DNA from: Parvularcula maris
Lineage (GTDB): Bacteria; Pseudomonadota; Alphaproteobacteria; Caulobacterales; Parvularculaceae
NCBI RefSeq assembly: GCF_024505085.1
Contig: NZ_JANIBC010000005.1
Coordinates: 1-64,000, forward strand
Direction: 5' to 3'
Length of the DNA stretch: 64,000 nt
Positions 1 to 64,000 of this stretch are shown here, piece after piece. Under the pieces are notes generated by a model, which did no database searches, was not told where the DNA came from, and worked only from the letters and a program-made list of their open reading frames with translations. Numbering within the stretch: the stretch's first letter is position 1; each line of letters opens with the position of its first letter. A program made the position numbers and the translations under genes.

Positions 1-46
1 TCCGCCGCTGGCTACAAGACGGAATGACATCAAAACGCTCTAGCGA

Positions 47-3000
47 TCAGGCAGGCTTCGTATCGCTTTCGTACTGCTGAGACCTGCTCAGACACACCGT
101 CATTTCGGTTTGCGCGATGATCTGGAATGAGTTGTCTAACATGTACGGTACGGCGAGCTTACCCTTGCCGTGATACGCACCGTCGAGATCGACCCAAGTA
201 TCATCTAAAGCAACGATCCCGTCAGGTGCGAGCCGCTTCGTCAGCGTCTTCGCACAAGATAGATGCATTTTCCAGCAGTCTTCATCGCTGATTCTTGCGC
301 CTAGATTCCTCTCATAGCTGTCCTGACGCTGGTCGGAGTGCTTGCCGTGGTCAAAATCGTAGGCATCGAGATAGACAAAATCGATGCTGCCCGTATGAAG
401 CTTAAGGAAGTCCTCGCCTTTACTGACGAAAACCTGCGCGGCCGGGTTGAGATACGGGAGTATATCCTTTGCGGCGGCAACGTTCTTCGTATCCATATCG
501 ACGCCGATGTAATGCAGGTCCAAAAGTGCTGCGAAGAGGCTCAGTTTCTGGGTGGATCGCTGACCTTGCCAGAGTTCGCGGGTCATACCGATTTCGATCA
601 AGCTTCTGCCAGAGAGGGTTCCCGGTGAGCGGCGCTCGAGGTCGATGAGCGCATCCATCAGAAGGATATGGCCGTGCTCCTTCTCGACCTCGAATTCTCG
701 CCGATCGAGGCCTGAACCCCCTAGCCACATAGGTCGTAGAGACCTAGCGACCACCGCGAGATCGGTTCCAATCGACGTTGTCTGAAACTTGCGGAATTCT
801 TTGATTGCTTCTTCCGATGCCTTCTGCAGCGTGTCAATCTTACTGTCATGGTTAGCTTGCGCTTGAGAAAGAGCGTTTGCAGCTTCTTCCACCCGACGAG
901 CGATCGTGTTTGAGCTCAAAGCTTGCGCTGTTGCTTCTGCAACCTGCTGCGCCGCATCGGAAAGCTCCTTACTGAGCGCCGTGCTCTCTTCGGCGAGCTT
1001 TTTGACCTTAGCCAATTGCTGTCGAAGCACTTGGTCCACGGAGGAGAGGCGGGTCTCCACACCGTTGATCCGTTCGCGGTCCGAGCAAATTTGCTGATCC
1101 AAGCGAGCGATCTTCTCCTCGGCTGATTGGTGCACCTCTCTTGCGAACTTTTCGACCTGATCGATCCGCTTTGTCAGTTTGGAGAAGGTTCGCTCGGACT
1201 CGCGCCGGTAAGCCAGTTGTTGTTCTTGGCGGTTCGTCAGATCTTGCAATCTTGCCAGCACATCATCCATGCGGGCGCGTCCGGCGACGGCTTCGCCCGT
1301 AAGAGCACTTAGCCCTACGTAAGTCCGCAGAGCTAAGTAGAACAGGCCGAAACAGAATACGAGAAGTACGGATAGTCCGATAAGGGGTGCGCCCCAACTG
1401 GTTGGCACTGGCCCCACCCTCTCCAAAGCAAACGCCCCGACCAAAGCTGGAAGCAGTGCCAGGACGATCGCGGGGACAACCCAAGTACGCCGACGCCATC
1501 CCCCGGCTAAGCCTTTCCTACCTAACCGCAAAAGCCCAAAACTCCGCGGCGAGCGTTTCTGCAACCAGTCACCGAAAGGGGCATAGAAGGGGCGCTTCTC
1601 CGGGGCGCCAGCCTGTGACCGTTTTTCTTCACCACTTGCTACTTTCTGCTCAGGTACCGGAGCAGATGCAGTTGGAGGTTTTGTTTGCACTACCGCTGCG
1701 GGACGCACCTTCGGTTTTGGATCCTGCACAGCAGGTGTTAGCGCGTAGTTCTCCTGGCTAGAACTCCAATTGCTGGGCTTCATATCCAGAAGAGATTGGA
1801 GGCGCATTTTCGGGAACTGGGTTATGAGAGAGTGTGGACTTAAATTAAAGACACTTACCTCAGCAACCTTCGCAGCCTTCGCTTTCTCCTTCCAAGCGTA
1901 TCTGTGACCCTTCGCTTGAGGAAGAGAGTAAACATCTCCTTTCCTTTGGTAATCGTCAAAGAAATAATTAGGATTGAAGTTTGGCGAATTCTCAATAATA
2001 AGAAGTTTCCTTAGATTTGGGGCAAGGTTGATATCTTCATAGCCGAGCTCCTTGAACTCGGATTCAGTAAGAGGTCTCGATTCAGCAATCTCTTCTACAT
2101 AGCTTCCCTCTACACCAATCAAATATATATGCTTGTATCCCAGCTCCACTGCTTTCTCGAAACAAAAGTCCCCTGTCGAGCTGTGAGGTATCTCAGTCAA
2201 CCGAGGATGATCGGTAAGAGGGCGTGAGAAGAAAAACTGGCGAGTAGAGACTTGCTCGCTTTCAATGATCGTTTTCAACCGGTCTCTGTGCGAATGAACG
2301 ACTTTGCTGTCGGCACACGCATAGTAAGTGGGCCACCAATTAATACGCGAGAAATACCGGTAGGCAATACCCATTCCGAACGTGTCCATGTCGGCTGGAA
2401 GCCTATCAAAACCGATAGCGGCAAGCTCTCTCGTCGATGGCCCGTTGCCAATAATCAGCATGCGGCGGCCCTCACTGAGCTTCCTCAATTGCCTAGTACG
2501 CGGCAGGTCGACCTCGTCTAGCGACGGGGTAATATACAAGGTTTGTTCAACCGCTTCAGCAAGCTGAGGTAGACGCCCGCCGAGATTAGCTTGACGCATG
2601 AACGCCGCAATTTCCTCGCGATCAATTTTTGCTGATAGTTTAATGTCCGTAGTTGGAATGCGGAATATGCGAACCGCAATCCGCTCGACGAGGTGCGCGC
2701 ATGCAGCAACACTTTTCTTTCGCATATAGTCGACGAAAGCTTGTTCCGCCATAATCGTATCGAAATCAGTCTCGCTGCGACCAAGAATCGACCAAATCAA
2801 AGGGCCCTCTAAACGGCCATAAAGTATTTGGTCGCGAGGCGGTTCATTCAGGCCCTCCCTAAACTCGTCAGCAATCTGAGGTCGCCCATCTCTCGAATAA
2901 ACGTAGTCGATTGCCGGAATAAGATTCTTTTCATGCCTTAGAATACTCTGATATGTGTTAGACGCGCTATGAACTCGATATGTACAGGTTCCTTCTGGAA

Positions 3001-4774
3001 CATAATAAGACTTTACCCCGGTTCGTAATATTTCTGCAAGATACATCCAGTCCTCACCATTGGCGAGGTTCGTCGGAAACCTAAATTGAGACATGAGTTC
3101 GGCGCGCCCCATCAACGTGGTGATTTGCGCAGCGTTCCCATACATGTCTTTGAACGTTATATCGCGTCCAGCACCATTATGTAGTCCAAGACTTCTTCCG
3201 TACTCGTCGGTACGCCTAAGCCGACTGTGGACGAGTTCAATATCAGGGTTGTCCAAAAGCTTTTGCGCCCGTGCGCGGAGCGAGCCACGATCCATTTCGT
3301 CGTCAGCATCTAGAAAAGTTATAAAACGGCCAGTTGCTTCAGCAAGCCCTCTGTTTCGAGCGTGAGAAACACCAGCAGCAGGTTCACTCACTACACGAAT
3401 GCGCGGATCACGACCCGACCACTCTAGCGCCAAGTCTTCTGTCGTATCAGTCGAGTTATTGTTAACAATGACTAGTTCCCAGCTCGACATGTCCTGATGT
3501 CGGATCGATAACACCATCTGCTGTAGAAACTGTTCTGCATTGAACGCAGGCACGATGATTGAGACTAACGGTCTTGCCTGATTATCCAGCTCGTTCTCAG
3601 ATGGGTTTTTGACGGAAGGAACGCTGCGCTTTTGAAGCGCGGAGATAAATGAAGGCGTCATATTGACAATTCGATGACCTTTTTCTTCAGCGGCGGAGAG
3701 CCAAGTCTCTAATGTCTCGCAATGACGAAGGTAATAGTCGTTATAGTCAATGGCGAAGAATGCCGGATGAGCCTGTCGAATGACTGGCATTTGGTCATTA
3801 AATTGACTCGCTGTGTCGTGGCTCCAAAAATAGTCGTCTGAGGAAACGGGACGCCCGTCGCAACCAGCAATGGCGATTTCATCGAAAAAGGTTGTGGCAA
3901 GCGGAAGAAGAAACAGCGTAAGGATGTTACTGGTAGTTGTAACCACGTGGTTCGAGAGTAGGTCGAGTTGGGGCTCCTCGCCTTTTTTGAACGGCATCCC
4001 GATGATCTTGGTTATGAAACGTTCCGGGAGATGATACTCATAAATATGAAAGTCGCGCATTGGCACCATGAGATACGCACTATACTCATCAAGCACTTCT
4101 ACAAGACTCGCGCGGAACGCAGCGGCGTACGAGGAAGGACCCGCATGGAATATTGGATCACCTACTACAACAAGCGGAGGCTTCATCCGCTGCAGAAGCG
4201 GTTTGTTTCGCACCATACTGTTGCAAGCTATGGCTACGCCGTCCGAGAAGTCGTGGTCGGACATCAGACCTAGCCCAGGCCCCGTGCCGAAAATATAACC
4301 TTTAGAGGAAGTTAACTCTCGGCTGATGGTGTCGAGGGCAGTTTTCGATCGTTCTAGAGACTCTTGCTGACGATCTGGGAACCACTCAGCGAACTTCAGA
4401 TAAAACGACCCTGCGTTCTGGACGTTGTCGTGGTCAACACGGATAACAGACTTTCCCTTCAGTTCGGTGGGAATACCGTTCGCACTAGCGTCATCCGTTC
4501 GCCACAGAAGCACGAGGTCGGCTCTCTCCAACTCTTGCTCCAGATCACTGGTAGACAGCTCCATTTGCCTGACCGGTAACGTTCCGTTTAGCAGCCTAAG
4601 TTGCTCGTCCAGGTAGGTTGGTACCTCACCGACTGTGACAGCATCGGTTACAACCGGGAGGACGATACTGGCGATCTTTTCAGCAAACGGAGCAAGGTAC
4701 CAATGCAGTCTATAAAAATGATCCGTAAGCTTATCGGAATTCTCAAATGCTGGGTAGAAACAAACTTGCATCAA
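47..4774 (-). CDS. Giant membrane-anchored multidomain protein: GT2 glycosyltransferase, GT42/DUF115-like modules, coiled coil and C-terminal methyltransferase-like domain
   Basis: The 1575-residue protein reads as a chain of modules. Residues about 155-380 hold a GTGPGLG motif and resemble DUF115/MptE- or sialyltransferase-like folds. Residues about 403-600 are a GT2 glycosyltransferase (VSIIVPAFNAE start, nucleotide-binding DADD at 489-492). Residues about 770-900 carry IGNGPS, a DRLPADMDTF stretch and GYKHIYLIGVEGS, which recall GT42 sialyltransferases. A Pro/Lys-rich linker (1010-1060) leads to two membrane segments (about 1098-1117 and 1129-1150), a long coiled coil (about 1170-1340) and a C-terminal SAM-methyltransferase-like domain (about 1385-1570, with GVDMD and FVYLDAYDF). 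The usual glycine-rich SAM motif is degenerate (EIGMTRE). Codon use is clearly less GC-rich than the neighbours, which suggests transfer. A role in surface glycan or glycoprotein assembly is inferred from the domains and from the adjacent glycosyltransferase genes. Confidence 0.8.
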   Translation of the reverse strand: MMQVCFYPAFENSDKLTDHFYRLHWYLAPFAEKIASIVLPVVTDAVTVGEVPTYLDEQLRLLNGTLPVRQMELSTSDLEQELERADLVLLWRTDDASANGIPTELKGKSVIRVDHDNVQNAGSFYLKFAEWFPDRQQESLERSKTALDTISRELTSSKGYIFGTGPGLGLMSDHDFSDGVAIACNSMVRNKPLLQRMKPPLVVVGDPIFHAGPSSYAAAFRASLVEVLDEYSAYLMVPMRDFHIYEYHLPERFITKIIGMPFKKGEEPQLDLLSNHVVTTTSNILTLFLLPLATTFFDEIAIAGCDGRPVSSDDYFWSHDTASQFNDQMPVIRQAHPAFFAIDYNDYYLRHCETLETWLSAAEEKGHRIVNMTPSFISALQKRSVPSVKNPSENELDNQARPLVSIIVPAFNAEQFLQQMVLSIRHQDMSSWELVIVNNNSTDTTEDLALEWSGRDPRIRVVSEPAAGVSHARNRGLAEATGRFITFLDADDEMDRGSLRARAQKLLDNPDIELVHSRLRRTDEYGRSLGLHNGAGRDITFKDMYGNAAQITTLMGRAELMSQFRFPTNLANGEDWMYLAEILRTGVKSYYVPEGTCTYRVHSASNTYQSILRHEKNLIPAIDYVYSRDGRPQIADEFREGLNEPPRDQILYGRLEGPLIWSILGRSETDFDTIMAEQAFVDYMRKKSVAACAHLVERIAVRIFRIPTTDIKLSAKIDREEIAAFMRQANLGGRLPQLAEAVEQTLYITPSLDEVDLPRTRQLRKLSEGRRMLIIGNGPSTRELAAIGFDRLPADMDTFGMGIAYRYFSRINWWPTYYACADSKVVHSHRDRLKTIIESEQVSTRQFFFSRPLTDHPRLTEIPHSSTGDFCFEKAVELGYKHIYLIGVEGSYVEEIAESRPLTESEFKELGYEDINLAPNLRKLLIIENSPNFNPNYFFDDYQRKGDVYSLPQAKGHRYAWKEKAKAAKVAEVSVFNLSPHSLITQFPKMRLQSLLDMKPSNWSSSQENYALTPAVQDPKPKVRPAAVVQTKPPTASAPVPEQKVASGEEKRSQAGAPEKRPFYAPFGDWLQKRSPRSFGLLRLGRKGLAGGWRRRTWVVPAIVLALLPALVGAFALERVGPVPTSWGAPLIGLSVLLVFCFGLFYLALRTYVGLSALTGEAVAGRARMDDVLARLQDLTNRQEQQLAYRRESERTFSKLTKRIDQVEKFAREVHQSAEEKIARLDQQICSDRERINGVETRLSSVDQVLRQQLAKVKKLAEESTALSKELSDAAQQVAEATAQALSSNTIARRVEEAANALSQAQANHDSKIDTLQKASEEAIKEFRKFQTTSIGTDLAVVARSLRPMWLGGSGLDRREFEVEKEHGHILLMDALIDLERRSPGTLSGRSLIEIGMTRELWQGQRSTQKLSLFAALLDLHYIGVDMDTKNVAAAKDILPYLNPAAQVFVSKGEDFLKLHTGSIDFVYLDAYDFDHGKHSDQRQDSYERNLGARISDEDCWKMHLSCAKTLTKRLAPDGIVALDDTWVDLDGAYHGKGKLAVPYMLDNSFQIIAQTEMTVCLSRSQQYESDTKPA

Positions 4775-5112
4775 CGTTCCTCACGCCGCTTGCGGGCGGC
4801 AAACTGCTACGATCCTAGACTGGACCTGATTGCAGGCTTCAACCACCTTGCCATCGAAATGGGAAGCCCGCGTTTGCCAGCAATGCGAGCGTTCCAGATC
4901 GACGCGGGCATCCGTTGACTACAGTCCTGTCCAGAAGCCTATCATCCTCGCTTCGGGCTACCCAAGGAGGCGAATTGAACGGCTGCGTGATGATCCTAGA
5001 AACCCGCAAAGCAACTGACCCTATTGTAACGCCTCCGCTACTGGCTCCACTTCTCAAGGTAACGCGTTTGTGCGAGAAGCCCCCCATAGAACCAGATCGG
5101 TAGAGGACTTCC
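4775..5112. other. Divergent intergenic region between two glycosyltransferase genes
   Basis: This 338-bp spacer separates the divergently transcribed giant gene and the GT2 gene, so it should hold both promoters. I see no convincing reading frame, hairpin or recognisable promoter boxes. A purine-rich AGAGGA lies about six bases before the start of the downstream GT2 gene. Confidence 0.5.
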
Positions 5113-6075
5113 ATGGGGCATGAGAAGCGTAGCGTCAGCATCGTCTTTCGGGCGCTCAACGAGGAGAAGTGGTTTGCGGACGCGCTTCAAGCGTGTCGTG
5201 ACCAGGACCTTTCCGGCAGCGATATTGAAACGGAAATCATCTTGGTCGACTCTGGCTCGACCGATGGTACGCTCGAGATCGCCGAGCGTTTTGGCTGCCG
5301 CATCGTCCATATCAAGAAGCAGGACTTCACCTTCGGCCGCTCGCTGAACTGGGGCTGCGAGGCGGCCACGGGCGAGGTCCTCGTCTTCATCTCAGCCCAT
5401 TGCATCCCCGCTCACCCCCGGTGGTTGGTCAACCTCACGGAGCCGCTTCTGGCGGACAAAGCCGACTATACCTACGGCAAGCAGGTAGGGCACGAAGTCA
5501 GCCGTTTTTCCGAGAAACAGATATTCGCTAAGTACTTTACCGAACACGACAAACCGGACCAGGGCGATTTCTTCGTCAACAATGCAAACTCGGCGATACG
5601 AACGTCGGTTTGGGAGCGTTATCGGTTCTGCGAGAAGGCAACGGGGCTGGAGGATATGGTCCTTGGAAAAGCGCTCAAGGCTGATGGGGGCCGGATCGCC
5701 TATATCGCCGATGCGCCTGTGGTCCACATCCATGAAGAGACGTTGAAGCAGACGAGGCGGCGCTACTACCGCGAGGCGCTGACCCTTCGGGAGATCATGC
5801 CGGAGGTCCAGGTGACGTTCCGGGATTTCTGCCGCTATTTTACTGCGGCTGTTTTCCATGACTGGGGTGAGGCACTGAAAGAGCGGTGCTTTGCGAGCGT
5901 TGCGGGGGAGATACTACTGTTTCGCTTCAACCAGTTCTGGGGCACCTATAAGGGCCATAACGAGCACCGAACCCTCTCGCGCACTCAGAAGGAAGCCTAC
6001 TACTACCCTGCCAGCCACAAGCGGAATGAAAAGGCACACCGGTCTCTTATCGGCGAGGCGGCGGAGACGTCCTGA
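5113..6075 (+). CDS. Family 2 glycosyltransferase
   Basis: The 320-residue protein is a cytoplasmic GT-A glycosyltransferase of family GT2. The N-terminus has VSIVFRALNEE, then DSGSTDGT at 46-53, which binds the nucleotide sugar. The usual DXD is replaced by SAHC at 94-97, a variant found in a GT2 subset that includes rhamnosyl- and galactosyltransferase-like enzymes. NNANSAIR at 156-163 and the GLED acidic pair near 180 form the acceptor side and catalytic base region. There is no membrane segment. AGAGGA six bases upstream supports the ATG. It diverges from the giant glycan protein and probably works on the same surface polysaccharide. Donor and acceptor cannot be read from the sequence. 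Confidence 0.9.
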   Translation: MGHEKRSVSIVFRALNEEKWFADALQACRDQDLSGSDIETEIILVDSGSTDGTLEIAERFGCRIVHIKKQDFTFGRSLNWGCEAATGEVLVFISAHCIPAHPRWLVNLTEPLLADKADYTYGKQVGHEVSRFSEKQIFAKYFTEHDKPDQGDFFVNNANSAIRTSVWERYRFCEKATGLEDMVLGKALKADGGRIAYIADAPVVHIHEETLKQTRRRYYREALTLREIMPEVQVTFRDFCRYFTAAVFHDWGEALKERCFASVAGEILLFRFNQFWGTYKGHNEHRTLSRTQKEAYYYPASHKRNEKAHRSLIGEAAETS

Positions 6076-6128
6076 GAGGGCCTTGATTGCAGGTCCCCGA
6101 ACTAGCCGCTTAGCGGCCTTGGCCGTAC

Positions 6129-7463
6129 TCAGTTTGGCTTTCCGTTCCGATCTCGCTTCCAAAATATGGTCTTGCCTTGCTTCACGGTCTCCAACCGCCG
6201 AGCAAAGAGTAGGGCCTGCATGCAGGCGCCTACCGTTTTCGGACTAAGGCGCTGCTGCACAGCCTCTTTCGAACGCCGTCCAAGCTGCTGACGCTCATGC
6301 GGATGCTCTGAAAGCTTCTTCAGCGCTGCTGCCGCCTCGCTTGGTGAGGGCTCGGCCCATAGCTGACCTGGTGCGGTGTAGACGCCATAGGGATCGGATA
6401 CGGGGATGAGTTCATAAGGCACAAGGGCAGCGGTGCCCTCGCCCGCGAAGTCGCGGCTGCCCGACCAGTCCGTGACCACGCACGCTTTGCCCAGAAGCAT
6501 GGCCTCCGCGATGGTCAAACCGAACCCTTCGGCCCGGTGAAGAGAGAGAAAGATGTCGCACGAAGCCATCAGCCCCCAACGGTCCTCACTGGTCAGTGCT
6601 TCGTCGAGTATCAGGATGTTCCCTGATCCGCTCACAGCCGATCGCAGGTCCGCTTCCGCCTTCGGGTTCTGGGACAAGTTTCGGGTCTTGACGATGAGGA
6701 CATGCTCGTCGCTGTCGCCGAACGCGGCCCGGTGCGCCTCGATCGCACCGAACGGGTTCTTCCTCGTGAAGGAGGAGAGCGAGTCCGCCATGGTCAGGGT
6801 CACGAGCGCGCCGGGCGGCAAACCAAAGCGTTCCCGCATGGGATCCGCCGCCGGTGGAGCGGCGATGGCGTGATTGACTGCGGGAACGGCACCCATGTCC
6901 GGATGCGTCATCAGCGAGCTCGCCGTGTAGGAACTGATCGCCCAGACTTCGGACAGAAACCGGTGTGCCCGTTGCCACCCCTTCGGAAAGCAAGGCAGCT
7001 CCCAAGCCCAGTAGCCGATCGTGTACCACCGCCTGCCTTTGTTGAAGCCAAGGTGATGAAGAGCGGTGGCGGTCTCGGGCGCGTTGAGCTGGATGATCAT
7101 CACGCCCTCCTCCTGTGAGGGCATCGAGGACAGGGGAATATCCGGCTCCAGATCGACCGATGACAAGACCTCCGACACGTCCACCGCCAGCGGGTTCAGT
7201 CCCGCGGCCTTGAGCGCATGGTAGGTCAGCCTGGCGGCCTCTCCGATACCGTTCGCGGTTCGGAAAAGCCCAACGATCACGAGCGGTGCATGAGCAAGGT
7301 CCGGGAAAACAGGCGACGGCCGCGCGAGGAGGCGGTAGGCACGGTAGTCGCGAAGCTGAGGACCGAGGGCCTGCCAGACTGCATGACGGACAGGTTCCGG
7401 GATCGTCCGCCACAACCGGCGCAGCGTTTGCGGGCGCTCCGGATGGTCCTGCCCGCCTGTCAC
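6129..7463 (-). CDS. Family 4 (group 1) glycosyltransferase
   Basis: The 444-residue protein is a GT-B glycosyltransferase. The C-terminal half has the GT4 nucleotide-sugar signature: SLHRAEGFGLTIAEAM at 307-322 holds the EGFGL...E motif that contacts the donor. An earlier segment includes LIVKTRN, typical of GT4 proteins that act late in chain assembly. The start is a GTG with an in-frame TAG two codons upstream, so no longer start is possible. The ribosome-binding site is poorly spaced, so a downstream start is conceivable. It converges on the GT2 gene with a 53-base gap, making three glycosyltransferase genes in a row. Sugar specificity is unknown. Confidence 0.88.
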   Translation of the reverse strand: MTGGQDHPERPQTLRRLWRTIPEPVRHAVWQALGPQLRDYRAYRLLARPSPVFPDLAHAPLVIVGLFRTANGIGEAARLTYHALKAAGLNPLAVDVSEVLSSVDLEPDIPLSSMPSQEEGVMIIQLNAPETATALHHLGFNKGRRWYTIGYWAWELPCFPKGWQRAHRFLSEVWAISSYTASSLMTHPDMGAVPAVNHAIAAPPAADPMRERFGLPPGALVTLTMADSLSSFTRKNPFGAIEAHRAAFGDSDEHVLIVKTRNLSQNPKAEADLRSAVSGSGNILILDEALTSEDRWGLMASCDIFLSLHRAEGFGLTIAEAMLLGKACVVTDWSGSRDFAGEGTAALVPYELIPVSDPYGVYTAPGQLWAEPSPSEAAAALKKLSEHPHERQQLGRRSKEAVQQRLSPKTVGACMQALLFARRLETVKQGKTIFWKRDRNGKPN

Positions 7464-7674
7464 GTCCTACCCTTCATGAACTTTCCCCGACTTCTCGCCC
7501 CTTGCCGCTGCCGCAGCCGCGAGGCTCCTGGTTCCTCGTTGCGCCCGATCGTCCCGCCAGCCGGCTCGCGTTTCTGGACGGGTGTCCAGCAGCTTCCCAG
7601 ATCCTTCGCGTGACTGCATGACGGGGTCCGGCGGGGAAGTTGATAGCCTCGTACAGGATATGCGAACAGACCCT

Positions 7675-8829
7675 ATGACCAACCTCCTTCAAGGCATCCG
7701 CGTTCTCGACCTCACACGGCTTTTGCCGGGGCCGCTCTGCACCTTGTACATGGCCGATCAGGGGGCGGAGGTCATCAAGGTCGAGGATGAGGGCGCGGGT
7801 GATTATGCGCGCTCGGAGATGGCGATGGGGGTGTCGATGTCGCACCTCTTCCACCTTCTGAACCGTCAGAAGAAGTCCGTGACCCTCGATCTTCGCGAGC
7901 CGGAGGGGCGGGCGGCGCTCCTTCGTTTGGTCGAAGCGGCGGATGTTCTGGTCGAGAGTTTCCGGCCCGGCGTGATGGACAGGCTGGGGCTGGGATCGGC
8001 GGTCCTGCGCGAGGCGAAGCCAGACCTGATCGTCTGCTCCATGACCGCCTACGGACAGACGGGTCCGTATAGGAGCCAGCCTGCCCATGACAACAACATG
8101 CTGGCCCTCACCGGTATCGCCGATCAGCTCCCTCGTGCGGCAGGCGGTGAGATCGGCTCTCCCAATTTTCAGATCGCCGACATCGCCGGCGGGTCGCTGA
8201 CGGCGCTTTCCTCCATCGCCATGGCGCTGTTCCGCCGTGAGCGGACGGGCGAGGGCGCGACCCTCGACATCAGCCTGGCCGAAGCCGCCCTCGCCGCGGC
8301 GGTCATGCCCCTTGCCACCATGCAGCTTCGCGGCGGCGAGACCCCTCCCCCCGGCGGCGACATGCTGACGGGCCTCCTGCCCTGCTACCGCTACTACGAG
8401 ACGAAGGACGGCCGACAGATCGCCATGGGGGCGCTCGAGGGCAAGTTCTGGCGGGCCTTCTGCGAGGCGGCCGGAAGGCAGGACCTTGCGGACAAGGGCC
8501 GCGACATGACGAGGGGCGAAGGCTCCACCCACCATCAAACCGAACTGCTCTTCCGCTCCCGGACTTTCGATGAGTGGAGAGCCCTCCTGGAGGGTTTGGA
8601 GGCTTGCGTTACGCCTGTCCTCACCCTCAGCGAAGCGTTGAACGATCCGCATCTGGAGGAGCGACGCGTCTTCTACGACGTGCACGACCATGAGGACGGA
8701 GCGATCCGCCATGTGGCCTCCCCCATCGTCGTCGATGGTAAGCGCGCAAGACCGGGGCAGCCCGCACCGCGACAGGGCGAGCACAACGAGGAGATTCTCG
8801 GCTCTCGCACGCCCGGCGCGAAGGCTTGA
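7675..8829 (+). CDS. CaiB/BaiF family CoA-transferase (type III)
   Basis: Type III CoA-transferases move CoA between carboxylic acids through an enzyme aspartyl-CoA anhydride. The protein starts with the family hallmark GIRVLDLTRLLPGP and continues with DQGAEVIKVE. The QIADIAGG segment holds the catalytic aspartate. With the ATG at 7675 this residue is Asp169, the number found in CaiB and formyl-CoA transferase, which is why I chose this start; in-frame ATGs at 7582, 7618 and 7660 are alternatives and none has a strong ribosome-binding site. The length is 384 residues. The acyl-CoA dehydrogenase gene follows 54 bases downstream, suggesting a two-gene unit that activates and then oxidises an organic acid. 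Alpha-methylacyl-CoA racemase activity is another possibility in this family. Confidence 0.9.
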   Translation: MTNLLQGIRVLDLTRLLPGPLCTLYMADQGAEVIKVEDEGAGDYARSEMAMGVSMSHLFHLLNRQKKSVTLDLREPEGRAALLRLVEAADVLVESFRPGVMDRLGLGSAVLREAKPDLIVCSMTAYGQTGPYRSQPAHDNNMLALTGIADQLPRAAGGEIGSPNFQIADIAGGSLTALSSIAMALFRRERTGEGATLDISLAEAALAAAVMPLATMQLRGGETPPPGGDMLTGLLPCYRYYETKDGRQIAMGALEGKFWRAFCEAAGRQDLADKGRDMTRGEGSTHHQTELLFRSRTFDEWRALLEGLEACVTPVLTLSEALNDPHLEERRVFYDVHDHEDGAIRHVASPIVVDGKRARPGQPAPRQGEHNEEILGSRTPGAKA

Positions 8830-8883
8830 CACCCCTCCCCGCTTCCTTCGCAATTCTCGGCAAAGGATAAAGGGAGGAAACCC

Positions 8884-10020
8884 ATGCTGAAGCGCGATGT
8901 CTATGAGGAGGAGCACGAGCTCTTCCGCGAAACCGTGCGCCGCTTCTTCGAGGAGGAGGTCATGCCGCGCCACGATGATTGGGAGGAGCGCGGCCATGTG
9001 GACCGGGAGGTCTGGCGGAAGGCCGGCGAGATGGGCCTTCTCTGCGCCACGATGCCGGAAGCTTACGGCGGCTCGGGCGTGGACCGCCGAACCAGCGCGG
9101 TTCTGATCGAGGAACAGCACCGGTTCGGCGCATCGGGCATCGGCTTTTCTCTGCACTCGGACATTGCCGCACCTTATATCGCCCACTACGGCTCGGAGGA
9201 GCAGAAGCAGCGCTACCTCCCTGCCATGGCGCGCGGCGAGATCATCGGCGCCATCGCCATGACCGAGCCTGGGACGGGCTCGGACCTCCAAGCTATCACG
9301 ACGCGGGCGGAGGAAGATGGCGACCACTTCGTCCTCAACGGCGCGAAGACCTACATCACCAACGGCTATCTCTGTGACTTCGCCATCGTCGTCGCCAAGA
9401 CCAGCCGGGGCGGCGGCGCCAAGGGCATGTCGCTTCTTCTGGTCGATGCGGACAGCGAAGGTTTCCACAAGGACAAGCCTTTCAAGAAGCTTGGCCTCAG
9501 AGCCCAGGATACCTGTCAGCTCACCTTCGACGATGTCCGTGTGCCGAAGGAGAATCTTCTCGGCATGGAGAACGGCGCCTTCCCCATGCTGATGAACGAG
9601 CTGGCCTGGGAGCGGCTCATCATCGCCATCGGCTGTGCTGCCTCCATGACCGAGGCGTTTCGTCTGGCCAAGGAGTACACGCAAGGCCGCACCGCCTTCG
9701 GCAAACCCATCGCCGCGTTCCAGGACGCTCGCTTCAAGCTTGCCGACCTCAAAACCAAGGCGCAGATCGCCCAGGTCTTCGTCGACAAGTGCATCGAGGA
9801 GGAGGTAGCAGGCCGCCTCCAGCCCGACACCGCCGCCATGGCCAAGGCCTGGACATCCGAGACCCTAAGCGAGGTCGCCGACACGGCCCTCCAGCTCCAC
9901 GGCGGCTACGGCTTCATGTGGGAGGCCCCCATTGCCCGCCTCTTCGCCGACGCCCGCGTACAGCGCATCTATGGGGGGTCTACGGAGATCATGAAGGAGA
10001 TCGTGGCTAGGAACTTGTAG
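8884..10020 (+). CDS. Acyl-CoA dehydrogenase, long-chain/isovaleryl type
   Basis: This is a FAD-dependent acyl-CoA dehydrogenase of 378 residues that forms trans-2-enoyl-CoA and passes electrons to ETF. Signature 1 (AMTEPGTGSDL, about 125-135) and the C-terminal HGGYGF and IYGGSTEIMKEI are intact. The position that carries the catalytic Glu in medium-chain enzymes (YEG) is Gly here (YGG). This is the pattern of long-chain and isovaleryl enzymes, whose base lies in a central helix; the candidate is a Glu in MNELAWERL (239 or 243). GGAGG lies just before the ATG. It is probably co-transcribed with the upstream CoA-transferase. The substrate cannot be read from sequence. Confidence 0.93.
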   Translation: MLKRDVYEEEHELFRETVRRFFEEEVMPRHDDWEERGHVDREVWRKAGEMGLLCATMPEAYGGSGVDRRTSAVLIEEQHRFGASGIGFSLHSDIAAPYIAHYGSEEQKQRYLPAMARGEIIGAIAMTEPGTGSDLQAITTRAEEDGDHFVLNGAKTYITNGYLCDFAIVVAKTSRGGGAKGMSLLLVDADSEGFHKDKPFKKLGLRAQDTCQLTFDDVRVPKENLLGMENGAFPMLMNELAWERLIIAIGCAASMTEAFRLAKEYTQGRTAFGKPIAAFQDARFKLADLKTKAQIAQVFVDKCIEEEVAGRLQPDTAAMAKAWTSETLSEVADTALQLHGGYGFMWEAPIARLFADARVQRIYGGSTEIMKEIVARNL

Positions 10021-10065
10021 GCGCCTCTCGAGGCCCTAGTATCTACTCGATACACAGCTACCGCC

Positions 10066-10184
10066 GTCGTCCCGGAAAGCCGTAGGCTTATCCGGGACCC
10101 ATGGAGCGGCTACTAGCAATTCCGAACAACGGTGGTTTGGTGCCAGAGGCTAGGCTATGGATCCCGGATCAAGTCCGGGATGAC
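10066..10184. repeat. Palindromic repeat type A, copy 1
   Basis: A 119-bp imperfect inverted repeat with outer arms of the GTCATCCCGGAAAGCC / GGCTTTCCGGGATGAC type and inner arms around TCCGGGACCCATGGA. The left outer arm here reads GTCGTCCCGG and the right ends TCCGGGATGAC. It sits between the convergent acyl-CoA dehydrogenase and the small membrane protein gene. The same element recurs at 35594, 48903 and 50710. Confidence 0.85.
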
Positions 10185-10192
10185 GTGCCCTA

Positions 10193-10498
10193 CTACACTT
10201 CCTTTGCCGTCCCCTCGATCACCTCGCCCTCATCCTCTTTTACCGCCTTCCGCGCAGCGCGCAGCTCGGCCAGGGCGAGAAGCGTCAGTGTGGGGACGAA
10301 GCCGTCGATCTGGTCGGTGACCTCCACCACTTCCCAAGCCTGGATCAGGCCCTTCCAGCCGAACAGCGCCACGGCGAAGGCGGTGGAAACCACATCGAAG
10401 GCGGTGCCGAATCCGATCACCCTCCCCGCGGTGAAGTCGATCAGGTCGATGACCACAGCGATCACTAGTTTGACTTTGGCTTTGGTCAGCGGCGTCAT
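10193..10498 (-). CDS. Small membrane protein of unknown function
   Basis: This is a 101-residue protein I do not recognise. It has a hydrophobic N-terminal segment (KLVIAVVIDLIDFTAG), a second hydrophobic stretch around 35-50, and a charged Glu/Lys-rich tail (RAARKAVKEDEGEVIEG). Its ATG overlaps the TGA of the upstream alpha/beta hydrolase by four bases, so the two are probably translationally coupled. It would be inserted in the inner membrane. Confidence 0.65.
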   Translation of the reverse strand: MTPLTKAKVKLVIAVVIDLIDFTAGRVIGFGTAFDVVSTAFAVALFGWKGLIQAWEVVEVTDQIDGFVPTLTLLALAELRAARKAVKEDEGEVIEGTAKEV

Positions 10499-11403
10499 AC
10501 GCTATCCCCCAGGAAACTCTGTACTCGTTCGATGAACCGATCATACTGGTCGTGGTGAAGCCAGTGGCCCGCGCCTTCGAACAGCTCGAACTCGGCGTTC
10601 CTGAAAGGTTTCAGTCGTCCGTCTTTCGAAGGGTCCGACGCCCAGCTATCCGAGCCGTAGAGAAGAAGAACCGGCGCTTCGATGGCTTCGTGCACGTCGG
10701 CATACTCCGCAGGCGGAATGGGCCGCAGCGGCATAAACCCGAGCTGCGGGTCGTGCTTCCAGCGGTAGCCGCCTTCGGTCTCGCGCAGCGCATGAAGCGC
10801 TAGGTGCCGCGCTTGTTCGGGGCTGAGCTGCTGGTGGAGGCTCGCCAGCCGCTTCACTGCGTCCTCTTTATCCTTGAAAACCCTCGGCCCCCTACCGGCG
10901 AGTTTCAGCCGCCGTTCCATGGTCTCGCCCATCCGCCGTGCAGTGGGTTTGCCGACCAGTTCGTCATAGCTTTTCTGACTGAAACCGAGGCCTTCGATGG
11001 AGACGACCTTCCGCACACGGTGCGGCTGGGCTGCCGCGTAGTTGAGGACGATGTTTCCGCCTAGCGAGTGACCGATGAAGTCGAACGGCGCCTCGAACCC
11101 CAGACCCACCAGATGCTCGACCATAAAGGCCATGTCGGTAGCCATGTCAAAGCCGTCATAGCCCCCGCCTGCGGCCCAGTCGCTGTCGCCGTGCCCGCGC
11201 AGGTCCGGCACCGCGACGCAGTACCGGTCGAGGAAGGCCGCGACCGTCCAGTCCCAGCTCCGCCCGTGATCCTTGCCGCCGTGCTGCAGAAGCAGCAGCG
11301 GTTTCGTCCGGTTACCCCATAGGCGAAGATGCAGCTTCAGACCCGAAGCCTCCACCTTCTCCTCGTGAAGGAGAGCCTCGTCGGGGAGCGCTGGCGAGGC
11401 CAC
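10495..11403 (-). CDS. Alpha/beta hydrolase
   Basis: The 302-residue protein has the alpha/beta-hydrolase layout: the HGG oxyanion segment (41-43), the DLRGHGDSD loop (67-75) and the nucleophile elbow GHSLGG (111-116, Ser113). A late Asp (SDSWASD region) and the histidine in EGAGHWLHH complete a plausible Ser-Asp-His triad. No signal peptide is visible, so it should be cytoplasmic. The start is GTG, two bases after the stop of gpmA, and its stop overlaps the next small ORF. The substrate is unknown; epoxide hydrolase-, lactonase- and esterase-like members look alike at this level. Confidence 0.88.
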   Translation of the reverse strand: MASPALPDEALLHEEKVEASGLKLHLRLWGNRTKPLLLLQHGGKDHGRSWDWTVAAFLDRYCVAVPDLRGHGDSDWAAGGGYDGFDMATDMAFMVEHLVGLGFEAPFDFIGHSLGGNIVLNYAAAQPHRVRKVVSIEGLGFSQKSYDELVGKPTARRMGETMERRLKLAGRGPRVFKDKEDAVKRLASLHQQLSPEQARHLALHALRETEGGYRWKHDPQLGFMPLRPIPPAEYADVHEAIEAPVLLLYGSDSWASDPSKDGRLKPFRNAEFELFEGAGHWLHHDQYDRFIERVQSFLGDSV

Positions 11404-11405
11404 CC

Positions 11406-12125
11406 CTATCTCGGCAACGGCGGCAGCTCGGTCGCCCGTTCGGCGTCGAGGTAGCGCGCAGAAGTCGGCTTCAGGGTCTCGTCCAGCTCGATCAGAAGCG
11501 GGTTGCCCGTCGGAATCTCCACCTTGTTGATGTCGTCATCGGCCACTTGGAACAGCACCTTGACCAGCGCCCGCAGCGAGTTGCCGTGGGCCGCGATGAT
11601 AAAGTCCTGGCCCTGACGAAGGGCGGGGGCGATGGCTTCGTTCCAGTAGGGCTCGGTCCGGTCGAGGGTCAGCTTCAGGCTCTCCGTCTTCGGAACGTCG
11701 ATGCCGGTATAGCGGCGGTCACCGAGGGACGGAAAGGGTGAGCTGTCCTCCAAGACCGGCGGCGGGGTGTCGTAGCTCCGGCGCCAGATATGCACCTGCT
11801 CGTCGCCGTGCTTATCGCGGGTCTCTTGCTTGTTGAGGCCCGTCAGCCCGCCATAGTGGCGCTCGTTCAGGCGCCAGTCCTTGATGACCGGCAGCCAGGG
11901 TTCCTCCATGGCATCGAGCGCAATGTTCAAGGTACGGATGGCCCTGGTCAGCATCGAGGTGAAGCAGCCGTCGAACTGGACGCCGCTCGCTTTGAGAAGC
12001 TCGCCGGCCTTCTTGGCCTCCGCCTCGCCCTTCTCGGTGAGGGGCACGTCGACCCAGCCGGTGAAGCGGTTCTCGAGGTTCCACTGGGACTGGCCGTGGC
12101 GCAAAAAGGCTAGCGTTCTGGGCAT
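11406..12125 (-). CDS. gpmA: 2,3-bisphosphoglycerate-dependent phosphoglycerate mutase
   Basis: This glycolytic enzyme interconverts 3- and 2-phosphoglycerate. The protein has LRHGQSQWN with the phosphorylated His10, the ENRFTGWVDVPLT segment, the acidic residue in LNERHYGGL, and the second active-site histidine in IAAHGNSLRAL. At 239 residues it is close to the usual length of the family (about 230-250). It lies two bases upstream of the alpha/beta hydrolase gene and 33 bases downstream of a lipid-kinase gene, in a co-directional minus-strand run. Confidence 0.95.
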   Translation of the reverse strand: MPRTLAFLRHGQSQWNLENRFTGWVDVPLTEKGEAEAKKAGELLKASGVQFDGCFTSMLTRAIRTLNIALDAMEEPWLPVIKDWRLNERHYGGLTGLNKQETRDKHGDEQVHIWRRSYDTPPPVLEDSSPFPSLGDRRYTGIDVPKTESLKLTLDRTEPYWNEAIAPALRQGQDFIIAAHGNSLRALVKVLFQVADDDINKVEIPTGNPLLIELDETLKPTSARYLDAERATELPPLPR

Positions 12126-12158
12126 GGGAGGCTCCTTCGGATCGTTCCTGACCGCCAG

Positions 12159-13082
12159 TTAGCCCGCCTGCTCCCCTTGCGCCACCTCTGCCTTGCGCAA
12201 GTCGGGCACCGTCAGGCAGCGGGGGTGGATGGTGAAGGAGATCGCCTCGCGCGAGGTGCCGGGCTCACCATCCAGCGTGTAGTGCAGCTCCTTGCCCATG
12301 GGCTCGACCAGCACCTCGTCGGCCTCGTAGCGCTGCAGGTCGTCACTCCCTTCCAAGCCTACGGTCAGCCCGTCGAGAATGTGCTGCATCAGCCCCAGAA
12401 GCCCGCGCTGCTGCGAGACGTAGACGATCAGCTTGCCGCCATCCAGTTTGTTGCGCCGCGGCGCCACCCCTTTGCCCGCCCAGACCGGACCGTTGACGAT
12501 GAAGACGGCGCTCGTCTCCGTCTCGATCACCTCGCCGTCCAGGGTGAAGCGGTAGGCGTCGCTTTGGGCACTGAGGAAGTGCTCGATCATGGTGGTGGCG
12601 GCACCCAAGGCATCACCGAAAGTGGGTGCATGTCGAAGCTCCTCGCGGTCCTCGGCCATCTCGGCGAAGGTGCCGAAGAGGGCACTGTGCAGCATGGCGC
12701 GCTCACCCATCCGTACCAGGTCGATCTTGCGGGGCGGGGCGGCGAGCGAGCGCTTCAGCGCCACATCGGCGTCGAGCGGCATGTCGAGGTCCAGCGGCAC
12801 GAGGTTGGCGGTGCCGTAGGGTAGCGGGATGAGCATGGGTGCCTGCTGGCGCTTCTGCAGGACACCAGCGATACCGCCGATCGTGCCGTCGCCGCCCACG
12901 GTCACCACCGCCTTGCCGCCGAAACCCTGGGCCGCCTCGGCAAGCTCCGTGAACGCACCGCTAAGAAACCGGGCGTCGCCGTGGGAAGCAAATGCCGGGC
13001 GAAGATCGGCCTCGATGGCCTCGGCACCGAGCTCCTTGGCACGGCCGGACTTGGAGTTGATGAGAACGAGATAGTCGCTCAC
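12159..13082 (-). CDS. Diacylglycerol kinase catalytic-domain protein (YegS/BmrU-like lipid kinase)
   Basis: Lipid or sphingosine kinases of this family use ATP to phosphorylate a lipid hydroxyl. The N-terminus has LVLINSKSGRA and VTVGGDGTIGG, where GGDGT is the nucleotide-binding motif, followed by PYGTANLV. The second beta-sandwich domain follows (DGEVIETETSAVFIVNG). I place the start at a GTG (13082) because a full AGGAGGT lies six bases upstream and the GTG overlaps the stop of the phosphoesterase gene as GTGA; an in-frame ATG at 13100 would put that ribosome-binding site inside the gene. The protein is then 307 residues. The lipid substrate is not determinable. Confidence 0.88.
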   Translation of the reverse strand: MSDYLVLINSKSGRAKELGAEAIEADLRPAFASHGDARFLSGAFTELAEAAQGFGGKAVVTVGGDGTIGGIAGVLQKRQQAPMLIPLPYGTANLVPLDLDMPLDADVALKRSLAAPPRKIDLVRMGERAMLHSALFGTFAEMAEDREELRHAPTFGDALGAATTMIEHFLSAQSDAYRFTLDGEVIETETSAVFIVNGPVWAGKGVAPRRNKLDGGKLIVYVSQQRGLLGLMQHILDGLTVGLEGSDDLQRYEADEVLVEPMGKELHYTLDGEPGTSREAISFTIHPRCLTVPDLRKAEVAQGEQAG

Positions 13083-13894
13083 GAACTGACCTCCTGCCAT
13101 CCCGCCTTTGTGCGCTCGAAACGGTGGGCCACCTCCTTGGCGAAGCCCCCCTCCCCCCAGCGGTGGGTCGAGAGGCGCAGGCGGTCTTCGCCCTCCTGGG
13201 TCAGGACGTTGTAGCTAGCCGCCTCGCCGCGCAGCCTGGTGGAGACCGCCGTGCCCGCTTGGCTGAGAATGAAGGACCAGCCGTCCTCCTCCACCACGGT
13301 GATGCGGGCCTTGTGCACATGCCCGGTCATGACGACATCGACCTTGGCATCGGTCAGCGTCCTCATCACCTCGTCCGCCTTCGGAAGAACGGCGCGGCCC
13401 GCGCTGCCGCCGTCCTCGAAGCCTAGGATCGGATGATGGAAGCTGCAGATGCGCAGTCGCCCCTCCGCCTCGGCATAGGCGGCGCCGATGGCGTCGAGCT
13501 GACGCCGGGACAGCTTCCCCGTCGACCAGTCGAGGGAGGGGCGGATGCGGCGGGCGCTGTTCAGCCCGGCAAAGACGAAGCTGTCCCGCTCCTCGATGGG
13601 CTCCTCGGCAAAACCCGCGATCCGCTCATAGCGGCTCCACGGTTTGAGGAAGCGTGAGGCGAGGTTGTAGACGGGGGTATCGTGGTTGCCGGGGACCACC
13701 ATCACGTCCATGTCGAGGGCCTCGAACCAGCGGGCGGCGTCCGCGAACTCGTGCTTGCGCCCGGACTGGGTGATGTCGCCGCTGACGACGATCGCCTCGA
13801 TCCCGTCGCTCGCCAGAATGCCTGCCAGCGCTTCAAGCTGGGCGGGGTCGGTGCTGCCGAAGTGGAGGTCGGAGAGATGCGCTATCCTGCTCAT
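13079..13894 (-). CDS. Calcineurin-like metallophosphoesterase
   Basis: The 271-residue protein has the full set of metal-binding motifs of class III cyclic-nucleotide phosphodiesterases and related phosphoesterases: SDLHFG (Asp9, His11), VVSGDIT, VPGNHDTP, a late SFHHPI and GHVHKA. No signal peptide or membrane segment is seen, so it acts in the cytoplasm. CpdA-type cAMP phosphodiesterase is the closest named relative, but the substrate is inferred only from the family. Its stop codon overlaps the GTG start of the lipid kinase (GTGA), so the two should be translationally coupled. Confidence 0.9.
   Translation of the reverse strand: MSRIAHLSDLHFGSTDPAQLEALAGILASDGIEAIVVSGDITQSGRKHEFADAARWFEALDMDVMVVPGNHDTPVYNLASRFLKPWSRYERIAGFAEEPIEERDSFVFAGLNSARRIRPSLDWSTGKLSRRQLDAIGAAYAEAEGRLRICSFHHPILGFEDGGSAGRAVLPKADEVMRTLTDAKVDVVMTGHVHKARITVVEEDGWSFILSQAGTAVSTRLRGEAASYNVLTQEGEDRLRLSTHRWGEGGFAKEVAHRFERTKAGWQEVSS
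13089..13095 (-). promoter_or_regulatory. Strong Shine-Dalgarno site for the lipid-kinase gene
   Basis: On the minus strand this reads AGGAGGT, six bases before the GTG at 13082. It lies within the last codons of the upstream phosphoesterase gene and decides the start of the lipid kinase. Confidence 0.8.
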
Positions 13895-13943
13895 GGCCGA
13901 ACGAACACGCCCGGAACGGAACCCTCTCAGCCTAGCAGATAGC

Positions 13944-15143
13944 CTAGGGCAGCGCGATATCGACCCAGACGAGGCGGTGGTCCGAGCTCACCGGCGGGTA
14001 GCCAGGCCCCGTCAGCCGGTAGAGCGGCTCGTTCTCGGCTGGCCAAAACACACCTGCATCCACCACATGGAGGTTGGCCGACGGCAGCACATAGTCGATG
14101 CGCAAATTACCGGCGTAGCGGTCGTTGAAGTCGCCTGTGTCGAGCGCTGGGTCGCCCTGGTGCCGCTCGTTGGTGCCGCCCTGCCGCCTGGCTGCGTCGG
14201 CCCCGCCCGCGCTTTTCGGCTGGGGGTCCTGGATGAGGGGATGGCCTAGGAGCTGCTCGATGGCCCGCTCGCTCCGTCCCGCGACCACATCGCCGTCGGA
14301 GGGGTCTGCGTTGAGGTCGCCCGCGATCAGGAAGAACGCGCCTCTTTCCAGACCGCCTCGCCTGCCTTGATCATCCATGAGATAGTCCGCACCCGCCACG
14401 ATATCGCTTAGCAGCCTGACCTCGTCATAGTTGCGGCGGCCGTTGCGGTCCTCATCGCCATCGAAGCCCGGCGGGGTGGGGTGTGCGAGGACCAGGTTCA
14501 GGACGCTCCCCTTAGCCTGGACTGGCACCACGGCGTGGGTCTTGGACGAAAGCCGAAGGACATCCGCCGCCTCCTCGCTGTAGAAGCCAGCAGGCAGAAG
14601 GTTGCCCGGCATATCCTTCCACCGCAGCATACGGAAGGTCCGAACGGCATCTTCGTCCACGGGCAGACGGGACAGCACCGCGATGCCGTACTGGCCCGGA
14701 TGGGTGCCGTAGCCGAAGCTGTCATTGCCGTACTCGCGGCTGCCGGGCTCATGGTCGGCGCGGCCGTCTCCGTCGAGATCGACGCCGCTCGCCGCACCAG
14801 TGTTCGATGGCAAGGCCAGGCGGTGCTCGTAGCCGAGGTCTAGCTGCTCGGCGAACAGCGCCAGCGCCTCACCGCTCTCCTCATAGTCGAACTCGTTCAG
14901 CACCAGGACGTCCGGCTCTACCACACGGATGATCTCGCGGACGGCCTCGATCTGCTTGCTACCGGCTTCGAGGTCAGCCAGCAGCGCCCCCGGCTCGTCG
15001 CGGTAGAGGCTGACATTGAAGGTCGCCACACGGATGGTCTCTTCGGCTACCAAGACGGAAACCTCCGCGTCCGCCTCATTTTCGGCGGCGCAGGCGGCTA
15101 TGGCGAAGAGGACGAGGGCTAGCAGTCGCACGTGCGGCAACAC
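13944..15143 (-). CDS. Endonuclease/exonuclease/phosphatase-family lipoprotein with Ca-binding-like loops
   Basis: The 399-residue protein starts with a hydrophobic leader and a lipobox (IAAC, Cys18), so it is probably a lipid-anchored envelope protein. The mature part has the EEP fold motifs: VATFNVSLY, the metal-binding VLNEFDY, GDLNADPSDG and the terminal SSDHRLVWVDI with the catalytic His. Two acidic loops resemble Ca-binding loops: DLDGDGRADHE at 122-132 and D-x-D-x-N-G-x-x-N-x-D-E at 230-241, the latter with an EF-hand spacing. The role may be extracytoplasmic nucleic-acid or phosphoester hydrolysis; the exact substrate is unknown. Confidence 0.87.
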   Translation of the reverse strand: MLPHVRLLALVLFAIAACAAENEADAEVSVLVAEETIRVATFNVSLYRDEPGALLADLEAGSKQIEAVREIIRVVEPDVLVLNEFDYEESGEALALFAEQLDLGYEHRLALPSNTGAASGVDLDGDGRADHEPGSREYGNDSFGYGTHPGQYGIAVLSRLPVDEDAVRTFRMLRWKDMPGNLLPAGFYSEEAADVLRLSSKTHAVVPVQAKGSVLNLVLAHPTPPGFDGDEDRNGRRNYDEVRLLSDIVAGADYLMDDQGRRGGLERGAFFLIAGDLNADPSDGDVVAGRSERAIEQLLGHPLIQDPQPKSAGGADAARRQGGTNERHQGDPALDTGDFNDRYAGNLRIDYVLPSANLHVVDAGVFWPAENEPLYRLTGPGYPPVSSDHRLVWVDIALP

Positions 15144-15168
15144 TCTTTCGCTATCGGGACTTGGCTGC

Positions 15169-15405
15169 CTAGTGGACGAAGAACGTCTTCGAGAACCCCA
15201 GAACGCCGAGCCAGGTGAAGAAGGAGATGATGAGGCTCAGGAACCAGTTCGTGTCCATCAGCAGCAGCGTGAGGAACATTACGATCGCCAGGGTGATGGG
15301 CAGGCCCCAGACATAGCCGATATCCATCATCCGCTGATAGGTCTTACCTCGGTTCTCGACGGTCTGTGCGGGCAGTTGGTCGTTCGGGTTCTTCTCGATA
15401 TGCAT
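15169..15405 (-). CDS. Small two-helix membrane protein downstream of pntB
   Basis: This 78-residue protein has a polar N-terminus (MHIEKNPNDQLPAQ), then two membrane segments (about 33-50 and 53-70) ending in GFSKTFFVH. I do not recognise the family. It lies 142 bases downstream of pntB on the same strand and 25 bases before the EEP lipoprotein gene. A role with the transhydrogenase is only a positional guess. Confidence 0.6.
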   Translation of the reverse strand: MHIEKNPNDQLPAQTVENRGKTYQRMMDIGYVWGLPITLAIVMFLTLLLMDTNWFLSLIISFFTWLGVLGFSKTFFVH

Positions 15406-15547
15406 GGCTGCGTCCCCATGGGTCTTGGATCTGGCGCCGCCCTTAGCGCAAGGGGGGTTACAGGTCCATGAGCACCCGTCGGGCGGATTGCGTAGCCACC
15501 CCCCTTCACCCGCGGCGGCGGAAAGCTTCGCGTTCCGCCCTACCGCC

Positions 15548-16963
15548 TCAATCCATCGCCTTGACGATCTCCTCGCACATCTTCTTCGCGTCGCCGAACA
15601 GCATCATGGTGTTGTCGCGGAAGAAGAGCTCGTTCTGCACCCCCGCATAGCCCGAGGACATGCCCCTTTTGACGAAGAGCACCGTGCCCGCGTTCTCCAC
15701 ATCGAGGATCGGCATGCCGTAGATGGCCGAGGACTTGTCAGTCTTGGCCGCGGGGTTCGTCACGTCGTTCGCGCCGATGACGAAGGCGACGTCGGCGTTC
15801 GAGAACTCCGAGTTGATGTCCTCTAGCTCGAAGACCTCGTCATAGGGCACGCTCGCCTCGGCCAGGAGCACGTTCATGTGCCCTGGCATTCGGCCCGCCA
15901 CGGGGTGGATGGCGTATTTGACGTCGACGCCTTCGGCTTTGAGCTGGTCGGCCATCTCGCGCAGGGCGTGCTGCGCCTGGGCGACGGCCATGCCGTAGCC
16001 CGGCACGATGATGACCTTGCCGGCGTTCTTCATGATGAAGGCCGCATCCTCCGCCGAGCCCTGCTTGACCGGTCGGTCGTCCTCACCGCCTCCCGCTGCC
16101 GCCGCCGCATCGTCACCGCCGAAGCCGCCCGCGATGACGTTGATGAAGCTGCGGTTCATGCCGCGGCACATGATGTAGGAGAGAATGGCCCCCGACGCCC
16201 CCACCAGTGCCCCGGTGATGATCAGCGCCATGTTCGACAGGGTGAAGCCGATCCCCGCCGCCGCCCAGCCTGAGTAGCTGTTCAGCATGGAGACCACCAC
16301 CGGCATGTCCGCCCCGCCGATGGGCACGATGAGCAGCACGCCGAGCGCCAGGGCGATCAGCGTGAGGAGGAGGAAGAGAAGCGGGTTCTGCGCGCCTGTG
16401 CAGAGAAGCACGATCAGAAGAAGCGCCGCCCCGGCCAGCGCCAGATTGATCACATGCCGCGCGGGCAGAAGGATGGGCTTGCCCGACATCCGCCCGTCGA
16501 GCTTCAGGAAAGCGATGATCGACCCTGTGAAGGTCACCGCGCCGATGAAGACGCCGATTGACATCTCGATGATCGCCTGCGCCTCAACCTCGCCCGGCAC
16601 GCCGATGCCGTAGGCCCTAGGCGCGAGGAACGCCGACCAGGCGATCAGGACCGCAGCTAGACCAACGAGGGCGTGGAATGCCGCGACGAGCTGCGGCATG
16701 GAGGTCATGGCCACCTTCCGCGCGATGAACGCTCCGGGCACCCCGCCCGCCGCGATGGCCAGCAGCACCAAAAGCCACGCCCCCGGCCCGGCGGCGCCGA
16801 GGAACGCCTCGGAGAACAAGGTCGCGAAGACGGCGATCCCCATACCGATCATCCCGAACTGGTTCCCGCGCCTGGAGGTTGCTGGGCTCGAAAGCCCCCT
16901 CAGCGCAAGGATGAACAGGATGCCGGAGACGACATAGAGAATGGCGGTGAGGTTGGTGGACAT
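15548..16963 (-). CDS. pntB: NAD(P) transhydrogenase subunit beta
   Basis: PntB holds the larger part of the proton channel and the NADP(H)-binding domain III of the inner-membrane transhydrogenase, which uses the proton gradient to make NADPH from NADH. The 471-residue protein starts with several membrane helices (LTAILYVVSGILFILAL, FGMIGMGIAVFATLF). The C-terminal domain carries VPGYGMAVAQAQ, HPVAGRMPGHMNVLLAE, FVIGANDVTNPAA and the KRGMSSGYAG segment, all hallmarks of domain III. The length is that of the family. It is separated from pntA1/pntA2 by two foreign genes and a 140-base gap with a palindromic element. Confidence 0.97.
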   Translation of the reverse strand: MSTNLTAILYVVSGILFILALRGLSSPATSRRGNQFGMIGMGIAVFATLFSEAFLGAAGPGAWLLVLLAIAAGGVPGAFIARKVAMTSMPQLVAAFHALVGLAAVLIAWSAFLAPRAYGIGVPGEVEAQAIIEMSIGVFIGAVTFTGSIIAFLKLDGRMSGKPILLPARHVINLALAGAALLLIVLLCTGAQNPLLFLLLTLIALALGVLLIVPIGGADMPVVVSMLNSYSGWAAAGIGFTLSNMALIITGALVGASGAILSYIMCRGMNRSFINVIAGGFGGDDAAAAAGGGEDDRPVKQGSAEDAAFIMKNAGKVIIVPGYGMAVAQAQHALREMADQLKAEGVDVKYAIHPVAGRMPGHMNVLLAEASVPYDEVFELEDINSEFSNADVAFVIGANDVTNPAAKTDKSSAIYGMPILDVENAGTVLFVKRGMSSGYAGVQNELFFRDNTMMLFGDAKKMCEEIVKAMD

Positions 16964-16994
16964 CTAAGAGCTTTCTTCCCGAACTGGCAGCAGG

Positions 16995-17095
16995 CCCTCT
17001 CCCCAAACTGCCTTGCAGTTTGGACCTCTCCCCAGGGAGAGGTTTCCGTCTCTCCCTGGGGAGAGACCGGCATCTAAGATGCCGAGAGAGGGGTT
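16995..17095. repeat. Palindromic repeat type C, copy 1 (CTCTCCC hairpins)
   Basis: The gap between the thioesterase gene and pntB holds a cluster of nested hairpins: AAACTGC/GCAGTTT, CTCTCCCC/GGGAGAGG, CTCTCCCTGG/CCAGGGAGAG and GGCATCT/AGATGCC. A similar cluster lies at 23427-23549. It interrupts the pnt operon and may act as an RNA-level attenuator or processing site. Confidence 0.75.
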
Positions 17096-17103
17096 CGTTG
17101 AAC

Positions 17104-17541
17104 TCATGCGGCTATCTTTTCCACGGCAGAGCGAAGGTCATCGTTCAGCGGCGCAGGCCGCCGCCCCTCCCGCGCCACATAAACGTGGGTGAACTGACCT
17201 TCCGCCGCTGCCTGCTCCTCATCGTTGCGGAACAGCCCCACCCCGTAGGTCACGGAGCTGTTGCCCACCCGGTCGGCGCGCAAGCCCGCCGTCACCCGGT
17301 CGGGAAAAGCCATCTCGGCGAAGTAGTGGCACTCGGTATGGACCACGAGGCCGATCTGCTCGCCCTTATGAATGTCGAGCGCCCCCCGCTCGATCAGCCA
17401 CTGGTTCACCGCCGTGTCGAAGAGAGCGTAATGCACCACATTGTTCATATGTCCGTAGACGTCGTTGTCCGACCAGCGCGTGGTCAGCTCGACGAAGGCC
17501 TTGTAGGCATCCCTTGTCGAAGGGGCTCGCCGCTCGGCCAT
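17104..17541 (-). CDS. Hotdog-fold acyl-CoA thioesterase (4-hydroxybenzoyl-CoA thioesterase/YbgC-like)
   Basis: The 145-residue protein has the single hotdog domain of the 4HBT family. The segment RWSDNDVYGHMNNVVHYALFD holds the D...GHxNN catalytic motif, where the aspartate acts on the thioester. It hydrolyses an acyl-CoA in the cytoplasm; the acyl group is unknown. Its ATG overlaps the stop of the alcohol dehydrogenase gene by one base (TGATG), so the two are translationally coupled and lie inside the pnt operon, between pntA2 and pntB. Confidence 0.9.
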   Translation of the reverse strand: MAERRAPSTRDAYKAFVELTTRWSDNDVYGHMNNVVHYALFDTAVNQWLIERGALDIHKGEQIGLVVHTECHYFAEMAFPDRVTAGLRADRVGNSSVTYGVGLFRNDEEQAAAEGQFTHVYVAREGRRPAPLNDDLRSAVEKIAA

Positions 17542-18710
17542 CAGTAGGCCTGCTCGTAGATGAGGCGCGCATCCGCCTCGGTCATCTCGCGTGGGTTGTT
17601 CACGAGGAGGCGCGTCTGCTTCATCGCGTCGCCGGCGAGCCCGTCCAGATGTCCTCGCCCGATGCCTACCTCGCGCAGCTTGGTCGGCAGGCCCACATCC
17701 TTGGCGAGCTGGGCGAAGCGCTCGGCGAAGGCGGCGGCGGCGGCCTGGCTGCCGTCCGCCTTGGGCAGCCCTGGAAAGGCGAAGGGGGAGAGGTCGCTAT
17801 AGGCCCGCCTCGCCTCCTCGGACCCGGCGGCGTTGAAGCGCAGCACATGGGGCAGGACGAGGCTGTTGGAGAGGCCGTGGCTGACATGGAAGCGCCCGCC
17901 CAAGGGGTAGGCGAGCGCGTGCACGGCGCCCACGGGGGCGTTGGCGAAGGCCTGCCCGGCCAGCATCGCGCCGAGCAGCATCGCGCCCCTGGCCGTGATG
18001 TCACCGGGACGCTCCACCGCCGCCTCGATGTTCTGGCCTAGAAGCTGCAGCGCCTCCCTCGCCATGCTCTGGGACAGGGGGTTCTGCGCGTTCTTGGAGG
18101 TGTAGGCCTCCACCGCGTGCACCATGGCGTCGATGCCGGTGGCGGCGGTGACATGGGGGGGCAGTCCCAAGGTCAGCTCAGGGTCGAGGATCGCCGCGTC
18201 GGGAATGAGAAGCGGCGAGTTCACCCCGCGCTTCTCCTCGTCCGGCATGGTGATGATCGCGACCGGCGTCACCTCGGAGCCGGTGCCGGCGGTGGTCGGC
18301 ACCATGGCGAGGGGGAGCCTCGGACCCTTGGCGTTGCCCACCCCCCAGGCCTCGTCCAGATCCTCACCGGAACCCGCAAGCAGCGCGACGAGCTTGGCCA
18401 CGTCCATGGAGCTGCCGCCGCCGAAACCCAAGACCCCCGTGACGTTGTCGGCCTTCGCCTTCTCCACCGCCTTCATCAGCGTGCCGAGGGAGGGGTCGGC
18501 CTCGACTTCGTGGAAGATGGTCAGCTCAGCCCCCGCCTCCTGAAGGCTTCGCATGGCGGGGCCTGGCAGGCCGAGCTGCATGAGGCCGGGATCGGTGACC
18601 ATCATCACCCGCTCGCCCAACATGGGGCAGACGGTTTCGGCCAGCCTTGAGGCTGCGCCAGGGTCGAAGAGGATCGTCTTCACGGCGCGGAACGCGAACG
18701 GGCTGACCAT
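17541..18710 (-). CDS. Iron-containing alcohol dehydrogenase
   Basis: The 389-residue protein is a group III (Fe-dependent) alcohol dehydrogenase. GFGGGSSMDVAKL forms the NAD(P)-binding glycine turn, followed by PTTAGTGSEVTP. Metal ligands are expected in GIDAMVHAVEAY (Asp and His) and in GAVHALAYPLGGRFHVSHG (two His). It would interconvert a small alcohol or semialdehyde and its carbonyl form. It starts seven bases after pntA2 ends and is coupled to the thioesterase gene. Sitting within the transhydrogenase operon suggests that its NAD(P)H use is co-regulated with redox balancing, but this is inference. Confidence 0.93.
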   Translation of the reverse strand: MVSPFAFRAVKTILFDPGAASRLAETVCPMLGERVMMVTDPGLMQLGLPGPAMRSLQEAGAELTIFHEVEADPSLGTLMKAVEKAKADNVTGVLGFGGGSSMDVAKLVALLAGSGEDLDEAWGVGNAKGPRLPLAMVPTTAGTGSEVTPVAIITMPDEEKRGVNSPLLIPDAAILDPELTLGLPPHVTAATGIDAMVHAVEAYTSKNAQNPLSQSMAREALQLLGQNIEAAVERPGDITARGAMLLGAMLAGQAFANAPVGAVHALAYPLGGRFHVSHGLSNSLVLPHVLRFNAAGSEEARRAYSDLSPFAFPGLPKADGSQAAAAAFAERFAQLAKDVGLPTKLREVGIGRGHLDGLAGDAMKQTRLLVNNPREMTEADARLIYEQAY

Positions 18711-18717
18711 GCTCGCC

Positions 18718-19188
18718 TCACCCGGCCTTCTTCTTGTACATGGAAAGCATGCGGCTCGTGACCATGAAGCCGCCGACGATGTTCACCGATGCCAGCGCCA
18801 CGGCGATGACGCCGAGGGTCCGGCTGAGCCCACCTGCGGGCGACTGCGCCACATCCGCGCCCACCGCGATCAGGGCGCCGACGATGACCACCGAGCTCAC
18901 CGCGTTGGTCACCGACATGAGCGGCGTGTGAAGCGCAGGCGTCACCGACCAGACGACATAGTAGCCGACGAAGCAGGCCAGCGCGAAGGCAGCGGCCAGG
19001 TAGACGAACTCGCTGACCCCGGAAGAGTGCGCCAGGGTATCGAGCGTGTTCAACGCCTCGGTGGCCCGGTCGGCGGCGAGGTCGGCCGCCTCCGAAGCCT
19101 CGGCCAGCTCGGCGGAGGCACGGCGCAGCTCCTCGGCGGCGGCCTCGAGCTCTTCCGTGGTCTGTTCTGCGTGGGTCTCTTGCATCAT
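18718..19188 (-). CDS. pntAB: NAD(P) transhydrogenase subunit alpha part 2 (membrane)
   Basis: In alphaproteobacteria PntA is split, and this 156-residue protein is the membrane part. The N-terminal 60 residues form an Ala/Glu-rich amphipathic stretch ([20 protein letters not shown]) that is longer than usual for the family. The rest has the conserved helices [40 protein letters not shown] and the [15 protein letters not shown] end. It contributes helices to the proton channel. Nine bases separate it from pntA1 upstream, and seven from the alcohol dehydrogenase gene downstream. Confidence 0.95.
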
Positions 19189-19197
19189 CGGTCTCCG

Positions 19198-20292
19198 TCA
19201 GTTCTGGAGAAAACGTTCGTGGACGACATCGCCGTCGCGGGTGAGCTGCACGCCGCGGACGATCTCGTCTTCGGGGTCGACATGGATCGCGCCCGCCTCC
19301 TTGTCGGTGATCAGGGTCACGAAGGAGAGGAAGTTGCGCGCGAGAAGGTTCGAAGCCTCGCCGGGGAGGCCGGAGAGGATGTTCCTGGGTCTGAGCACCG
19401 TGACGCCGTCCGCCTCGCCCTCGACATTGCCGCCCCTGGGGGCGGCTAGGTCCACCACCACCGAGCCGGGCTTCATCGCCGACAGCATGGCCTGGGTGAT
19501 CAGCTTCGGGGCAGGCCGTCCGGGGATCAGCGCCGTGGTGATCACCACATCCATCTTCTTGAGGTGCTCGGCGACGAGATCGCTCTGCGCCTTCTGCTGC
19601 TCGGGCGTCAGCTCGGAGGCGTAGCCCCCTTTCCCCTCGCCCGCTTCCAGCGCCTCCTTGGCGAAGACGAAGCTGGCGCCGAGGCTCTGCACCTGCTCAC
19701 CGGCCGCGGCGCGCACATCGGTCGCCGAGACCACGGCGCCCAAACGGCGTGCCGTGGCGATGGCCTGAAGCCCCGCCACCCCCGCGCCCATGACGAAGGC
19801 CTTGGCCGGGGGCACCGTGCCCGCCGCCGTCATCATCATCGGAAAGGCTCGCCGGTAGTGGCTCGCGGCATCCACAACCGCCTTGTAGCCCGCTAGGTTT
19901 GCCTGGCTGGAGAGGACGTCCATCGCCTGGGCACGCGTGATCCGGGGTAGAAGCTCGAGGGCGAAGGCGTCGATGCCGCCATGGGCAAGCGCCGCCAGCC
20001 GGTCGGGGTTGTCATAGGGGTCGAGCACGCCCACGAGCCTTGCGCCCCTGGCCACCTTGCCGAGCTGCGCCTCGTCCGGCGGCCCCGCAACCAGCACCAC
20101 ATCGGCGCCCTTGACGGCATCGGCGGAAACTTCGGCACCGGCATCGGTAAAGGCGCGGTCAGGCAGCCCCGCCTCGGCGCCGAGCCCCGGCTCGATGGCG
20201 ACATCATAGCCCAAACCCTTGAGCTTCTTGGCCGTATCGGGGGTGAGGGGGGAGCGGTTCTCGTCTGCCGCGATCATCCCTGCTAGTTTCAT
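19198..20292 (-). CDS. pntAA: NAD(P) transhydrogenase subunit alpha part 1 (NAD-binding)
   Basis: The 364-residue protein is the soluble domain I of the proton-translocating transhydrogenase, which binds NAD(H). The alanine-dehydrogenase-like N-terminal region is followed by the Rossmann motif KAFVMGAGVAGLQAIATARRLGA with the downstream acidic residue in SATDVR. ALIPGRPAPKLI and GSVVVDLAAPRGGNVE are further family hallmarks. It is the first gene of the minus-strand operon pntA1-pntA2-ADH-thioesterase-pntB. A 203-base divergent spacer separates it from the sigma-54 response regulator. Confidence 0.96.
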   Translation of the reverse strand: MKLAGMIAADENRSPLTPDTAKKLKGLGYDVAIEPGLGAEAGLPDRAFTDAGAEVSADAVKGADVVLVAGPPDEAQLGKVARGARLVGVLDPYDNPDRLAALAHGGIDAFALELLPRITRAQAMDVLSSQANLAGYKAVVDAASHYRRAFPMMMTAAGTVPPAKAFVMGAGVAGLQAIATARRLGAVVSATDVRAAAGEQVQSLGASFVFAKEALEAGEGKGGYASELTPEQQKAQSDLVAEHLKKMDVVITTALIPGRPAPKLITQAMLSAMKPGSVVVDLAAPRGGNVEGEADGVTVLRPRNILSGLPGEASNLLARNFLSFVTLITDKEAGAIHVDPEDEIVRGVQLTRDGDVVHERFLQN

Positions 20293-20495
20293 AGGTACTC
20301 AACCTCACCGGTGCGCTGCGAAGACGTGGTCCATCGTCTCTAACGCTGCTGCGGGCCTCGCTGAAAGCACGGAGCGCAGGTGAAGTGCAGTGAAGGGGCG
20401 GCATTGCGCCTCTTCGGTGAACCCGATCTTTACGGCCTTTCCCCTAGAACCCGGCTTTCAAGGCCGCAGCCGGATACGCGGCTCGAGGGGATTTC

Positions 20496-21947
20496 ATGCC
20501 GAAGACAGTCCTGATCGCCGACGACGATCCGACCCAGCGCCGCCTGGTCCAGTCCGTGTGCGAGCGCGCCGGCTACCGGGTGAAGCTCGCCGATGGCGGC
20601 GACAGCGCCCTCGACCTTCTGCGCCGCGACAAGGCCATCGACGTCATGCTCCTCGACCTCGTCATGCCCGAGGTGGACGGCATGGCCGTTCTCGCCGAGC
20701 TGCCCTCCATCGCACCGGATCTGCCCGTCATCATGCTGACGGCCAAGGCGGGGGTCGATGTGGTAGTCGAGGCCATGCGTGCGGGCGCCTGCGACTTCTT
20801 CGTCAAACCCGCCTCGCCCGAGCGCATCACCGTGGGCATCGGCAACGCCCTCAACGTGCAGAACCTCAAATCGGAAGTCTCTCGCCGTAAGCGCAAGGAA
20901 GAGGGCTCGATGGGCTTCGGCGATGTGGTGGGCACCTCGCCCGCCTTCACGCGCTGCCTCAAGCTCGCCGAGCGTGCCGCCGCCTCCACCATTCCGATCC
21001 TCATCACCGGTGAGAGCGGCGTCGGTAAGGAGATGATCGCCCGCGCCATCCAGGGCAGCTCGGAGCGCGCAGGCGCGCCCTTCGTCACGGTCAACTGCGG
21101 CGCCATCCCCGAGAACCTTGTCGAGTCGATCCTCTTCGGCCACGAGAAGGGCGCCTTCACGGGCGCCACCTCCAAGCATGTGGGCAAGTTCCAGGAGGCG
21201 AACGGCGGCACGCTCTTCCTCGACGAGGTCGGCGAGCTGCCGCTCGACACCCAGGTCAAGCTGCTCCGCGCCCTCCAGGAGAACGAGGTCGACCCCGTCG
21301 GCTCGAAGCGCCCGGTCAAGGTGGATGTCCGGGTGATCTCGGCCACCAACCGCGACCTTCAGGACTGCGTCGCCGAGGGCAGCTTCCGCGAGGACCTCTA
21401 CTACCGCCTCAACGTGTTCCCCGTGGAGGTCCCTCCCCTGCGCCAGCGCCGCGAGGACATCCCCTCCCTGATCGAGCACTTTATCTCCCGCTACAACGCC
21501 GAGGAAGGCCGCGACGTGCAAGGGGTGGTCGCCTCGGTCATGCGCGTGCTGCAGGACCAGGACTGGCCCGGCAACGTCCGCCAGCTCGAGAACACCGTCT
21601 ACAGAGCGGTGGTCCTAGCCGAGGGCAAGCAGCTTACCGCAGGTGACTTCCCGACCATGGCTGCCATCTTCGAGGACGCCGGCCTCCCCATCGACGCTCC
21701 GTCGTCCGAGGATCAGGAACCGGCACCGCGGCCTGTCGCTTCTTCGGCCAATACCGGCGGCATCGACCTCTTCGACGAGGACGGTCACTTGCGCTCCCTC
21801 GATGCCATCGAGCGCGACCTCATCGTCGCCGCCATCGACAAGTATCGCGGCCAGATGTCCGAAGTGGCCCGCCGCCTCGGCATCGGCCGCTCCACGCTCT
21901 ACCGCAAAGTGCAGGAGCAGGGCATCGAGGTGAAACGGGCGGGGTAG
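20496..21947 (+). CDS. Sigma-54-dependent response regulator (NtrC family)
   Basis: The 483-residue protein has the three NtrC-type domains. The receiver (1-120) has DDD at 9-11, phospho-acceptor Asp54 (MLLDLVMP) and the conserved VKP. The AAA+ domain has Walker A GESGVGKE (172-179), the sigma-54 contact loop GAFTGA (219-224) and Walker B FLDE (241-244), with arginine-finger regions following. A Fis-type helix-turn-helix ends the protein (VARRLGIGRSTLYRKV). GAGGGG precedes the ATG. No partner histidine kinase lies in the window. The target operon is unknown; it is divergent from pntA1 and converges on prpC, so either could be a target, but it is not a PrpR-type sensor. Confidence 0.95.
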   Translation: MPKTVLIADDDPTQRRLVQSVCERAGYRVKLADGGDSALDLLRRDKAIDVMLLDLVMPEVDGMAVLAELPSIAPDLPVIMLTAKAGVDVVVEAMRAGACDFFVKPASPERITVGIGNALNVQNLKSEVSRRKRKEEGSMGFGDVVGTSPAFTRCLKLAERAAASTIPILITGESGVGKEMIARAIQGSSERAGAPFVTVNCGAIPENLVESILFGHEKGAFTGATSKHVGKFQEANGGTLFLDEVGELPLDTQVKLLRALQENEVDPVGSKRPVKVDVRVISATNRDLQDCVAEGSFREDLYYRLNVFPVEVPPLRQRREDIPSLIEHFISRYNAEEGRDVQGVVASVMRVLQDQDWPGNVRQLENTVYRAVVLAEGKQLTAGDFPTMAAIFEDAGLPIDAPSSEDQEPAPRPVASSANTGGIDLFDEDGHLRSLDAIERDLIVAAIDKYRGQMSEVARRLGIGRSTLYRKVQEQGIEVKRAG

Positions 21948-21960
21948 TCCCCCACTATGC

Positions 21961-22050
21961 GCTTTCCCACGGCGGCGCAAAGCGACGTCCGCGGGACCCA
22001 TCCCCTAACGATGGAGAAAAGCGCACCGTCGGGAGTTGGATCCCACGGAT
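21961..22050. repeat. Palindromic repeat type E, copy 1
   Basis: The spacer between the response regulator and prpC starts with CCCACGGCG...CGCGGGACCCATC, which resembles a block at 62251-62353 in order and sequence. It contains weak inverted repeats. Assignment to one family with the second copy is tentative. Confidence 0.5.
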
Positions 22051-22090
22051 CGCTACGCGACCGTAGGAAGGCGGACCAAGGAAACTAACT

Positions 22091-22168
22091 GTAGGGCGGA
22101 CAGGGTAGCTGGCCGCGGGATACTGGTGAAAGCGCTTCGAACGCGGTCGGCTCCGCCGCCCGCCCTAC
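22091..22168. repeat. Palindromic repeat type B, copy 1 (supplies the prpC stop codon)
   Basis: A 78-bp element that begins GTAGGGCGGACAG and ends CGCCCTAC, with an inner CTGGCCGCG / ACGCGGTCGG pair. Copies lie at 31564 and 62399. Read on the minus strand, its terminal GTAG provides the TAG stop codon of the citrate-synthase-family gene. Confidence 0.8.
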
Positions 22169-23325
22169 GACCGCTCACCAATCGGCACGAACTTCCGCTG
22201 CGCCTCGCCATTATAGGCGGAGAGCGGACGGATCAGCTTGTTGTTCTCGAGCTGCTCGATGACATGGGCGGTCCAACCGGTGATCCGGCTCATGACGAAG
22301 AGCGGGGTGAACATGGGGATGGGGAAGCCCATGAGGTAGTAGGCAGGCCCAGCTGGGAAGTCGAGATTGGGATAGATGCCCTTCGCCTCGACCATGGTGT
22401 CATCGAGGATGCGGCTCATCTCCCAGTACTTCTTGGCTTCGTCCGTGCCGGTCACTTCGACCATCTTCTGGAAGTAGTCGGTCATGGTCGGCACACGGCT
22501 GTCGCCCGAGCGGTAGACCCGGTGGCCGAAACCCATGATCTTGCGCTTCTCGGAGATCGCACCCTGCATCCACTGCTTGGCTTTGCCGGGCTCGCCGATC
22601 TCCTTCAGCATATGCATCACCGCCTCGTTGGCGCCGCCGTGGAGCGGGCCCTTGAGGGCGCCGATACCGCCAACGCAGGCGGAGTAGAGATCCGAGGTGG
22701 TAGAGCCGATCACCCTGGCGGTGAAAGTGGAGGCGTTGAAAGAATGCTCGGCATAAAGAACCATGGAGACGTCGAAGCACTTGACCACCTCGGGCGCGGG
22801 CACCTCGCCGAAGCACATGTGGAAGAAGTTCTCCGACCACGAGAGGCTGTCATCGGGCGCGATAGCGTCCTTTCCCTCACGGTGGCGGAACTCGGCGGCG
22901 ACCATCTCCGGGATCTGCGCGAACATCCGTACCGAGAGGTCGTAGAGACCTTCCTTGTCGAAGCCCGCTGACGTCATGCCGGAGCCGGTATTGGCGTCCT
23001 TGTCCTCCTGCCCCGCGAAAGAGAGCGAGGTACGGATCATATCCATCGGGTGCGCACTCTTGTTGTAGCGCCGGATCGTCTCGTGGAGGTCCTTCGAGAT
23101 ACCGCGCTCGGAACGCTCCTTCTTGCGGAACGCTTCAAGCTGGCTGGTGGTCGGCAGCTCGCCGTTCCAGATGAGGTAGGCGGTCTCCTCGAAGCTGCCG
23201 TTCACCGCCAGGTCCTGAACCGCGTAGCCCCGATAGGTCAGCGAGTTGGTCTCCGGTACCACCTTCGAGATCGCCGTGTCGTCCGCCAGGACACCGGCCA
23301 GGCCGTACTTCACCTCATCAGACAT
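22165..23325 (-). CDS. prpC: 2-methylcitrate synthase / citrate synthase
   Basis: The enzyme condenses propionyl-CoA (or acetyl-CoA) with oxaloacetate. The 386-residue protein has the citrate-synthase hallmarks LHGGANEAVM and GFGHRVYRSGDSR, with the active-site histidines. The short form (under 400 residues) is typical of PrpC and of bacterial type I citrate synthase. I call it prpC because the co-directional genes upstream encode methylisocitrate lyase and methylcitrate dehydratase. AAGGAG precedes the ATG. A 230-base gap with a type C repeat separates it from the rest of the operon, so it may also have its own promoter. The stop codon is provided by a type B repeat. Confidence 0.9.
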   Translation of the reverse strand: MSDEVKYGLAGVLADDTAISKVVPETNSLTYRGYAVQDLAVNGSFEETAYLIWNGELPTTSQLEAFRKKERSERGISKDLHETIRRYNKSAHPMDMIRTSLSFAGQEDKDANTGSGMTSAGFDKEGLYDLSVRMFAQIPEMVAAEFRHREGKDAIAPDDSLSWSENFFHMCFGEVPAPEVVKCFDVSMVLYAEHSFNASTFTARVIGSTTSDLYSACVGGIGALKGPLHGGANEAVMHMLKEIGEPGKAKQWMQGAISEKRKIMGFGHRVYRSGDSRVPTMTDYFQKMVEVTGTDEAKKYWEMSRILDDTMVEAKGIYPNLDFPAGPAYYLMGFPIPMFTPLFVMSRITGWTAHVIEQLENNKLIRPLSAYNGEAQRKFVPIGERS

Positions 23326-23426
23326 GCTCGCGCTCCTTCGTTTGTTGCAGCGCCGTTAGCAGGACGCGGGCGAGCGGGGAACCCTGCAGGCGGGGCGGTT
23401 GTCCGCCCTATCGCCCTGACGCCGCT

Positions 23427-23549
23427 ACCTCTCCCTTGGGAGAGGTCAAAACCTGACCATAGGCAGGTCTTGGGTGAGGGCGTTCGACCGTCTAAAACTG
23501 CTCGCCCCCACTCGACATCGAAGATGTCGATCTCTCCTGGAGGGAGAGA
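23427..23549. repeat. Palindromic repeat type C, copy 2
   Basis: Between the monooxygenase-like gene and prpC lies a group of hairpins: ACCTCTCCC/GGGAGAGGT, AACCTG/CAGGT, GACATCGAAGATGTC and CTCTCCTGGAGGGAGAG. The pattern matches the element upstream of pntB. Both copies sit inside an operon just before its last major gene. Confidence 0.7.
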
Positions 23550-23555
23550 TGAAGC

Positions 23556-23858
23556 TCACCGCTTGAAACTGTAGCTCCGCGTCACCTCCGCCACCTCGAC
23601 CCGGTAGTGCTCGTACCAACGCTCCCGACCCAGCTTCTGCGCGCCGAGATGCTCCGCCTCACGCTTCCAGGAGGCGGCATGGGCCTCGCTTTCCCAGGCC
23701 GAGACCGTGATGCCGAAGCCGTCCTTGTTGCGGGCGCTGTCGATGCGCAGAAAGCCGGGCATCTTCCGCGCCAGCTCGTCCATGCGCTGCGCCATCCGCC
23801 CATAGCCTTCCAGGTCGTCGCCGGTCTGCTTAGCGGTGAAGACGACAAGGACGGTCAT
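23556..23858 (-). CDS. Antibiotic-biosynthesis-monooxygenase (ABM) domain protein
   Basis: The 100-residue protein fits a single ferredoxin-like ABM domain. It starts MTVLVVFTAKQ, and GYGRMAQRMDELARKMPGFL and ITVSAWESEAHAASWKREAEH are typical, including the W-[ED]-S-x-[EA] segment. Small ABM proteins include haem-degrading and quinol monooxygenases, but many have no known reaction. It starts six bases after prpB ends, within the methylcitrate operon. A role in propionate metabolism is positional inference. Confidence 0.85.
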   Translation of the reverse strand: MTVLVVFTAKQTGDDLEGYGRMAQRMDELARKMPGFLRIDSARNKDGFGITVSAWESEAHAASWKREAEHLGAQKLGRERWYEHYRVEVAEVTRSYSFKR

Positions 23859-23864
23859 GGCTTT

Positions 23865-24776
23865 CTACTCCGTAGGCGTATCACCTACCTCGAAGTTGAA
23901 GATCGACTGGTCGAAGCGCGAGTACTCTTCGTAGCGAAGGTAGTCGTAGAGCGTCTTCCGGTGCTGCATCCGGTCCAGAAGCGCGTTCTGGTCCCCTGCT
24001 TCTAGAATGTGGTCGAGCCCGCGCTCCACCTCGCCCATGGCCAGACGGAAGGTCGTGACCGGGTAGATGACGAGGTTGAAGCCCAGATCCTCCAGCTCCT
24101 TCTTCGTCAGCAGACGGCTTTTACCGAACTCGGTCATGTTGGCGAGGATCGGCACGTCGATCGCCTCGCGGACGGCCTCGAACTCCTTCTCCGACTTCAT
24201 CGCCTCGGGGAAGATCATGTCCGCGCCTGCATCGACATAGGCCTTCATGCGGTCGATGGCCTTGTCGAGACCCTCGATGGCGCGGGCGTCGGAACGGGCG
24301 ATGACGACGAAGTTCGGATCACGCTTGGCGTCCACCGCGGCGCGGACCCGCTGCACCATGACCGACTCCTCGACGATCTCTTTGCCGTCGAGATGGCCGC
24401 AGCGTTTGGGCATCACCTGGTCTTCGATGTGACAGCCGGCGAGGCCCTTCTCCTCCAGCATACGGACGGTGCGCGCGGCGCTCATCGGCTCGCCGAAGCC
24501 CGTGTCGATGTCGATGAAGGCGGGAAGGTCCGTCACCCGCGCGATCTGCTCGCCCCTATCGGCGAACTCGCTGAGGGTGGCGATGCCGATATCGGGCAGG
24601 CACAGATCGGCGGTCAGCATGGCGCCGCCGATATAGACCGCCTCATAGCCCTTGCGCTCGATCATCTGCGCCACGAAGGGGGAGAAGGCGCCGGGCACCT
24701 GATGCAGCTTGCCGTCACTCAGTAGGCGGCGGAAGTCTTCACGTTTCTCGGCAGCGGTCTTCTTGGTAAAGAGCAC
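23865..24776 (-). CDS. prpB: 2-methylisocitrate lyase
   Basis: This enzyme cleaves 2-methylisocitrate to pyruvate and succinate, the last step of the methylcitrate cycle. The 303-residue protein has the isocitrate-lyase-superfamily motif PKRCGHLDGK with the catalytic Cys, DIDTGFG and DQVMPKRC metal-binding regions. The length fits PrpB (about 290-300) rather than the longer isocitrate lyase. The start is a GTG with AAGGAG six bases upstream, inside the end of the DUF421 gene. Confidence 0.95.
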   Translation of the reverse strand: MLFTKKTAAEKREDFRRLLSDGKLHQVPGAFSPFVAQMIERKGYEAVYIGGAMLTADLCLPDIGIATLSEFADRGEQIARVTDLPAFIDIDTGFGEPMSAARTVRMLEEKGLAGCHIEDQVMPKRCGHLDGKEIVEESVMVQRVRAAVDAKRDPNFVVIARSDARAIEGLDKAIDRMKAYVDAGADMIFPEAMKSEKEFEAVREAIDVPILANMTEFGKSRLLTKKELEDLGFNLVIYPVTTFRLAMGEVERGLDHILEAGDQNALLDRMQHRKTLYDYLRYEEYSRFDQSIFNFEVGDTPTE

Positions 24777-24779
24777 AAT

Positions 24780-25286
24780 CTACTCCTTCGCGTTGGGAAT
24801 GGAGGCCTCGTCACCGGCCTTGGATTTGGGGATAACGCTAATGGTGCCGTCGGTCTCGAGCACCATGGCCGCCACCTCGCCGATGGAGCCGAGCGAACTG
24901 TCGCGCAGCGCGCTGTCGAGTTCGGACCGCGCCACCCGCTCGTCCTTCATGGCTTTCTCGATGACCTGGCCATGGTGGAAGAGGAGCCGAGGCTCCGCCT
25001 TGATTAGCTTGTCGAACTTCTCGAACCGGCTCGACATCCATGTCAGCGCGTACTGACCGAGGATCAGCACGCCGAACGCCGCCAGCCCCTGGGCGAGGCT
25101 GGTGGACTTCGACAGCATCATGCTCGCCAGCACCGAGCCGAAGGCCACGGTGACGATGAAGTCGAACATGTTGAACTTGGACAGCGTTCTCTTGCCCGAA
25201 GCCCTCAGCAGAAGGATGATACCGACATAGCCCAGCACGCCGACGATCAGTGTATGAAGTATGGGTTGCCACCCTCCGAACAGCAT
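24780..25286 (-). CDS. DUF421/YetF-family membrane protein
   Basis: The 168-residue protein matches the YetF family: two to three membrane helices (LHTLIVGVLGYVGIILLL, FIVTVAFGSVLASMML, GLAAFGVLILGQYAL) around the hallmark RASGKRTLSKFNMFDFIVT, then a cytoplasmic alpha/beta domain that starts near EPRLLFHHG. The family function is not established. Its ATG directly follows the TAG of the VOC gene, and prpB starts three bases after its end. Its presence inside a methylcitrate operon is unusual. Confidence 0.88.
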   Translation of the reverse strand: MLFGGWQPILHTLIVGVLGYVGIILLLRASGKRTLSKFNMFDFIVTVAFGSVLASMMLSKSTSLAQGLAAFGVLILGQYALTWMSSRFEKFDKLIKAEPRLLFHHGQVIEKAMKDERVARSELDSALRDSSLGSIGEVAAMVLETDGTISVIPKSKAGDEASIPNAKE

Positions 25287-25673
25287 CTAGCCCTCGCTTC
25301 CATGGCAGAAGAAATTCAGCTTGTTGCCGTCGAGGTCGCGCACATAGGCGCAGGTGACAGCGCCCTTCAGCCTCGGTCCGGGCGGGCCGTCACAGATCGC
25401 ACCCAGCTCGATGGCTTTGTCGTAGAGAGCCTTGGCCTGGGCGGGGTCGCTCGCCTCGATAGCTGCCATGATGCCGCTGCCGGGATGGGCCTCGCCGCCC
25501 TCATACGGCTCGGCCACGCCGAAGCGCCAGACGCCTTCTTCCGTGCCGAAGCCTACATAGCGGCCGTCATAGCGCTCGAACGTCTCCCTCACGCCGATCA
25601 GGGCGAAGAGCTCGCGGTAGAAGCCGCGAGCCCTCTCCAGATCGTTGGTGCCGACGGTGACGTAGGCGAGCAT
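25287..25673 (-). CDS. VOC (glyoxalase/dioxygenase-fold) family protein
   Basis: The 128-residue protein has the vicinal-oxygen-chelate layout: it starts LAYVTVGTNDLERARGFYRELF and ends AYVRDLDGNKLNFFCHG, where the family has metal ligands near the end. The N-terminal metal ligand is not obvious, so enzymatic activity is uncertain. It lies between prpD and the DUF421 gene in the methylcitrate operon. It is too short to be a typical methylmalonyl-CoA epimerase, but a distant relative with an acyl-CoA ligand is possible. Confidence 0.88.
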   Translation of the reverse strand: MLAYVTVGTNDLERARGFYRELFALIGVRETFERYDGRYVGFGTEEGVWRFGVAEPYEGGEAHPGSGIMAAIEASDPAQAKALYDKAIELGAICDGPPGPRLKGAVTCAYVRDLDGNKLNFFCHGSEG

Positions 25674-25682
25674 AGCGGGTCC

Positions 25683-27224
25683 TTAGAAGATGCCCTTGAG
25701 GCCGTTCTCTTCGAGGAAGCCGTTCGGGGCCACGGGGTTGAGGGTCAGCACCTCTTCCGCGGAGAGGTTGGGCAGGCGCTGAACGAGGTCGAGGAAACGC
25801 TCGCTCTCGGAGGCTTCCAGAATACCCTCCGTGAGCGTCTTGAACTTGTGGATGTACTGCTCGCGCTCGAAGGGGCGGGCGCCGTCGGGGTGGGCGTTGG
25901 CGAGGGCCTTCTCGTCCTCGAGCACGGTGCCGTCCTCCATGGTCACCACGACCTTGGCGCCGAAGGCTTTCTCCTTGGGGTCCTGGGAATGGTAGCGGCG
26001 CGTCCACTCGGGGTCCTCGGTGGTCGAGATCTTGTGCCAGAGCTGCACCGTGTCGCGGCGCTGGGCACGCTCGGGGGCGTAAGAGCGGACATGGTGCCAC
26101 TCGCCGTCCTGAAGCGCCACGGCGAAGATATACATGATCGAGTGGTCGAGGGTCTCGCGGGAGGCGTTCGGGTCCATCTTCTGCGGGTCGCCCGAACCCG
26201 TGCCGATCACGTAGTGGGTGTGGTGCGAGGTGTGCAGAACGATCGACTTGACGTTGTCGAAGCCGCCCGCATCCTTGATCTTCGGCCCCATGTCGAAGGC
26301 GAGGTCGATGAGCGCCTGGGACTGGTACTCGGCCGAGTGCTCCTTGGTGTAGGTGTCGAGGATGGCGCGCTTGGCCTCGCCGCGGCCCGGCAGGGGCACC
26401 TGGTAGGTCGGCTCGTAAGGGCTCTTGCCCTGGTCGCGCGCCGTGCGGCCGTTGAGGATGAAGCTCAAGACGCTGTCCTCGCCCTCATAGATCGGGGACG
26501 GAGCACCCTCCCCGCGCATGCAGCGGTCGACCGCCTCTATAGCCTGCTTGCCCGCATAGGCGGGGGCGAAGGCCTTCCAGGAGCTGATTTCGCCCTTGCG
26601 CGACTGACGCGTGCTGACCGTCGTGTGAAGGCCCTGCTGGATCGCCTGGAAGATGACCTCCTTGTCGAGACCCAAGAGCGTGCCGACACCGGCAGAGGCT
26701 GAGGGGCCTATATGGGCGATGTGGTCGATCTTGTGCTCGTGGAGGCAGATGCCCTTCACAAGGTTCACCTGGATCTCGTAGCCCGTCGCGATGCCGCGCA
26801 CGAGATCGCGGCCGTCCTTGCCCGTCTGCTGCGCGACGGCGAGGATCGGCGGAATGTTGTCGCCTGGGTGTGAGTAGTCGGCCGCCAGGAACGTGTCATG
26901 GAAGTCGAGCTCGCGGACGGCCGTGCCGTTGGCCCAGGCGGCCCATTCGGCGTGAACACGCGTGTCCTGGGGCAGGCCGAACAGGGTCGCGCCGCCGTTA
27001 CGCATATGCGCCTTGGCCTGCGCCCGCGCGGTCTTGATCGGGCCGCGGTTGAGGGACGCGATGGCGACGGAGGCGTTGTCGATGATCCGGTTGATGATCA
27101 TCGAGGTGGATTCCTCGTCCACCTCCACCGGGTCGGCGGCCACCTCGGCCATCTTCCAGGCGAGCTGCTTCTCGCGCGGAAGCTCGTCCTTGGACGGATG
27201 GGCGCGGACGTCGTGCATTTCCAT
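25683..27224 (-). CDS. prpD: 2-methylcitrate dehydratase
   Basis: PrpD dehydrates 2-methylcitrate to 2-methyl-cis-aconitate. The 513-residue protein is of MmgE/PrpD type: an all-alpha N-terminal region ([18 protein letters not shown], the [19 protein letters not shown] segment with [15 protein letters not shown]) and the C-terminal alpha/beta part. Length and the DFHDT segment fit PrpD. It lies 51 bases after mmsA and 9 bases before the VOC gene, all minus strand. A hydratase for the next step (an aconitase) is not in the window. Confidence 0.95.
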
Positions 27225-27275
27225 GGGTATCGTTCCTTACTCTTTGATCTTGTGACGAAGCGGACGCCTCGGCGT

Positions 27276-28772
<1,497 letters not shown>

Positions 28773-29185
28773 ATCTCTCTCCCAAGAATGAGCGGTGCGG
28801 CTTCTCTCAGCCGGGTAGGCGGCCGCTTGTCGTGGCCAGCACCTGCCCCAGGCGAAAGCGCGGCGCAAGCTGGGTGCGCGACTGAAGCGGCGGGTCCGAA
28901 GGGCGCGATTTTAAGGCGCTTCCCGGCCCGCTATGAGCACAAACGGCCCCCGCCGCAGCGCAGCGCCGAAATAACCCCACGCTAAAGAGGGTAACCGGGC
29001 GTTAACCGTTTCTCCACAGATTGGGCCTCGGGCAGGCACGGCGAGAATCACGTGCAGTCCGAGAGAAGTTTTCTCGTCAAGAGAGCTTCACCCCGAGTTG
29101 CAATCACCGTAACCCAGGGGTTCTTTGAGGAGTCCTGGTGCGGACCACCCGCGCCGCTTCTCGGCTGTAGATGAGGTCTGGCTCG
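28773..29185. other. Divergent intergenic region between mmsA and the PodJ-like gene
   Basis: This 413-bp spacer has no supportable gene. It holds the ribosome-binding site of mmsA, a CtrA-type box (28991-29006), and GAGGT eight bases before the ATG of the downstream gene. It should carry promoters in both directions. Confidence 0.6.
28991..29006 (+). promoter_or_regulatory. Candidate CtrA-binding site (GTAA-N7-TTAAC)
   Basis: GTAA, seven bases, then TTAAC. This differs by one base from the alphaproteobacterial CtrA consensus TTAA-N7-TTAA. It lies about 180 bases before the start of the PodJ-like gene, a class of gene that is cell-cycle controlled in Caulobacter. Confidence 0.4.
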
Positions 29186-31459
29186 ATGAGCGCGAAGTCC
29201 AACGTCCCCTGGAGCGTCAAAGGTATCGACCCCGATGCGCGCTCGGTGGCGAAGGAGCTGGCGCGCCAGAAGGGCATGACCCTCGGCGAGTTCATCACCG
29301 ACATGATCCGCCAGAAAGGGCTCGACGCCGCCGGTGAGCCGAGCGAACAGGAGAGCCCGCGAGAAGGCCCCAAGGGCAAGGTCGTCTCCGGTGTCACCAC
29401 CGACCAGCTCCACGCCGTCGTCGACACGCTGAACCGCCTCAACGAGCGCCTGAAGAGCGCCGAGCTGCAGCTCTCCGTCTCCGGTAGCCAGTCTCGCGAG
29501 GTGATGGGCGGGCTCAACCGGGGTCTCGAGACCGTCTTCGAGCGGGTCAAGCGCCTCGAAGCCGAGGCTCGCGGCGAGCAGTCCGAACAGGTCCATGCCC
29601 GGCTCGAAAAGCTGGAAACGGCGGCCGAGAAGAACTCCTGGGTCAAGAGCCTCGTCGCCCTGGAGCGCGCCCTCTCGACTCTGGTCGAGCAGGTCGAGAC
29701 CTCCCGCGAGGACGCCGACACCCGCCTCACCCGCAACGAGGAGCTGATCGAAGCGATCAAGGCGCGGCTCGACCAGGAGGACGAGGTTCTGGAGGCCGAG
29801 ACCCGCGCCCTCAACCAGGCCATCGACAGCACCTCCGAGCGCCTGACCGAGGCCGAGCGCCGGGTGCAGGAAGCGCTGAGCCTCGCCCGCGAGGCCTCCG
29901 AAAGCCACGACGAGACCTTCATCGAGCGCACCAGCCAGCGCCTTCAGCTCCTGGCCGGAGAGATCAAGCGCACCTCCGACCAGATCAGGACCCTGGAGGG
30001 CTCCGTCGGGCGCCTCTCCGAGAAGATCGAGGCCGGCGAGGAGCGCAGCGCCGAGGGCATCGCCCGCGTCGCCCAGAGCGTCGAGACCCTGCGCCAGTCC
30101 TATCAGGAGGCGAGCCTCGCGAAGGGCGAAGACACCCCCTTGGGCGAGATCAAGCGCGCGGTCGAGGAGGCGGGCGAGCGCGCCGGCGACCTCGACAACG
30201 CCTTCGCCGCCGTGGTCGGCAAGCTCGAGGAGCGCAACGCCCCCGAAGAGCGCGCCACCGTGCCCCCTGCGGCCCCGCCCCTGCCCCAGGACGCCTTTCT
30301 CGACGACTTCAAGTCGAGACAAGCCAGGAGCGAGCTCGATGATCAGGCCTTCGACCGGGTCTTCGACGACCCCCTCAAGCTCGGCGGGGGCAGCATCGGC
30401 ACGGTCGAGACCGCACCTGTTACCGAGCCGGACTCAGAGACCGAGCCGCCCAAGGACGAGCTGGACCACCGCTTCAGCGCCGCCCCCCTTCTTGCCGAAG
30501 ACACCGCCCGGCCGTCGAGCTTCTTCGACCGCGACCCAGAGCCCTCCGCACGCAAGCCGGAGCCCCTGCCAGGCTGGGACGGCGAGCCGTCCAACCCCTT
30601 CGCCCAGGGGGAGGATGACGACGAGGCTGAAGTCCGCTTCGAGGGCGACGGCCTCTTCGAGGAGGCCCCCCTCTCCTTCAACGAGCGGCTGCGCGAGGGT
30701 CTCGGCCGCCTCGTCGCCCAGCCCGTCGAGAACAACCCGACCCTCGGATGGCTTCTCATCGCCGTCATCGTCGGCGCCATCGGTCTCACCGCCTACCGGC
30801 TGATCGACGCCCCCGGCGAGGAGCCCATGGTGATGGAGGAGATGACCTCCCCCTCCGGCTGGCCCGGCGCCCCCGGTGCTGCGCGAACCAGCGAAGGTTC
30901 CGATGCCGAGGCGCTCTATACGGCTGCCAAGACGAGGCTCGCCGCCGCCCGCAGCCCCGACGAGACCGCCGCGGCGATCGGCGATCTCCGCCGCGCCGCC
31001 GAGGCGGGCTCCAGCCTCGCCCAGCACGATCTCGGCGAGCTCTACCTCAACGGCGAGGGCGTGCCGCGCAACGACATCCTGGCCCGCTCCTGGTTCGACC
31101 GGGCAGCGGAGAACGGCCATCTTCGCGCCATCCACCGCCTTGCCTTCCTCGACGCCACCGGCGTCGGCGGCCCCCTCGACACCGACGCGGCCCTCTTGGG
31201 CTTCGAGCGCGCAGCCAATGCTGGCCTCGTCGCGTCAATGTTCAATCTCGGCCGCTTCTACGACCCCTCCCAAGCCTTCCTCGCCAGCGAGGAGCGCAGC
31301 GCCCAGGAGAGCTACTACTGGTTCCGCCTCGCCTCCTCCCGCGGCGACGACCGCGCCGGCGACGAGGCCAACCGCGTCTCCCAGCTCCTAGCCCCCGAAG
31401 AGATCCTGGAAGCCGACGGTCGCGTCCAAACCTGGCGCCAACGCCCCCTCCGCCCGTAG
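29186..31459 (+). CDS. PodJ-like polar-localisation protein with coiled coil, one membrane helix and Sel1 repeats
   Basis: The 757-residue protein starts with PWSVKGIDPDARSVAKELARQKGMTLGEFI-type sequence, an N-terminal box shared with PodJ-family polarity proteins. A long Glu/Arg/Leu-rich coiled coil (about 60-330) and an acidic, Pro-rich region follow, then one membrane helix (LGWLLIAVIVGAIGLTAY, about 515-535). The periplasmic part has Sel1/TPR-like repeats (AQHDLGELYLNGEGVPRN, ARSWFDRAAENGHLRAIHRL, SMFNLGRFY). No peptidoglycan-binding domain is seen at the end. I chose the ATG at 29186, which has GAGGT upstream, over the one at 29171. It probably scaffolds polar or septal factors; membership rests on architecture. 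Confidence 0.85.
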   Translation: MSAKSNVPWSVKGIDPDARSVAKELARQKGMTLGEFITDMIRQKGLDAAGEPSEQESPREGPKGKVVSGVTTDQLHAVVDTLNRLNERLKSAELQLSVSGSQSREVMGGLNRGLETVFERVKRLEAEARGEQSEQVHARLEKLETAAEKNSWVKSLVALERALSTLVEQVETSREDADTRLTRNEELIEAIKARLDQEDEVLEAETRALNQAIDSTSERLTEAERRVQEALSLAREASESHDETFIERTSQRLQLLAGEIKRTSDQIRTLEGSVGRLSEKIEAGEERSAEGIARVAQSVETLRQSYQEASLAKGEDTPLGEIKRAVEEAGERAGDLDNAFAAVVGKLEERNAPEERATVPPAAPPLPQDAFLDDFKSRQARSELDDQAFDRVFDDPLKLGGGSIGTVETAPVTEPDSETEPPKDELDHRFSAAPLLAEDTARPSSFFDRDPEPSARKPEPLPGWDGEPSNPFAQGEDDDEAEVRFEGDGLFEEAPLSFNERLREGLGRLVAQPVENNPTLGWLLIAVIVGAIGLTAYRLIDAPGEEPMVMEEMTSPSGWPGAPGAARTSEGSDAEALYTAAKTRLAAARSPDETAAAIGDLRRAAEAGSSLAQHDLGELYLNGEGVPRNDILARSWFDRAAENGHLRAIHRLAFLDATGVGGPLDTDAALLGFERAANAGLVASMFNLGRFYDPSQAFLASEERSAQESYYWFRLASSRGDDRAGDEANRVSQLLAPEEILEADGRVQTWRQRPLRP

Positions 31460-31563
31460 GGGTGACCCCGGAAGGCGGCTACCAGCCGAGCTCTCCGCCC
31501 CAGAACAGGTGGCCGCCTGCCAGCGTCCACCCTACGAGAAGGTATGATGCCGGGACCACACCC

Positions 31564-31646
31564 GTAGGGCGGACAGCGAAGCTGGCCGCGGATGCTGGCG
31601 ATGGCACTACGAACGCGGCCAACGGCTGCGCCGCTGTCCGCCCTAC
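31564..31646. repeat. Palindromic repeat type B, copy 2
   Basis: An 83-bp element with GTAGGGCGGACAGCGAAG at the left and CGCTGTCCGCCCTAC at the right, which are complementary over 14 or more bases. The inner part has CTGGCCGCG / CGCGGCCAA. It lies between the PodJ-like and DMT genes. Confidence 0.85.
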
Positions 31647-31694
31647 GGCCTGGCTCATCTTGCACCGCACACTTTTCCCCCCTAGCGGCAAGCC

Positions 31695-32729
31695 ATGGCA
31701 GCGCCCCCTCCCCTCAAGAAACCCGAACGCGGCGACTGGATCGGCTGGGCGATGGTGGCGGTTGGCGGGGGGTCGGCGCCTTCGGCCATCAACCTCGCTA
31801 TCGAGAGCGCGCCGCCTGCGGTGATCGCGGCCTTCCGGATCTGGGCGGCGGCGGTGCTGCTGCTGGTCTACACCTATGCCACGGGGCGCAGGCTCGTCAT
31901 GCCGACCAGCCCCGCCGGACTAGAGCTCTGGCTCTATGCGGCGGCGGCGGGGTTCGTGGGCTACGCCATGCCCTTCTTCCTCTTCCCCTACGCCCAGCTC
32001 CAGGTGAGCTCGATCATGGCGGGGATCGTCATGGCGTTCCTGCCCGTGATGGCGGTGGTATTCGCGGCGCTCTTCGCAGGCGAGCCGATGACCAAGCGCT
32101 CTTTGGGCGGCGTCCTGGTGGGCTCTTTGGGAGTTCTCTTCCTCCTCGGTCCTGCGGTCTTCGGCGGTATCTCGGGCACGGCCCTCGGCATCCTTCTCCT
32201 ACTCCTGGCCGTCCTGGGATACGCGGTGATGGGGGTCATCATGCGACGGGCGCCAGACCATCCCGCGCGGAGCTTCGCCACCATGATGATGCTCGCGGCG
32301 GCGGTCATGGCGACGCCCTTCGCGGTGGGCGCGGAGCTAGAGGGCATCTCGGCCGCGAGCTGGTCGGCGATCCTCTTCCTCGGCCTCGTGCCCACCGGCA
32401 TCAACGCCATCGTCATCGTCACGGTCGTCAGGCGGGCGGGGGCGGGCTTCCTCGCCACGAGCGCCTATGCCTCGCCGGTCATCGCGGTCTTCTTCGGCAT
32501 CAGCTTCTTCGGCGAGCCCTTGGCAGCGACGCAGATCCTCGGCCTTCTGACCATTCTCGCAGGTGTCGCGCTTACCCAGTCCGGCGGCCACAAGACCGCC
32601 CCCGCCTCCTCCCAGGCGGGCATCACGGCAGCCGAGGAGAAGACCCCCGGCGGGCCGAACTCAAAAGAACAGGCTGCCCCGCATGGTCAGCACGGCCTGC
32701 CCCCGAAGGATCACCCGGCCATCCGCTAG
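31695..32729 (+). CDS. DMT-superfamily (EamA) exporter
   Basis: The 344-residue inner-membrane protein has ten hydrophobic segments in two EamA repeats: the first includes MPFFLFPYAQLQVSSIMAG and the second VPTGINAIVIVTVVRRAG and TSAYASPVIAVFFGISFFGEP, the glutamate-proline hallmark at each repeat end (AGEPMTKR, FGEPLAAT). The C-terminal 45 residues are polar. Such proteins export metabolites or amino acids; the substrate is not readable. The last 69 bases overlap the convergent PhzF-like gene. Confidence 0.9.
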   Translation: MAAPPPLKKPERGDWIGWAMVAVGGGSAPSAINLAIESAPPAVIAAFRIWAAAVLLLVYTYATGRRLVMPTSPAGLELWLYAAAAGFVGYAMPFFLFPYAQLQVSSIMAGIVMAFLPVMAVVFAALFAGEPMTKRSLGGVLVGSLGVLFLLGPAVFGGISGTALGILLLLLAVLGYAVMGVIMRRAPDHPARSFATMMMLAAAVMATPFAVGAELEGISAASWSAILFLGLVPTGINAIVIVTVVRRAGAGFLATSAYASPVIAVFFGISFFGEPLAATQILGLLTILAGVALTQSGGHKTAPASSQAGITAAEEKTPGGPNSKEQAAPHGQHGLPPKDHPAIR

Positions 32730-33449
32730 CTCGCATTCGGCATCGCCGCCGCGGGCGGAGGCCTGGTGCGCCGTAAGAGTGTTCCGGCCAAGCTTCTCCG
32801 CCCAATAGGGCACCGCGACGGCGTGGAGCGCGCCGGTAAAGGGGTCCTCGGGAATACCGAGCTCAGGCGCGAAAAGGCGGCTGACGATATCGGTCTTCTC
32901 ACCGCGTGCCGTGATGCCGAGCTCCGGCACCGGCAGGGCGGAGATCGCCGCCTGGTCTGGCACGACGGAACGCAGCGCTTCTTCGCTTTCCAGCACAGCA
33001 AGGCAGATATGGCCGAACACCAGCACCTCCTCGGCCTCCATGTCGATGGCCGCCTTGAGGCTCGGCGGGTTCTCCATCGGCTCTGGCTTCTGGGCAGGCA
33101 GGTTGAGGACGAAGCGCTCCCCCTCACGCCGAACCGTCAGCGTACCCGACTTCGTTTCGAAGGCGACCTCATCGCCCTCTACCCCGTACTCGGTCATCAG
33201 GGCGAAACCGGACGCCATGGTGGCGTGCCCGCAAAGGGGCACCTCGCCGCCGGGGGTGAACCAGCGCAGATCGTACTGCGCCTCCCCCCGTTTCACGAGG
33301 AAGGCGGTCTCGGCGAGGTTGTGCTCAATGGCGATGTTCTGGAGTAAGTCGTCGGGCAGGAAGGCGTCCAGCACCATCACCGCCGCCGGGTTGCCTGCAA
33401 AGGGTCTGTCCGTGAACGCATCGACCACGACGTAAGGGTACTCGTTCAT
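32661..33449 (-). CDS. PhzF-family isomerase
   Basis: The 262-residue protein has the two-lobed PhzF/diaminopimelate-epimerase-like fold. It starts VVVDAFTDRPFAGNPAAVMVLD, with the conserved glutamate in HNLAETAFLV, and RWFTPGGEVPLCGHATMASG and EDPFTGALHA are the ligand-binding hallmarks. No other phenazine genes are near, so the reaction is unknown; the family is often annotated from fold only. Its ATG overlaps the stop of the upstream TerB/DnaJ gene by four bases. The 3' end overlaps the convergent DMT gene. Confidence 0.92.
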   Translation of the reverse strand: MNEYPYVVVDAFTDRPFAGNPAAVMVLDAFLPDDLLQNIAIEHNLAETAFLVKRGEAQYDLRWFTPGGEVPLCGHATMASGFALMTEYGVEGDEVAFETKSGTLTVRREGERFVLNLPAQKPEPMENPPSLKAAIDMEAEEVLVFGHICLAVLESEEALRSVVPDQAAISALPVPELGITARGEKTDIVSRLFAPELGIPEDPFTGALHAVAVPYWAEKLGRNTLTAHQASARGGDAECELADGRVILRGQAVLTMRGSLFF

Positions 33450-34135
33450 GCTGCGCCTCGCTCCTTCAAGATCTTCTCATAGGCATCGTTGATCGCCGCC
33501 ATGCGGTGCTCTGCGATGGTGACGAGCTCGGCGGGTACGCCGCGGGCCATCATCGCGTCGGGGTGGTGCTCCTTGGCGAGCTGGCGATAGGCGCGGCGCA
33601 GCTCCTCCGTTTCGATCTCGAACGCAACGCCGAGCACCAGATAGGGGTCGTCATCCGCGAGCCCCACATGGGCGCAGCGGATCCGGCGATAGGCGCCCTC
33701 GTCGAGGCCGAAGGCATCGCGCGCCGCCTCCAAAAGCTGCTCCTCACCCGGATGAAGAATGTCGTCCGCCATCGCCACGTAGAAGAGGCAGTCGAGGACG
33801 TCCTCAAGCACGGTCGGCTCGCCGCGGAAGAGCTTCGCCACCTGCCGCGCATAGCTCTCGAACCCGGCCACATCCGAGGTGGCCAGGCCGTAGACCATGG
33901 ACACCTTCGCCGCCTCCTCGGCGGGCACGGAGAAGAAGCGGCGGAAGGCCTCGAACTCGTCATCGGTGGCGATGCCATCCGCCTTGGCCATCTTGGCAGA
34001 AAGCGCGATCAGCGCGATCGAGAACACCGCCGCGTCGCGCCTGCGCCGCCGCTCCTCCATCGCATCCATGACCGCGCCTAGGGTTCTCTCCCGCGCGCTG
34101 TCGAGGATGGCCCCGATCCGCTCCCACATCGTCAT
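33446..34135 (-). CDS. DjlA-like protein with TerB and C-terminal J domain
   Basis: The 229-residue protein combines an N-terminal TerB-like helical domain (SIALIALSAKMAKADGIATDDEFEAF and a second MADDILHPGEEQLLEAA) with a C-terminal J domain (DDPYLVLGVAFEIETEELRRAYRQLAKEHHPDAMM), which has the HPD tripeptide that activates DnaK. Unlike E. coli DjlA there is no N-terminal membrane helix, so it should be soluble. I start at the ATG at 34135, which has AAGGA upstream; the ORF can extend to 34228 but the added part overlaps the divergent promoter. The chaperone client is unknown. Confidence 0.9.
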   Translation of the reverse strand: MTMWERIGAILDSARERTLGAVMDAMEERRRRRDAAVFSIALIALSAKMAKADGIATDDEFEAFRRFFSVPAEEAAKVSMVYGLATSDVAGFESYARQVAKLFRGEPTVLEDVLDCLFYVAMADDILHPGEEQLLEAARDAFGLDEGAYRRIRCAHVGLADDDPYLVLGVAFEIETEELRRAYRQLAKEHHPDAMMARGVPAELVTIAEHRMAAINDAYEKILKERGAA

Positions 34136-34192
34136 GGGGTCCTTCTGCACCAAACCCTCGCGCTGGGCCAAGCCTTGTGTTGGAAAGCTTTC

Positions 34193-35575
34193 ATGACGAT
34201 CCAAAGCCGCAACCCCGCCACGAACCAAGCCTTCGAAACCTATGAAGAAACCAGCCCCGACGCGCTAGAAGAGGCGCTCGCCTGCGCCGAGGAGGGCACC
34301 GAGGCGCTGCGCCTGATGGGCGTGCGGGAGCGGGCCAGGGGGCTCGAGCGGCTGGCGGACCTCCTTGAGGAACGGGCCGAAGAGTATGGCAGGCTGGCGA
34401 GCCTGGAGATGGGCAAGACCCTGCGCGAGGCGAAGGCCGAGGTCAGAAAATGCGCCCTCGCCTGCCGCTACTACGCGCAGGAAGGACCGGGTTTTCTTGC
34501 CGACGAGCCGGTGAAGATCGACGAGGGCTCGGCCTATGTGGCGCATCTGCCCCTGGGGCCGATCCTCGCCGTCATGCCTTGGAACTTCCCCTTCTGGCAG
34601 GTCTTCCGCTTCGCCGCCCCGGCGCTGATGGCTGCCAATCCGGGGCTCCTCAAGCACGCCAGCAACGTGCCCGGCTGCGCCCTCGCCATCGAGAAGGTCA
34701 TCCTCGATGCAGGCTTCCCTAGGGGCAGTTTCAAAACACTGCTGATCGGCTCGAAGAGGGTGGAGGGGGTCATCCGCGACCCGAGGGCCAAGGGCGTGAC
34801 CCTGACCGGCTCAGGCCCGGCCGGCGCGGCGGTGGCGAAGGCGGCAGGCGAGGAGATCAAGCCCTCCCTCCTGGAGCTAGGCGGCTCGGACCCCTTCATC
34901 GTCATGCCGAGCGCCGATATAGGCGCCGCCGTGGACGCCGCCATCACCGGACGTACCCAGAACAACGGCCAGTCCTGCATCGCCGCCAAGAGGTTCATCG
35001 TTCATGACGAGGTCTATGACCGCTTTAGGGACGCCTTCGCCGAGAAGCTAGGCGCGCTGCGCCTCGGTGATCCCTTGGCGGAGGATACCGATATCGGACC
35101 GCTCGCCTCGGCGTCGGCGCTCGACGAGGTGCTGGAGCAGATAGAGAAGAGCGTGGGAGCCGGCGCGAAGCTCACCCTAGGCGGCACCAGGGGAGAGGTC
35201 GAGGGCTGCCCCGAAGGGAACTGGTTCGTACCCGGTATGCTCGAGGACATCCCCGAGGAGGCCCCCGCCTTCAGGGACGAGATCTTCGCCCCGGTGGCTC
35301 TTCTCTTCCGCGTACCGAGCTTAGATGCCGCCATCGAGCTCGCCAACGACAGCGCCTTCGGCCTCGGCTCGGCGATCTTCACCAAGGACCGGGCCGAGGT
35401 GGACCACGCGGTCAGGCGGCTAGAGGCGGGCGCCACGGCGGTCAACCGGATCGTGGCGTCGGACCCGCGCCTGCCTTTCGGCGGCATCAAGACCTCCGGC
35501 TACGGACGGGAGCTCGCCAAGGACGGCATGATGGCCTTCGTGAACAAGAAGACCGTGACGGTGAGCGGGCTATAG
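34193..35575 (+). CDS. NAD(P)-dependent succinate-semialdehyde-type aldehyde dehydrogenase
   Basis: The 460-residue aldehyde dehydrogenase has MPWNFPFWQVFRFA, the cofactor-fold VTLTGSGPAGAA, the general base Glu228 (SLLELGGSDPFIV) and nucleophile Cys262 (NNGQSCIAAKR). The sequence is closest in style to GabD/Sad-type succinate-semialdehyde dehydrogenases, shorter than the long GabD form. I start at 34193 (MTIQSRNPATN), which fits the family better than an ATG 18 bases upstream. It diverges from the TerB/DnaJ gene. The true aldehyde could differ. Confidence 0.9.
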   Translation: MTIQSRNPATNQAFETYEETSPDALEEALACAEEGTEALRLMGVRERARGLERLADLLEERAEEYGRLASLEMGKTLREAKAEVRKCALACRYYAQEGPGFLADEPVKIDEGSAYVAHLPLGPILAVMPWNFPFWQVFRFAAPALMAANPGLLKHASNVPGCALAIEKVILDAGFPRGSFKTLLIGSKRVEGVIRDPRAKGVTLTGSGPAGAAVAKAAGEEIKPSLLELGGSDPFIVMPSADIGAAVDAAITGRTQNNGQSCIAAKRFIVHDEVYDRFRDAFAEKLGALRLGDPLAEDTDIGPLASASALDEVLEQIEKSVGAGAKLTLGGTRGEVEGCPEGNWFVPGMLEDIPEEAPAFRDEIFAPVALLFRVPSLDAAIELANDSAFGLGSAIFTKDRAEVDHAVRRLEAGATAVNRIVASDPRLPFGGIKTSGYGRELAKDGMMAFVNKKTVTVSGL

Positions 35576-35593
35576 TCAGTACAAACCCTCACC

Positions 35594-35711
35594 GTCATGC
35601 CGGCCGTAGCGAAGCGGAGAGCCGGGACCTATGGACTGACTATCATTGTCGACCTTACCAACGGTCAGGTCCATGGGTCCCGGATAAGCGCTATGCGCTT
35701 TCCGGGATGAC
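35594..35711. repeat. Palindromic repeat type A, copy 2
   Basis: A 118-bp element: GTCATGCCGGCCGTAGCGAAG at the left (variant of the outer arm), GCCGGGACCTATGGA, a centre of about 30 bases, then CAGGTCCATGGGTCCCGGA and the right outer arm CTTTCCGGGATGAC. Same family as the copies at 10066, 48903 and 50710. Confidence 0.85.
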
Positions 35712-35782
35712 GGTGCGGCGTGCGATAGCGTTAACCAAGAAAAGCTCATACCTTATCCGTCGAAATGCAAGGGGCCATCACC

Positions 35783-36139
35783 ATGCTACTCACCACTGCC
35801 ATCGCCGCACTGACCCTCGCCGCACCAGCCTACGAGGTCGAGGTCATGGTGCAGGAGAAGAAGGGCCTTTTCGGCTCGCAGAGCGTCCGCGTCTCGCGCA
35901 TCACTCCTTTGGAGGAAGGCCCGTTCGAGATCGGCACCAATGCGGGCGATCCCATGCTGGAGGGTACCATCGCTATCGACGGCGGCGTGGCCGAAATCCA
36001 GATGACCGTCTGCAGACCGAAGACGTCGCCCTGCGACCCGGTCGGCGAGCCCAGCATCCTCTTCCGGGTGGGCTCTTCGGCAGAAATCGAGGAGCGTACC
36101 CTGAGCGTTGTATGGAGCGTGTCGTTCGAGCCGGAGTAG
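35783..36139 (+). CDS. Small secreted protein of unknown function
   Basis: The 118-residue protein begins with a hydrophobic Ala/Leu stretch (MLLTTAIAALTLAAPAYE) that looks like a signal peptide, then a beta-rich mature part with two Cys (TVCRPKTSPCDP) that could form a disulfide. I start at 35783, which has AAGGGG eight bases upstream; the in-frame ATG at 35765 lacks one. I do not recognise the family. Confidence 0.65.
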   Translation: MLLTTAIAALTLAAPAYEVEVMVQEKKGLFGSQSVRVSRITPLEEGPFEIGTNAGDPMLEGTIAIDGGVAEIQMTVCRPKTSPCDPVGEPSILFRVGSSAEIEERTLSVVWSVSFEPE

Positions 36140-36142
36140 AAC

Positions 36143-36472
36143 CTACTTCCTGAAGGCAAGCCCTCTGATCAAACGCTTCAACGCCACGCTGACTGGAGCT
36201 GCAAGTATTTGAGTATGTGGAACGATCTGACCGCGTCTGACATCAGCTTTTGTATGAAGGACGTTTGTAAAACCTTCCCAGGTCAAGACTGCCGAAGATT
36301 CCTGAGAGGCAATCTCGCGCTGAATGATTGTGTAGACGTCTCCTGCCGTGATCGCATCTAGAAACGCATCCTCGGCAAACTCGACTGCAAACGCCTGTTC
36401 CAGCGCGTTCGTTAGGTCCTTATCATCACCGTCGCCGACAATGCCGAGATCACGCAATTCGCCTCTACCCAT
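36143..36472 (-). CDS. Small protein with ACP-like helical pattern, no phosphopantetheine serine
   Basis: The 109-residue protein is translationally coupled to smpB: its ATG overlaps the last codons of smpB by eight bases. Residues about 8-55 (LGIVGDGDDKDLTNALEQAFAVEF...ITAGDVYTIIQREI) follow the pattern of helices II-IV of acyl carrier proteins (LGxDSLD...ALExxFGIE...TVGDxxxxI). The DSL serine that carries phosphopantetheine is absent, so it cannot be a classical ACP. The gene is less GC-rich than its neighbours, which suggests transfer. Function unknown; the ACP-like reading is a pattern match only. Confidence 0.6.
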   Translation of the reverse strand: MGRGELRDLGIVGDGDDKDLTNALEQAFAVEFAEDAFLDAITAGDVYTIIQREIASQESSAVLTWEGFTNVLHTKADVRRGQIVPHTQILAAPVSVALKRLIRGLAFRK

Positions 36473-36950
36473 AATCCTTCATGAGCCGCTGCTTCTGCCT
36501 GCCCCACTCGCGGTCCTTCTCCGTCTGGCGCTTGTCGTGGAGCTTCTTGCCCTCGGCCACGGCGATGTCGAGTTTCACGCGGCCGGACTTGTCGAAGACC
36601 ATGCGTAGGGGGACGATCGTTCTGCCCTGCTTCTCGACGCTGCCGGTCAGCGTGTTCACCTGGCGCTTGTGCAGCAGCAGCTTGCGCGGGCGCTTGGGCT
36701 CGTGGTTCTCGCGGTTGCCGCCTGAATATTCGGGGATGTTGGCGTTGATGAGCCAGATCTCCGGCCCGTTCGGTCCGCGCTCGGGCGAGCAGTAGCTCTC
36801 GGCGATGTTGGCCTTGCCCTCGCGCAGGGCCTTTACCTCCGTACCTTGAAGAACGATGCCCGCCTCGATCACGTCGTCGAGCTTGTACTCGTAGCGGGCG
36901 CGCCTGTTCTCCGCGATCAGCTTTCGCTCCGGTCCCTGCTTCTTCGCCAT
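36465..36950 (-). CDS. smpB: SsrA-binding protein
   Basis: SmpB binds tmRNA and brings it to stalled ribosomes for trans-translation. The 161-residue protein has the core beta-barrel: IAENRRARYEYKLDDVIEAGIVLQGTEVKALREGKANI, then PERGPNGPEIWLINANIPEYS, and the basic tail KKLHDKRQTEKDREW that enters the decoding centre. The length matches the family. Its ATG shares one base with the TGA of dapA (TGATG). Confidence 0.97.
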   Translation of the reverse strand: MAKKQGPERKLIAENRRARYEYKLDDVIEAGIVLQGTEVKALREGKANIAESYCSPERGPNGPEIWLINANIPEYSGGNRENHEPKRPRKLLLHKRQVNTLTGSVEKQGRTIVPLRMVFDKSGRVKLDIAVAEGKKLHDKRQTEKDREWGRQKQRLMKDYG

Positions 36951-37834
36951 CAGATCATTCCGAGGGCGGAAAGAGCCTTGTTCACCTTCGCCCTTGCCGC
37001 CTCGCCCGCAGGCATCATGGGCAGGCGCAGCTCCTCCTCGATGAGCCCCAGCCGCGACAGCGCGTATTTCGCGGGTGCAGGGGAGGCATCGGAGAACATA
37101 GCGTCGTGAAGCGGCGTCAGCGTGTCCTGCAGCGCGCGGGCCTTCTCATAGTCTCCCTCGGCACAGGCCGCCTGGAGCTCCGCACAAAGATGGGGCGCGA
37201 CATTGGCGCTGACCGAGATGCAGCCCACACCCCCCATGGCGTTGAAGCCCACCGCAGTCACGTCCTCGCCGGAGAGGAAGGCGAAACCCTCAGGGCAGGA
37301 GAGGCGGTGCCGCGCCATGCGGGCGAGATCGCCGCTGGCATCCTTGAGCGCCACCATGTTCGGCAGGCCCGCAAGCTCGGCGATGAGATCCTCGCGAAGG
37401 TCCGAGGCTGTCCGTCCGGGCACGTTGTAGACGATGACGGGCAGGTCCGTCGCGCCGCCTAGCGCGCGGTAGTGCTCGATGATGCCCGCCCGCGGCGGCT
37501 TGTTGTAGTAGCCGGTGGTGGCCATGAGGCCGTCCGCCCCGACCTCGGCCGCCCGTTCGGCCAGCATCACCGCGTCGCGGGTCACATTGGCGCCGACCCC
37601 GCCGATGATCTTCGCGCGGCCTGCGGCAAGCTTCACCGCCCGGCCGATCACGCCGATATGCTCGTCATCGGTCAGCGCCGCCGCCTCGCCCGTGGTGCCT
37701 GCGATGACGAGGGCGGAGGTGCCGCCCTCGATCTGCCGCTCGATCAGGGTCTCGAAGGCCGCCTCATCCACCTCGCCCTTCTTGAAGGGGGTGACCAGGG
37801 CAACCATCGATCCGCGCAGCCAGTCCGGAGCCAT
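36950..37834 (-). CDS. dapA: 4-hydroxy-tetrahydrodipicolinate synthase
   Basis: DapA condenses pyruvate with aspartate semialdehyde in the lysine/diaminopimelate pathway. The 294-residue protein starts GSMVALVTPFKKGEVDEAAF; GTTGEAAALTDDE holds the pocket Thr pair, YYNKPP and VYNVPGRTASD the tyrosine and proton-relay region, and VALKDASGDL the Schiff-base lysine. I chose the ATG at 37834, six bases after GAGGAGG, rather than the ORF limit at 37894. It is followed by smpB and the small ORF in one unit. Confidence 0.95.
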   Translation of the reverse strand: MAPDWLRGSMVALVTPFKKGEVDEAAFETLIERQIEGGTSALVIAGTTGEAAALTDDEHIGVIGRAVKLAAGRAKIIGGVGANVTRDAVMLAERAAEVGADGLMATTGYYNKPPRAGIIEHYRALGGATDLPVIVYNVPGRTASDLREDLIAELAGLPNMVALKDASGDLARMARHRLSCPEGFAFLSGEDVTAVGFNAMGGVGCISVSANVAPHLCAELQAACAEGDYEKARALQDTLTPLHDAMFSDASPAPAKYALSRLGLIEEELRLPMMPAGEAARAKVNKALSALGMI

Positions 37835-37982
37835 CATCGGCCTCCTCTTCCTTCGGGTGAAAACGAAGCCAGGGGCTACGCCGCGAGACGGCACTTCGCA
37901 AGCCGCGCGGTCTGCAGCGGCTTTAGCAAAGCGTGCATAATGTCAGGTGGCACTGCGCTGCAAAACCGCTAGGCTTTCCCCA

Positions 37983-40151
37983 ATGCTAGGGCGCGTACTT
38001 CTTCTGATCCTTCTCCTGACGGCGGCGACGGGCTTCGCGCCTGGCCCGCCACGCCTCAAGCCCGAGCCCCCCGCGCCGCCCTACCTCTCCCGCGAGGAGG
38101 CCCGCGTGCTGCGCGATGTCTTCGAGAGCGTGGATGACCGCCGCTACACCCATGCGCGCGAGAGCCGCCTCGTGCTGCAGGACCCGCTGGCGCGGGCCAT
38201 GGCGAACTGGAAGCTGCTCTCTTCCAGCGCGCTCGACCTGACGCTTGCCGAGTACGACGTCTTCCTCGACCAGCACCCGGGCTGGCCGAACCCGATCACC
38301 CTGCAGCGCAAGGCCGAGGCGCTGATGGACGAGGACACACCGCCCGAAGAGGTCGTCGCCTTCTTCGAGAGGCGGGAGCCTGTCTCCGGCTTCGGCAAGC
38401 TCCATCTCGCCCGCGCGCTCTATGCGCTGCGCAACGAGGAGGCGGCGCGCGGCTACCTTCTCAGCGCCTGGACCGAGCACAACTTCAACGCCGCCGACAG
38501 CCGCGCGCTCCTGGCCGATTTCGGGCGCTATCTCGGCCCCGACGACCACTTCGCCAAGGCCGACCGCGCGCTCTTCCGGCGCAGCACCGGGGGCGTCGAG
38601 GATGTGCAGGGCCTTCTGAGCAGGACCCGCGCGGCCGAAGTCGCCGTGCGCGTCGACCTTCTTCGCGGACGCCGAAGGGGATGGCAGGCCTATGAGCGCC
38701 TGCCGCGGGAGACCCGCATGGACCCAGGGGTCCTCCACGCCGCGGTCCGCTATCTGCGCCGGGCTGGCCGGGAGGAGGAGGCGGTGCAGCTCGCAGGGCT
38801 CGCCCCCTTGAACCCCGACGAGCTCCGCAGCCCCGAAGGCTGGTTCTACGAGCGCAAGCTCCTGGCCCGATGGGCGCTGAAGCAGGGCCGCTTCTCCGAC
38901 GCCTACGCGCTGTCCGCCTATTCAGGGCTGAAGGAGGGCGCGGACTTCGCCGAGGCTGAGTTCATGGCGGGCTGGGTGGCGCTTCGGTTCCTGGGCGATG
39001 CCGAGCGCGCGCGGCAGCATTTCGGCTTTCTGACCCAGGGGGTGAGCTCGCCCATCAGCCTGGCCAGGGGAAACTACTGGCTCGCCCGCGCCTATGAGGC
39101 GCTAGGCGACGATGTCCGGGCGCGGGCCTACTACCTCGTAGCGGCGGACTACCCCTACACCTTCTACGGCCAGCTCGCCATCGAAACGATCGGCCAGGGC
39201 GCGCCGCTCTTCGCCTTCCCCGCGGCCGAGCCGGTCACCGAGGGCGAGCGGGCGCTCCTTCAGCAGCGCGACCTGGCACGTGCCATGCGCATCCTCGACC
39301 ATCTCGATGCCGATACGGACTTCCGCCGCTTCGCCCTGGCCCTCGATGATCAGCTCACCCGCCCCGGCGAGGTGAAAGCCTTCGCCGAGCTCGTCCGCGA
39401 TGCAGGGGAGTTCGACCTCATCGTGCGCGCCGGTAAGACGACGAGGCGCTCCGGCGCCATCGTGCCCGAGGTCATCTACCCCCTAGTCCCCGTCCCCGCC
39501 CGCGCAGCGGCTTTCACCGAGAAGCCCCTTATTCTCGGCCTCAGCCGCCAGGAGTCGGAGTTCAAGGTGGACGCCTACTCCTCCGCCCGCGCCAAGGGGA
39601 TGATGCAGCTCCTCGATTCTACCGCCAGGATCACCGCGAGGAAGGAGGGTATCCCCTTCTACTCAGACCGGCTTCTCACCGATGCGGACTACAACTTCAC
39701 CCTCGGCGCCGCCCATCTCAGCCACCTCGTGGAACGCTTCGGCGGCAGCTACGTCATGGTGCTCGCCGCCTATAACGCAGGGCCGCACCGGGTGGACGAC
39801 TGGGTGGCCGAGTATGGCGACCCCCGGCGCCGCGATGTGGACCCCGTCGACTGGGTCGAGCTGATCCCTTTCTCCGAGACCAGGAACTACGTCATGCGGG
39901 TTTTGGAGAACACGCAGGTCTACCGCTCTCGCCTCGACGGTCTGCCCTTGGGGCTTCAGCTCTCCGAGGACCTCACCCGCGGCAGCACGGCGAGCTTCGC
40001 CGCCATCGGTCAGCCCGTGCCGGTGCCGGTCCTCTGGGGCAGGGCCGCCGATGCAGGCGGTCCGCTGATCGACATCGACACCCTAGGCCCCTCGCTCAGC
40101 GCCGTGTGGGAGCAGGGGACGCTCAGCCAGCCTTCTCCCACCGCCCCCTAG
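37983..40151 (+). CDS. slt: Soluble lytic murein transglycosylase
   Basis: This periplasmic enzyme cuts peptidoglycan glycan strands to make 1,6-anhydromuropeptides. The 722-residue protein has a signal peptide (MLGRVLLLILLLTAATGFAP), a long superhelical region with tetratricopeptide-like repeats, and a C-terminal SLT domain: GLSRQESEF with catalytic Glu524, AKGMMQLLDSTA and VLAAYNAGPHRVDDW. Layout and size match Slt70-type enzymes. I chose the ATG at 37983, which starts the signal peptide. Its last 29 bases overlap the convergent holC. Confidence 0.93.
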   Translation: MLGRVLLLILLLTAATGFAPGPPRLKPEPPAPPYLSREEARVLRDVFESVDDRRYTHARESRLVLQDPLARAMANWKLLSSSALDLTLAEYDVFLDQHPGWPNPITLQRKAEALMDEDTPPEEVVAFFERREPVSGFGKLHLARALYALRNEEAARGYLLSAWTEHNFNAADSRALLADFGRYLGPDDHFAKADRALFRRSTGGVEDVQGLLSRTRAAEVAVRVDLLRGRRRGWQAYERLPRETRMDPGVLHAAVRYLRRAGREEEAVQLAGLAPLNPDELRSPEGWFYERKLLARWALKQGRFSDAYALSAYSGLKEGADFAEAEFMAGWVALRFLGDAERARQHFGFLTQGVSSPISLARGNYWLARAYEALGDDVRARAYYLVAADYPYTFYGQLAIETIGQGAPLFAFPAAEPVTEGERALLQQRDLARAMRILDHLDADTDFRRFALALDDQLTRPGEVKAFAELVRDAGEFDLIVRAGKTTRRSGAIVPEVIYPLVPVPARAAAFTEKPLILGLSRQESEFKVDAYSSARAKGMMQLLDSTARITARKEGIPFYSDRLLTDADYNFTLGAAHLSHLVERFGGSYVMVLAAYNAGPHRVDDWVAEYGDPRRRDVDPVDWVELIPFSETRNYVMRVLENTQVYRSRLDGLPLGLQLSEDLTRGSTASFAAIGQPVPVPVLWGRAADAGGPLIDIDTLGPSLSAVWEQGTLSQPSPTAP

Positions 40152-40557
40152 CGTCCTGGCGCCAATAGGTGACGTCGAAGCCCTCGGCCTTGAGCGCCTT
40201 CCAGCGCTCGCGAGCATCCGCCGTGCCCGCCTGATCGAACAGCAGCACGCAGCGCTCGAAGCCCTTCATCGCCTCGGCGTCCATCTCGGTGCCCGGCGTC
40301 AGGAATGCCGCCGCTGCGCCGTTGGGCGCCTCGTCACTCAGGCTCAGAAGGACGGGCTCCTCCGCGCCGCTCGTGCCGTGGGGCAGAAAACTCTCGTCGC
40401 GATAGGTCCAAAGCGCCTCGTCCAGCGCCTCCAGCGCTTCGGGCGTGTCCGCCTTGACCAGCGCCCGCCACCCCTTGGCCAGGGTCTTCTCCAGAAGGCT
40501 CGGCAGTGCCTCCTCAAGCCGGGAGCGTTCGAGCTGGTAGAAGAAGATTTCGGTCAT
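40123..40557 (-). CDS. holC: DNA polymerase III subunit chi
   Basis: Chi links the clamp-loader subunit psi to SSB at the replication fork. The 144-residue protein has the HolC features: MTEIFFYQLERSRLEEALPSLLEKTLAKGWRALV, TYRDESFLPHG and CVLLFDQAGTADARERWKALKAEGFDVTYW. In many proteobacteria holC follows pepA; here it follows vapC, whose TGA overlaps its ATG (ATGA). Its 3' end overlaps slt. Confidence 0.93.
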   Translation of the reverse strand: MTEIFFYQLERSRLEEALPSLLEKTLAKGWRALVKADTPEALEALDEALWTYRDESFLPHGTSGAEEPVLLSLSDEAPNGAAAAFLTPGTEMDAEAMKGFERCVLLFDQAGTADARERWKALKAEGFDVTYWRQDARGRWEKAG

Positions 40558-40991
40558 CGTCCCGGTTCACCTTGTTCGGCAAAGGGGTTCATCAGTCTGA
40601 GACCACACCCCTCGAAGTCACGTGTGTTCCGCGTGGCGAGCCGTAAGCCTCGCTCGAGCACGATCCCGGCGATCATCATATCCACCATCTCCGCATGAAG
40701 ACCTGCAGCTTCCCGCGCGGCCGAGGCTTCGGCGGTTCGGTGCGCGGCAGCCCGGTCGAAGGCCAAGACCCGACCGGCGAAGGCCTCGTCGGCGAAGTCT
40801 GTAAAGCGCGCCAACAACGCACCGCGTTTCTTTCCTTCCGGCAAGCGGAGAAGGCCGCGCTGAATCTCCGCCATAGAGATAGCCGTGACCGCAAGCTCCG
40901 TAGCATGAAGGCCGCGCAGCCATTCCATCACCGAACGGTCCGGTGATGGCCGCATCGTTTCGGACACAATATTGGTGTCAAGCACGATCAT
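40554..40991 (-). CDS. vapC: VapC/FitB-type PIN-domain toxin
   Basis: The 145-residue PIN-domain ribonuclease is the toxin of a type II toxin-antitoxin pair. The acidic site looks intact: Asp5 in VLDTNIVSE, Glu in AISMAEIQRGL, Asp in DMMIAGIVLERG and Asp in TRNTRDFEG. The style (VLDTNIVSE start) is that of FitB. The antitoxin gene lies immediately upstream with a one-base overlap (TGATG), and holC starts within its stop codon (ATGA). Such toxins cleave tRNA or rRNA in some members. Confidence 0.93.
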   Translation of the reverse strand: MIVLDTNIVSETMRPSPDRSVMEWLRGLHATELAVTAISMAEIQRGLLRLPEGKKRGALLARFTDFADEAFAGRVLAFDRAAAHRTAEASAAREAAGLHAEMVDMMIAGIVLERGLRLATRNTRDFEGCGLRLMNPFAEQGEPGR

Positions 40992-41236
40992 CAGGAGAAG
41001 TCCGCTTCGCCTCGCCTGCTCTCTCTCGGCGGCAGTTCAAGCTCGACCCCGTTCTCACCACCGAAATAGCGCTCGGCCATGTCCGCCAGCGAGGGCGCTT
41101 CGTCCGGCTCTCGTAAAGCCTCCCGCCGCAGCGCCTCCCTGGCGAAAGCCTCGAGAGAGAGACCCGCCTTCGCCGCCTTCACGCGCAGGGCTGATTTCGT
41201 CTCGTCCGACAGTCCGCGCACGTTGATGTTGGCCAT
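40991..41236 (-). CDS. FitA-like ribbon-helix-helix antitoxin
   Basis: The 81-residue protein starts MANINVRGLSDETKSALRVKAA, the ribbon-helix-helix DNA-binding fold of FitA/VapB-type antitoxins, followed by an acidic tail (ERYFGGENGVELELPP) that would neutralise the PIN toxin. I chose the ATG at 41236 because AGGAGG lies four bases upstream and the family begins there; the ORF can extend to 41296. It should repress its own operon, and therefore also holC. Confidence 0.9.
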   Translation of the reverse strand: MANINVRGLSDETKSALRVKAAKAGLSLEAFAREALRREALREPDEAPSLADMAERYFGGENGVELELPPRESRRGEADFS

Positions 41237-41472
41237 AGGTCCTCCTGGAAACACACTTACGCAACGCACCCATTGGACGCAATGACCCCACTGCACAGCA
41301 CGGCTCGTTGGTCCTTCGTTAGCCTTAACGATTTCTCGTCAGTTCTGCGGCAAATCGCTGTTAGTGATGACAGCCTGGGTGCCGATTGGCCATGGGAGGG
41401 GACATGCGTAGCCGCCACAGTTTGCGATTTGGATCGGGCCTCGGCGCTGAAACCAGACGAAGGAACGTCTCC

Positions 41473-42477
41473 ATGACCGAGCGGCGGCGCATCGTCATCT
41501 GGGCCGTGAGCGACGGGCGTGCCGGGCTCGAGAACCAGGTGCTGGGTCTTGCCGAAGCCGTTCAGCGTAAGACCCCCGCCTCCATCGTCACCAAACGCAT
41601 AGCCGTCGACGCCCGCGCCGAAAAGCTGCCCCGCGCCCTCTGGGGCGACCCCTTCTCGCGCCTGACGCCAGAGAGCGACAAGCTGCAGGCCCCCTGGCCG
41701 GACCTTCTCATCGGCTGCGGCAGGCGCATCGTGCCCTTTACCCGCGCTTTGAAGCAGCACTGCTTCACGGTGCAGACCCAGGACCCCAAGGCCAAGCCGG
41801 GCGATTTCGGCATGGTCGTCCCCCCCGCCCATGACCAGCTTCGCGGCACTAACGTGCTGCCCATCCAGGGAAGCCCCAACCGCCTCTCCAAGGAGCGGCT
41901 CAACCTCGAAGCCCAGCTTCTCAGCCTCTCCCTGCCCCGCGACATCCAGTTCAAGAACCCCTACGCCGCGGTGATGATCGGCGGGCCGAGCCGCGACTAC
42001 CGCTGGAACGCCGAGGCGGAGGACAAGATCCTCTCCAGCATCGCCGCCGTCATCCAGCGCGGTCATTTCGTCCTCGCAACGGTCTCGCGGAGAACACCGG
42101 CATCCTTTGCGACCAGGCTGAAGAACGCCTTCAAGCCCTCCAAGCTCTGGCTATGGGACGGCGAGCCCGTCGGTCCCGTGGACAACCCCTATTTCGGCAT
42201 GCTCGGCATGGCCGACCGGGTGCTGGTGACCGAAGAGAGCGCCAACATGATCACCGAAGCCGCCTTCACCGGCGCCCCTGTCCACCTTCTCCCCCTCCCC
42301 GGCGGCGGTGCGAAATGGCAGCGCTTCCACGAAAGCCTCGAAAGCCGCGGCGTCCTCCGCCCCAAAGCGGACTTCAGCGAGGAGTGGACCTACCCCCCGC
42401 TGCGCGAAACCGACCGCGTCGCCGAAGAGCTCGTCAAGAAGCTCGTCGCGCGAGGCATCATCGAGGCGGGGATATAA
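41473..42477 (+). CDS. Mitochondrial fission ELM1 family protein
   Basis: The 334-residue protein belongs to the ELM1 family, named from a plant mitochondrial fission factor and common in alphaproteobacteria. It starts IVIWAVSDGRAGLENQVLGLAEAV, with DLLIGCGRRI, TVQTQDPK, MVVPPAHD, VMIGGPSRDYRW and VTEESANMITEAAF; the last part resembles GT-B glycosyltransferase nucleotide-sugar sites. The bacterial function is not established. I start at 41473, which has GAAGGA upstream, not at the ORF limit 41386. A strong terminator follows. Confidence 0.9.
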   Translation: MTERRRIVIWAVSDGRAGLENQVLGLAEAVQRKTPASIVTKRIAVDARAEKLPRALWGDPFSRLTPESDKLQAPWPDLLIGCGRRIVPFTRALKQHCFTVQTQDPKAKPGDFGMVVPPAHDQLRGTNVLPIQGSPNRLSKERLNLEAQLLSLSLPRDIQFKNPYAAVMIGGPSRDYRWNAEAEDKILSSIAAVIQRGHFVLATVSRRTPASFATRLKNAFKPSKLWLWDGEPVGPVDNPYFGMLGMADRVLVTEESANMITEAAFTGAPVHLLPLPGGGAKWQRFHESLESRGVLRPKADFSEEWTYPPLRETDRVAEELVKKLVARGIIEAGI

Positions 42478-42497
42478 CCCAACTGCTTCACGAAAAA

Positions 42498-42530
42498 GGG
42501 CTCGGCAACGATCAGTTGCCGAGCCCTTTT
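42498..42530. terminator. Bidirectional rho-independent terminator
   Basis: A perfect 12-bp stem (GGGCTCGGCAAC / GTTGCCGAGCCC) with a five-base loop, followed by TTTT and preceded by AAAAA. It can end both the ELM1 gene (+) and the TonB-dependent receptor gene (-). A second hairpin without T-run lies at 42537-42565. Confidence 0.92.
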
Positions 42531-42536
42531 GTATTG

Positions 42537-42565
42537 CGGGAGGGACGCTCATAGCGCCCCTCCCG
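42537..42565. repeat. Hairpin next to the terminator
   Basis: An inverted repeat with 13-base arms and one mismatch (CGGGAGGGACGCT / AGCGCCCCTCCCG) around a CAT loop, seven bases after the end of the TonB-dependent receptor gene. No T-run follows, so it may protect the RNA 3' end. Confidence 0.7.
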
Positions 42566-42571
42566 TCGGTC

Positions 42572-45500
42572 TTAGAACGTCGCGTTCACGCCGAGGAAGA
42601 AGAACCGGCCACGCGGACCTGCCGGGCGAGACAGGCTGCCGAGGTACGGTTCGACTTCGGTCAGGTTGTTCACACCGCCGTAGATCTCCAGACCTTCTTT
42701 GATCGTGTACGACGCATTGATGTCGTGTACGAAAGAGCCGTCATTGGAGAGGATGTTGGCGAAGTTATCGTCTTCGGCATCGCGGTTGGTGATGCCAACC
42801 AAAAGCTGCTCGGATTCGAGGCGACCGCGCCATCCGATGCGGTAGTTGTCACCCAGTTGCCAGTTGGCTCCGAAGTTGACGATCCAGTCAGGACGGGTGG
42901 CTTCTCCTTGGTTGTCGAAGACATCGTCCGGCTGCGACGGATCAGGCACCGACTCGTTCTCAAGGAACCGAGTGCCCTGCGAGTTCAGACTGACGGACGA
43001 CCCCATGCCGAACACATCCGGTGTATCGAAGCTGTAGTCGACGCGCCAGTCGAGGCCAGACACTTCCACCGCGCCGAGGTTGATGAGACCGGAGCGGAAA
43101 CCGGTGATGAAGCCATCGGTCGGGTCACGATCAATGGAGTCGCAGAACTGGTTGTTGATCGACGGAAGGTCGACGCAGTTTTGAGCGATCTGGAAGGCAG
43201 AAAGGCTGTCGATCAGTCCTTCAATCTCGATGTCGTAGTAGTCGAGGGTAACGATCAGTCCGTCGAACAGACCGTCGAACTCACCCGCCGGACGCCACAC
43301 ACCACCGATCGTCAGCGTATCGGCTTCCTCAGGCTCTAGGTCAGGGTTGCCGCCGCTGAAGCCAGGAATGAAAGCCGACACGAAGTTGGTGGAGTCGTAG
43401 TTCTCTAGATCAGAAATGAACAAGGCACAGTTCTGTGCACGGAACTCCGAACCGCCATCGATGAAGTTGGGGTTACAGGGGTCGTCGCCAGCATTGAGGC
43501 TCACAGTGAACCTGGGCGCGAAGGCTTCGCCGATATTCGGGACACGGATAGCACGAGACCGGGTTGCACGGAAGGTCAGCGAGTCGAACGGAGACCAGCG
43601 ACCACCCACGTTCCACGTGTCCGTATCTTCGTACACGTCATAGTCGGAGTAGCGGTAGGCACCATTGATTTCGAGCATCTTGACGAAGGGAAGATCGGCC
43701 AGAAGCGGAACTTTTAGCTCCCCGAAGAACTCAGAGACCTCGTATTCGCCGTCCGATGGGAAGTCCGGACCACCGCGGGACTCGATCGAACCGAAGGTGA
43801 GGCCGCTACGGATCAGAGCATCCGGAGTTGCCGAGGACTGCTCGTTACGGAACTCGTAACCGAGAGCATAGCTGACGGGACCTGCGGGAAGTTCGAAGAA
43901 CCAGCCGGTATCACCAGCGAGCGTTGCGAGGAAGTTGCGCTGTTCGATATCGTTGCGGGAGACGACTTCCTGAAAGACGAAGGCGGCACCCTCCTCGGAG
44001 ATCGAGTTCTCACCGAAGATGCTGATCGGAACGCACTGACCGTCGCCCGGCACGAAGGTCGAGATCTGGAAGTTGTCGTTCTGACGCGGGAAGGTTGAGG
44101 CGGGCGGGACCACCGCATCCGGGTCGATATCGGCACGGCACACGATCTCACCGGAGTCCGGATCGACGACCGCATCAAGCGCAGCGAAGTAGCGGTCCTC
44201 TACGCGGCTGAAGCTGCTGATATCAGCATCCGTACGGCCGTAGTTGAAAGATACCTCGTAGTTGAGGTTGTAATCCTCAACCTGACCTTCAATCCCGCCG
44301 ACGATACGGAAGGTCTGCCGCTCCGCGACCGGATTGGAACGTGCCGTGACGTCGAGAACGTCCCGCGAGATGACGAGGATCGGGTCTATACCTTCGCCCT
44401 CAAGCTGCGCGATCTGGGCTTGCAGCGGTTCAGGAATGAAGGGGTTGTCCAGTGCGATCGGGATATCATCGTTGAAGCCGTTGACCTGGTTCGACTCCTT
44501 GGTCCGCGTGGAGACGAACTTCGCATCGAGGAACAGATTGGCGAATTGGGACAGCTCGTAGTTCGTCCGTGCCTGGAACAACACACGATCGTTCTCAGGA
44601 AGCAGCAGCTCATCATCGGGTTCCGCCGACACACCGTCGCCGCCTTGGGCATCGAACGCGCCGAGGAAGATGTCGCCAGGATTGTAGGCGCGCAAGACAC
44701 CACTACCGGAGTCGAAGAACTGACAGGTCGGGATCTCGGCCGAGCCGATCGTGTCACAGCCAACGGTGCCGCCCGAGCCTGCAACTTCGACGAAGGCGCT
44801 GGAGAAGCCAGCGGTGTTGCCATCGCCAAGCGCAATCACGCCGCCAGCCGATGAGATGGGCAGGCGCTGATCGACAAGCCAGACGTTGCGGATATCAGAG
44901 CTGATACCCGTGGCGTCTTCATTGTTCGGTCCGAGGAAGCCGCGGCCGTTACCTGCGAAGTCGCGGTCGCCAGCGAAGACCGGTTCGGTCATCTGATACT
45001 CGATAGCGAAGACCGCCTGACCGCGGCCATCGGCAGTCTCAAAGCCGTTTGCCACAGAGATGAAGAACTCTTCGGCATCGCCGTCATCGGTGATGCCGCC
45101 CTGGGTACGAACCTCGAAGCCGTCGAAGCTGGAGCCGTCGCGGAGAATGAAGTTCACGACGCCCGAGACAGCGTCCGCACCGTAGATCGACGACGCACCA
45201 CCCGTGGAGACATCAACACGGTCAAGAAGGGCTGTGGAGATCGTGTTCACATCGACCGAGGCAGTGCCTTCGATACCGGCCACGTGGCGGCGTCCGTCTT
45301 CCAGAACGAGAGTCCGAACGGTTCCCAGCCCACGCAGGTCCAGAAGCGATGCGCCGAGCGGCGTTCCATTGAAGGCTGAGAACGATCCTGGGAGCGACGA
45401 TTGAAGTTGAGGCGACTCGCGCAGCAGAGCTGTGATGTCGATCTGACCGCTTTCGCGAATGGTCTCGCCGCCAACGGCGATGATCGGGCCAGCAGCATCG

Positions 45501-45673
45501 AGCGTGCTATCGCTCGCGATGCGCGAACCGGTGACGACGATGACGTCGCGGTCCTCGGACTGCTCCTCGGTCACTTCCTGAGCGGCGGCGTAGTTACCGG
45601 CAGCCAGCACGAACGCGCTAGCAGCTACGCTCGCACCCAATGAGAGTTTGTAGGACGACTTTCGGTTTCTCAT
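42572..45673 (-). CDS. TonB-dependent outer-membrane receptor
   Basis: The 1033-residue protein imports a large or chelated substrate through the outer membrane, powered by TonB-ExbBD. It has a signal peptide ending near AAAQ, a TonB box region (DVIVVTGSRI), the plug domain (AALLRE..., RVDVSTGGASSIYGADAVSGVVNF) and the beta-barrel ending in aromatic FLGVNATF. The plug segment STGGASSIYGADAVSG is typical of the large receptors of Caulobacter-type and sphingomonad-type bacteria, which take oligosaccharides or peptides. I chose the ATG at 45673, which has AAGGGG upstream. No linked substrate enzymes are next to it, so the ligand is unknown. Confidence 0.95.
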   Translation of the reverse strand: MRNRKSSYKLSLGASVAASAFVLAAGNYAAAQEVTEEQSEDRDVIVVTGSRIASDSTLDAAGPIIAVGGETIRESGQIDITALLRESPQLQSSLPGSFSAFNGTPLGASLLDLRGLGTVRTLVLEDGRRHVAGIEGTASVDVNTISTALLDRVDVSTGGASSIYGADAVSGVVNFILRDGSSFDGFEVRTQGGITDDGDAEEFFISVANGFETADGRGQAVFAIEYQMTEPVFAGDRDFAGNGRGFLGPNNEDATGISSDIRNVWLVDQRLPISSAGGVIALGDGNTAGFSSAFVEVAGSGGTVGCDTIGSAEIPTCQFFDSGSGVLRAYNPGDIFLGAFDAQGGDGVSAEPDDELLLPENDRVLFQARTNYELSQFANLFLDAKFVSTRTKESNQVNGFNDDIPIALDNPFIPEPLQAQIAQLEGEGIDPILVISRDVLDVTARSNPVAERQTFRIVGGIEGQVEDYNLNYEVSFNYGRTDADISSFSRVEDRYFAALDAVVDPDSGEIVCRADIDPDAVVPPASTFPRQNDNFQISTFVPGDGQCVPISIFGENSISEEGAAFVFQEVVSRNDIEQRNFLATLAGDTGWFFELPAGPVSYALGYEFRNEQSSATPDALIRSGLTFGSIESRGGPDFPSDGEYEVSEFFGELKVPLLADLPFVKMLEINGAYRYSDYDVYEDTDTWNVGGRWSPFDSLTFRATRSRAIRVPNIGEAFAPRFTVSLNAGDDPCNPNFIDGGSEFRAQNCALFISDLENYDSTNFVSAFIPGFSGGNPDLEPEEADTLTIGGVWRPAGEFDGLFDGLIVTLDYYDIEIEGLIDSLSAFQIAQNCVDLPSINNQFCDSIDRDPTDGFITGFRSGLINLGAVEVSGLDWRVDYSFDTPDVFGMGSSVSLNSQGTRFLENESVPDPSQPDDVFDNQGEATRPDWIVNFGANWQLGDNYRIGWRGRLESEQLLVGITNRDAEDDNFANILSNDGSFVHDINASYTIKEGLEIYGGVNNLTEVEPYLGSLSRPAGPRGRFFFLGVNATF

Positions 45674-45762
45674 GAGAACCCCTTCCCGATAGATCGGCCG
45701 GATGGCCAAGTCAGCTCATGCACGGCACGCGTTTGGTGCACTGCACAATCATGAAGCTGCGA

Positions 45763-45777
45763 TTAAGGGGGTGTTAG
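45763..45777. promoter_or_regulatory. Candidate CtrA-type box upstream of the TonB-dependent receptor
   Basis: TTAA, seven bases (GGGGGTG), then TTAG: one base from TTAA-N7-TTAA. It lies 90 bases upstream of the receptor start, in the 291-base divergent spacer shared with trxB. Confidence 0.3.
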
Positions 45778-45937
45778 AAGCGGTGTTCAAGTCGCTTACG
45801 ACATAGTCCGGCAATTTTCGGACGAACCAGCCGTTGTTGTTGTAGTTTTGTCACACGGTTTTGTGTTGGCATGGTCGTCCGAAAGTGTGGCGTCGACCTA
45901 TCAGAGCTTGAACCCGTGCGCTGGGACCCGCACATAA

Positions 45938-46981
<1,044 letters not shown>

Positions 46982-47004
46982 ACCCTCCCCCACCCGGTAG
47001 AACG

Positions 47005-47042
47005 AGCCCTCGTTTCGGCGTCGAGACGAGGGCTTTTCTTTT
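47005..47042 (+). terminator. Rho-independent terminator after trxB
   Basis: A 13-bp stem (AGCCCTCGTTTCG / CGAGACGAGGGCT, one wobble) with a four-base loop, followed by a T-rich run (TTTCTTTT). It lies 24 bases after the trxB stop and next to the end of the convergent membrane-protein gene. Confidence 0.88.
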
Positions 47043-47392
47043 CAGATCACCGCGCCGCCATAGAGCAGCGTGCCTAGTCCGAGGAACACCACCGTGGTCA
47101 CGGCGCCCGTGGCCAGCACATAGACCCACTCTTTGTCCTTGTCCGCGAACATGGCGAGGCTGATTACCCGGGCCAGGGCACCGGCGGCGAAGGGCAGGAC
47201 GGAGAAGGCCAGGACGACGAGGAAGATCGAGCGCTGGGACTGCTCGTTGGCGAAGTTCGCCATCGGGATCGCGCCGACGAACAGCACCACGGCGGCCGCG
47301 AGGAAGACCAGCGCCACGCTCATCTTCTTGGTGGCGAAGGGCAGGCCGAAGCCGCAGGCGAAGACGAGAGCGAGGGTGATCGCGTAGAGCAT
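47042..47392 (-). CDS. Four-helix membrane protein of unknown function
   Basis: The 116-residue protein is almost all hydrophobic, with four likely membrane helices (about 1-20, 26-46, 56-78 and 90-113) and a short polar loop ADKDKEWV. No family is recognised. It converges on trxB and ends in the terminator region. Confidence 0.65.
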   Translation of the reverse strand: MLYAITLALVFACGFGLPFATKKMSVALVFLAAAVVLFVGAIPMANFANEQSQRSIFLVVLAFSVLPFAAGALARVISLAMFADKDKEWVYVLATGAVTTVVFLGLGTLLYGGAVI

Positions 47393-47497
47393 GGAGATGG
47401 CGTCCTTTGTTCGGTCGGTCGGGCTATGGCCCGCCTTGGTGGAAGAGCCTTTAACGGCCTTGCCCCGAAGTGCAAAGCTTCCGCCAGTCGGCTCTAC

Positions 47498-47615
47498 CCC
47501 CTCAGCCTACCGGCAGCTCCCCCACCAGTGGGGAGCGAAATAGAGAGCGAGCGCTGGTTCTCCTTTCCTCCCCCACTGGTGGGGGAGGTGCCCGAAGGGC
47601 GGAGGGGGCTGCGCT
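47498..47615. repeat. Palindromic repeat type D, copy 1 (CTCCCCCAC element)
   Basis: The 247-base gap between the membrane protein and surE holds CCCTCAGCCTACCGGCAGCT, CTCCCCCACCAGTGGGGAG and CTCCCCCACTGGTGGGGGAG hairpins, then GTGCCCGAAGGGCGGAGG. Related sequence lies at 58572-58698 and, shorter, at 62490-62535. Confidence 0.78.
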
Positions 47616-47639
47616 CTCGATGGGAGAAACCCAGACTTC

Positions 47640-48392
47640 CTAAAACACCCCGGCAAACCGCTCCAAGGTCTCGTCATCGGTGAGCTGCAGGTGAAGCGGC
47701 GTGATGGATACCCGCTTGTGCCAGAGGGCGTGGATGTCGGTGCCCTCGGCAGGCTCCTGCGGCTTCCCCTCGAAGCCGAACCAGTAGTAGCGGCGCTGGC
47801 GCATATCCATGCGCTCCTCGACGAAGAGTTCGAGACTGTCGCGGCTGCCCTGACGGGTGAGTTCGACCCCCTCCACCTCCTCCGGCTCGCAATTGGGGAA
47901 GTTGAGGTTGACGACCACCTTGTCCCCCCAGCCCTTCTCCAGCAGCTTCCTGAGGATGCCCGGCGCGTGCGCCTCGGCGGTGTGGAAGGGCGGCTTGTTG
48001 CGGTCCTGGCGCACCTGGGAGAGCGCTACCGAGGGGATACCGATGGTCATACCCTGGAAGGCGGCGGCGATGGTGCCCGACATGGTGACATCCTCGGCGA
48101 CATTGGCGCCGTTGTTGATGCCGGAGAGGATGAGGTCCGGGCGGGCATCCTTCAGGAGGTGCTCCACGCCGAGCTGGACGCAGTCGGTGGGCGTACCGTC
48201 AACGGCGTAGCGCTGCGGCCCTACCTTCCTGATCCGCAAGGGCCTGGTCAGGGTGATGGAGCGGGCCATACCGGACTGGTCCTGCTCCGGCGCTACCGTC
48301 CAGACATCGTCCGAAAGCTGGCGGGCGACGGTCTCGAGGCTGGAAAGCCCCTTGGCGTTGATGCCGTCATCGTTGGAGCAGAGGATGCGCAT
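47640..48392 (-). CDS. surE: 5'/3'-nucleotidase SurE
   Basis: SurE is a metal-dependent nucleoside-monophosphate phosphatase linked to stationary-phase survival. The 250-residue protein starts MRILCSNDDGINAKG, with the metal-binding Asp8-Asp9 pair, then APEQDQSGMARSITL, DGTPTDCVQLG and DLILSGINNGANVA. I start at 48392 because homologues begin with MRIL; the ORF extends to 48473 without support. Confidence 0.95.
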   Translation of the reverse strand: MRILCSNDDGINAKGLSSLETVARQLSDDVWTVAPEQDQSGMARSITLTRPLRIRKVGPQRYAVDGTPTDCVQLGVEHLLKDARPDLILSGINNGANVAEDVTMSGTIAAAFQGMTIGIPSVALSQVRQDRNKPPFHTAEAHAPGILRKLLEKGWGDKVVVNLNFPNCEPEEVEGVELTRQGSRDSLELFVEERMDMRQRRYYWFGFEGKPQEPAEGTDIHALWHKRVSITPLHLQLTDDETLERFAGVF

Positions 48393-48518
48393 GGATGGTC
48401 CGCCTTTGGTCTCGAGTTGGGCGCCCTCTAACCACTCGCCGCTCTTCACGCGCAAGCGTTCACCTGAACACAATCGTGCCTTGTCTAACCTGTAGGCCGG
48501 GCCGACATTACCGGCGAA

Positions 48519-48809
48519 GTGGACAAGCTCATGGACGACAAGTCCGTCGAAGATTTCTGGCTCTCGGGCCTCGTGATCGGCAACCGCATGTGGCGCCTCT
48601 CGATGGGCGACGCCGCCGCGGGCAAGGAGGCCCAGCGCATGGTCAGCGAGAAGGTCGCCGCCGCCGCCCAGGGCTATCTCGACCTCTCCATGGGCCTGAT
48701 GACCGGCGACAAGAAGAGCTGGGAAGACCCCTACGGCACCTTTGCCAAGGCGGGCCGGAAGACCCTGCGCAGCAATGCGAGAAGGCTGGCGGGGTATCGC
48801 GGGCGGTAG
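48519..48809 (+). CDS. Small helical protein of unknown function
   Basis: The 96-residue protein is Ala-, Met- and Lys-rich, predicted mostly helical (DKSVEDFWLSGLVIGNRMWRL, EAQRMVSEKVAAAAQGYLDLSMGLM), with a basic tail (KAGRKTLRSNARRLAGYRGR). It loosely recalls phasin-like or DUF amphipathic helix proteins, but there is no firm match. It diverges from surE; the spacer is 126 bases. Confidence 0.6.
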   Translation: MDKLMDDKSVEDFWLSGLVIGNRMWRLSMGDAAAGKEAQRMVSEKVAAAAQGYLDLSMGLMTGDKKSWEDPYGTFAKAGRKTLRSNARRLAGYRGR

Positions 48810-48902
48810 GGCGGCGCGGGAAGCTTTCCGCCGTCAGACCGGCTTGCAACACGCATTCGGTCGCGAGCACCGCCCACATTTCATAACAGCAAAACTGTCA
48901 AC

Positions 48903-49015
48903 GTCATCCCGGCCGAAGCGAAGCGGAGAGCCGGGACCCATGGACCGCTCGGTTGTACCAGTTGCAACGTCCGGTCCATGGGTCCCGGATAAACCTTACG
49001 GCTTTCCGGGATGAC
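48903..49015. repeat. Palindromic repeat type A, copy 3
   Basis: A 113-bp element with GTCATCCCGGCCGAAGCGAAG at the left (variant arm), inner arms GCCGGGACCCATGGACC / GGTCCATGGGTCCCGG, and GGCTTTCCGGGATGAC at the right. It lies between the convergent small helical gene and serS. Confidence 0.88.
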
Positions 49016-49027
49016 GGTGGGAAGCGA

Positions 49028-50638
49028 CTACCCCCGCTCGATCACGTCCTTGCCCATCAGCGGCTTCAGCACGTCGGGCACGGCGATCGAGCCGTCTGGC
49101 TGCTGATAGTTCTCGAGCACCGCGACCATGGTGCGGCCCACCGCCAATCCCGAGCCGTTCAGCGTATGGACGAACTGCGGCTTCTTCTCGCCTTCCCTGC
49201 GGAAGCGGGCGTTCATGCGGCGGGCCTGGAAGGCTCTCGTGTTCGAGCAAGAGCTGATCTCCCGGTACTGCCCCTGGCCGGGCAGATGCACCTCGATGTC
49301 GTAGGTTCTGGCCGCGCCGAAGCCCGTATCGCCGGTGCAGAGCAGCATGGTGCGGTAGGGCAGATCGAGGCGTTTCAGCACCTCCTCCGCACACCCCGTC
49401 ATGCGCTCATGCTCCTCGTCCGACTTCTCGGGGGTCGTGATCGAGACCAGCTCCACCTTGGAGAACTGGTGCATACGGATCATCCCCCGTGTGTCCCGGC
49501 CAGCCGAGCCAGCCTCGGCCCGGAAGCACTGGGTCCAGGCGGTCATCCGCTTAGGCAGCTCCTCCTCGGACAGGATGCTCTCGCGCACGAGGTTAGTGAG
49601 GGTGACCTCGGCAGTGGGGGTGAGGTAGAAATGATTAGTTCTCTCGGTCCATTTTTCTGGTGCAATCTCACGATACTTCGACACCGCCTTGGCTCGAGAT
49701 TTGGCGAACTGGACTTCTGACATAAAAATATTAGCAAACGCCTTTTCCGAATCAAACTCGTATTCGAGAAGCTTACCGGCATCTTCTTCTGTGAACTTAC
49801 CCCCTTGCGTTACACGCTCATAAATCTCGTCGACAACTTTCGTATCGTCTTCCGTTATATTAGAGTTATCGACGATAGCTTGAAAGGTAAGCAAGTCCTT
49901 CTGCTTGATAGCTGCGGTCAAGGCTTTCAGTACCGTTTGCTCAGCGACGTGGGCTGATCGCAAAAGCCAATCTGACGCCTCAAACAAGTCCTCACCAAAC
50001 TTCGGAAGCTGTCCAGTGCCAACCAGTGACTCCGGATTAGTCAAAACCGGCGGCAGCACCTCCTCATAGCCGAACTCCTCCGTATGCAGGTTCAGCATGA
50101 AGGTGGCGAGGGCCCGCTCCAGCTTGGCGAGGTCCTTCTTCAGCACCACGAAGCGGCTGCCGGAGATCTTGGCCGCCGCCTCGAAGTCCATCATGCGTAA
50201 GGATTCGCCGAGGTCCACATGGTCGCGCGCCGCCTCAATCTCGCGCGGCGTGCCCCAGCTCTTCAGCTCCTTATTGTCCGCCTCGTCTGCGCCCTCGGGC
50301 ACGTCGTCATCCATGATATTGGGGATGGGCAGCAGCTCCTCGCGTAGCTGGGCGGCCAGCTCACGCTCGCGCTCCTCCAGCTCCTTCACGCGGGCTTTCA
50401 GCGCGCCGACCTCCTCTAAGGCGGCCTGCGCTGCGGCCTCGTCGCCCTTGCCCTTGGCCATGCCGATCTTCTTGGAGACCTGTTTTTGCTCCGCCTGCGC
50501 ATCGTTCATCGCCTTGACGGTGGCCGCGCGCTCCTCGTCCAGCGCGACGAGGGAAGCCGAGCGCATCTCCGCCCCCCGGCGCTCCATGGCGCGGTCGAAG
50601 GCGGCCTGGTTCTCCTTGATCCAGCGGATGTCGTGCAT
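49028..50638 (-). CDS. serS: Serine-tRNA ligase with a large internal insertion
   Basis: SerRS charges tRNA-Ser. The 536-residue protein has the N-terminal helical arm ([22 protein letters not shown] and a coiled coil to about 105) and the class II catalytic domain: motif 2 ([21 protein letters not shown]) and motif 3 ([20 protein letters not shown]). The family is usually about 430 residues. Between [11 protein letters not shown] (209-219) and [14 protein letters not shown] (337-350) it has about 115 residues where most SerRS have about 15. That block (49631-49978) is visibly AT-richer than the rest, while motifs on both sides are intact. I chose the ATG at 50638, with AAGGAG upstream. The enzyme should be active; the role of the insert is unknown. 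Confidence 0.95.
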
Positions 50639-50709
50639 GGGGCTCTCCTTGATCGCGCGCACCATAGGGAGAGATTTTGTGGGGGCAAGCGGGCGGTTCC
50701 CGTGCCTCC

Positions 50710-50821
50710 GTCATCCCGGAAAGGCAAAGCCTTATCCGGGACCCATGGACCATCCCGTTCGGATCATTTCGGCGGTTCGGTCCGTGGATCCCGGATAAGC
50801 CTAGCGGCTTTCCGGGATGAC
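50710..50821. repeat. Palindromic repeat type A, copy 4 (encodes the folK C-terminus)
   Basis: A 112-bp element with outer arms GTCATCCCGGAAAGGC / GGCTTTCCGGGATGAC and inner arms TTATCCGGGACCCATGGACC / GGTCCGTGGATCCCGGATAA. Its right end overlaps the last seven codons and stop of folK. Confidence 0.88.
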
Positions 50822-51322
50822 GGTCTTGGTGGCCGTCACCTCACTGAGCCGGGCCAGCATCTCCTCCGCCCCCTCCCCTGTCAGAGGGTGCACCCATTCC
50901 GATGCCACATCCCTCAGCGGCAGCAGCACGAAATCACGCTCGGCGAGCCTTGGGTGAGGCAAGGACAGCGCCTCCCCCTCCCGAACCTCCCCGCCCAGCG
51001 CCAAGAGGTCTAGGTCCAGGGTCCGCGGCGCATAGCGCAGCGCGGGGTCATCATGACGAACCCGCCCGAAGCCCGCCTCGATCGCCTGGAGCCCCGTCAG
51101 AAGCGCTTCCGGCGAGAGCGCCGTTTCGAGCCGCGCCACCGCGTTCACGTAGGGCGGCTGTGAAGGGTCGGGCCAGGCCGGGCTGCGGTAGAGCGGCGAC
51201 AGCACAACATCCGTACCAAGAGAAGAAAGAGCCGCCGAGGCCCCCCTCATCACCTCCTCGCAAGACCGCCCAAGGAACGGCTTGTTCGAGCCGAGGCCGA
51301 TCAGCGCCGCTCTATTTGTCAC
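50801..51322 (-). CDS. folK: 2-amino-4-hydroxy-6-hydroxymethyldihydropteridine diphosphokinase
   Basis: HPPK transfers pyrophosphate from ATP to the pterin alcohol in folate synthesis. The 173-residue protein has the hallmarks: ALIGLGSNKPF, LSPLYRSPAWPDPSQPPYVNAV, LQAIEAGFGRVRHDDPALRYAPRTLDLDLLALG (the D-x-D metal site) and PHPRLAERDFVLLPL. The last residues (TVIPESR) and the stop codon lie in a type A palindromic repeat, so the original C-terminus was replaced. serS lies downstream; folP is at 55488. Confidence 0.95.
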   Translation of the reverse strand: MTNRAALIGLGSNKPFLGRSCEEVMRGASAALSSLGTDVVLSPLYRSPAWPDPSQPPYVNAVARLETALSPEALLTGLQAIEAGFGRVRHDDPALRYAPRTLDLDLLALGGEVREGEALSLPHPRLAERDFVLLPLRDVASEWVHPLTGEGAEEMLARLSEVTATKTVIPESR

Positions 51323-51386
51323 TGACCCGCTCCTTTGCTAAGGCGCGATTCGATACTTGAACCTGAGCTGATAGAGCAAGCATATT

Positions 51387-51974
51387 ATGAGTGACTGGAT
51401 GGGGCTCGACCCCGATGACCGCACCGCTGTCTTCATCGACGGCGCCAACCTCTACAAGACGGCGAAGACCCTGGGCTTCGACATCGACTATAGAAGCCTC
51501 CTCGCGCGGCTGAAGCGCGAGACACGGCTGGTGCGCGCCTCCTACTACACGGCAATGCAGGAAGATCGGGACTCGGAGCACTCGCCCCTGAGGCCGCTCG
51601 TGGACTGGCTCGACTATAACGGCTTCACCATGGTGACCAAGCCCGCCCGCGAGTTCGTGGGCCAGGACGGGCGCAAGCGCTATCGGGGCACGACCGATAT
51701 CGAGCTCGCCGTGGACATGGTGCTGATGGCCGAGAAGCTCGACTGCATCGTGCTCTTCACCGGGAACGGCGACTTCAAGCCCGCCATCTCCCGCATACAG
51801 AGCATGGGCTGCCGGGTCATCTGTGTCTCCACCGTCAAAACCCAGCCGCCCCTCGCCAGCGACGACATCAGGCGGCAGGCGGACCTGTTCGTGGACCTCA
51901 CCGAGCTCGAGGACGTCATCGCCAGGAAAGACGCCCCCCGGCGCGAGCCGCGAGCCTCCTTCGAGGAAGAGTGA
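51387..51974 (+). CDS. NYN-domain (LabA/DUF88) putative ribonuclease
   Basis: The 195-residue protein has the NYN fold, a PIN-like nuclease domain: FIDGANLYK with Asp18, the DIELAVDMVLMA acidic segment and VLFTGNGDFKPAISRIQSMG, which gathers acidic residues around a metal. Family members act on RNA or in circadian LabA-type regulation. The GTG of the next gene overlaps its stop codon (GTGA), so it is coupled to the uracil-DNA glycosylase. It diverges from folK. Confidence 0.92.
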   Translation: MSDWMGLDPDDRTAVFIDGANLYKTAKTLGFDIDYRSLLARLKRETRLVRASYYTAMQEDRDSEHSPLRPLVDWLDYNGFTMVTKPAREFVGQDGRKRYRGTTDIELAVDMVLMAEKLDCIVLFTGNGDFKPAISRIQSMGCRVICVSTVKTQPPLASDDIRRQADLFVDLTELEDVIARKDAPRREPRASFEEE

Positions 51975-52642
51975 CCACCACCGCCCCGCCCGAGGCACCA
52001 GCGGACTGCCCCCTCTGCCCCAGGCTCGTGGAGTACCGGCAGGAGAACGAGCGGCTGGAGCCCTCCTGGTTCAACGGCGCGGTGCCGAGCTTCCTACCCG
52101 AAGGCGGAGAAGAGGCCGTGCGGGTGCTGATTGTCGGGCTCGCACCTGGCCGGATGGGGGCCAACCGCACGGGCCGCCCCTTCACCGGCGACTGGGCGGG
52201 GGATCTTCTCTACGCGACGCTTCTCAAGTTCGGCCTGGCGGCGGGCGAGTACGACAAGCGGCCCGATGACAGCCTTCGCCTCAAGCACACCATGGTGACC
52301 AACGCCGTGCGCTGCGCCCCGCCGGAGAACAAGCCGACGGGCCACGAGACCACCACCTGCCGCAACTTTCTCAGCTCTCGGATTGAAGCTCTGCCCAACC
52401 TTAAAACGCTGGTCTGTCTGGGCAAGATCAGCCACGACAGCACCGTGCGCGCGCTGGGCGCGAGGGTCGCGGCCCACCCCTTCGGCCACGATACGAGCTA
52501 CGCCATCGAGACCGGTGGCAGAGCCCTCCGCCTACGGTCGAGCTACCACTGCAGCCGCTACAACACGAACACCGGCAAGCTGACCACGGAGATGTTCGAG
52601 ACCGTCATCGGTAGGGCGGCGGCGGATGTCGGCGCCGCCTGA
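51971..52642 (+). CDS. Family 5 uracil-DNA glycosylase
   Basis: The enzyme removes uracil and other deaminated bases from DNA. The 223-residue protein has cysteines for a 4Fe-4S cluster (CPLC at 13-16, and later TCRN and VCLG), the family 5 motif GLAPGRMGANRTGRPFTGDWAG, and the late SSYHCSRYNTNTG motif, the equivalent of the HPSP loop. It starts with a GTG overlapping the stop of the NYN gene. The spacing and motifs fit thermostable UdgB-type enzymes. Confidence 0.93.
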   Translation: MTTTAPPEAPADCPLCPRLVEYRQENERLEPSWFNGAVPSFLPEGGEEAVRVLIVGLAPGRMGANRTGRPFTGDWAGDLLYATLLKFGLAAGEYDKRPDDSLRLKHTMVTNAVRCAPPENKPTGHETTTCRNFLSSRIEALPNLKTLVCLGKISHDSTVRALGARVAAHPFGHDTSYAIETGGRALRLRSSYHCSRYNTNTGKLTTEMFETVIGRAAADVGAA

Positions 52643-52648
52643 CAGACG

Positions 52649-53275
52649 TCAGCGCGCATCCGCACACGCACCGTACTGATAGGTCGCGAGCATGGAGAAG
52701 TCCTGCGCCTTACCTAGTGCACTGACCTCTCCTGCCATCTGCCAACGGACGGGGCGGGGCCAGCCCTGGACTACGGCGAACTCCGTCTCCTGCTCGAAGC
52801 GCTTCAGCTTGGCCACCATCTTGACCCGTTGTGGTTTGGTCAGTTCGGCGCGGTAGCTCTCGACGAATGTCGGCGAGGCTTCATCGGCGAGCCGAAGGGT
52901 GAGAAGCGCGTTCTTCGATAGATCGACCCCGCCCATATCGGCGCTGCCTTTCGGAAGGTCGGCGGCGATATAGATCGCAGGGTTGTCCGTCGCCCTCCAG
53001 GGCAGGTCCAGCTTCTCGGCGACATCGGCATAGGTCGGAAAACCCATCATGGGCTTCTCGCTGTCATCCCCGTCCCGCTCACTTTCGATCTTCTCGCCAT
53101 CGGCATCGAAGGCTTCGAGCTCGTCCGTCTCCTGATCGTAGCGGATGGTCATGAGTTCGGTCTCGCCGTTGCTGTTGCTCTCCATGGTGATTTCATAAGA
53201 GCAGGCTGAGGGATCGGGCGCATCGCTGACAACGTGGTCGGTGAGCGAAGAGATCGCGAGGAGAAGGAGTAGCAT
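52649..53275 (-). CDS. Secreted protein of unknown function
   Basis: The 208-residue protein has a short N-terminal hydrophobic stretch (MLLLLLAISSLTDHVVS) that may be a signal peptide, then an acidic region (YDQETDELEAFDADGEKIESERDGDD) and a beta-rich remainder with two Cys. No family recognised. It converges on the uracil-DNA glycosylase gene and lies 21 bases after thiD, which is upstream. Confidence 0.7.
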   Translation of the reverse strand: MLLLLLAISSLTDHVVSDAPDPSACSYEITMESNSNGETELMTIRYDQETDELEAFDADGEKIESERDGDDSEKPMMGFPTYADVAEKLDLPWRATDNPAIYIAADLPKGSADMGGVDLSKNALLTLRLADEASPTFVESYRAELTKPQRVKMVAKLKRFEQETEFAVVQGWPRPVRWQMAGEVSALGKAQDFSMLATYQYGACADAR

Positions 53276-53296
53276 GGTGTGATCTCCAGTGCCGCT

Positions 53297-54079
53297 CTAG
53301 GAGCGGGCGGCGTTCCAGACCGTGTGGGCGATAGGACCGTGGCCTCGCCCGAAACCCGGCGCCGCTTCGATCGCGTCATGGACGTAGCGGACGGCGCGCT
53401 CGGTTGCTGTACTGACGGAAAGACCCTGGGCGATCCCCGCGGCGATGGCGGAACAGAGGGTGCAGCCCGTGCCGTGGGTCGAGGTCGTCTCGATGCGAAC
53501 GCTCTCGAAGGTCTCCTTGGCGCCGACGCTGTAGAGCCGGTCGGTCACGGTCTGCTCCTCCTCATGCCCCCCTTTGACAAGGACATGCTTCGCGCCGCGG
53601 CTGAGAAGCATGTCGACGGCCTTCTGCTCGTCAACCTCGCCCGTCAGCGCGCGCAGTTCGGGAATGTTCGGCGTGATGATGGTGGAAAGAGGAACCAGGC
53701 GCTTCAGAAACAACTCGGCCAGACCCTCGCCCGCCAGCGCATCGCCGGAGGTAGCCACCAGCACCGGGTCGAACACCACCGGGACGGCAGGATTCCTTTC
53801 CAGTATACTGATCACCGCCTCTGCGACACTAGCCGTTCCGATCATGCCGATCTTGAAGGCGTCCGCTCCGATATCGTCGAGCACTACTTCGATCTGCTTA
53901 CGAACGATCTCGGGAGACATCTGAAAGATGTCGTGCACCGCCACCGTGTCCTGAACGGTGATCGCCGTGATCGCCGTCGCCGCATAACCGCCCAGCGCCG
54001 TCACCGCCTTGATGTCCGCCTGAATACCGGCCCCGCCGCCCGAGTCAGAGCCAGCGATGATGAGGACCCTGCCTCTCAC
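53297..54079 (-). CDS. thiD: Bifunctional hydroxymethylpyrimidine kinase/phosphomethylpyrimidine kinase
   Basis: ThiD phosphorylates HMP and HMP-phosphate for thiamine synthesis. The 260-residue ribokinase-fold protein has [18 protein letters not shown] at the N-terminus, the [13 protein letters not shown] region and [20 protein letters not shown], where the catalytic Asp of many relatives is replaced by Cys in this family. The start is a GTG overlapping the TGA of glmM (GTGA), so it is coupled to glmM. No riboswitch sequence is seen before it. Confidence 0.94.
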
Positions 54080-55440
54080 GAAGCCTTCTCGACCGCTTCG
54101 CAGATATCGTCCACGACGTTCTGGACGAGGGCTTTGTCCTCGCCCTCGGCCATCACGCGGATGAGGGGCTCGGTGCCGGACTTGCGGATCACCGTGCGGC
54201 CCTTGTCGCCGAGCTTCTCGTCCGCCGCCTCGATCGCCTTCTTCACACTGTCCGCCGCAAGCGGATTCCCTTCCGTGTAACGAACGTTTTTCAGAAGCAA
54301 GGGGTAGGGCTCATAGTTGCTCGTCACTTCGGAAACGGGCCGCCCGCTGTCGTGCATCACCCGAAGGATGTTCAGTGCCGTGATGAGCCCGTCGCCCGTT
54401 GTGGCGTAGTCCGAAAGGATGACGTGGCCGGAGGGCTCACCCCCGAGGTTGATGCCGCGCTCGCGCATGGCCTCTACCACATAGCGGTCGCCCACCTTGG
54501 TGCGCACGAGGTCGAGCTTCTGCCGCGTAAGGAATTTTTCCAGGCCCATATTGCTCATAATGGTCGAGACCACGCCGCCGCCGGTGAGGTTGCCGTGCTT
54601 CTTCAGCGAGCAGGCGATGGTGGCGAGGATCTGGTCGCCATCGACAATGCGGCCCTTCTCGTCGGCGATGATGACCCGGTCCGCGTCGCCGTCGAGGGCG
54701 ATGCCGATATCGGCGCGGTACTCGCGAACGGCGGCATGGAGTTTCTCCGGGTGCGTCGAGCCCACGCCGTCATTGATGTTAGTGCCGTTCGGCTCTACAC
54801 CGATGGTCTTCACATCGGCACCGAGCTCCCACAGCACCACGGGCGCTACCTTGTAGGCGGCACCGTTGGCACAGTCGAGCACCACGCGGACGCCGTCGAG
54901 GTTGAGGCTGCGCGGCAGGGTCGCCTTGGCAAACTCCGTGTAGCGAGGACCCGCGTCATCGATCCTCTTGGCACGGCCGAGCTTGCCCGCGGGCGCCAGC
55001 GCCTTCTCCGCGTCCTCCTCCATCAGGGCTTCGATATCGAGCTCGGTCTCGTCGGAGAGCTTGTAGCCGTCGGGGCCGAAGAACTTCAGCCCGTTATCGT
55101 GATAAGGGTTGTGGCTGGCTGAGATCATCACGCCTAGATCCGCCCTCATCGAGCGGGTCAGCATCGCCATGGCCGGGGTCGGGATCGGCCCGAGAAGGAG
55201 GACGTCCATCCCCGCCCCGATCAGCCCGGCGGTCAGCGCGGGCTCGATCATGTAGCCTGAGAGCCGCGTATCCTTGCCGATCACCACCCGGTGGCGGTGC
55301 TCGCCGCGCAGGAAGTAGCGCCCCGCCGCCGTCCCCAGGCGCATCACGCCCTCAGGCGTCAGATGCCCCTTGTTCGACATGCCGCGCACACCATCGGTGC
55401 CGAAGACCTTGCGCTCGCGCAGCTTCTCGTCTCGGGCCAT
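54076..55440 (-). CDS. glmM: Phosphoglucosamine mutase
   Basis: GlmM converts glucosamine-6-phosphate to glucosamine-1-phosphate for peptidoglycan and lipopolysaccharide. The 454-residue protein has FGTDGVRG, the phosphoserine loop [29 protein letters not shown] with three metal-binding Asp, [10 protein letters not shown], and the phosphate-binding [12 protein letters not shown] at the end. The length and motifs are those of GlmM. thiD follows with a four-base overlap; folP lies 47 bases upstream. Confidence 0.97.
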
Positions 55441-55487
55441 GTCTCTTGTTCCTTCCAGGGCTTGTCCGCCCCCTCTAGCGGAAGAAC

Positions 55488-56285
55488 CTAACCGTTAGAA
55501 GAACGGGGCGGGGCAATCGCGTCGGCTACGCGCAGCGCCTGTCTGGTCGCTTGCACGTCGTGCACCCTGACCCAGTCCCAGCCTGCCTGCTGCGCGCGAA
55601 GGGCTGCGGCCACCGAGCCCCCCAGCCGCTCTCCCGGACCGGCGATGGCCTCGATGAAGCGTTTGCGGCTCGCGCCCATGAGGAGGGGCACGCCCAGTTC
55701 ACCGAACCGCTCAAGCCCGCGAAAGAGAGCGAGGTTGTGCTCCAGCGTCTTGCCGAAGCCGATGCCTGGGTCGGCGATGAGGCGGCTCTTAGCGATCCCG
55801 ACCTCTATACAGGCGTCGATACGAGATGAGAGATACCGTATCACCTCCGAAATGACATCGCCGTAGCATGGGTTCTGCTGCATGGTCTCCGGCAGCCCCT
55901 GCATGTGCATGAGGACCACTTGGCAGCCGAGCCGGGCCGCTGTCTCGAGGCTTCGAGGCGAGTGGGTCAGGGCCGAGACATCGTTCCAGATCGTGGCCCC
56001 TGCGGCGACGGCGGCTTCGGCCACCTCCGGCTTCCTGGTGTCGATGGAGAGGGGTGTCCGGCTGCGCTTCGCCAAGGCTTCGATCACGGGCAGCACCCGG
56101 AGAAGCTCCTCATCGGCAGGCACCTTGCCAGCGCCGGGCCTCGTGCTCTCGCCGCCGATGTCGAGGATGTCCGCCCCCTCGGTTTCCAGCTTCAAGGCGT
56201 GCTCCACGGCGGCATCTACTGCGAGATAGCGCCCGCCGTCGGAGAAGCTGTCCGGGGTGACGTTGACGATGCCCATGATCTTCAT
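55488..56285 (-). CDS. folP: Dihydropteroate synthase
   Basis: FolP joins the pterin pyrophosphate to para-aminobenzoate; it is the sulfonamide target. The 265-residue protein starts [16 protein letters not shown], followed by [52 protein letters not shown] and [14 protein letters not shown]. No resistance-associated insertion is evident. It lies between the membrane-protein pair and glmM, all on the minus strand. Confidence 0.96.
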
Positions 56286-56308
56286 GGGCGCCGCCTATCA
56301 GAGGGCGC

Positions 56309-57433
56309 CTAGCCGCGGAAGCGGCGGCGCACGAAGGAGATCGAGCTGCGCTTGCCTTGCGGCTCCGCCCGCTCGCCCGAAGCGGCGGCGAACATGGCGC
56401 TGGCAGGCCCCTCTTCCGGCGCGCGGTCACGGCGCATCATCACCGGAGCCTCAGCGAAGTGCTGCTCGCCGGTATCCGCGAGGTCGAACTCGTCGTCGTC
56501 CTGGGTGTCGAGGGAGATGTCATCGTAGCGGCCGGGGTTCTCCGGATCGACCAGCAGGTCGCCGATGATGCGGCCGTAAAAGCCCATCTGCGCGCTCGTC
56601 ATGTAGAGCATCAGGAGGCCGTAGAGGCCCAATGCCGGGATCACCAGGTCCGTGGCGAAGAGGCCCAGCATGACCATCTGAACGACGAGGCTCAGCACGC
56701 CGATCAGGAGGGCGAAGAGGATGAAGCTGCCGAGCAGTTTCCAGAACCGCCCTCCCGACAGACCGAAACCCCGCTTGAGGCTGAGATCCTCGGTGACGGC
56801 GGCGATCCCCGGCCAAAGATAGAGGCGGACCGAGAACCAGATCAGCGTCAGGATAGCCGCAAAGCCGAGCACACCGCCGATGATCGCTGCCGGCACGCTC
56901 TCCGGGCCGCCAAGGGCTGCCGCCGCGCCGAAGAAGCCACCGATGGCCGCGCCGGTCAGCACCAGCATGACGAGGACGAAGAGAAGATAGGCCAGGATCC
57001 ACCCGGCGATCAAGTAGAGCTCCGCGCGGCCGAAGAGAGGCAGCACGCCGCCCCGCGGCTCACGCCCGGCACTCGCCCTGATCAGGGCGGTGTAGGCGGG
57101 GACCATCAGGATCGAGGAGCCGAGCGAGACCGCCAGTAGGGCGAAGGTCTCGGCGGGGCTCGCCTCGTCATAGGTCACGGTGCTGCCAGCGCTGCTGGTC
57201 GTGCCGATCCAGCCCGCCACCGCCGCGCCGACATCGACGCCGAGCTCCTGCATCGCCACGGCATAGGGTGCGAGAATGGCCTCGGCGCCGCCGAAGGCGT
57301 GGGCGATGATGCCGATGCCGATCCCGTAGAGAAGGATGGTCGGCCAGCCGAGCCGGAGGAGAATGGAGAAGCCCTTGAACCCAAAACCAAAGGCGAAGGC
57401 GATCGCATCGATCGCTTGAAAGTTGCGTTTCAT
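56309..57433 (-). CDS. Polytopic membrane protein, paralogue 1
   Basis: The 374-residue protein has about six to seven membrane helices and an acidic cytoplasmic tail rich in Asp/Glu (SLDTQDDDEFDLADTGEQH) and Arg. It starts KRNFQAIDAIAFAFGFGFKGFSILLRLGWPT, the same pattern (NFxAIxAIA...GxGxKG...RLGW) as the next gene upstream. The central segment GRFWKLLGSFILF also recurs. No known family is assigned; the two genes are duplicates. I start at 57433, not 57469, because the paralogue starts at the same motif. Confidence 0.85.
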   Translation of the reverse strand: MKRNFQAIDAIAFAFGFGFKGFSILLRLGWPTILLYGIGIGIIAHAFGGAEAILAPYAVAMQELGVDVGAAVAGWIGTTSSAGSTVTYDEASPAETFALLAVSLGSSILMVPAYTALIRASAGREPRGGVLPLFGRAELYLIAGWILAYLLFVLVMLVLTGAAIGGFFGAAAALGGPESVPAAIIGGVLGFAAILTLIWFSVRLYLWPGIAAVTEDLSLKRGFGLSGGRFWKLLGSFILFALLIGVLSLVVQMVMLGLFATDLVIPALGLYGLLMLYMTSAQMGFYGRIIGDLLVDPENPGRYDDISLDTQDDDEFDLADTGEQHFAEAPVMMRRDRAPEEGPASAMFAAASGERAEPQGKRSSISFVRRRFRG

Positions 57434-57462
57434 CGGTAAGGGTTCCCTGCCCTGAGAACGAA

Positions 57463-57478
57463 GTAACACCCCGTTAAC
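57463..57478. promoter_or_regulatory. Candidate CtrA-type box upstream of membrane paralogue 1
   Basis: GTAA-CACCCCG-TTAAC, about 30 bases upstream of the ATG (on the minus strand TTAA-N7-TTAC). It has one mismatch from TTAA-N7-TTAA and shares the GTAA half with the site at 28991. Position near a start codon supports a regulatory role, but chance matches are possible. Confidence 0.35.
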
Positions 57479-57539
57479 ATCCCAGAGCCGTGAGGGGAAC
57501 CCTGAAGCGCCGGTTTGGTAACCGGCGCTTCAGGCTCGG

Positions 57540-58445
57540 TCAGACGTTCTCGGCGGCGAGGTGCTCGCGGGTAGCCATCAAGTCGCCAACGACCCTGCCA
57601 GCGAAGCCGGTCTGCGCGACGCTCTGATAGATCTGCGAGACGAGCTGCAGAAGCAGCGGCAGGAAGACCATGTTGAAGGCTGCAAAGCCGAGGCCGATCA
57701 GCTCGATCAGACCGCCCAAGAGGCCGACAACGATCGAGATCAGGACCCAGGAGCCGAAGAGCTTCCAGAACCTCCCGCCGGTCAGACCGAACGCTTCAAG
57801 CGGCGCGATGCGACCCGTCACGGCGGCATGGTAGGAGAAGAGGCTGAAGCGGGTGCCGAACCAGATCAGAAAGGCGATGAACGCCAGGATCAGGATGATC
57901 GCGATCGGTCCGATGGAGTCCTCGGTGAGCTGTCCCTCGAGCAGCGCGCCGGAAATGCCGAGCGGCACGGCGATGCCGAGAGCTGCGACGAGGATCACCA
58001 GCAGGAAGATCAGGACGGAGAGGATGACGGCCACCAAATAGGCCACCTCAGGACTGCCAAAGGCAGGAAGGAAGCCGCCCCTGACCTCCACCCCGGCCGC
58101 CTCACGGGTCATGGCCACGAGAGCCGGAACGAAAAGAATCAGCGCGAGAAGCGCTCCGGCGCTGGCGAGGATGACCGAGCCGGTCCACTCCTCGGGATTG
58201 ATCTCGAAACCCTTGTTCATGAACACCGAGCTGGAGCCGAACATGCCCTCCTCGGTCACCTCGACATTAGCGCCGGTCTCCGTGCCGCCGAAGTTGAAGT
58301 CCACGCCCTGCTGCATGAGGAAGAACGCGATCCCCGTCAGCAGCAGCAGCGGCAGCCAGCCCAGCCTGAAGAAGGTCGGCAGGCCCTTGATGCCGTAGCC
58401 GAGGCCGTAGGCGATGGCCTCGATGGCGTGAAAGTTCGGTCTCAT
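57540..58445 (-). CDS. Polytopic membrane protein, paralogue 2
   Basis: The 301-residue protein starts MRPNFHAIEAIAYGLGYGIKGLPTFFRLGWLPLLLL and shares the start motif and the GRFWKLFGSWVLI segment with paralogue 1. It has about six membrane helices, and an extra soluble stretch (NFGGTETGANVEVTEEG) after the first helix. It lacks the long acidic tail of paralogue 1. The pair lies in the ftsH-folP-glmM neighbourhood. No function can be given. Confidence 0.85.
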   Translation of the reverse strand: MRPNFHAIEAIAYGLGYGIKGLPTFFRLGWLPLLLLTGIAFFLMQQGVDFNFGGTETGANVEVTEEGMFGSSSVFMNKGFEINPEEWTGSVILASAGALLALILFVPALVAMTREAAGVEVRGGFLPAFGSPEVAYLVAVILSVLIFLLVILVAALGIAVPLGISGALLEGQLTEDSIGPIAIILILAFIAFLIWFGTRFSLFSYHAAVTGRIAPLEAFGLTGGRFWKLFGSWVLISIVVGLLGGLIELIGLGFAAFNMVFLPLLLQLVSQIYQSVAQTGFAGRVVGDLMATREHLAAENV

Positions 58446-58571
58446 GGTGGCGGGCTCCCTTGATCTCTTACTTGAAGGTAAGAATGCCTAGGGGGTCGCG
58501 CAATGCTCTTTTGCGGAAGCGTGAAGTATCGGAGCAGGTCGGTGAAAGGCGTTCACGTACTTTGTCGGGCG

Positions 58572-58698
58572 CCGCAGCCCCTCCGCCCCTCCGGGGCACC
58601 TCCCCCACGGGGTGGGGGAGGAATGCAGAAGAGCTGCCTCGCCGATACTTCGCTCCCCCTCACTGAGGGGGAGCTGCCGGTAGGCTGAGGGGGAGCGG
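58572..58698. repeat. Palindromic repeat type D, copy 2
   Basis: The spacer between paralogue 2 and ftsH (58446-58756) is filled by CAGCCCCTCCGCCCCTCCGG, CACCTCCCCCACGGGGTGGG and CTCCCCCTCACTGAGGGGGA hairpins and ends CCGGTAGGCTGAGGGGGAG. It matches copy 1 in reverse order. Nothing else but the ftsH terminator is seen in this gap. Confidence 0.8.
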
Positions 58699-58723
58699 CC
58701 ACTAGCGCCCTCTGTCCGCCAAC

Positions 58724-58746
58724 AAAAAGCCGGCCCGAAGGCCGGC
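58724..58746 (-). terminator. Rho-independent terminator of ftsH
   Basis: On the minus strand GCCGGCC-TTCG-GGCCGGC is followed by TTTTT: a seven-bp GC stem with a stable tetraloop and a T-run. It lies 10 bases after the ftsH stop. Confidence 0.92.
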
Positions 58747-58756
58747 CTTTGTCGTT

Positions 58757-60664
<1,908 letters not shown>

Positions 60665-60712
60665 TCGTGGTTCCTTTCCAGCTCCCGGACCTCGGCTGAT
60701 ACCGGGAAAGCC

Positions 60713-62011
60713 CTAATAACGGATCACATCGCCTGCGAACCGCTCTGCCAACAGAGAGTGTGCAGGGAATGTGCCTGCCATGGCAGATAAGAAGCTGTCA
60801 CATTGCTTCCAACCCGCGAGTGCCTTTGTCACAGCCTCCACTGCCTGTTCGGGCAGGTAGCGGAGCTGGTTACCCTCGTCAGCCAGGCAGGGCAGCGTCG
60901 AGATGCGCTGCCTGGCAAGGGTAGAGGTGGCGATATCGCGCGGCATAAGCTGGCCCAAAGGGCGGAGGAGAAGGCCATCGGCTGCTTCTTCGGGCACCGA
61001 AACGATGAACCGGCGGTCGTAGAGGTGCCTGGAGCCGGGCGGCGCGGGGACCGGGGCGAGGCCGGGGGTGCCGTCGGCTCGGCCCAGGAGGGCGGCAGGT
61101 TCTCGGAAGACGAGATGATCGTAAAAAGGGTCGTCCCGAATGGCGAGCATGGCGCCTGCTATGGTGGTCTCGATGAGAGGTTTGCCCTCGAGTGAACCGA
61201 TATCGCGGTAAATAGCGGATCCCCCGCAAGCAAAGACAGCTCGGTTGAGGGCCGTATCCGAAGGATGCCATTCGAGTAGCATGGCGTCATCTTTGTCCAT
61301 CCGCACCGAAGTCCATGAGAGGTCACGATCGAACTTCTCGTAGTGCTCAAGGGGCTCAGCGACACGTTCAGCCGTTCGGCACAAAGCCTCCATCGTCAGC
61401 AAATCCTGCTGCTCCAGCGCTGCGAGCAGCGCCCTTACTTGCACCCGCTCGAAGCGCTCGTCCTCGTTGGAGGGGTCGTTGGCGAAGGGCAGGCCCGCCG
61501 CTTGCGAATAGGCGCGCAGCTCGGCCCGGCGGATGCCCAGCAGAGGCCGGTGGAGGTTGATGAGGTCCCCCGGCCCCGCCGCGATCTTCCGCTCCGGCTT
61601 CATTCCGGCGAGCCCCCTGCCCGCCCCCCGGCGCAGGCGCATGAAGACGGTCTCGGCCTGGTCGTCGGCATTGTGCGCGGTGAGAAGATGCTCAAGCCCC
61701 ATCCGGTAGCAGGCCTCACAGAGGAGCCGGTAGCGCGCCTCCCTCGCCGCCGCCTGGATACCCGTGTTTGGTTTCTCGCCGCGCCAGACCAGGGTCTCGT
61801 GGGGAACGTTTCGCTCCGAACACCATGTCCGCACGGCCTGGGCTTCAGCGGCGGAGCCTTCGCGTAAGCCATGGTCCACGGTGAGCGCCACGACCGGATG
61901 CCCCTGACCCACCGCCCAGTGCAAAAGCGCGAAACTGTCCGCCCCGCCGGAAACGGCGATAGCGGCGGGCTCGCCCTCGGGCAGGGGCCAGGTGATGGGC
62001 AGCGTGGTCAC
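60713..62011 (-). CDS. tilS: tRNA(Ile)-lysidine synthase
   Basis: TilS attaches lysine to the wobble C of tRNA-Ile so that it reads AUA. The N-terminal PP-loop ATPase has AIAVSGGADSFALL and further HGLREGS, GIQAAAREARY and TAHNADDQAETVFMRLRRG. The C-terminal region is divergent. The open frame extends to a GTG at 62122, but that part lies in a 29-bp perfect inverted repeat; I place the start at the GTG at 62011, which puts the P-loop near residue 18 as usual (432 residues). No good ribosome-binding site is visible at either start. Confidence 0.9.
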   Translation of the reverse strand: MTTLPITWPLPEGEPAAIAVSGGADSFALLHWAVGQGHPVVALTVDHGLREGSAAEAQAVRTWCSERNVPHETLVWRGEKPNTGIQAAAREARYRLLCEACYRMGLEHLLTAHNADDQAETVFMRLRRGAGRGLAGMKPERKIAAGPGDLINLHRPLLGIRRAELRAYSQAAGLPFANDPSNEDERFERVQVRALLAALEQQDLLTMEALCRTAERVAEPLEHYEKFDRDLSWTSVRMDKDDAMLLEWHPSDTALNRAVFACGGSAIYRDIGSLEGKPLIETTIAGAMLAIRDDPFYDHLVFREPAALLGRADGTPGLAPVPAPPGSRHLYDRRFIVSVPEEAADGLLLRPLGQLMPRDIATSTLARQRISTLPCLADEGNQLRYLPEQAVEAVTKALAGWKQCDSFLSAMAGTFPAHSLLAERFAGDVIRY

Positions 62012-62050
62012 GGATTGCTTGTCGGGCGGCAACGGATCGAGCGCAACCTC

Positions 62051-62127
62051 GTAGGGTGGACGCGAGCAGCGGCCACCTTTCCCAGGACCGACCGCCGCAA
62101 GGTGGCCGCTGCTCGCGTCCACCCTAC
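62051..62127. repeat. Perfect 29-bp inverted repeat (type B-like)
   Basis: Two 29-base arms that are exact reverse complements (62051-62079 and 62099-62127) around a 19-base spacer. The ends are GTAGGGTGGACGCG and CGCGTCCACCCTAC, like the GTAGGG...CCCTAC ends of the type B repeats. It lies 40 bases upstream of the chosen tilS start; if the alternative GTG at 62122 were used it would be coding. Confidence 0.92.
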
Positions 62128-62250
62128 GAACTTATCCCCGCCCTCGCAGCTTCGCGTACAACCCTTCTTGTCCGGTCTTGCGGGGGAGAGACGTCACTTC
62201 TCTTGGGTTCGGACGGGTCTTCGTGCTGAACCAACGTTCCCCAGACACGC

Positions 62251-62353
62251 TTCCCACGGCGCAGCGCAGCGAAAACCGTGGGACCCATCACCTGAAGGCT
62301 GAACGAGAACACACACGCAGGAGATGGGCACCACGGTCTTCGCCGTGGTGAGC
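62251..62353. repeat. Palindromic repeat type E, copy 2
   Basis: A set of hairpins: CCCACGG...CCGTGGG, ACCCATC...GATGGGC and CACCACGG-TCTTCG-CCGTGGTG. The order and words resemble 21961-22050. The last hairpin has an eight-bp stem and a six-base loop. Confidence 0.6.
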
Positions 62354-62398
62354 GCCAGAAAGAGACAGTCGGAAGAGAGACCCACCCCGTAGGGCGTC

Positions 62399-62469
62399 AG
62401 CGAAGCTGGCCGCGTTCGGTGCGCCGCGCTTCAAAACGCGGCCAACGGCTTCGCCGCTGTCCGCCCTAC
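62399..62469. repeat. Palindromic repeat type B, copy 3
   Basis: A 71-bp element with GTAGGGCGTCAGCGAAGCTG at the left and CGCTGTCCGCCCTAC at the right, inner CTGGCCGCGTT / AACGCGGCCAA arms. It is the closest match to copy 2. Confidence 0.82.
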
Positions 62470-62489
62470 GGCGAAGCGCTTGTTGCGAG

Positions 62490-62535
62490 TCCCCCTCCGC
62501 CCTTCGGGCACCTCCCCCGGGCCGGGGGAGAAGGC
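62490..62535. repeat. Palindromic repeat type D, short copy 3
   Basis: CCCCCTCCGCCCTTCGGGCA followed by CCTCCCCCGGGCCGGGGGAG. It matches the inner part of the other type D copies and is truncated. Confidence 0.7.
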
Positions 62536-62629
62536 AGCAAGCGAACCTCTCCCGCCAGGAACGCGAGCGAAGCGAAAGCGAAGTCGAGCCGGCGCTCAAG
62601 TAGCGAGCCCGAGCGAGCGGTAGCGCCAC

Positions 62630-63523
62630 TTAGGAGTTACAAGTCACGTCGCGCATGTCCTGCATGCGCCGCCGCAGACTCTCGTCCATGTCGCGGTAGG
62701 TCTGGAGGCCCCGTGCCCAGACGCGGCATGCCTCGTTGACCTTGTCGGCGCGGGCGAAGGCCTGGCCGAGCTTGAGGTGGGCTTCGGCGGCGCGGGGGTT
62801 GTCGGGGTAGTTGCGCACGAAGTCGAGGAAGGTGCGGGCTGCAGCGCCAAGGTCGCCCTGGGCCAGATAGGTCTCGCCGAGATAGTAGGTGGCGTCGCCC
62901 GCCCGGTCGCTATCGGGGAACTGCTCCGTGAGCGCGAGGAAAGCCCGCTCGGCATCGGCGTAGCGCGCTTCGAGAAGCGCCGAGCGTCCGGCGGCGAAGG
63001 CTGCTTCCGCATTGGCGTAGGTGGGGAGGGCATCGCCTGCCGCGCCGCCGCCGACGAGGTCGACAGGGCCGCCGGTGACGGGGTCGAGGCTGCCGCCCGA
63101 GCGCACCACTTCGGCCTGCCCGCCGAGGCTGAGCCCAGGCCCGTCGCCGTCGGGATAGACGGCTGCGTAGAGCTCGCGGATGATCTGCTGCTGCTGGCGG
63201 AGCTGGAAGTTGAGCTGCTCGACCTGGCCGGTGAGGCTCTGGATCTCACGCTCCAGCGCGCCGATGCGCACCAGCGTCTCGGCGTTCATCTGGGGGTCCT
63301 GCGCGGCAGCGGCTGCGCGGCCGCTGGGGTCGGCGCCCTGGAAGCGAACCGGGGCACCCTCGCGGTCCTGGCCGAAGACGGCGCCCTGCAGGTCGCGGAG
63401 CTGCTCCTCGATATCCTCGAGCCGCGCCTCATCGCCGCCGCGCCGACGCTGCGCCTCGGCATCGGCGGGAAGGCTGCTGGCCGCCGCCAGGAGGGCCGCA
63501 AGGCCGAAGGTGATCGCTCTCAT
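62630..63523 (-). CDS. cpoB: Cell division coordinator CpoB (Tol-Pal system, YbgF)
   Basis: CpoB is a periplasmic protein that links Tol-Pal envelope constriction to PBP1B. The 297-residue protein has a signal peptide (MRAITFGLAALLAAASSLPADA), an N-terminal coiled coil (EDIEEQLRDLQGAVFG, LEREIQSLTGQVEQLNFQLRQQQQIIREL) and three C-terminal TPRs (AFAAGRSALLEARYADAERAF, YYLGETYLAQGDLGAAARTF, AHLKLGQAFARADKVNEAC). The pal gene usually found next to it would be beyond the window or is absent; here a divergent ClC gene follows. Confidence 0.93.
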   Translation of the reverse strand: MRAITFGLAALLAAASSLPADAEAQRRRGGDEARLEDIEEQLRDLQGAVFGQDREGAPVRFQGADPSGRAAAAAQDPQMNAETLVRIGALEREIQSLTGQVEQLNFQLRQQQQIIRELYAAVYPDGDGPGLSLGGQAEVVRSGGSLDPVTGGPVDLVGGGAAGDALPTYANAEAAFAAGRSALLEARYADAERAFLALTEQFPDSDRAGDATYYLGETYLAQGDLGAAARTFLDFVRNYPDNPRAAEAHLKLGQAFARADKVNEACRVWARGLQTYRDMDESLRRRMQDMRDVTCNS

Positions 63524-63667
63524 GGTGTTGCCCTTGTCACGTCGTTCGAAGGCTGTCGCCTAGCACACACGTTTGTGGCGCCCCAGTTCCAATGCCGCAA
63601 GGGGCGGTTTGGAACGCACTGCGCCGCTGGCGAGCCGCGGCGAAGAGTGATAGCGGCGCGCCAGTCC

Positions 63668-64000
63668 ATGAAGTTCTTTCCCGCCATCCGCGCCAATCAG
63701 TGGCTCAAGCACTCCGCCGAGCGGGCCTCCGCCCTCAGCGACCTCAAGGTGTGGAGCCTCGCGGCGGTGACCGGTGTGCTGACGGCCTACGGGGTGATCG
63801 GCTTCACCCTGGCCATCGAGTGGATGACCGAGACCGCCTACGGCGAGCCGACGGCGATGCTGGCCGAGGGGATCAAGGCGCTGAACACCCAGCGCGCCTT
63901 CATCGTGCCGGTGATCGGCGGAGCCCTGGTGGGGCTGCTCCTCTGGGGGGCGAAGCGCAGCGGCATCCTGCCCGATATGCGCTGCCAGGGGGTGGCGGAG
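63668..64000 (+). CDS. ClC-family chloride channel/antiporter, partial (N-terminus)
   Basis: The first 111 residues of a ClC protein are in the window; the frame is open to the edge. After a polar start (MKFFPAIRANQWLKHSAERA), the first helices appear: LAAVTGVLTAYGVIGFTLAIEWM and IVPVIGGALVGLLLWGA, followed by GILPDMRCQGVAE, where the G-x-G-V-P-E-like selectivity region of ClC begins. The usual GHGVPE pattern is QGVAE here. It would be an inner-membrane chloride channel or Cl-/H+ antiporter. It diverges from cpoB. Confidence 0.82.
   Translation, partial: MKFFPAIRANQWLKHSAERASALSDLKVWSLAAVTGVLTAYGVIGFTLAIEWMTETAYGEPTAMLAEGIKALNTQRAFIVPVIGGALVGLLLWGAKRSGILPDMRCQGVAE

Follow-up and report, generated by a model that had tools for sequence, protein, structure and literature searches.

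A hypervariable in-frame insertion site in the seryl-tRNA synthetase of Parvularcula maris and other Alphaproteobacteria

The seryl-tRNA synthetase (SerRS) of Parvularcula maris contains a long, AT-rich block of residues within its catalytic domain, and this locus raises the question of what such a block is and how it came to reside there. The window analyzed here (the whole stretch of DNA that was studied) comprises 64,000 nucleotides, positions 1 to 64,000 of contig NZ_JANIBC010000005.1. The following features are relevant:

49028..50638, minus strand: serS, encoding a seryl-tRNA synthetase of 536 aa (identified with TIGR00414 at 491.5 bits and a PF00587 search of the genome)
49604..49618, minus strand: PTAEV, residues 341-345, a conserved SerRS segment just 3' of the insert and the putative 3' exchange boundary
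49625..49981, minus strand: the variable insert of 119 aa (residues 220-338), which replaces a 6-7 residue loop of the nearest relatives
49982..50047, minus strand: the 5' flank of the insert (codons -22 to -1), presumed to have been exchanged with it, with a conserved protein sequence and foreign-looking codons (GC3 0.45-0.55)

The serS product exceeds the TIGR00414 cut-off of 301.65 bits and therefore qualifies as a bacterial SerRS; it is the sole SerRS among the PF00587 matches of the 3.19-Mb genome. A first-pass annotation made from the sequence had proposed that this protein carries an extra in-frame block in its catalytic domain, and comparison with relatives bears this out. The insert is bounded by LPKFGEDLF and LTPTAEV, and at the same site Parvularcula genus-mates have a loop such as KTTDGRY. 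Residues P341, T342, E344 and V345, on the far side of the insert, are invariant across 26 SerRS. The GC content is 0.46 in the insert and 0.65 in the SerRS body (with a sliding minimum of 0.42), and GC3 is about 0.49-0.50 and 0.88, respectively. The suggestion that the AT-rich stretch extends into conserved codons as far as position 50047 proved exact: along serS, GC3 is 0.88-0.97 upstream of the flank, drops to the flank values listed above, and is 0.80 after the insert.

The insert is unlikely to be the product of sequencing error, because its reading frame is uninterrupted and in-frame inserts of 20 or more residues occur at this site in 147 further unique SerRS. For the same reason it is not a private oddity of this genome. 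Neither the insert nor the whole protein matched a Hint/intein or homing endonuclease domain in Pfam or NCBIfam, in agreement with the earlier view that the block is not an intein. The database search of the insert alone that had been recommended gave no other significant family match in Pfam or NCBIfam and no credible match among phages (best E-value: 5), plasmids, PDB entries or viral contigs; in its own genome, nothing outside serS was matched and the insert is present in a single copy. A structural search with the model returned SerRS entries and probed the insert itself little. A 578-kb IMG/VR contig, which is either a phage or a misclassified chromosome, encodes an apparently insert-free SerRS (L334:4001-5272, 1272 bases; 60% identity with the window SerRS in the best segment).

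At one fixed position before PTAEV, the SerRS of the order Caulobacterales and of some other alphaproteobacteria have either a 6-7 residue loop or an in-frame insert. This was determined using even draws of genomes from the phylum and below (completeness floors of 90 or 95%, rows counted by eye), in which inserts shorter than roughly 35 residues may leave the profile match whole and so escape detection. Of the 298 genomes drawn from the order, 97 had a SerRS split into two profile matches (insert-type), with G191 and G277 left out of this count as ambiguous. Ninety-four of the 97 were fetched. At the site, 92 of them have loops of 20 residues or more; of the remaining two, that of G213 is frame-broken and that of G227 sits at the end of a contig. 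In the draw of 389 genomes of the class (382 outside the order), the 21 with depressed scores among these 382 were re-examined. In fourteen of these SerRS the two halves lie in a single long frame (the loop was parsed for 13), while the other seven are contig or frame breaks, one of them (G318) with an insert on one contig end. In the draw of 396 genomes of the phylum, split SerRS were counted by eye in 7/20 genomes of the order and 13/148 of the class outside the order; outside the class there was none among the 226 genomes that gave a match (a partial one for G862). Four of the 13 class SerRS were looked at, giving three confirmed inserts and one contig split (G696). As a control, 147 of the 150 genomes of the order that were searched for ThrRS gave a single match above its cut-off, the remaining three being G023 (at contig ends), G129 and G159. 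The same insert in all alphaproteobacterial SerRS, with host-like composition, would have argued against a recombined segment; it was looked for, and this is not the pattern found. The locus is a recurrent hypervariable site, which no single sequence could have revealed.

Two loci encountered in these surveys are irregular. One is in a single-contig genome (L146 of G213, C1:1046343-1048443), where an A4-family insert is present but the frame is interrupted between it and the N-terminal half, through either sequencing error or a real break. The other (L306, C203) is in an assembly with two SerRS (G751), one with a 25-residue insert and a C-terminal half 91% identical to that of Rhodopseudomonas sp. 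AAP120, and contamination is likely.

A set of 281 unique SerRS, enriched for insert carriers, was assembled, of which 148 have inserts; 14 loci were left out by the locus parsing, including the insert-bearing L289 (G436), the frame-broken L146 and the contig-end L193 (G227). When 273 SerRS bodies from this carrier-enriched sample are placed on a tree, built from serS itself, presence or absence of an insert changes at least 41 times (82-101 times with shuffled labels), and at least 25 changes occur among 175 SerRS within the order. The inserts are 25-122 residues in length (median 63, 147 measured). At E<1e-3, a threshold at which shuffled queries gave 0 matches, the 148 inserts form 98 families, 84 of them singletons; phmmer clustering gave 96. 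The count drops to 78 at E<0.1 (with 15 matches from shuffled queries), and deeper kinships among the inserts are therefore possible. When 114 inserts were scanned against Pfam, PHROGs, PADLOC and NCBIfam, there was no family match beyond chance level, including matches to phage, defence, nuclease or recombinase families. The best PADLOC E-value, 0.0026, is at chance level, and absence from PADLOC is no proof against a defence role. The scan included one weak DUF4145 match (E-value: 0.0082). By eye, a stretch in the insert of an uncultured Caulobacteraceae SerRS (L197:2219-2470), to which this match is not tied, is HEPN-motif-like. Cysteine depletion was considered as a hallmark of the inserts (8 Cys in 9729 residues) and rejected, the SerRS arm being equally poor.

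Inserts on nearly identical enzymes are for the most part unrelated. For 36 insert-bearing pairs whose bodies share 95% identity or more, the inserts are unrelated in 31 (E>0.1) and similar in five (E<1e-3), and at a body identity of at least 90% the numbers are 71 and 17 of 88. Unrelated alleles on near-identical carriers are what a frequency-dependent recognition cassette would present. For example, each of three Asticcacaulis SerRS has an insert of its own although their bodies are 95-98% identical, and in eight Rhodopseudomonas SerRS (bodies 87-97% identical) the inserts are unrelated in all 28 pairs. Because third-position divergence between the bodies in such pairs is only about 0.2 outside the flank, far from saturation, drift cannot have erased the similarity of the inserts. 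These sequence comparisons indicate that the inserts have very probably been replaced whole by unrelated ones and have not slowly diverged. A different pattern is observed in g22, where one 19-member insert family is present in 14 of the 16 SerRS fetched (L113 and L120 carry other inserts), which comes close to a lineage-specific signature insertion. This persistence counts against the reading of the inserts as exchangeable cassettes, since fast turnover everywhere would not predict it. For the window insert, no such conservation of a homologous insert within the lineage was found, the nine Parvularcula genus-mates examined being without it.

The DNA next to the inserts appears to have been exchanged as well. 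In 50 pairs with different inserts (bodies ≥93% identical), codons -20 to -1 have a synonymous divergence of 0.36-0.52, compared to 0.14-0.27 elsewhere and 0.15 over the first three codons 3' of the insert; at PTAEV it is at the background level. Over the same 20 codons, divergence is 0.16-0.25 in 63 insert-free pairs and 0.26-0.35 in 11 same-insert pairs that are more diverged overall, all of these pairs being non-independent. It is therefore likely that, on average, a 5' flank of about 20 codons is co-exchanged in different-insert pairs. The recombined segment at which the first-pass annotation had hinted is supported, more strongly than a single sequence would allow, by same-site inserts swapped whole between near-identical SerRS, on average together with this flank. 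The asymmetry was not clear in 14 pairs with and without an insert (90% body identity), in which divergence within 20 codons is 0.43-0.44 upstream and 0.41-0.43 downstream (0.21-0.46 elsewhere). Several of 13 single comparisons of this type differ downstream too. Between L056 and L034, about 20 codons are recoded upstream and the first five codons downstream are unchanged; L117 and L067 show little change on either flank; and L035 compared with L053, L166 and L168 with L076, and L006 with L016 differ downstream as well. Where distant hosts carry homologous inserts, the flanking DNA shows no added similarity, so that no pair of donor and recipient came to light. In G318 (100 contigs), which is probably a metagenome bin, two contig ends (L274 on C9 and L301 on C74) are identical over 66 bases and then part at the flank, one leading to an insert-free loop and the other to a recoded flank followed by an insert. 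The identity favours two alleles of one population, co-binning of two organisms being the other possibility.

By their composition, the inserts are coding sequence. For 129 inserts on GC-rich bodies, GC1, GC2 and GC3 are 0.64, 0.41 and 0.59, compared to 0.74, 0.42 and 0.82 for the bodies, and GC3 is lower than that of the body in 135/148 inserts (L292 was wrongly bounded in this count). In the 19-member family (171 pairs), omega is 0.137 for the insert and 0.162 for the body, with dS near saturation. Substitution ratios of this size show that this one old insert family is under purifying selection. Of eight further pairs, four have a measurable dS in the insert; omega is 0.03-0.20, and in three of the four it is approximately twice that of the body. 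Such low values within families, which mean that the inserts diversify through replacement rather than through point change, weigh against the reading of the inserts as exchangeable cassettes. The 19-member family has a roughly host-like GC3 which, together with its retention in 14 of 16 g22 SerRS, suggests that inserts ameliorate and stay once they have settled. The proposal that the block is largely helical has support of low to modest confidence from AlphaFold models: the window insert is predicted to be mostly helical at low confidence (block pLDDT 52-69 for residues 221-290 and <50 for residues 294-335), and the g22-type insert of L257 is predicted to form two helices (232-249 and 256-266; block pLDDT 65-84). 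Both models are silent on contact partners.

The genes around serS were compared to those of two insert-free relatives. The order UDG, NYN, folK, serS, 96-aa ORF, surE (named by eye) is the same in P. lutaonensis and P. mediterranea, so a partner or cargo gene beside serS did not arrive with the window insert. The 96-aa ORF (48519-48809, plus strand) is phasin-like by eye, and its counterparts in these two species are 60-61% identical.

Several explanations can be considered for these observations. If the site were a neutral, tolerated loop that accepts any in-frame DNA, with inserts gained, lost and drifting without function, then the wide range of lengths and the want of family matches would be expected, and in PMC10817482 a catalytic-domain insertion of human SerRS is described as having a negligible role in aminoacylation. 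Against this, omega in the 19-member family is as low as in the body and is also low in the four further pairs, the inserts are coding-like with helical predictions, and with a third-position divergence of only about 0.2 between near-identical bodies, drift would not have had the time to erase the similarity of their inserts. The absence of split SerRS from 226 genomes outside the class and of a comparable signal in ThrRS also argue against neutrality, which we consider improbable. A mobile in-frame DNA element targeting this site, of the rickettsial palindromic or homing type, would account for the single fixed site with sporadic presence, the co-exchanged flank with, on average, one fixed edge, and the lowered GC3 of most inserts. 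Rickettsial palindromic elements are in-frame insertions in alphaproteobacterial protein genes, which the SerRS inserts resemble in this respect, but these elements are repeated, palindromic and found at many sites, whereas the SerRS inserts occupy one site and are unrelated in sequence. No shared repeat, palindromic ends or additional sites were found for the window insert, which is single in its genome; no inverted repeats were found around it, and the one weak 11-nt direct repeat present is probably due to chance. Moreover, the 98 families have no common sequence, nuclease and recombinase matches were not above chance level, and a profile of the A4 family (eight rows) was searched against 398 genomes of the order. 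Among the rows listed, with no more than 13 scored candidates for any genome, this profile matched serS insert regions in nine genomes, of which eight had supplied the training rows, and a single marginal sequence elsewhere (G274, E-value: 4.5e-4). A mobile element is thus a quite unlikely source of the inserts.

Adaptation of the enzyme itself is another possibility, with each insert tuning tRNA(Ser) or tRNA(Sec) binding, stability or partner docking in a species-specific manner. The insert directly precedes PTAEV, one family has been kept in nearly all g22 SerRS, and insertions of eukaryotic SerRS engage in other contacts according to PMC10817482. However, tRNA(Ser) and partner proteins should hardly differ between enzymes with bodies 95-98% identical, yet the inserts of such enzymes are mostly unrelated, and many close relatives manage without any insert. 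On balance we regard this explanation as unlikely. SerRS is the target of albomycins, and resistance to a small-molecule inhibitor of this kind had been suggested for the window insert. The site is near the active site, and these natural antibiotics are discussed together with SerRS in the literature, but a single drug class cannot account for nearly 100 unrelated inserts at one site, which makes inhibitor resistance highly improbable.

The explanation that we put forward is that the insert is a variable cassette on an otherwise conserved essential enzyme, swapped by recombination and serving to shield the enzyme or to recognize something; as a whole, this statement is plausible while falling somewhat short of probable. 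Replacement would take place through recombination of short tracts with serS alleles from other bacteria, frequently of lower GC, and these alleles could be delivered by transformation, gene transfer agents or phage. More tentatively, the insert may form a helical module that faces outward and makes contact with, or fends off, a factor that is neither serine nor tRNA, for which a proteinaceous SerRS antagonist (a phage factor or a competitor toxin) would be the most likely target. Rare insert alleles might then be favoured and swapped, as on other frequency-dependent recognition surfaces. A shielding function, considered by itself and judging from sequence patterns, is possible but less than probable. 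More doubtful is the broader idea that alphaproteobacterial SerRS possesses a true variable region, whose inserts would be immunity or decoy alleles against diverse intracellular protein antagonists, traded across species. Against the cassette explanation, no antagonist or partner was identified, and the 114 inserts scanned gave no phage or defence family match beyond chance level.

Other systems share some of these characteristics. Human cytosolic SerRS has an insertion (insertion II) that we take to be at the same alignment position as the bacterial site. According to PMC10817482, this insertion (G254-N261) is, like the window insert, in the catalytic domain near the active site, and differs in being 8 residues long and specific to higher eukaryotes. 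In E. coli SerRS, the loop at the alignment position of the insert is 8 residues longer than the profile, which is short compared to the inserts; to our knowledge, it does not behave as an exchangeable block. CYT-18, the fungal mitochondrial TyrRS, has insertions that confer a new binding function on a synthetase, but these are lineage-fixed while the SerRS inserts are swapped. HsdS target-recognition domains and polymorphic-toxin tips combine a constant frame with exchangeable, often low-GC variable parts, but they belong to restriction or secreted systems whereas SerRS is an essential cytosolic enzyme. Targets of diversity-generating retroelements acquire adenine-directed changes, in contrast to the SerRS inserts, which differ as whole sequences and not by point changes. 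A search of the open-access PMC literature (titles and abstract starts, and thus weak evidence of absence) found no description of swapped SerRS inserts. No other essential cytosolic enzyme is known to us to carry a variable insert that can be exchanged and, judging from this knowledge and the literature search, we consider it to be a new kind of variation.

These results have practical consequences for work on these bacteria. Phylogeny or typing based on serS calls for caution, and insert exchange may explain assembly breaks at this locus. The inserts can be removed or exchanged, and could be used as bait for whatever they recognize. Core translation enzymes are regarded as slow-evolving and essentially non-polymorphic. 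In many genera of one bacterial class, unrelated modules are exchanged at a single SerRS site at a higher rate than that at which the enzyme around it accumulates substitutions. Genes engaged in an arms race would be expected to behave in this way, and housekeeping enzymes would not; this exchange implies strong, unexplained selection on SerRS. If the broader idea of immunity or decoy alleles is true, an enzyme at the core of translation would have come to serve as a polymorphic immune surface.
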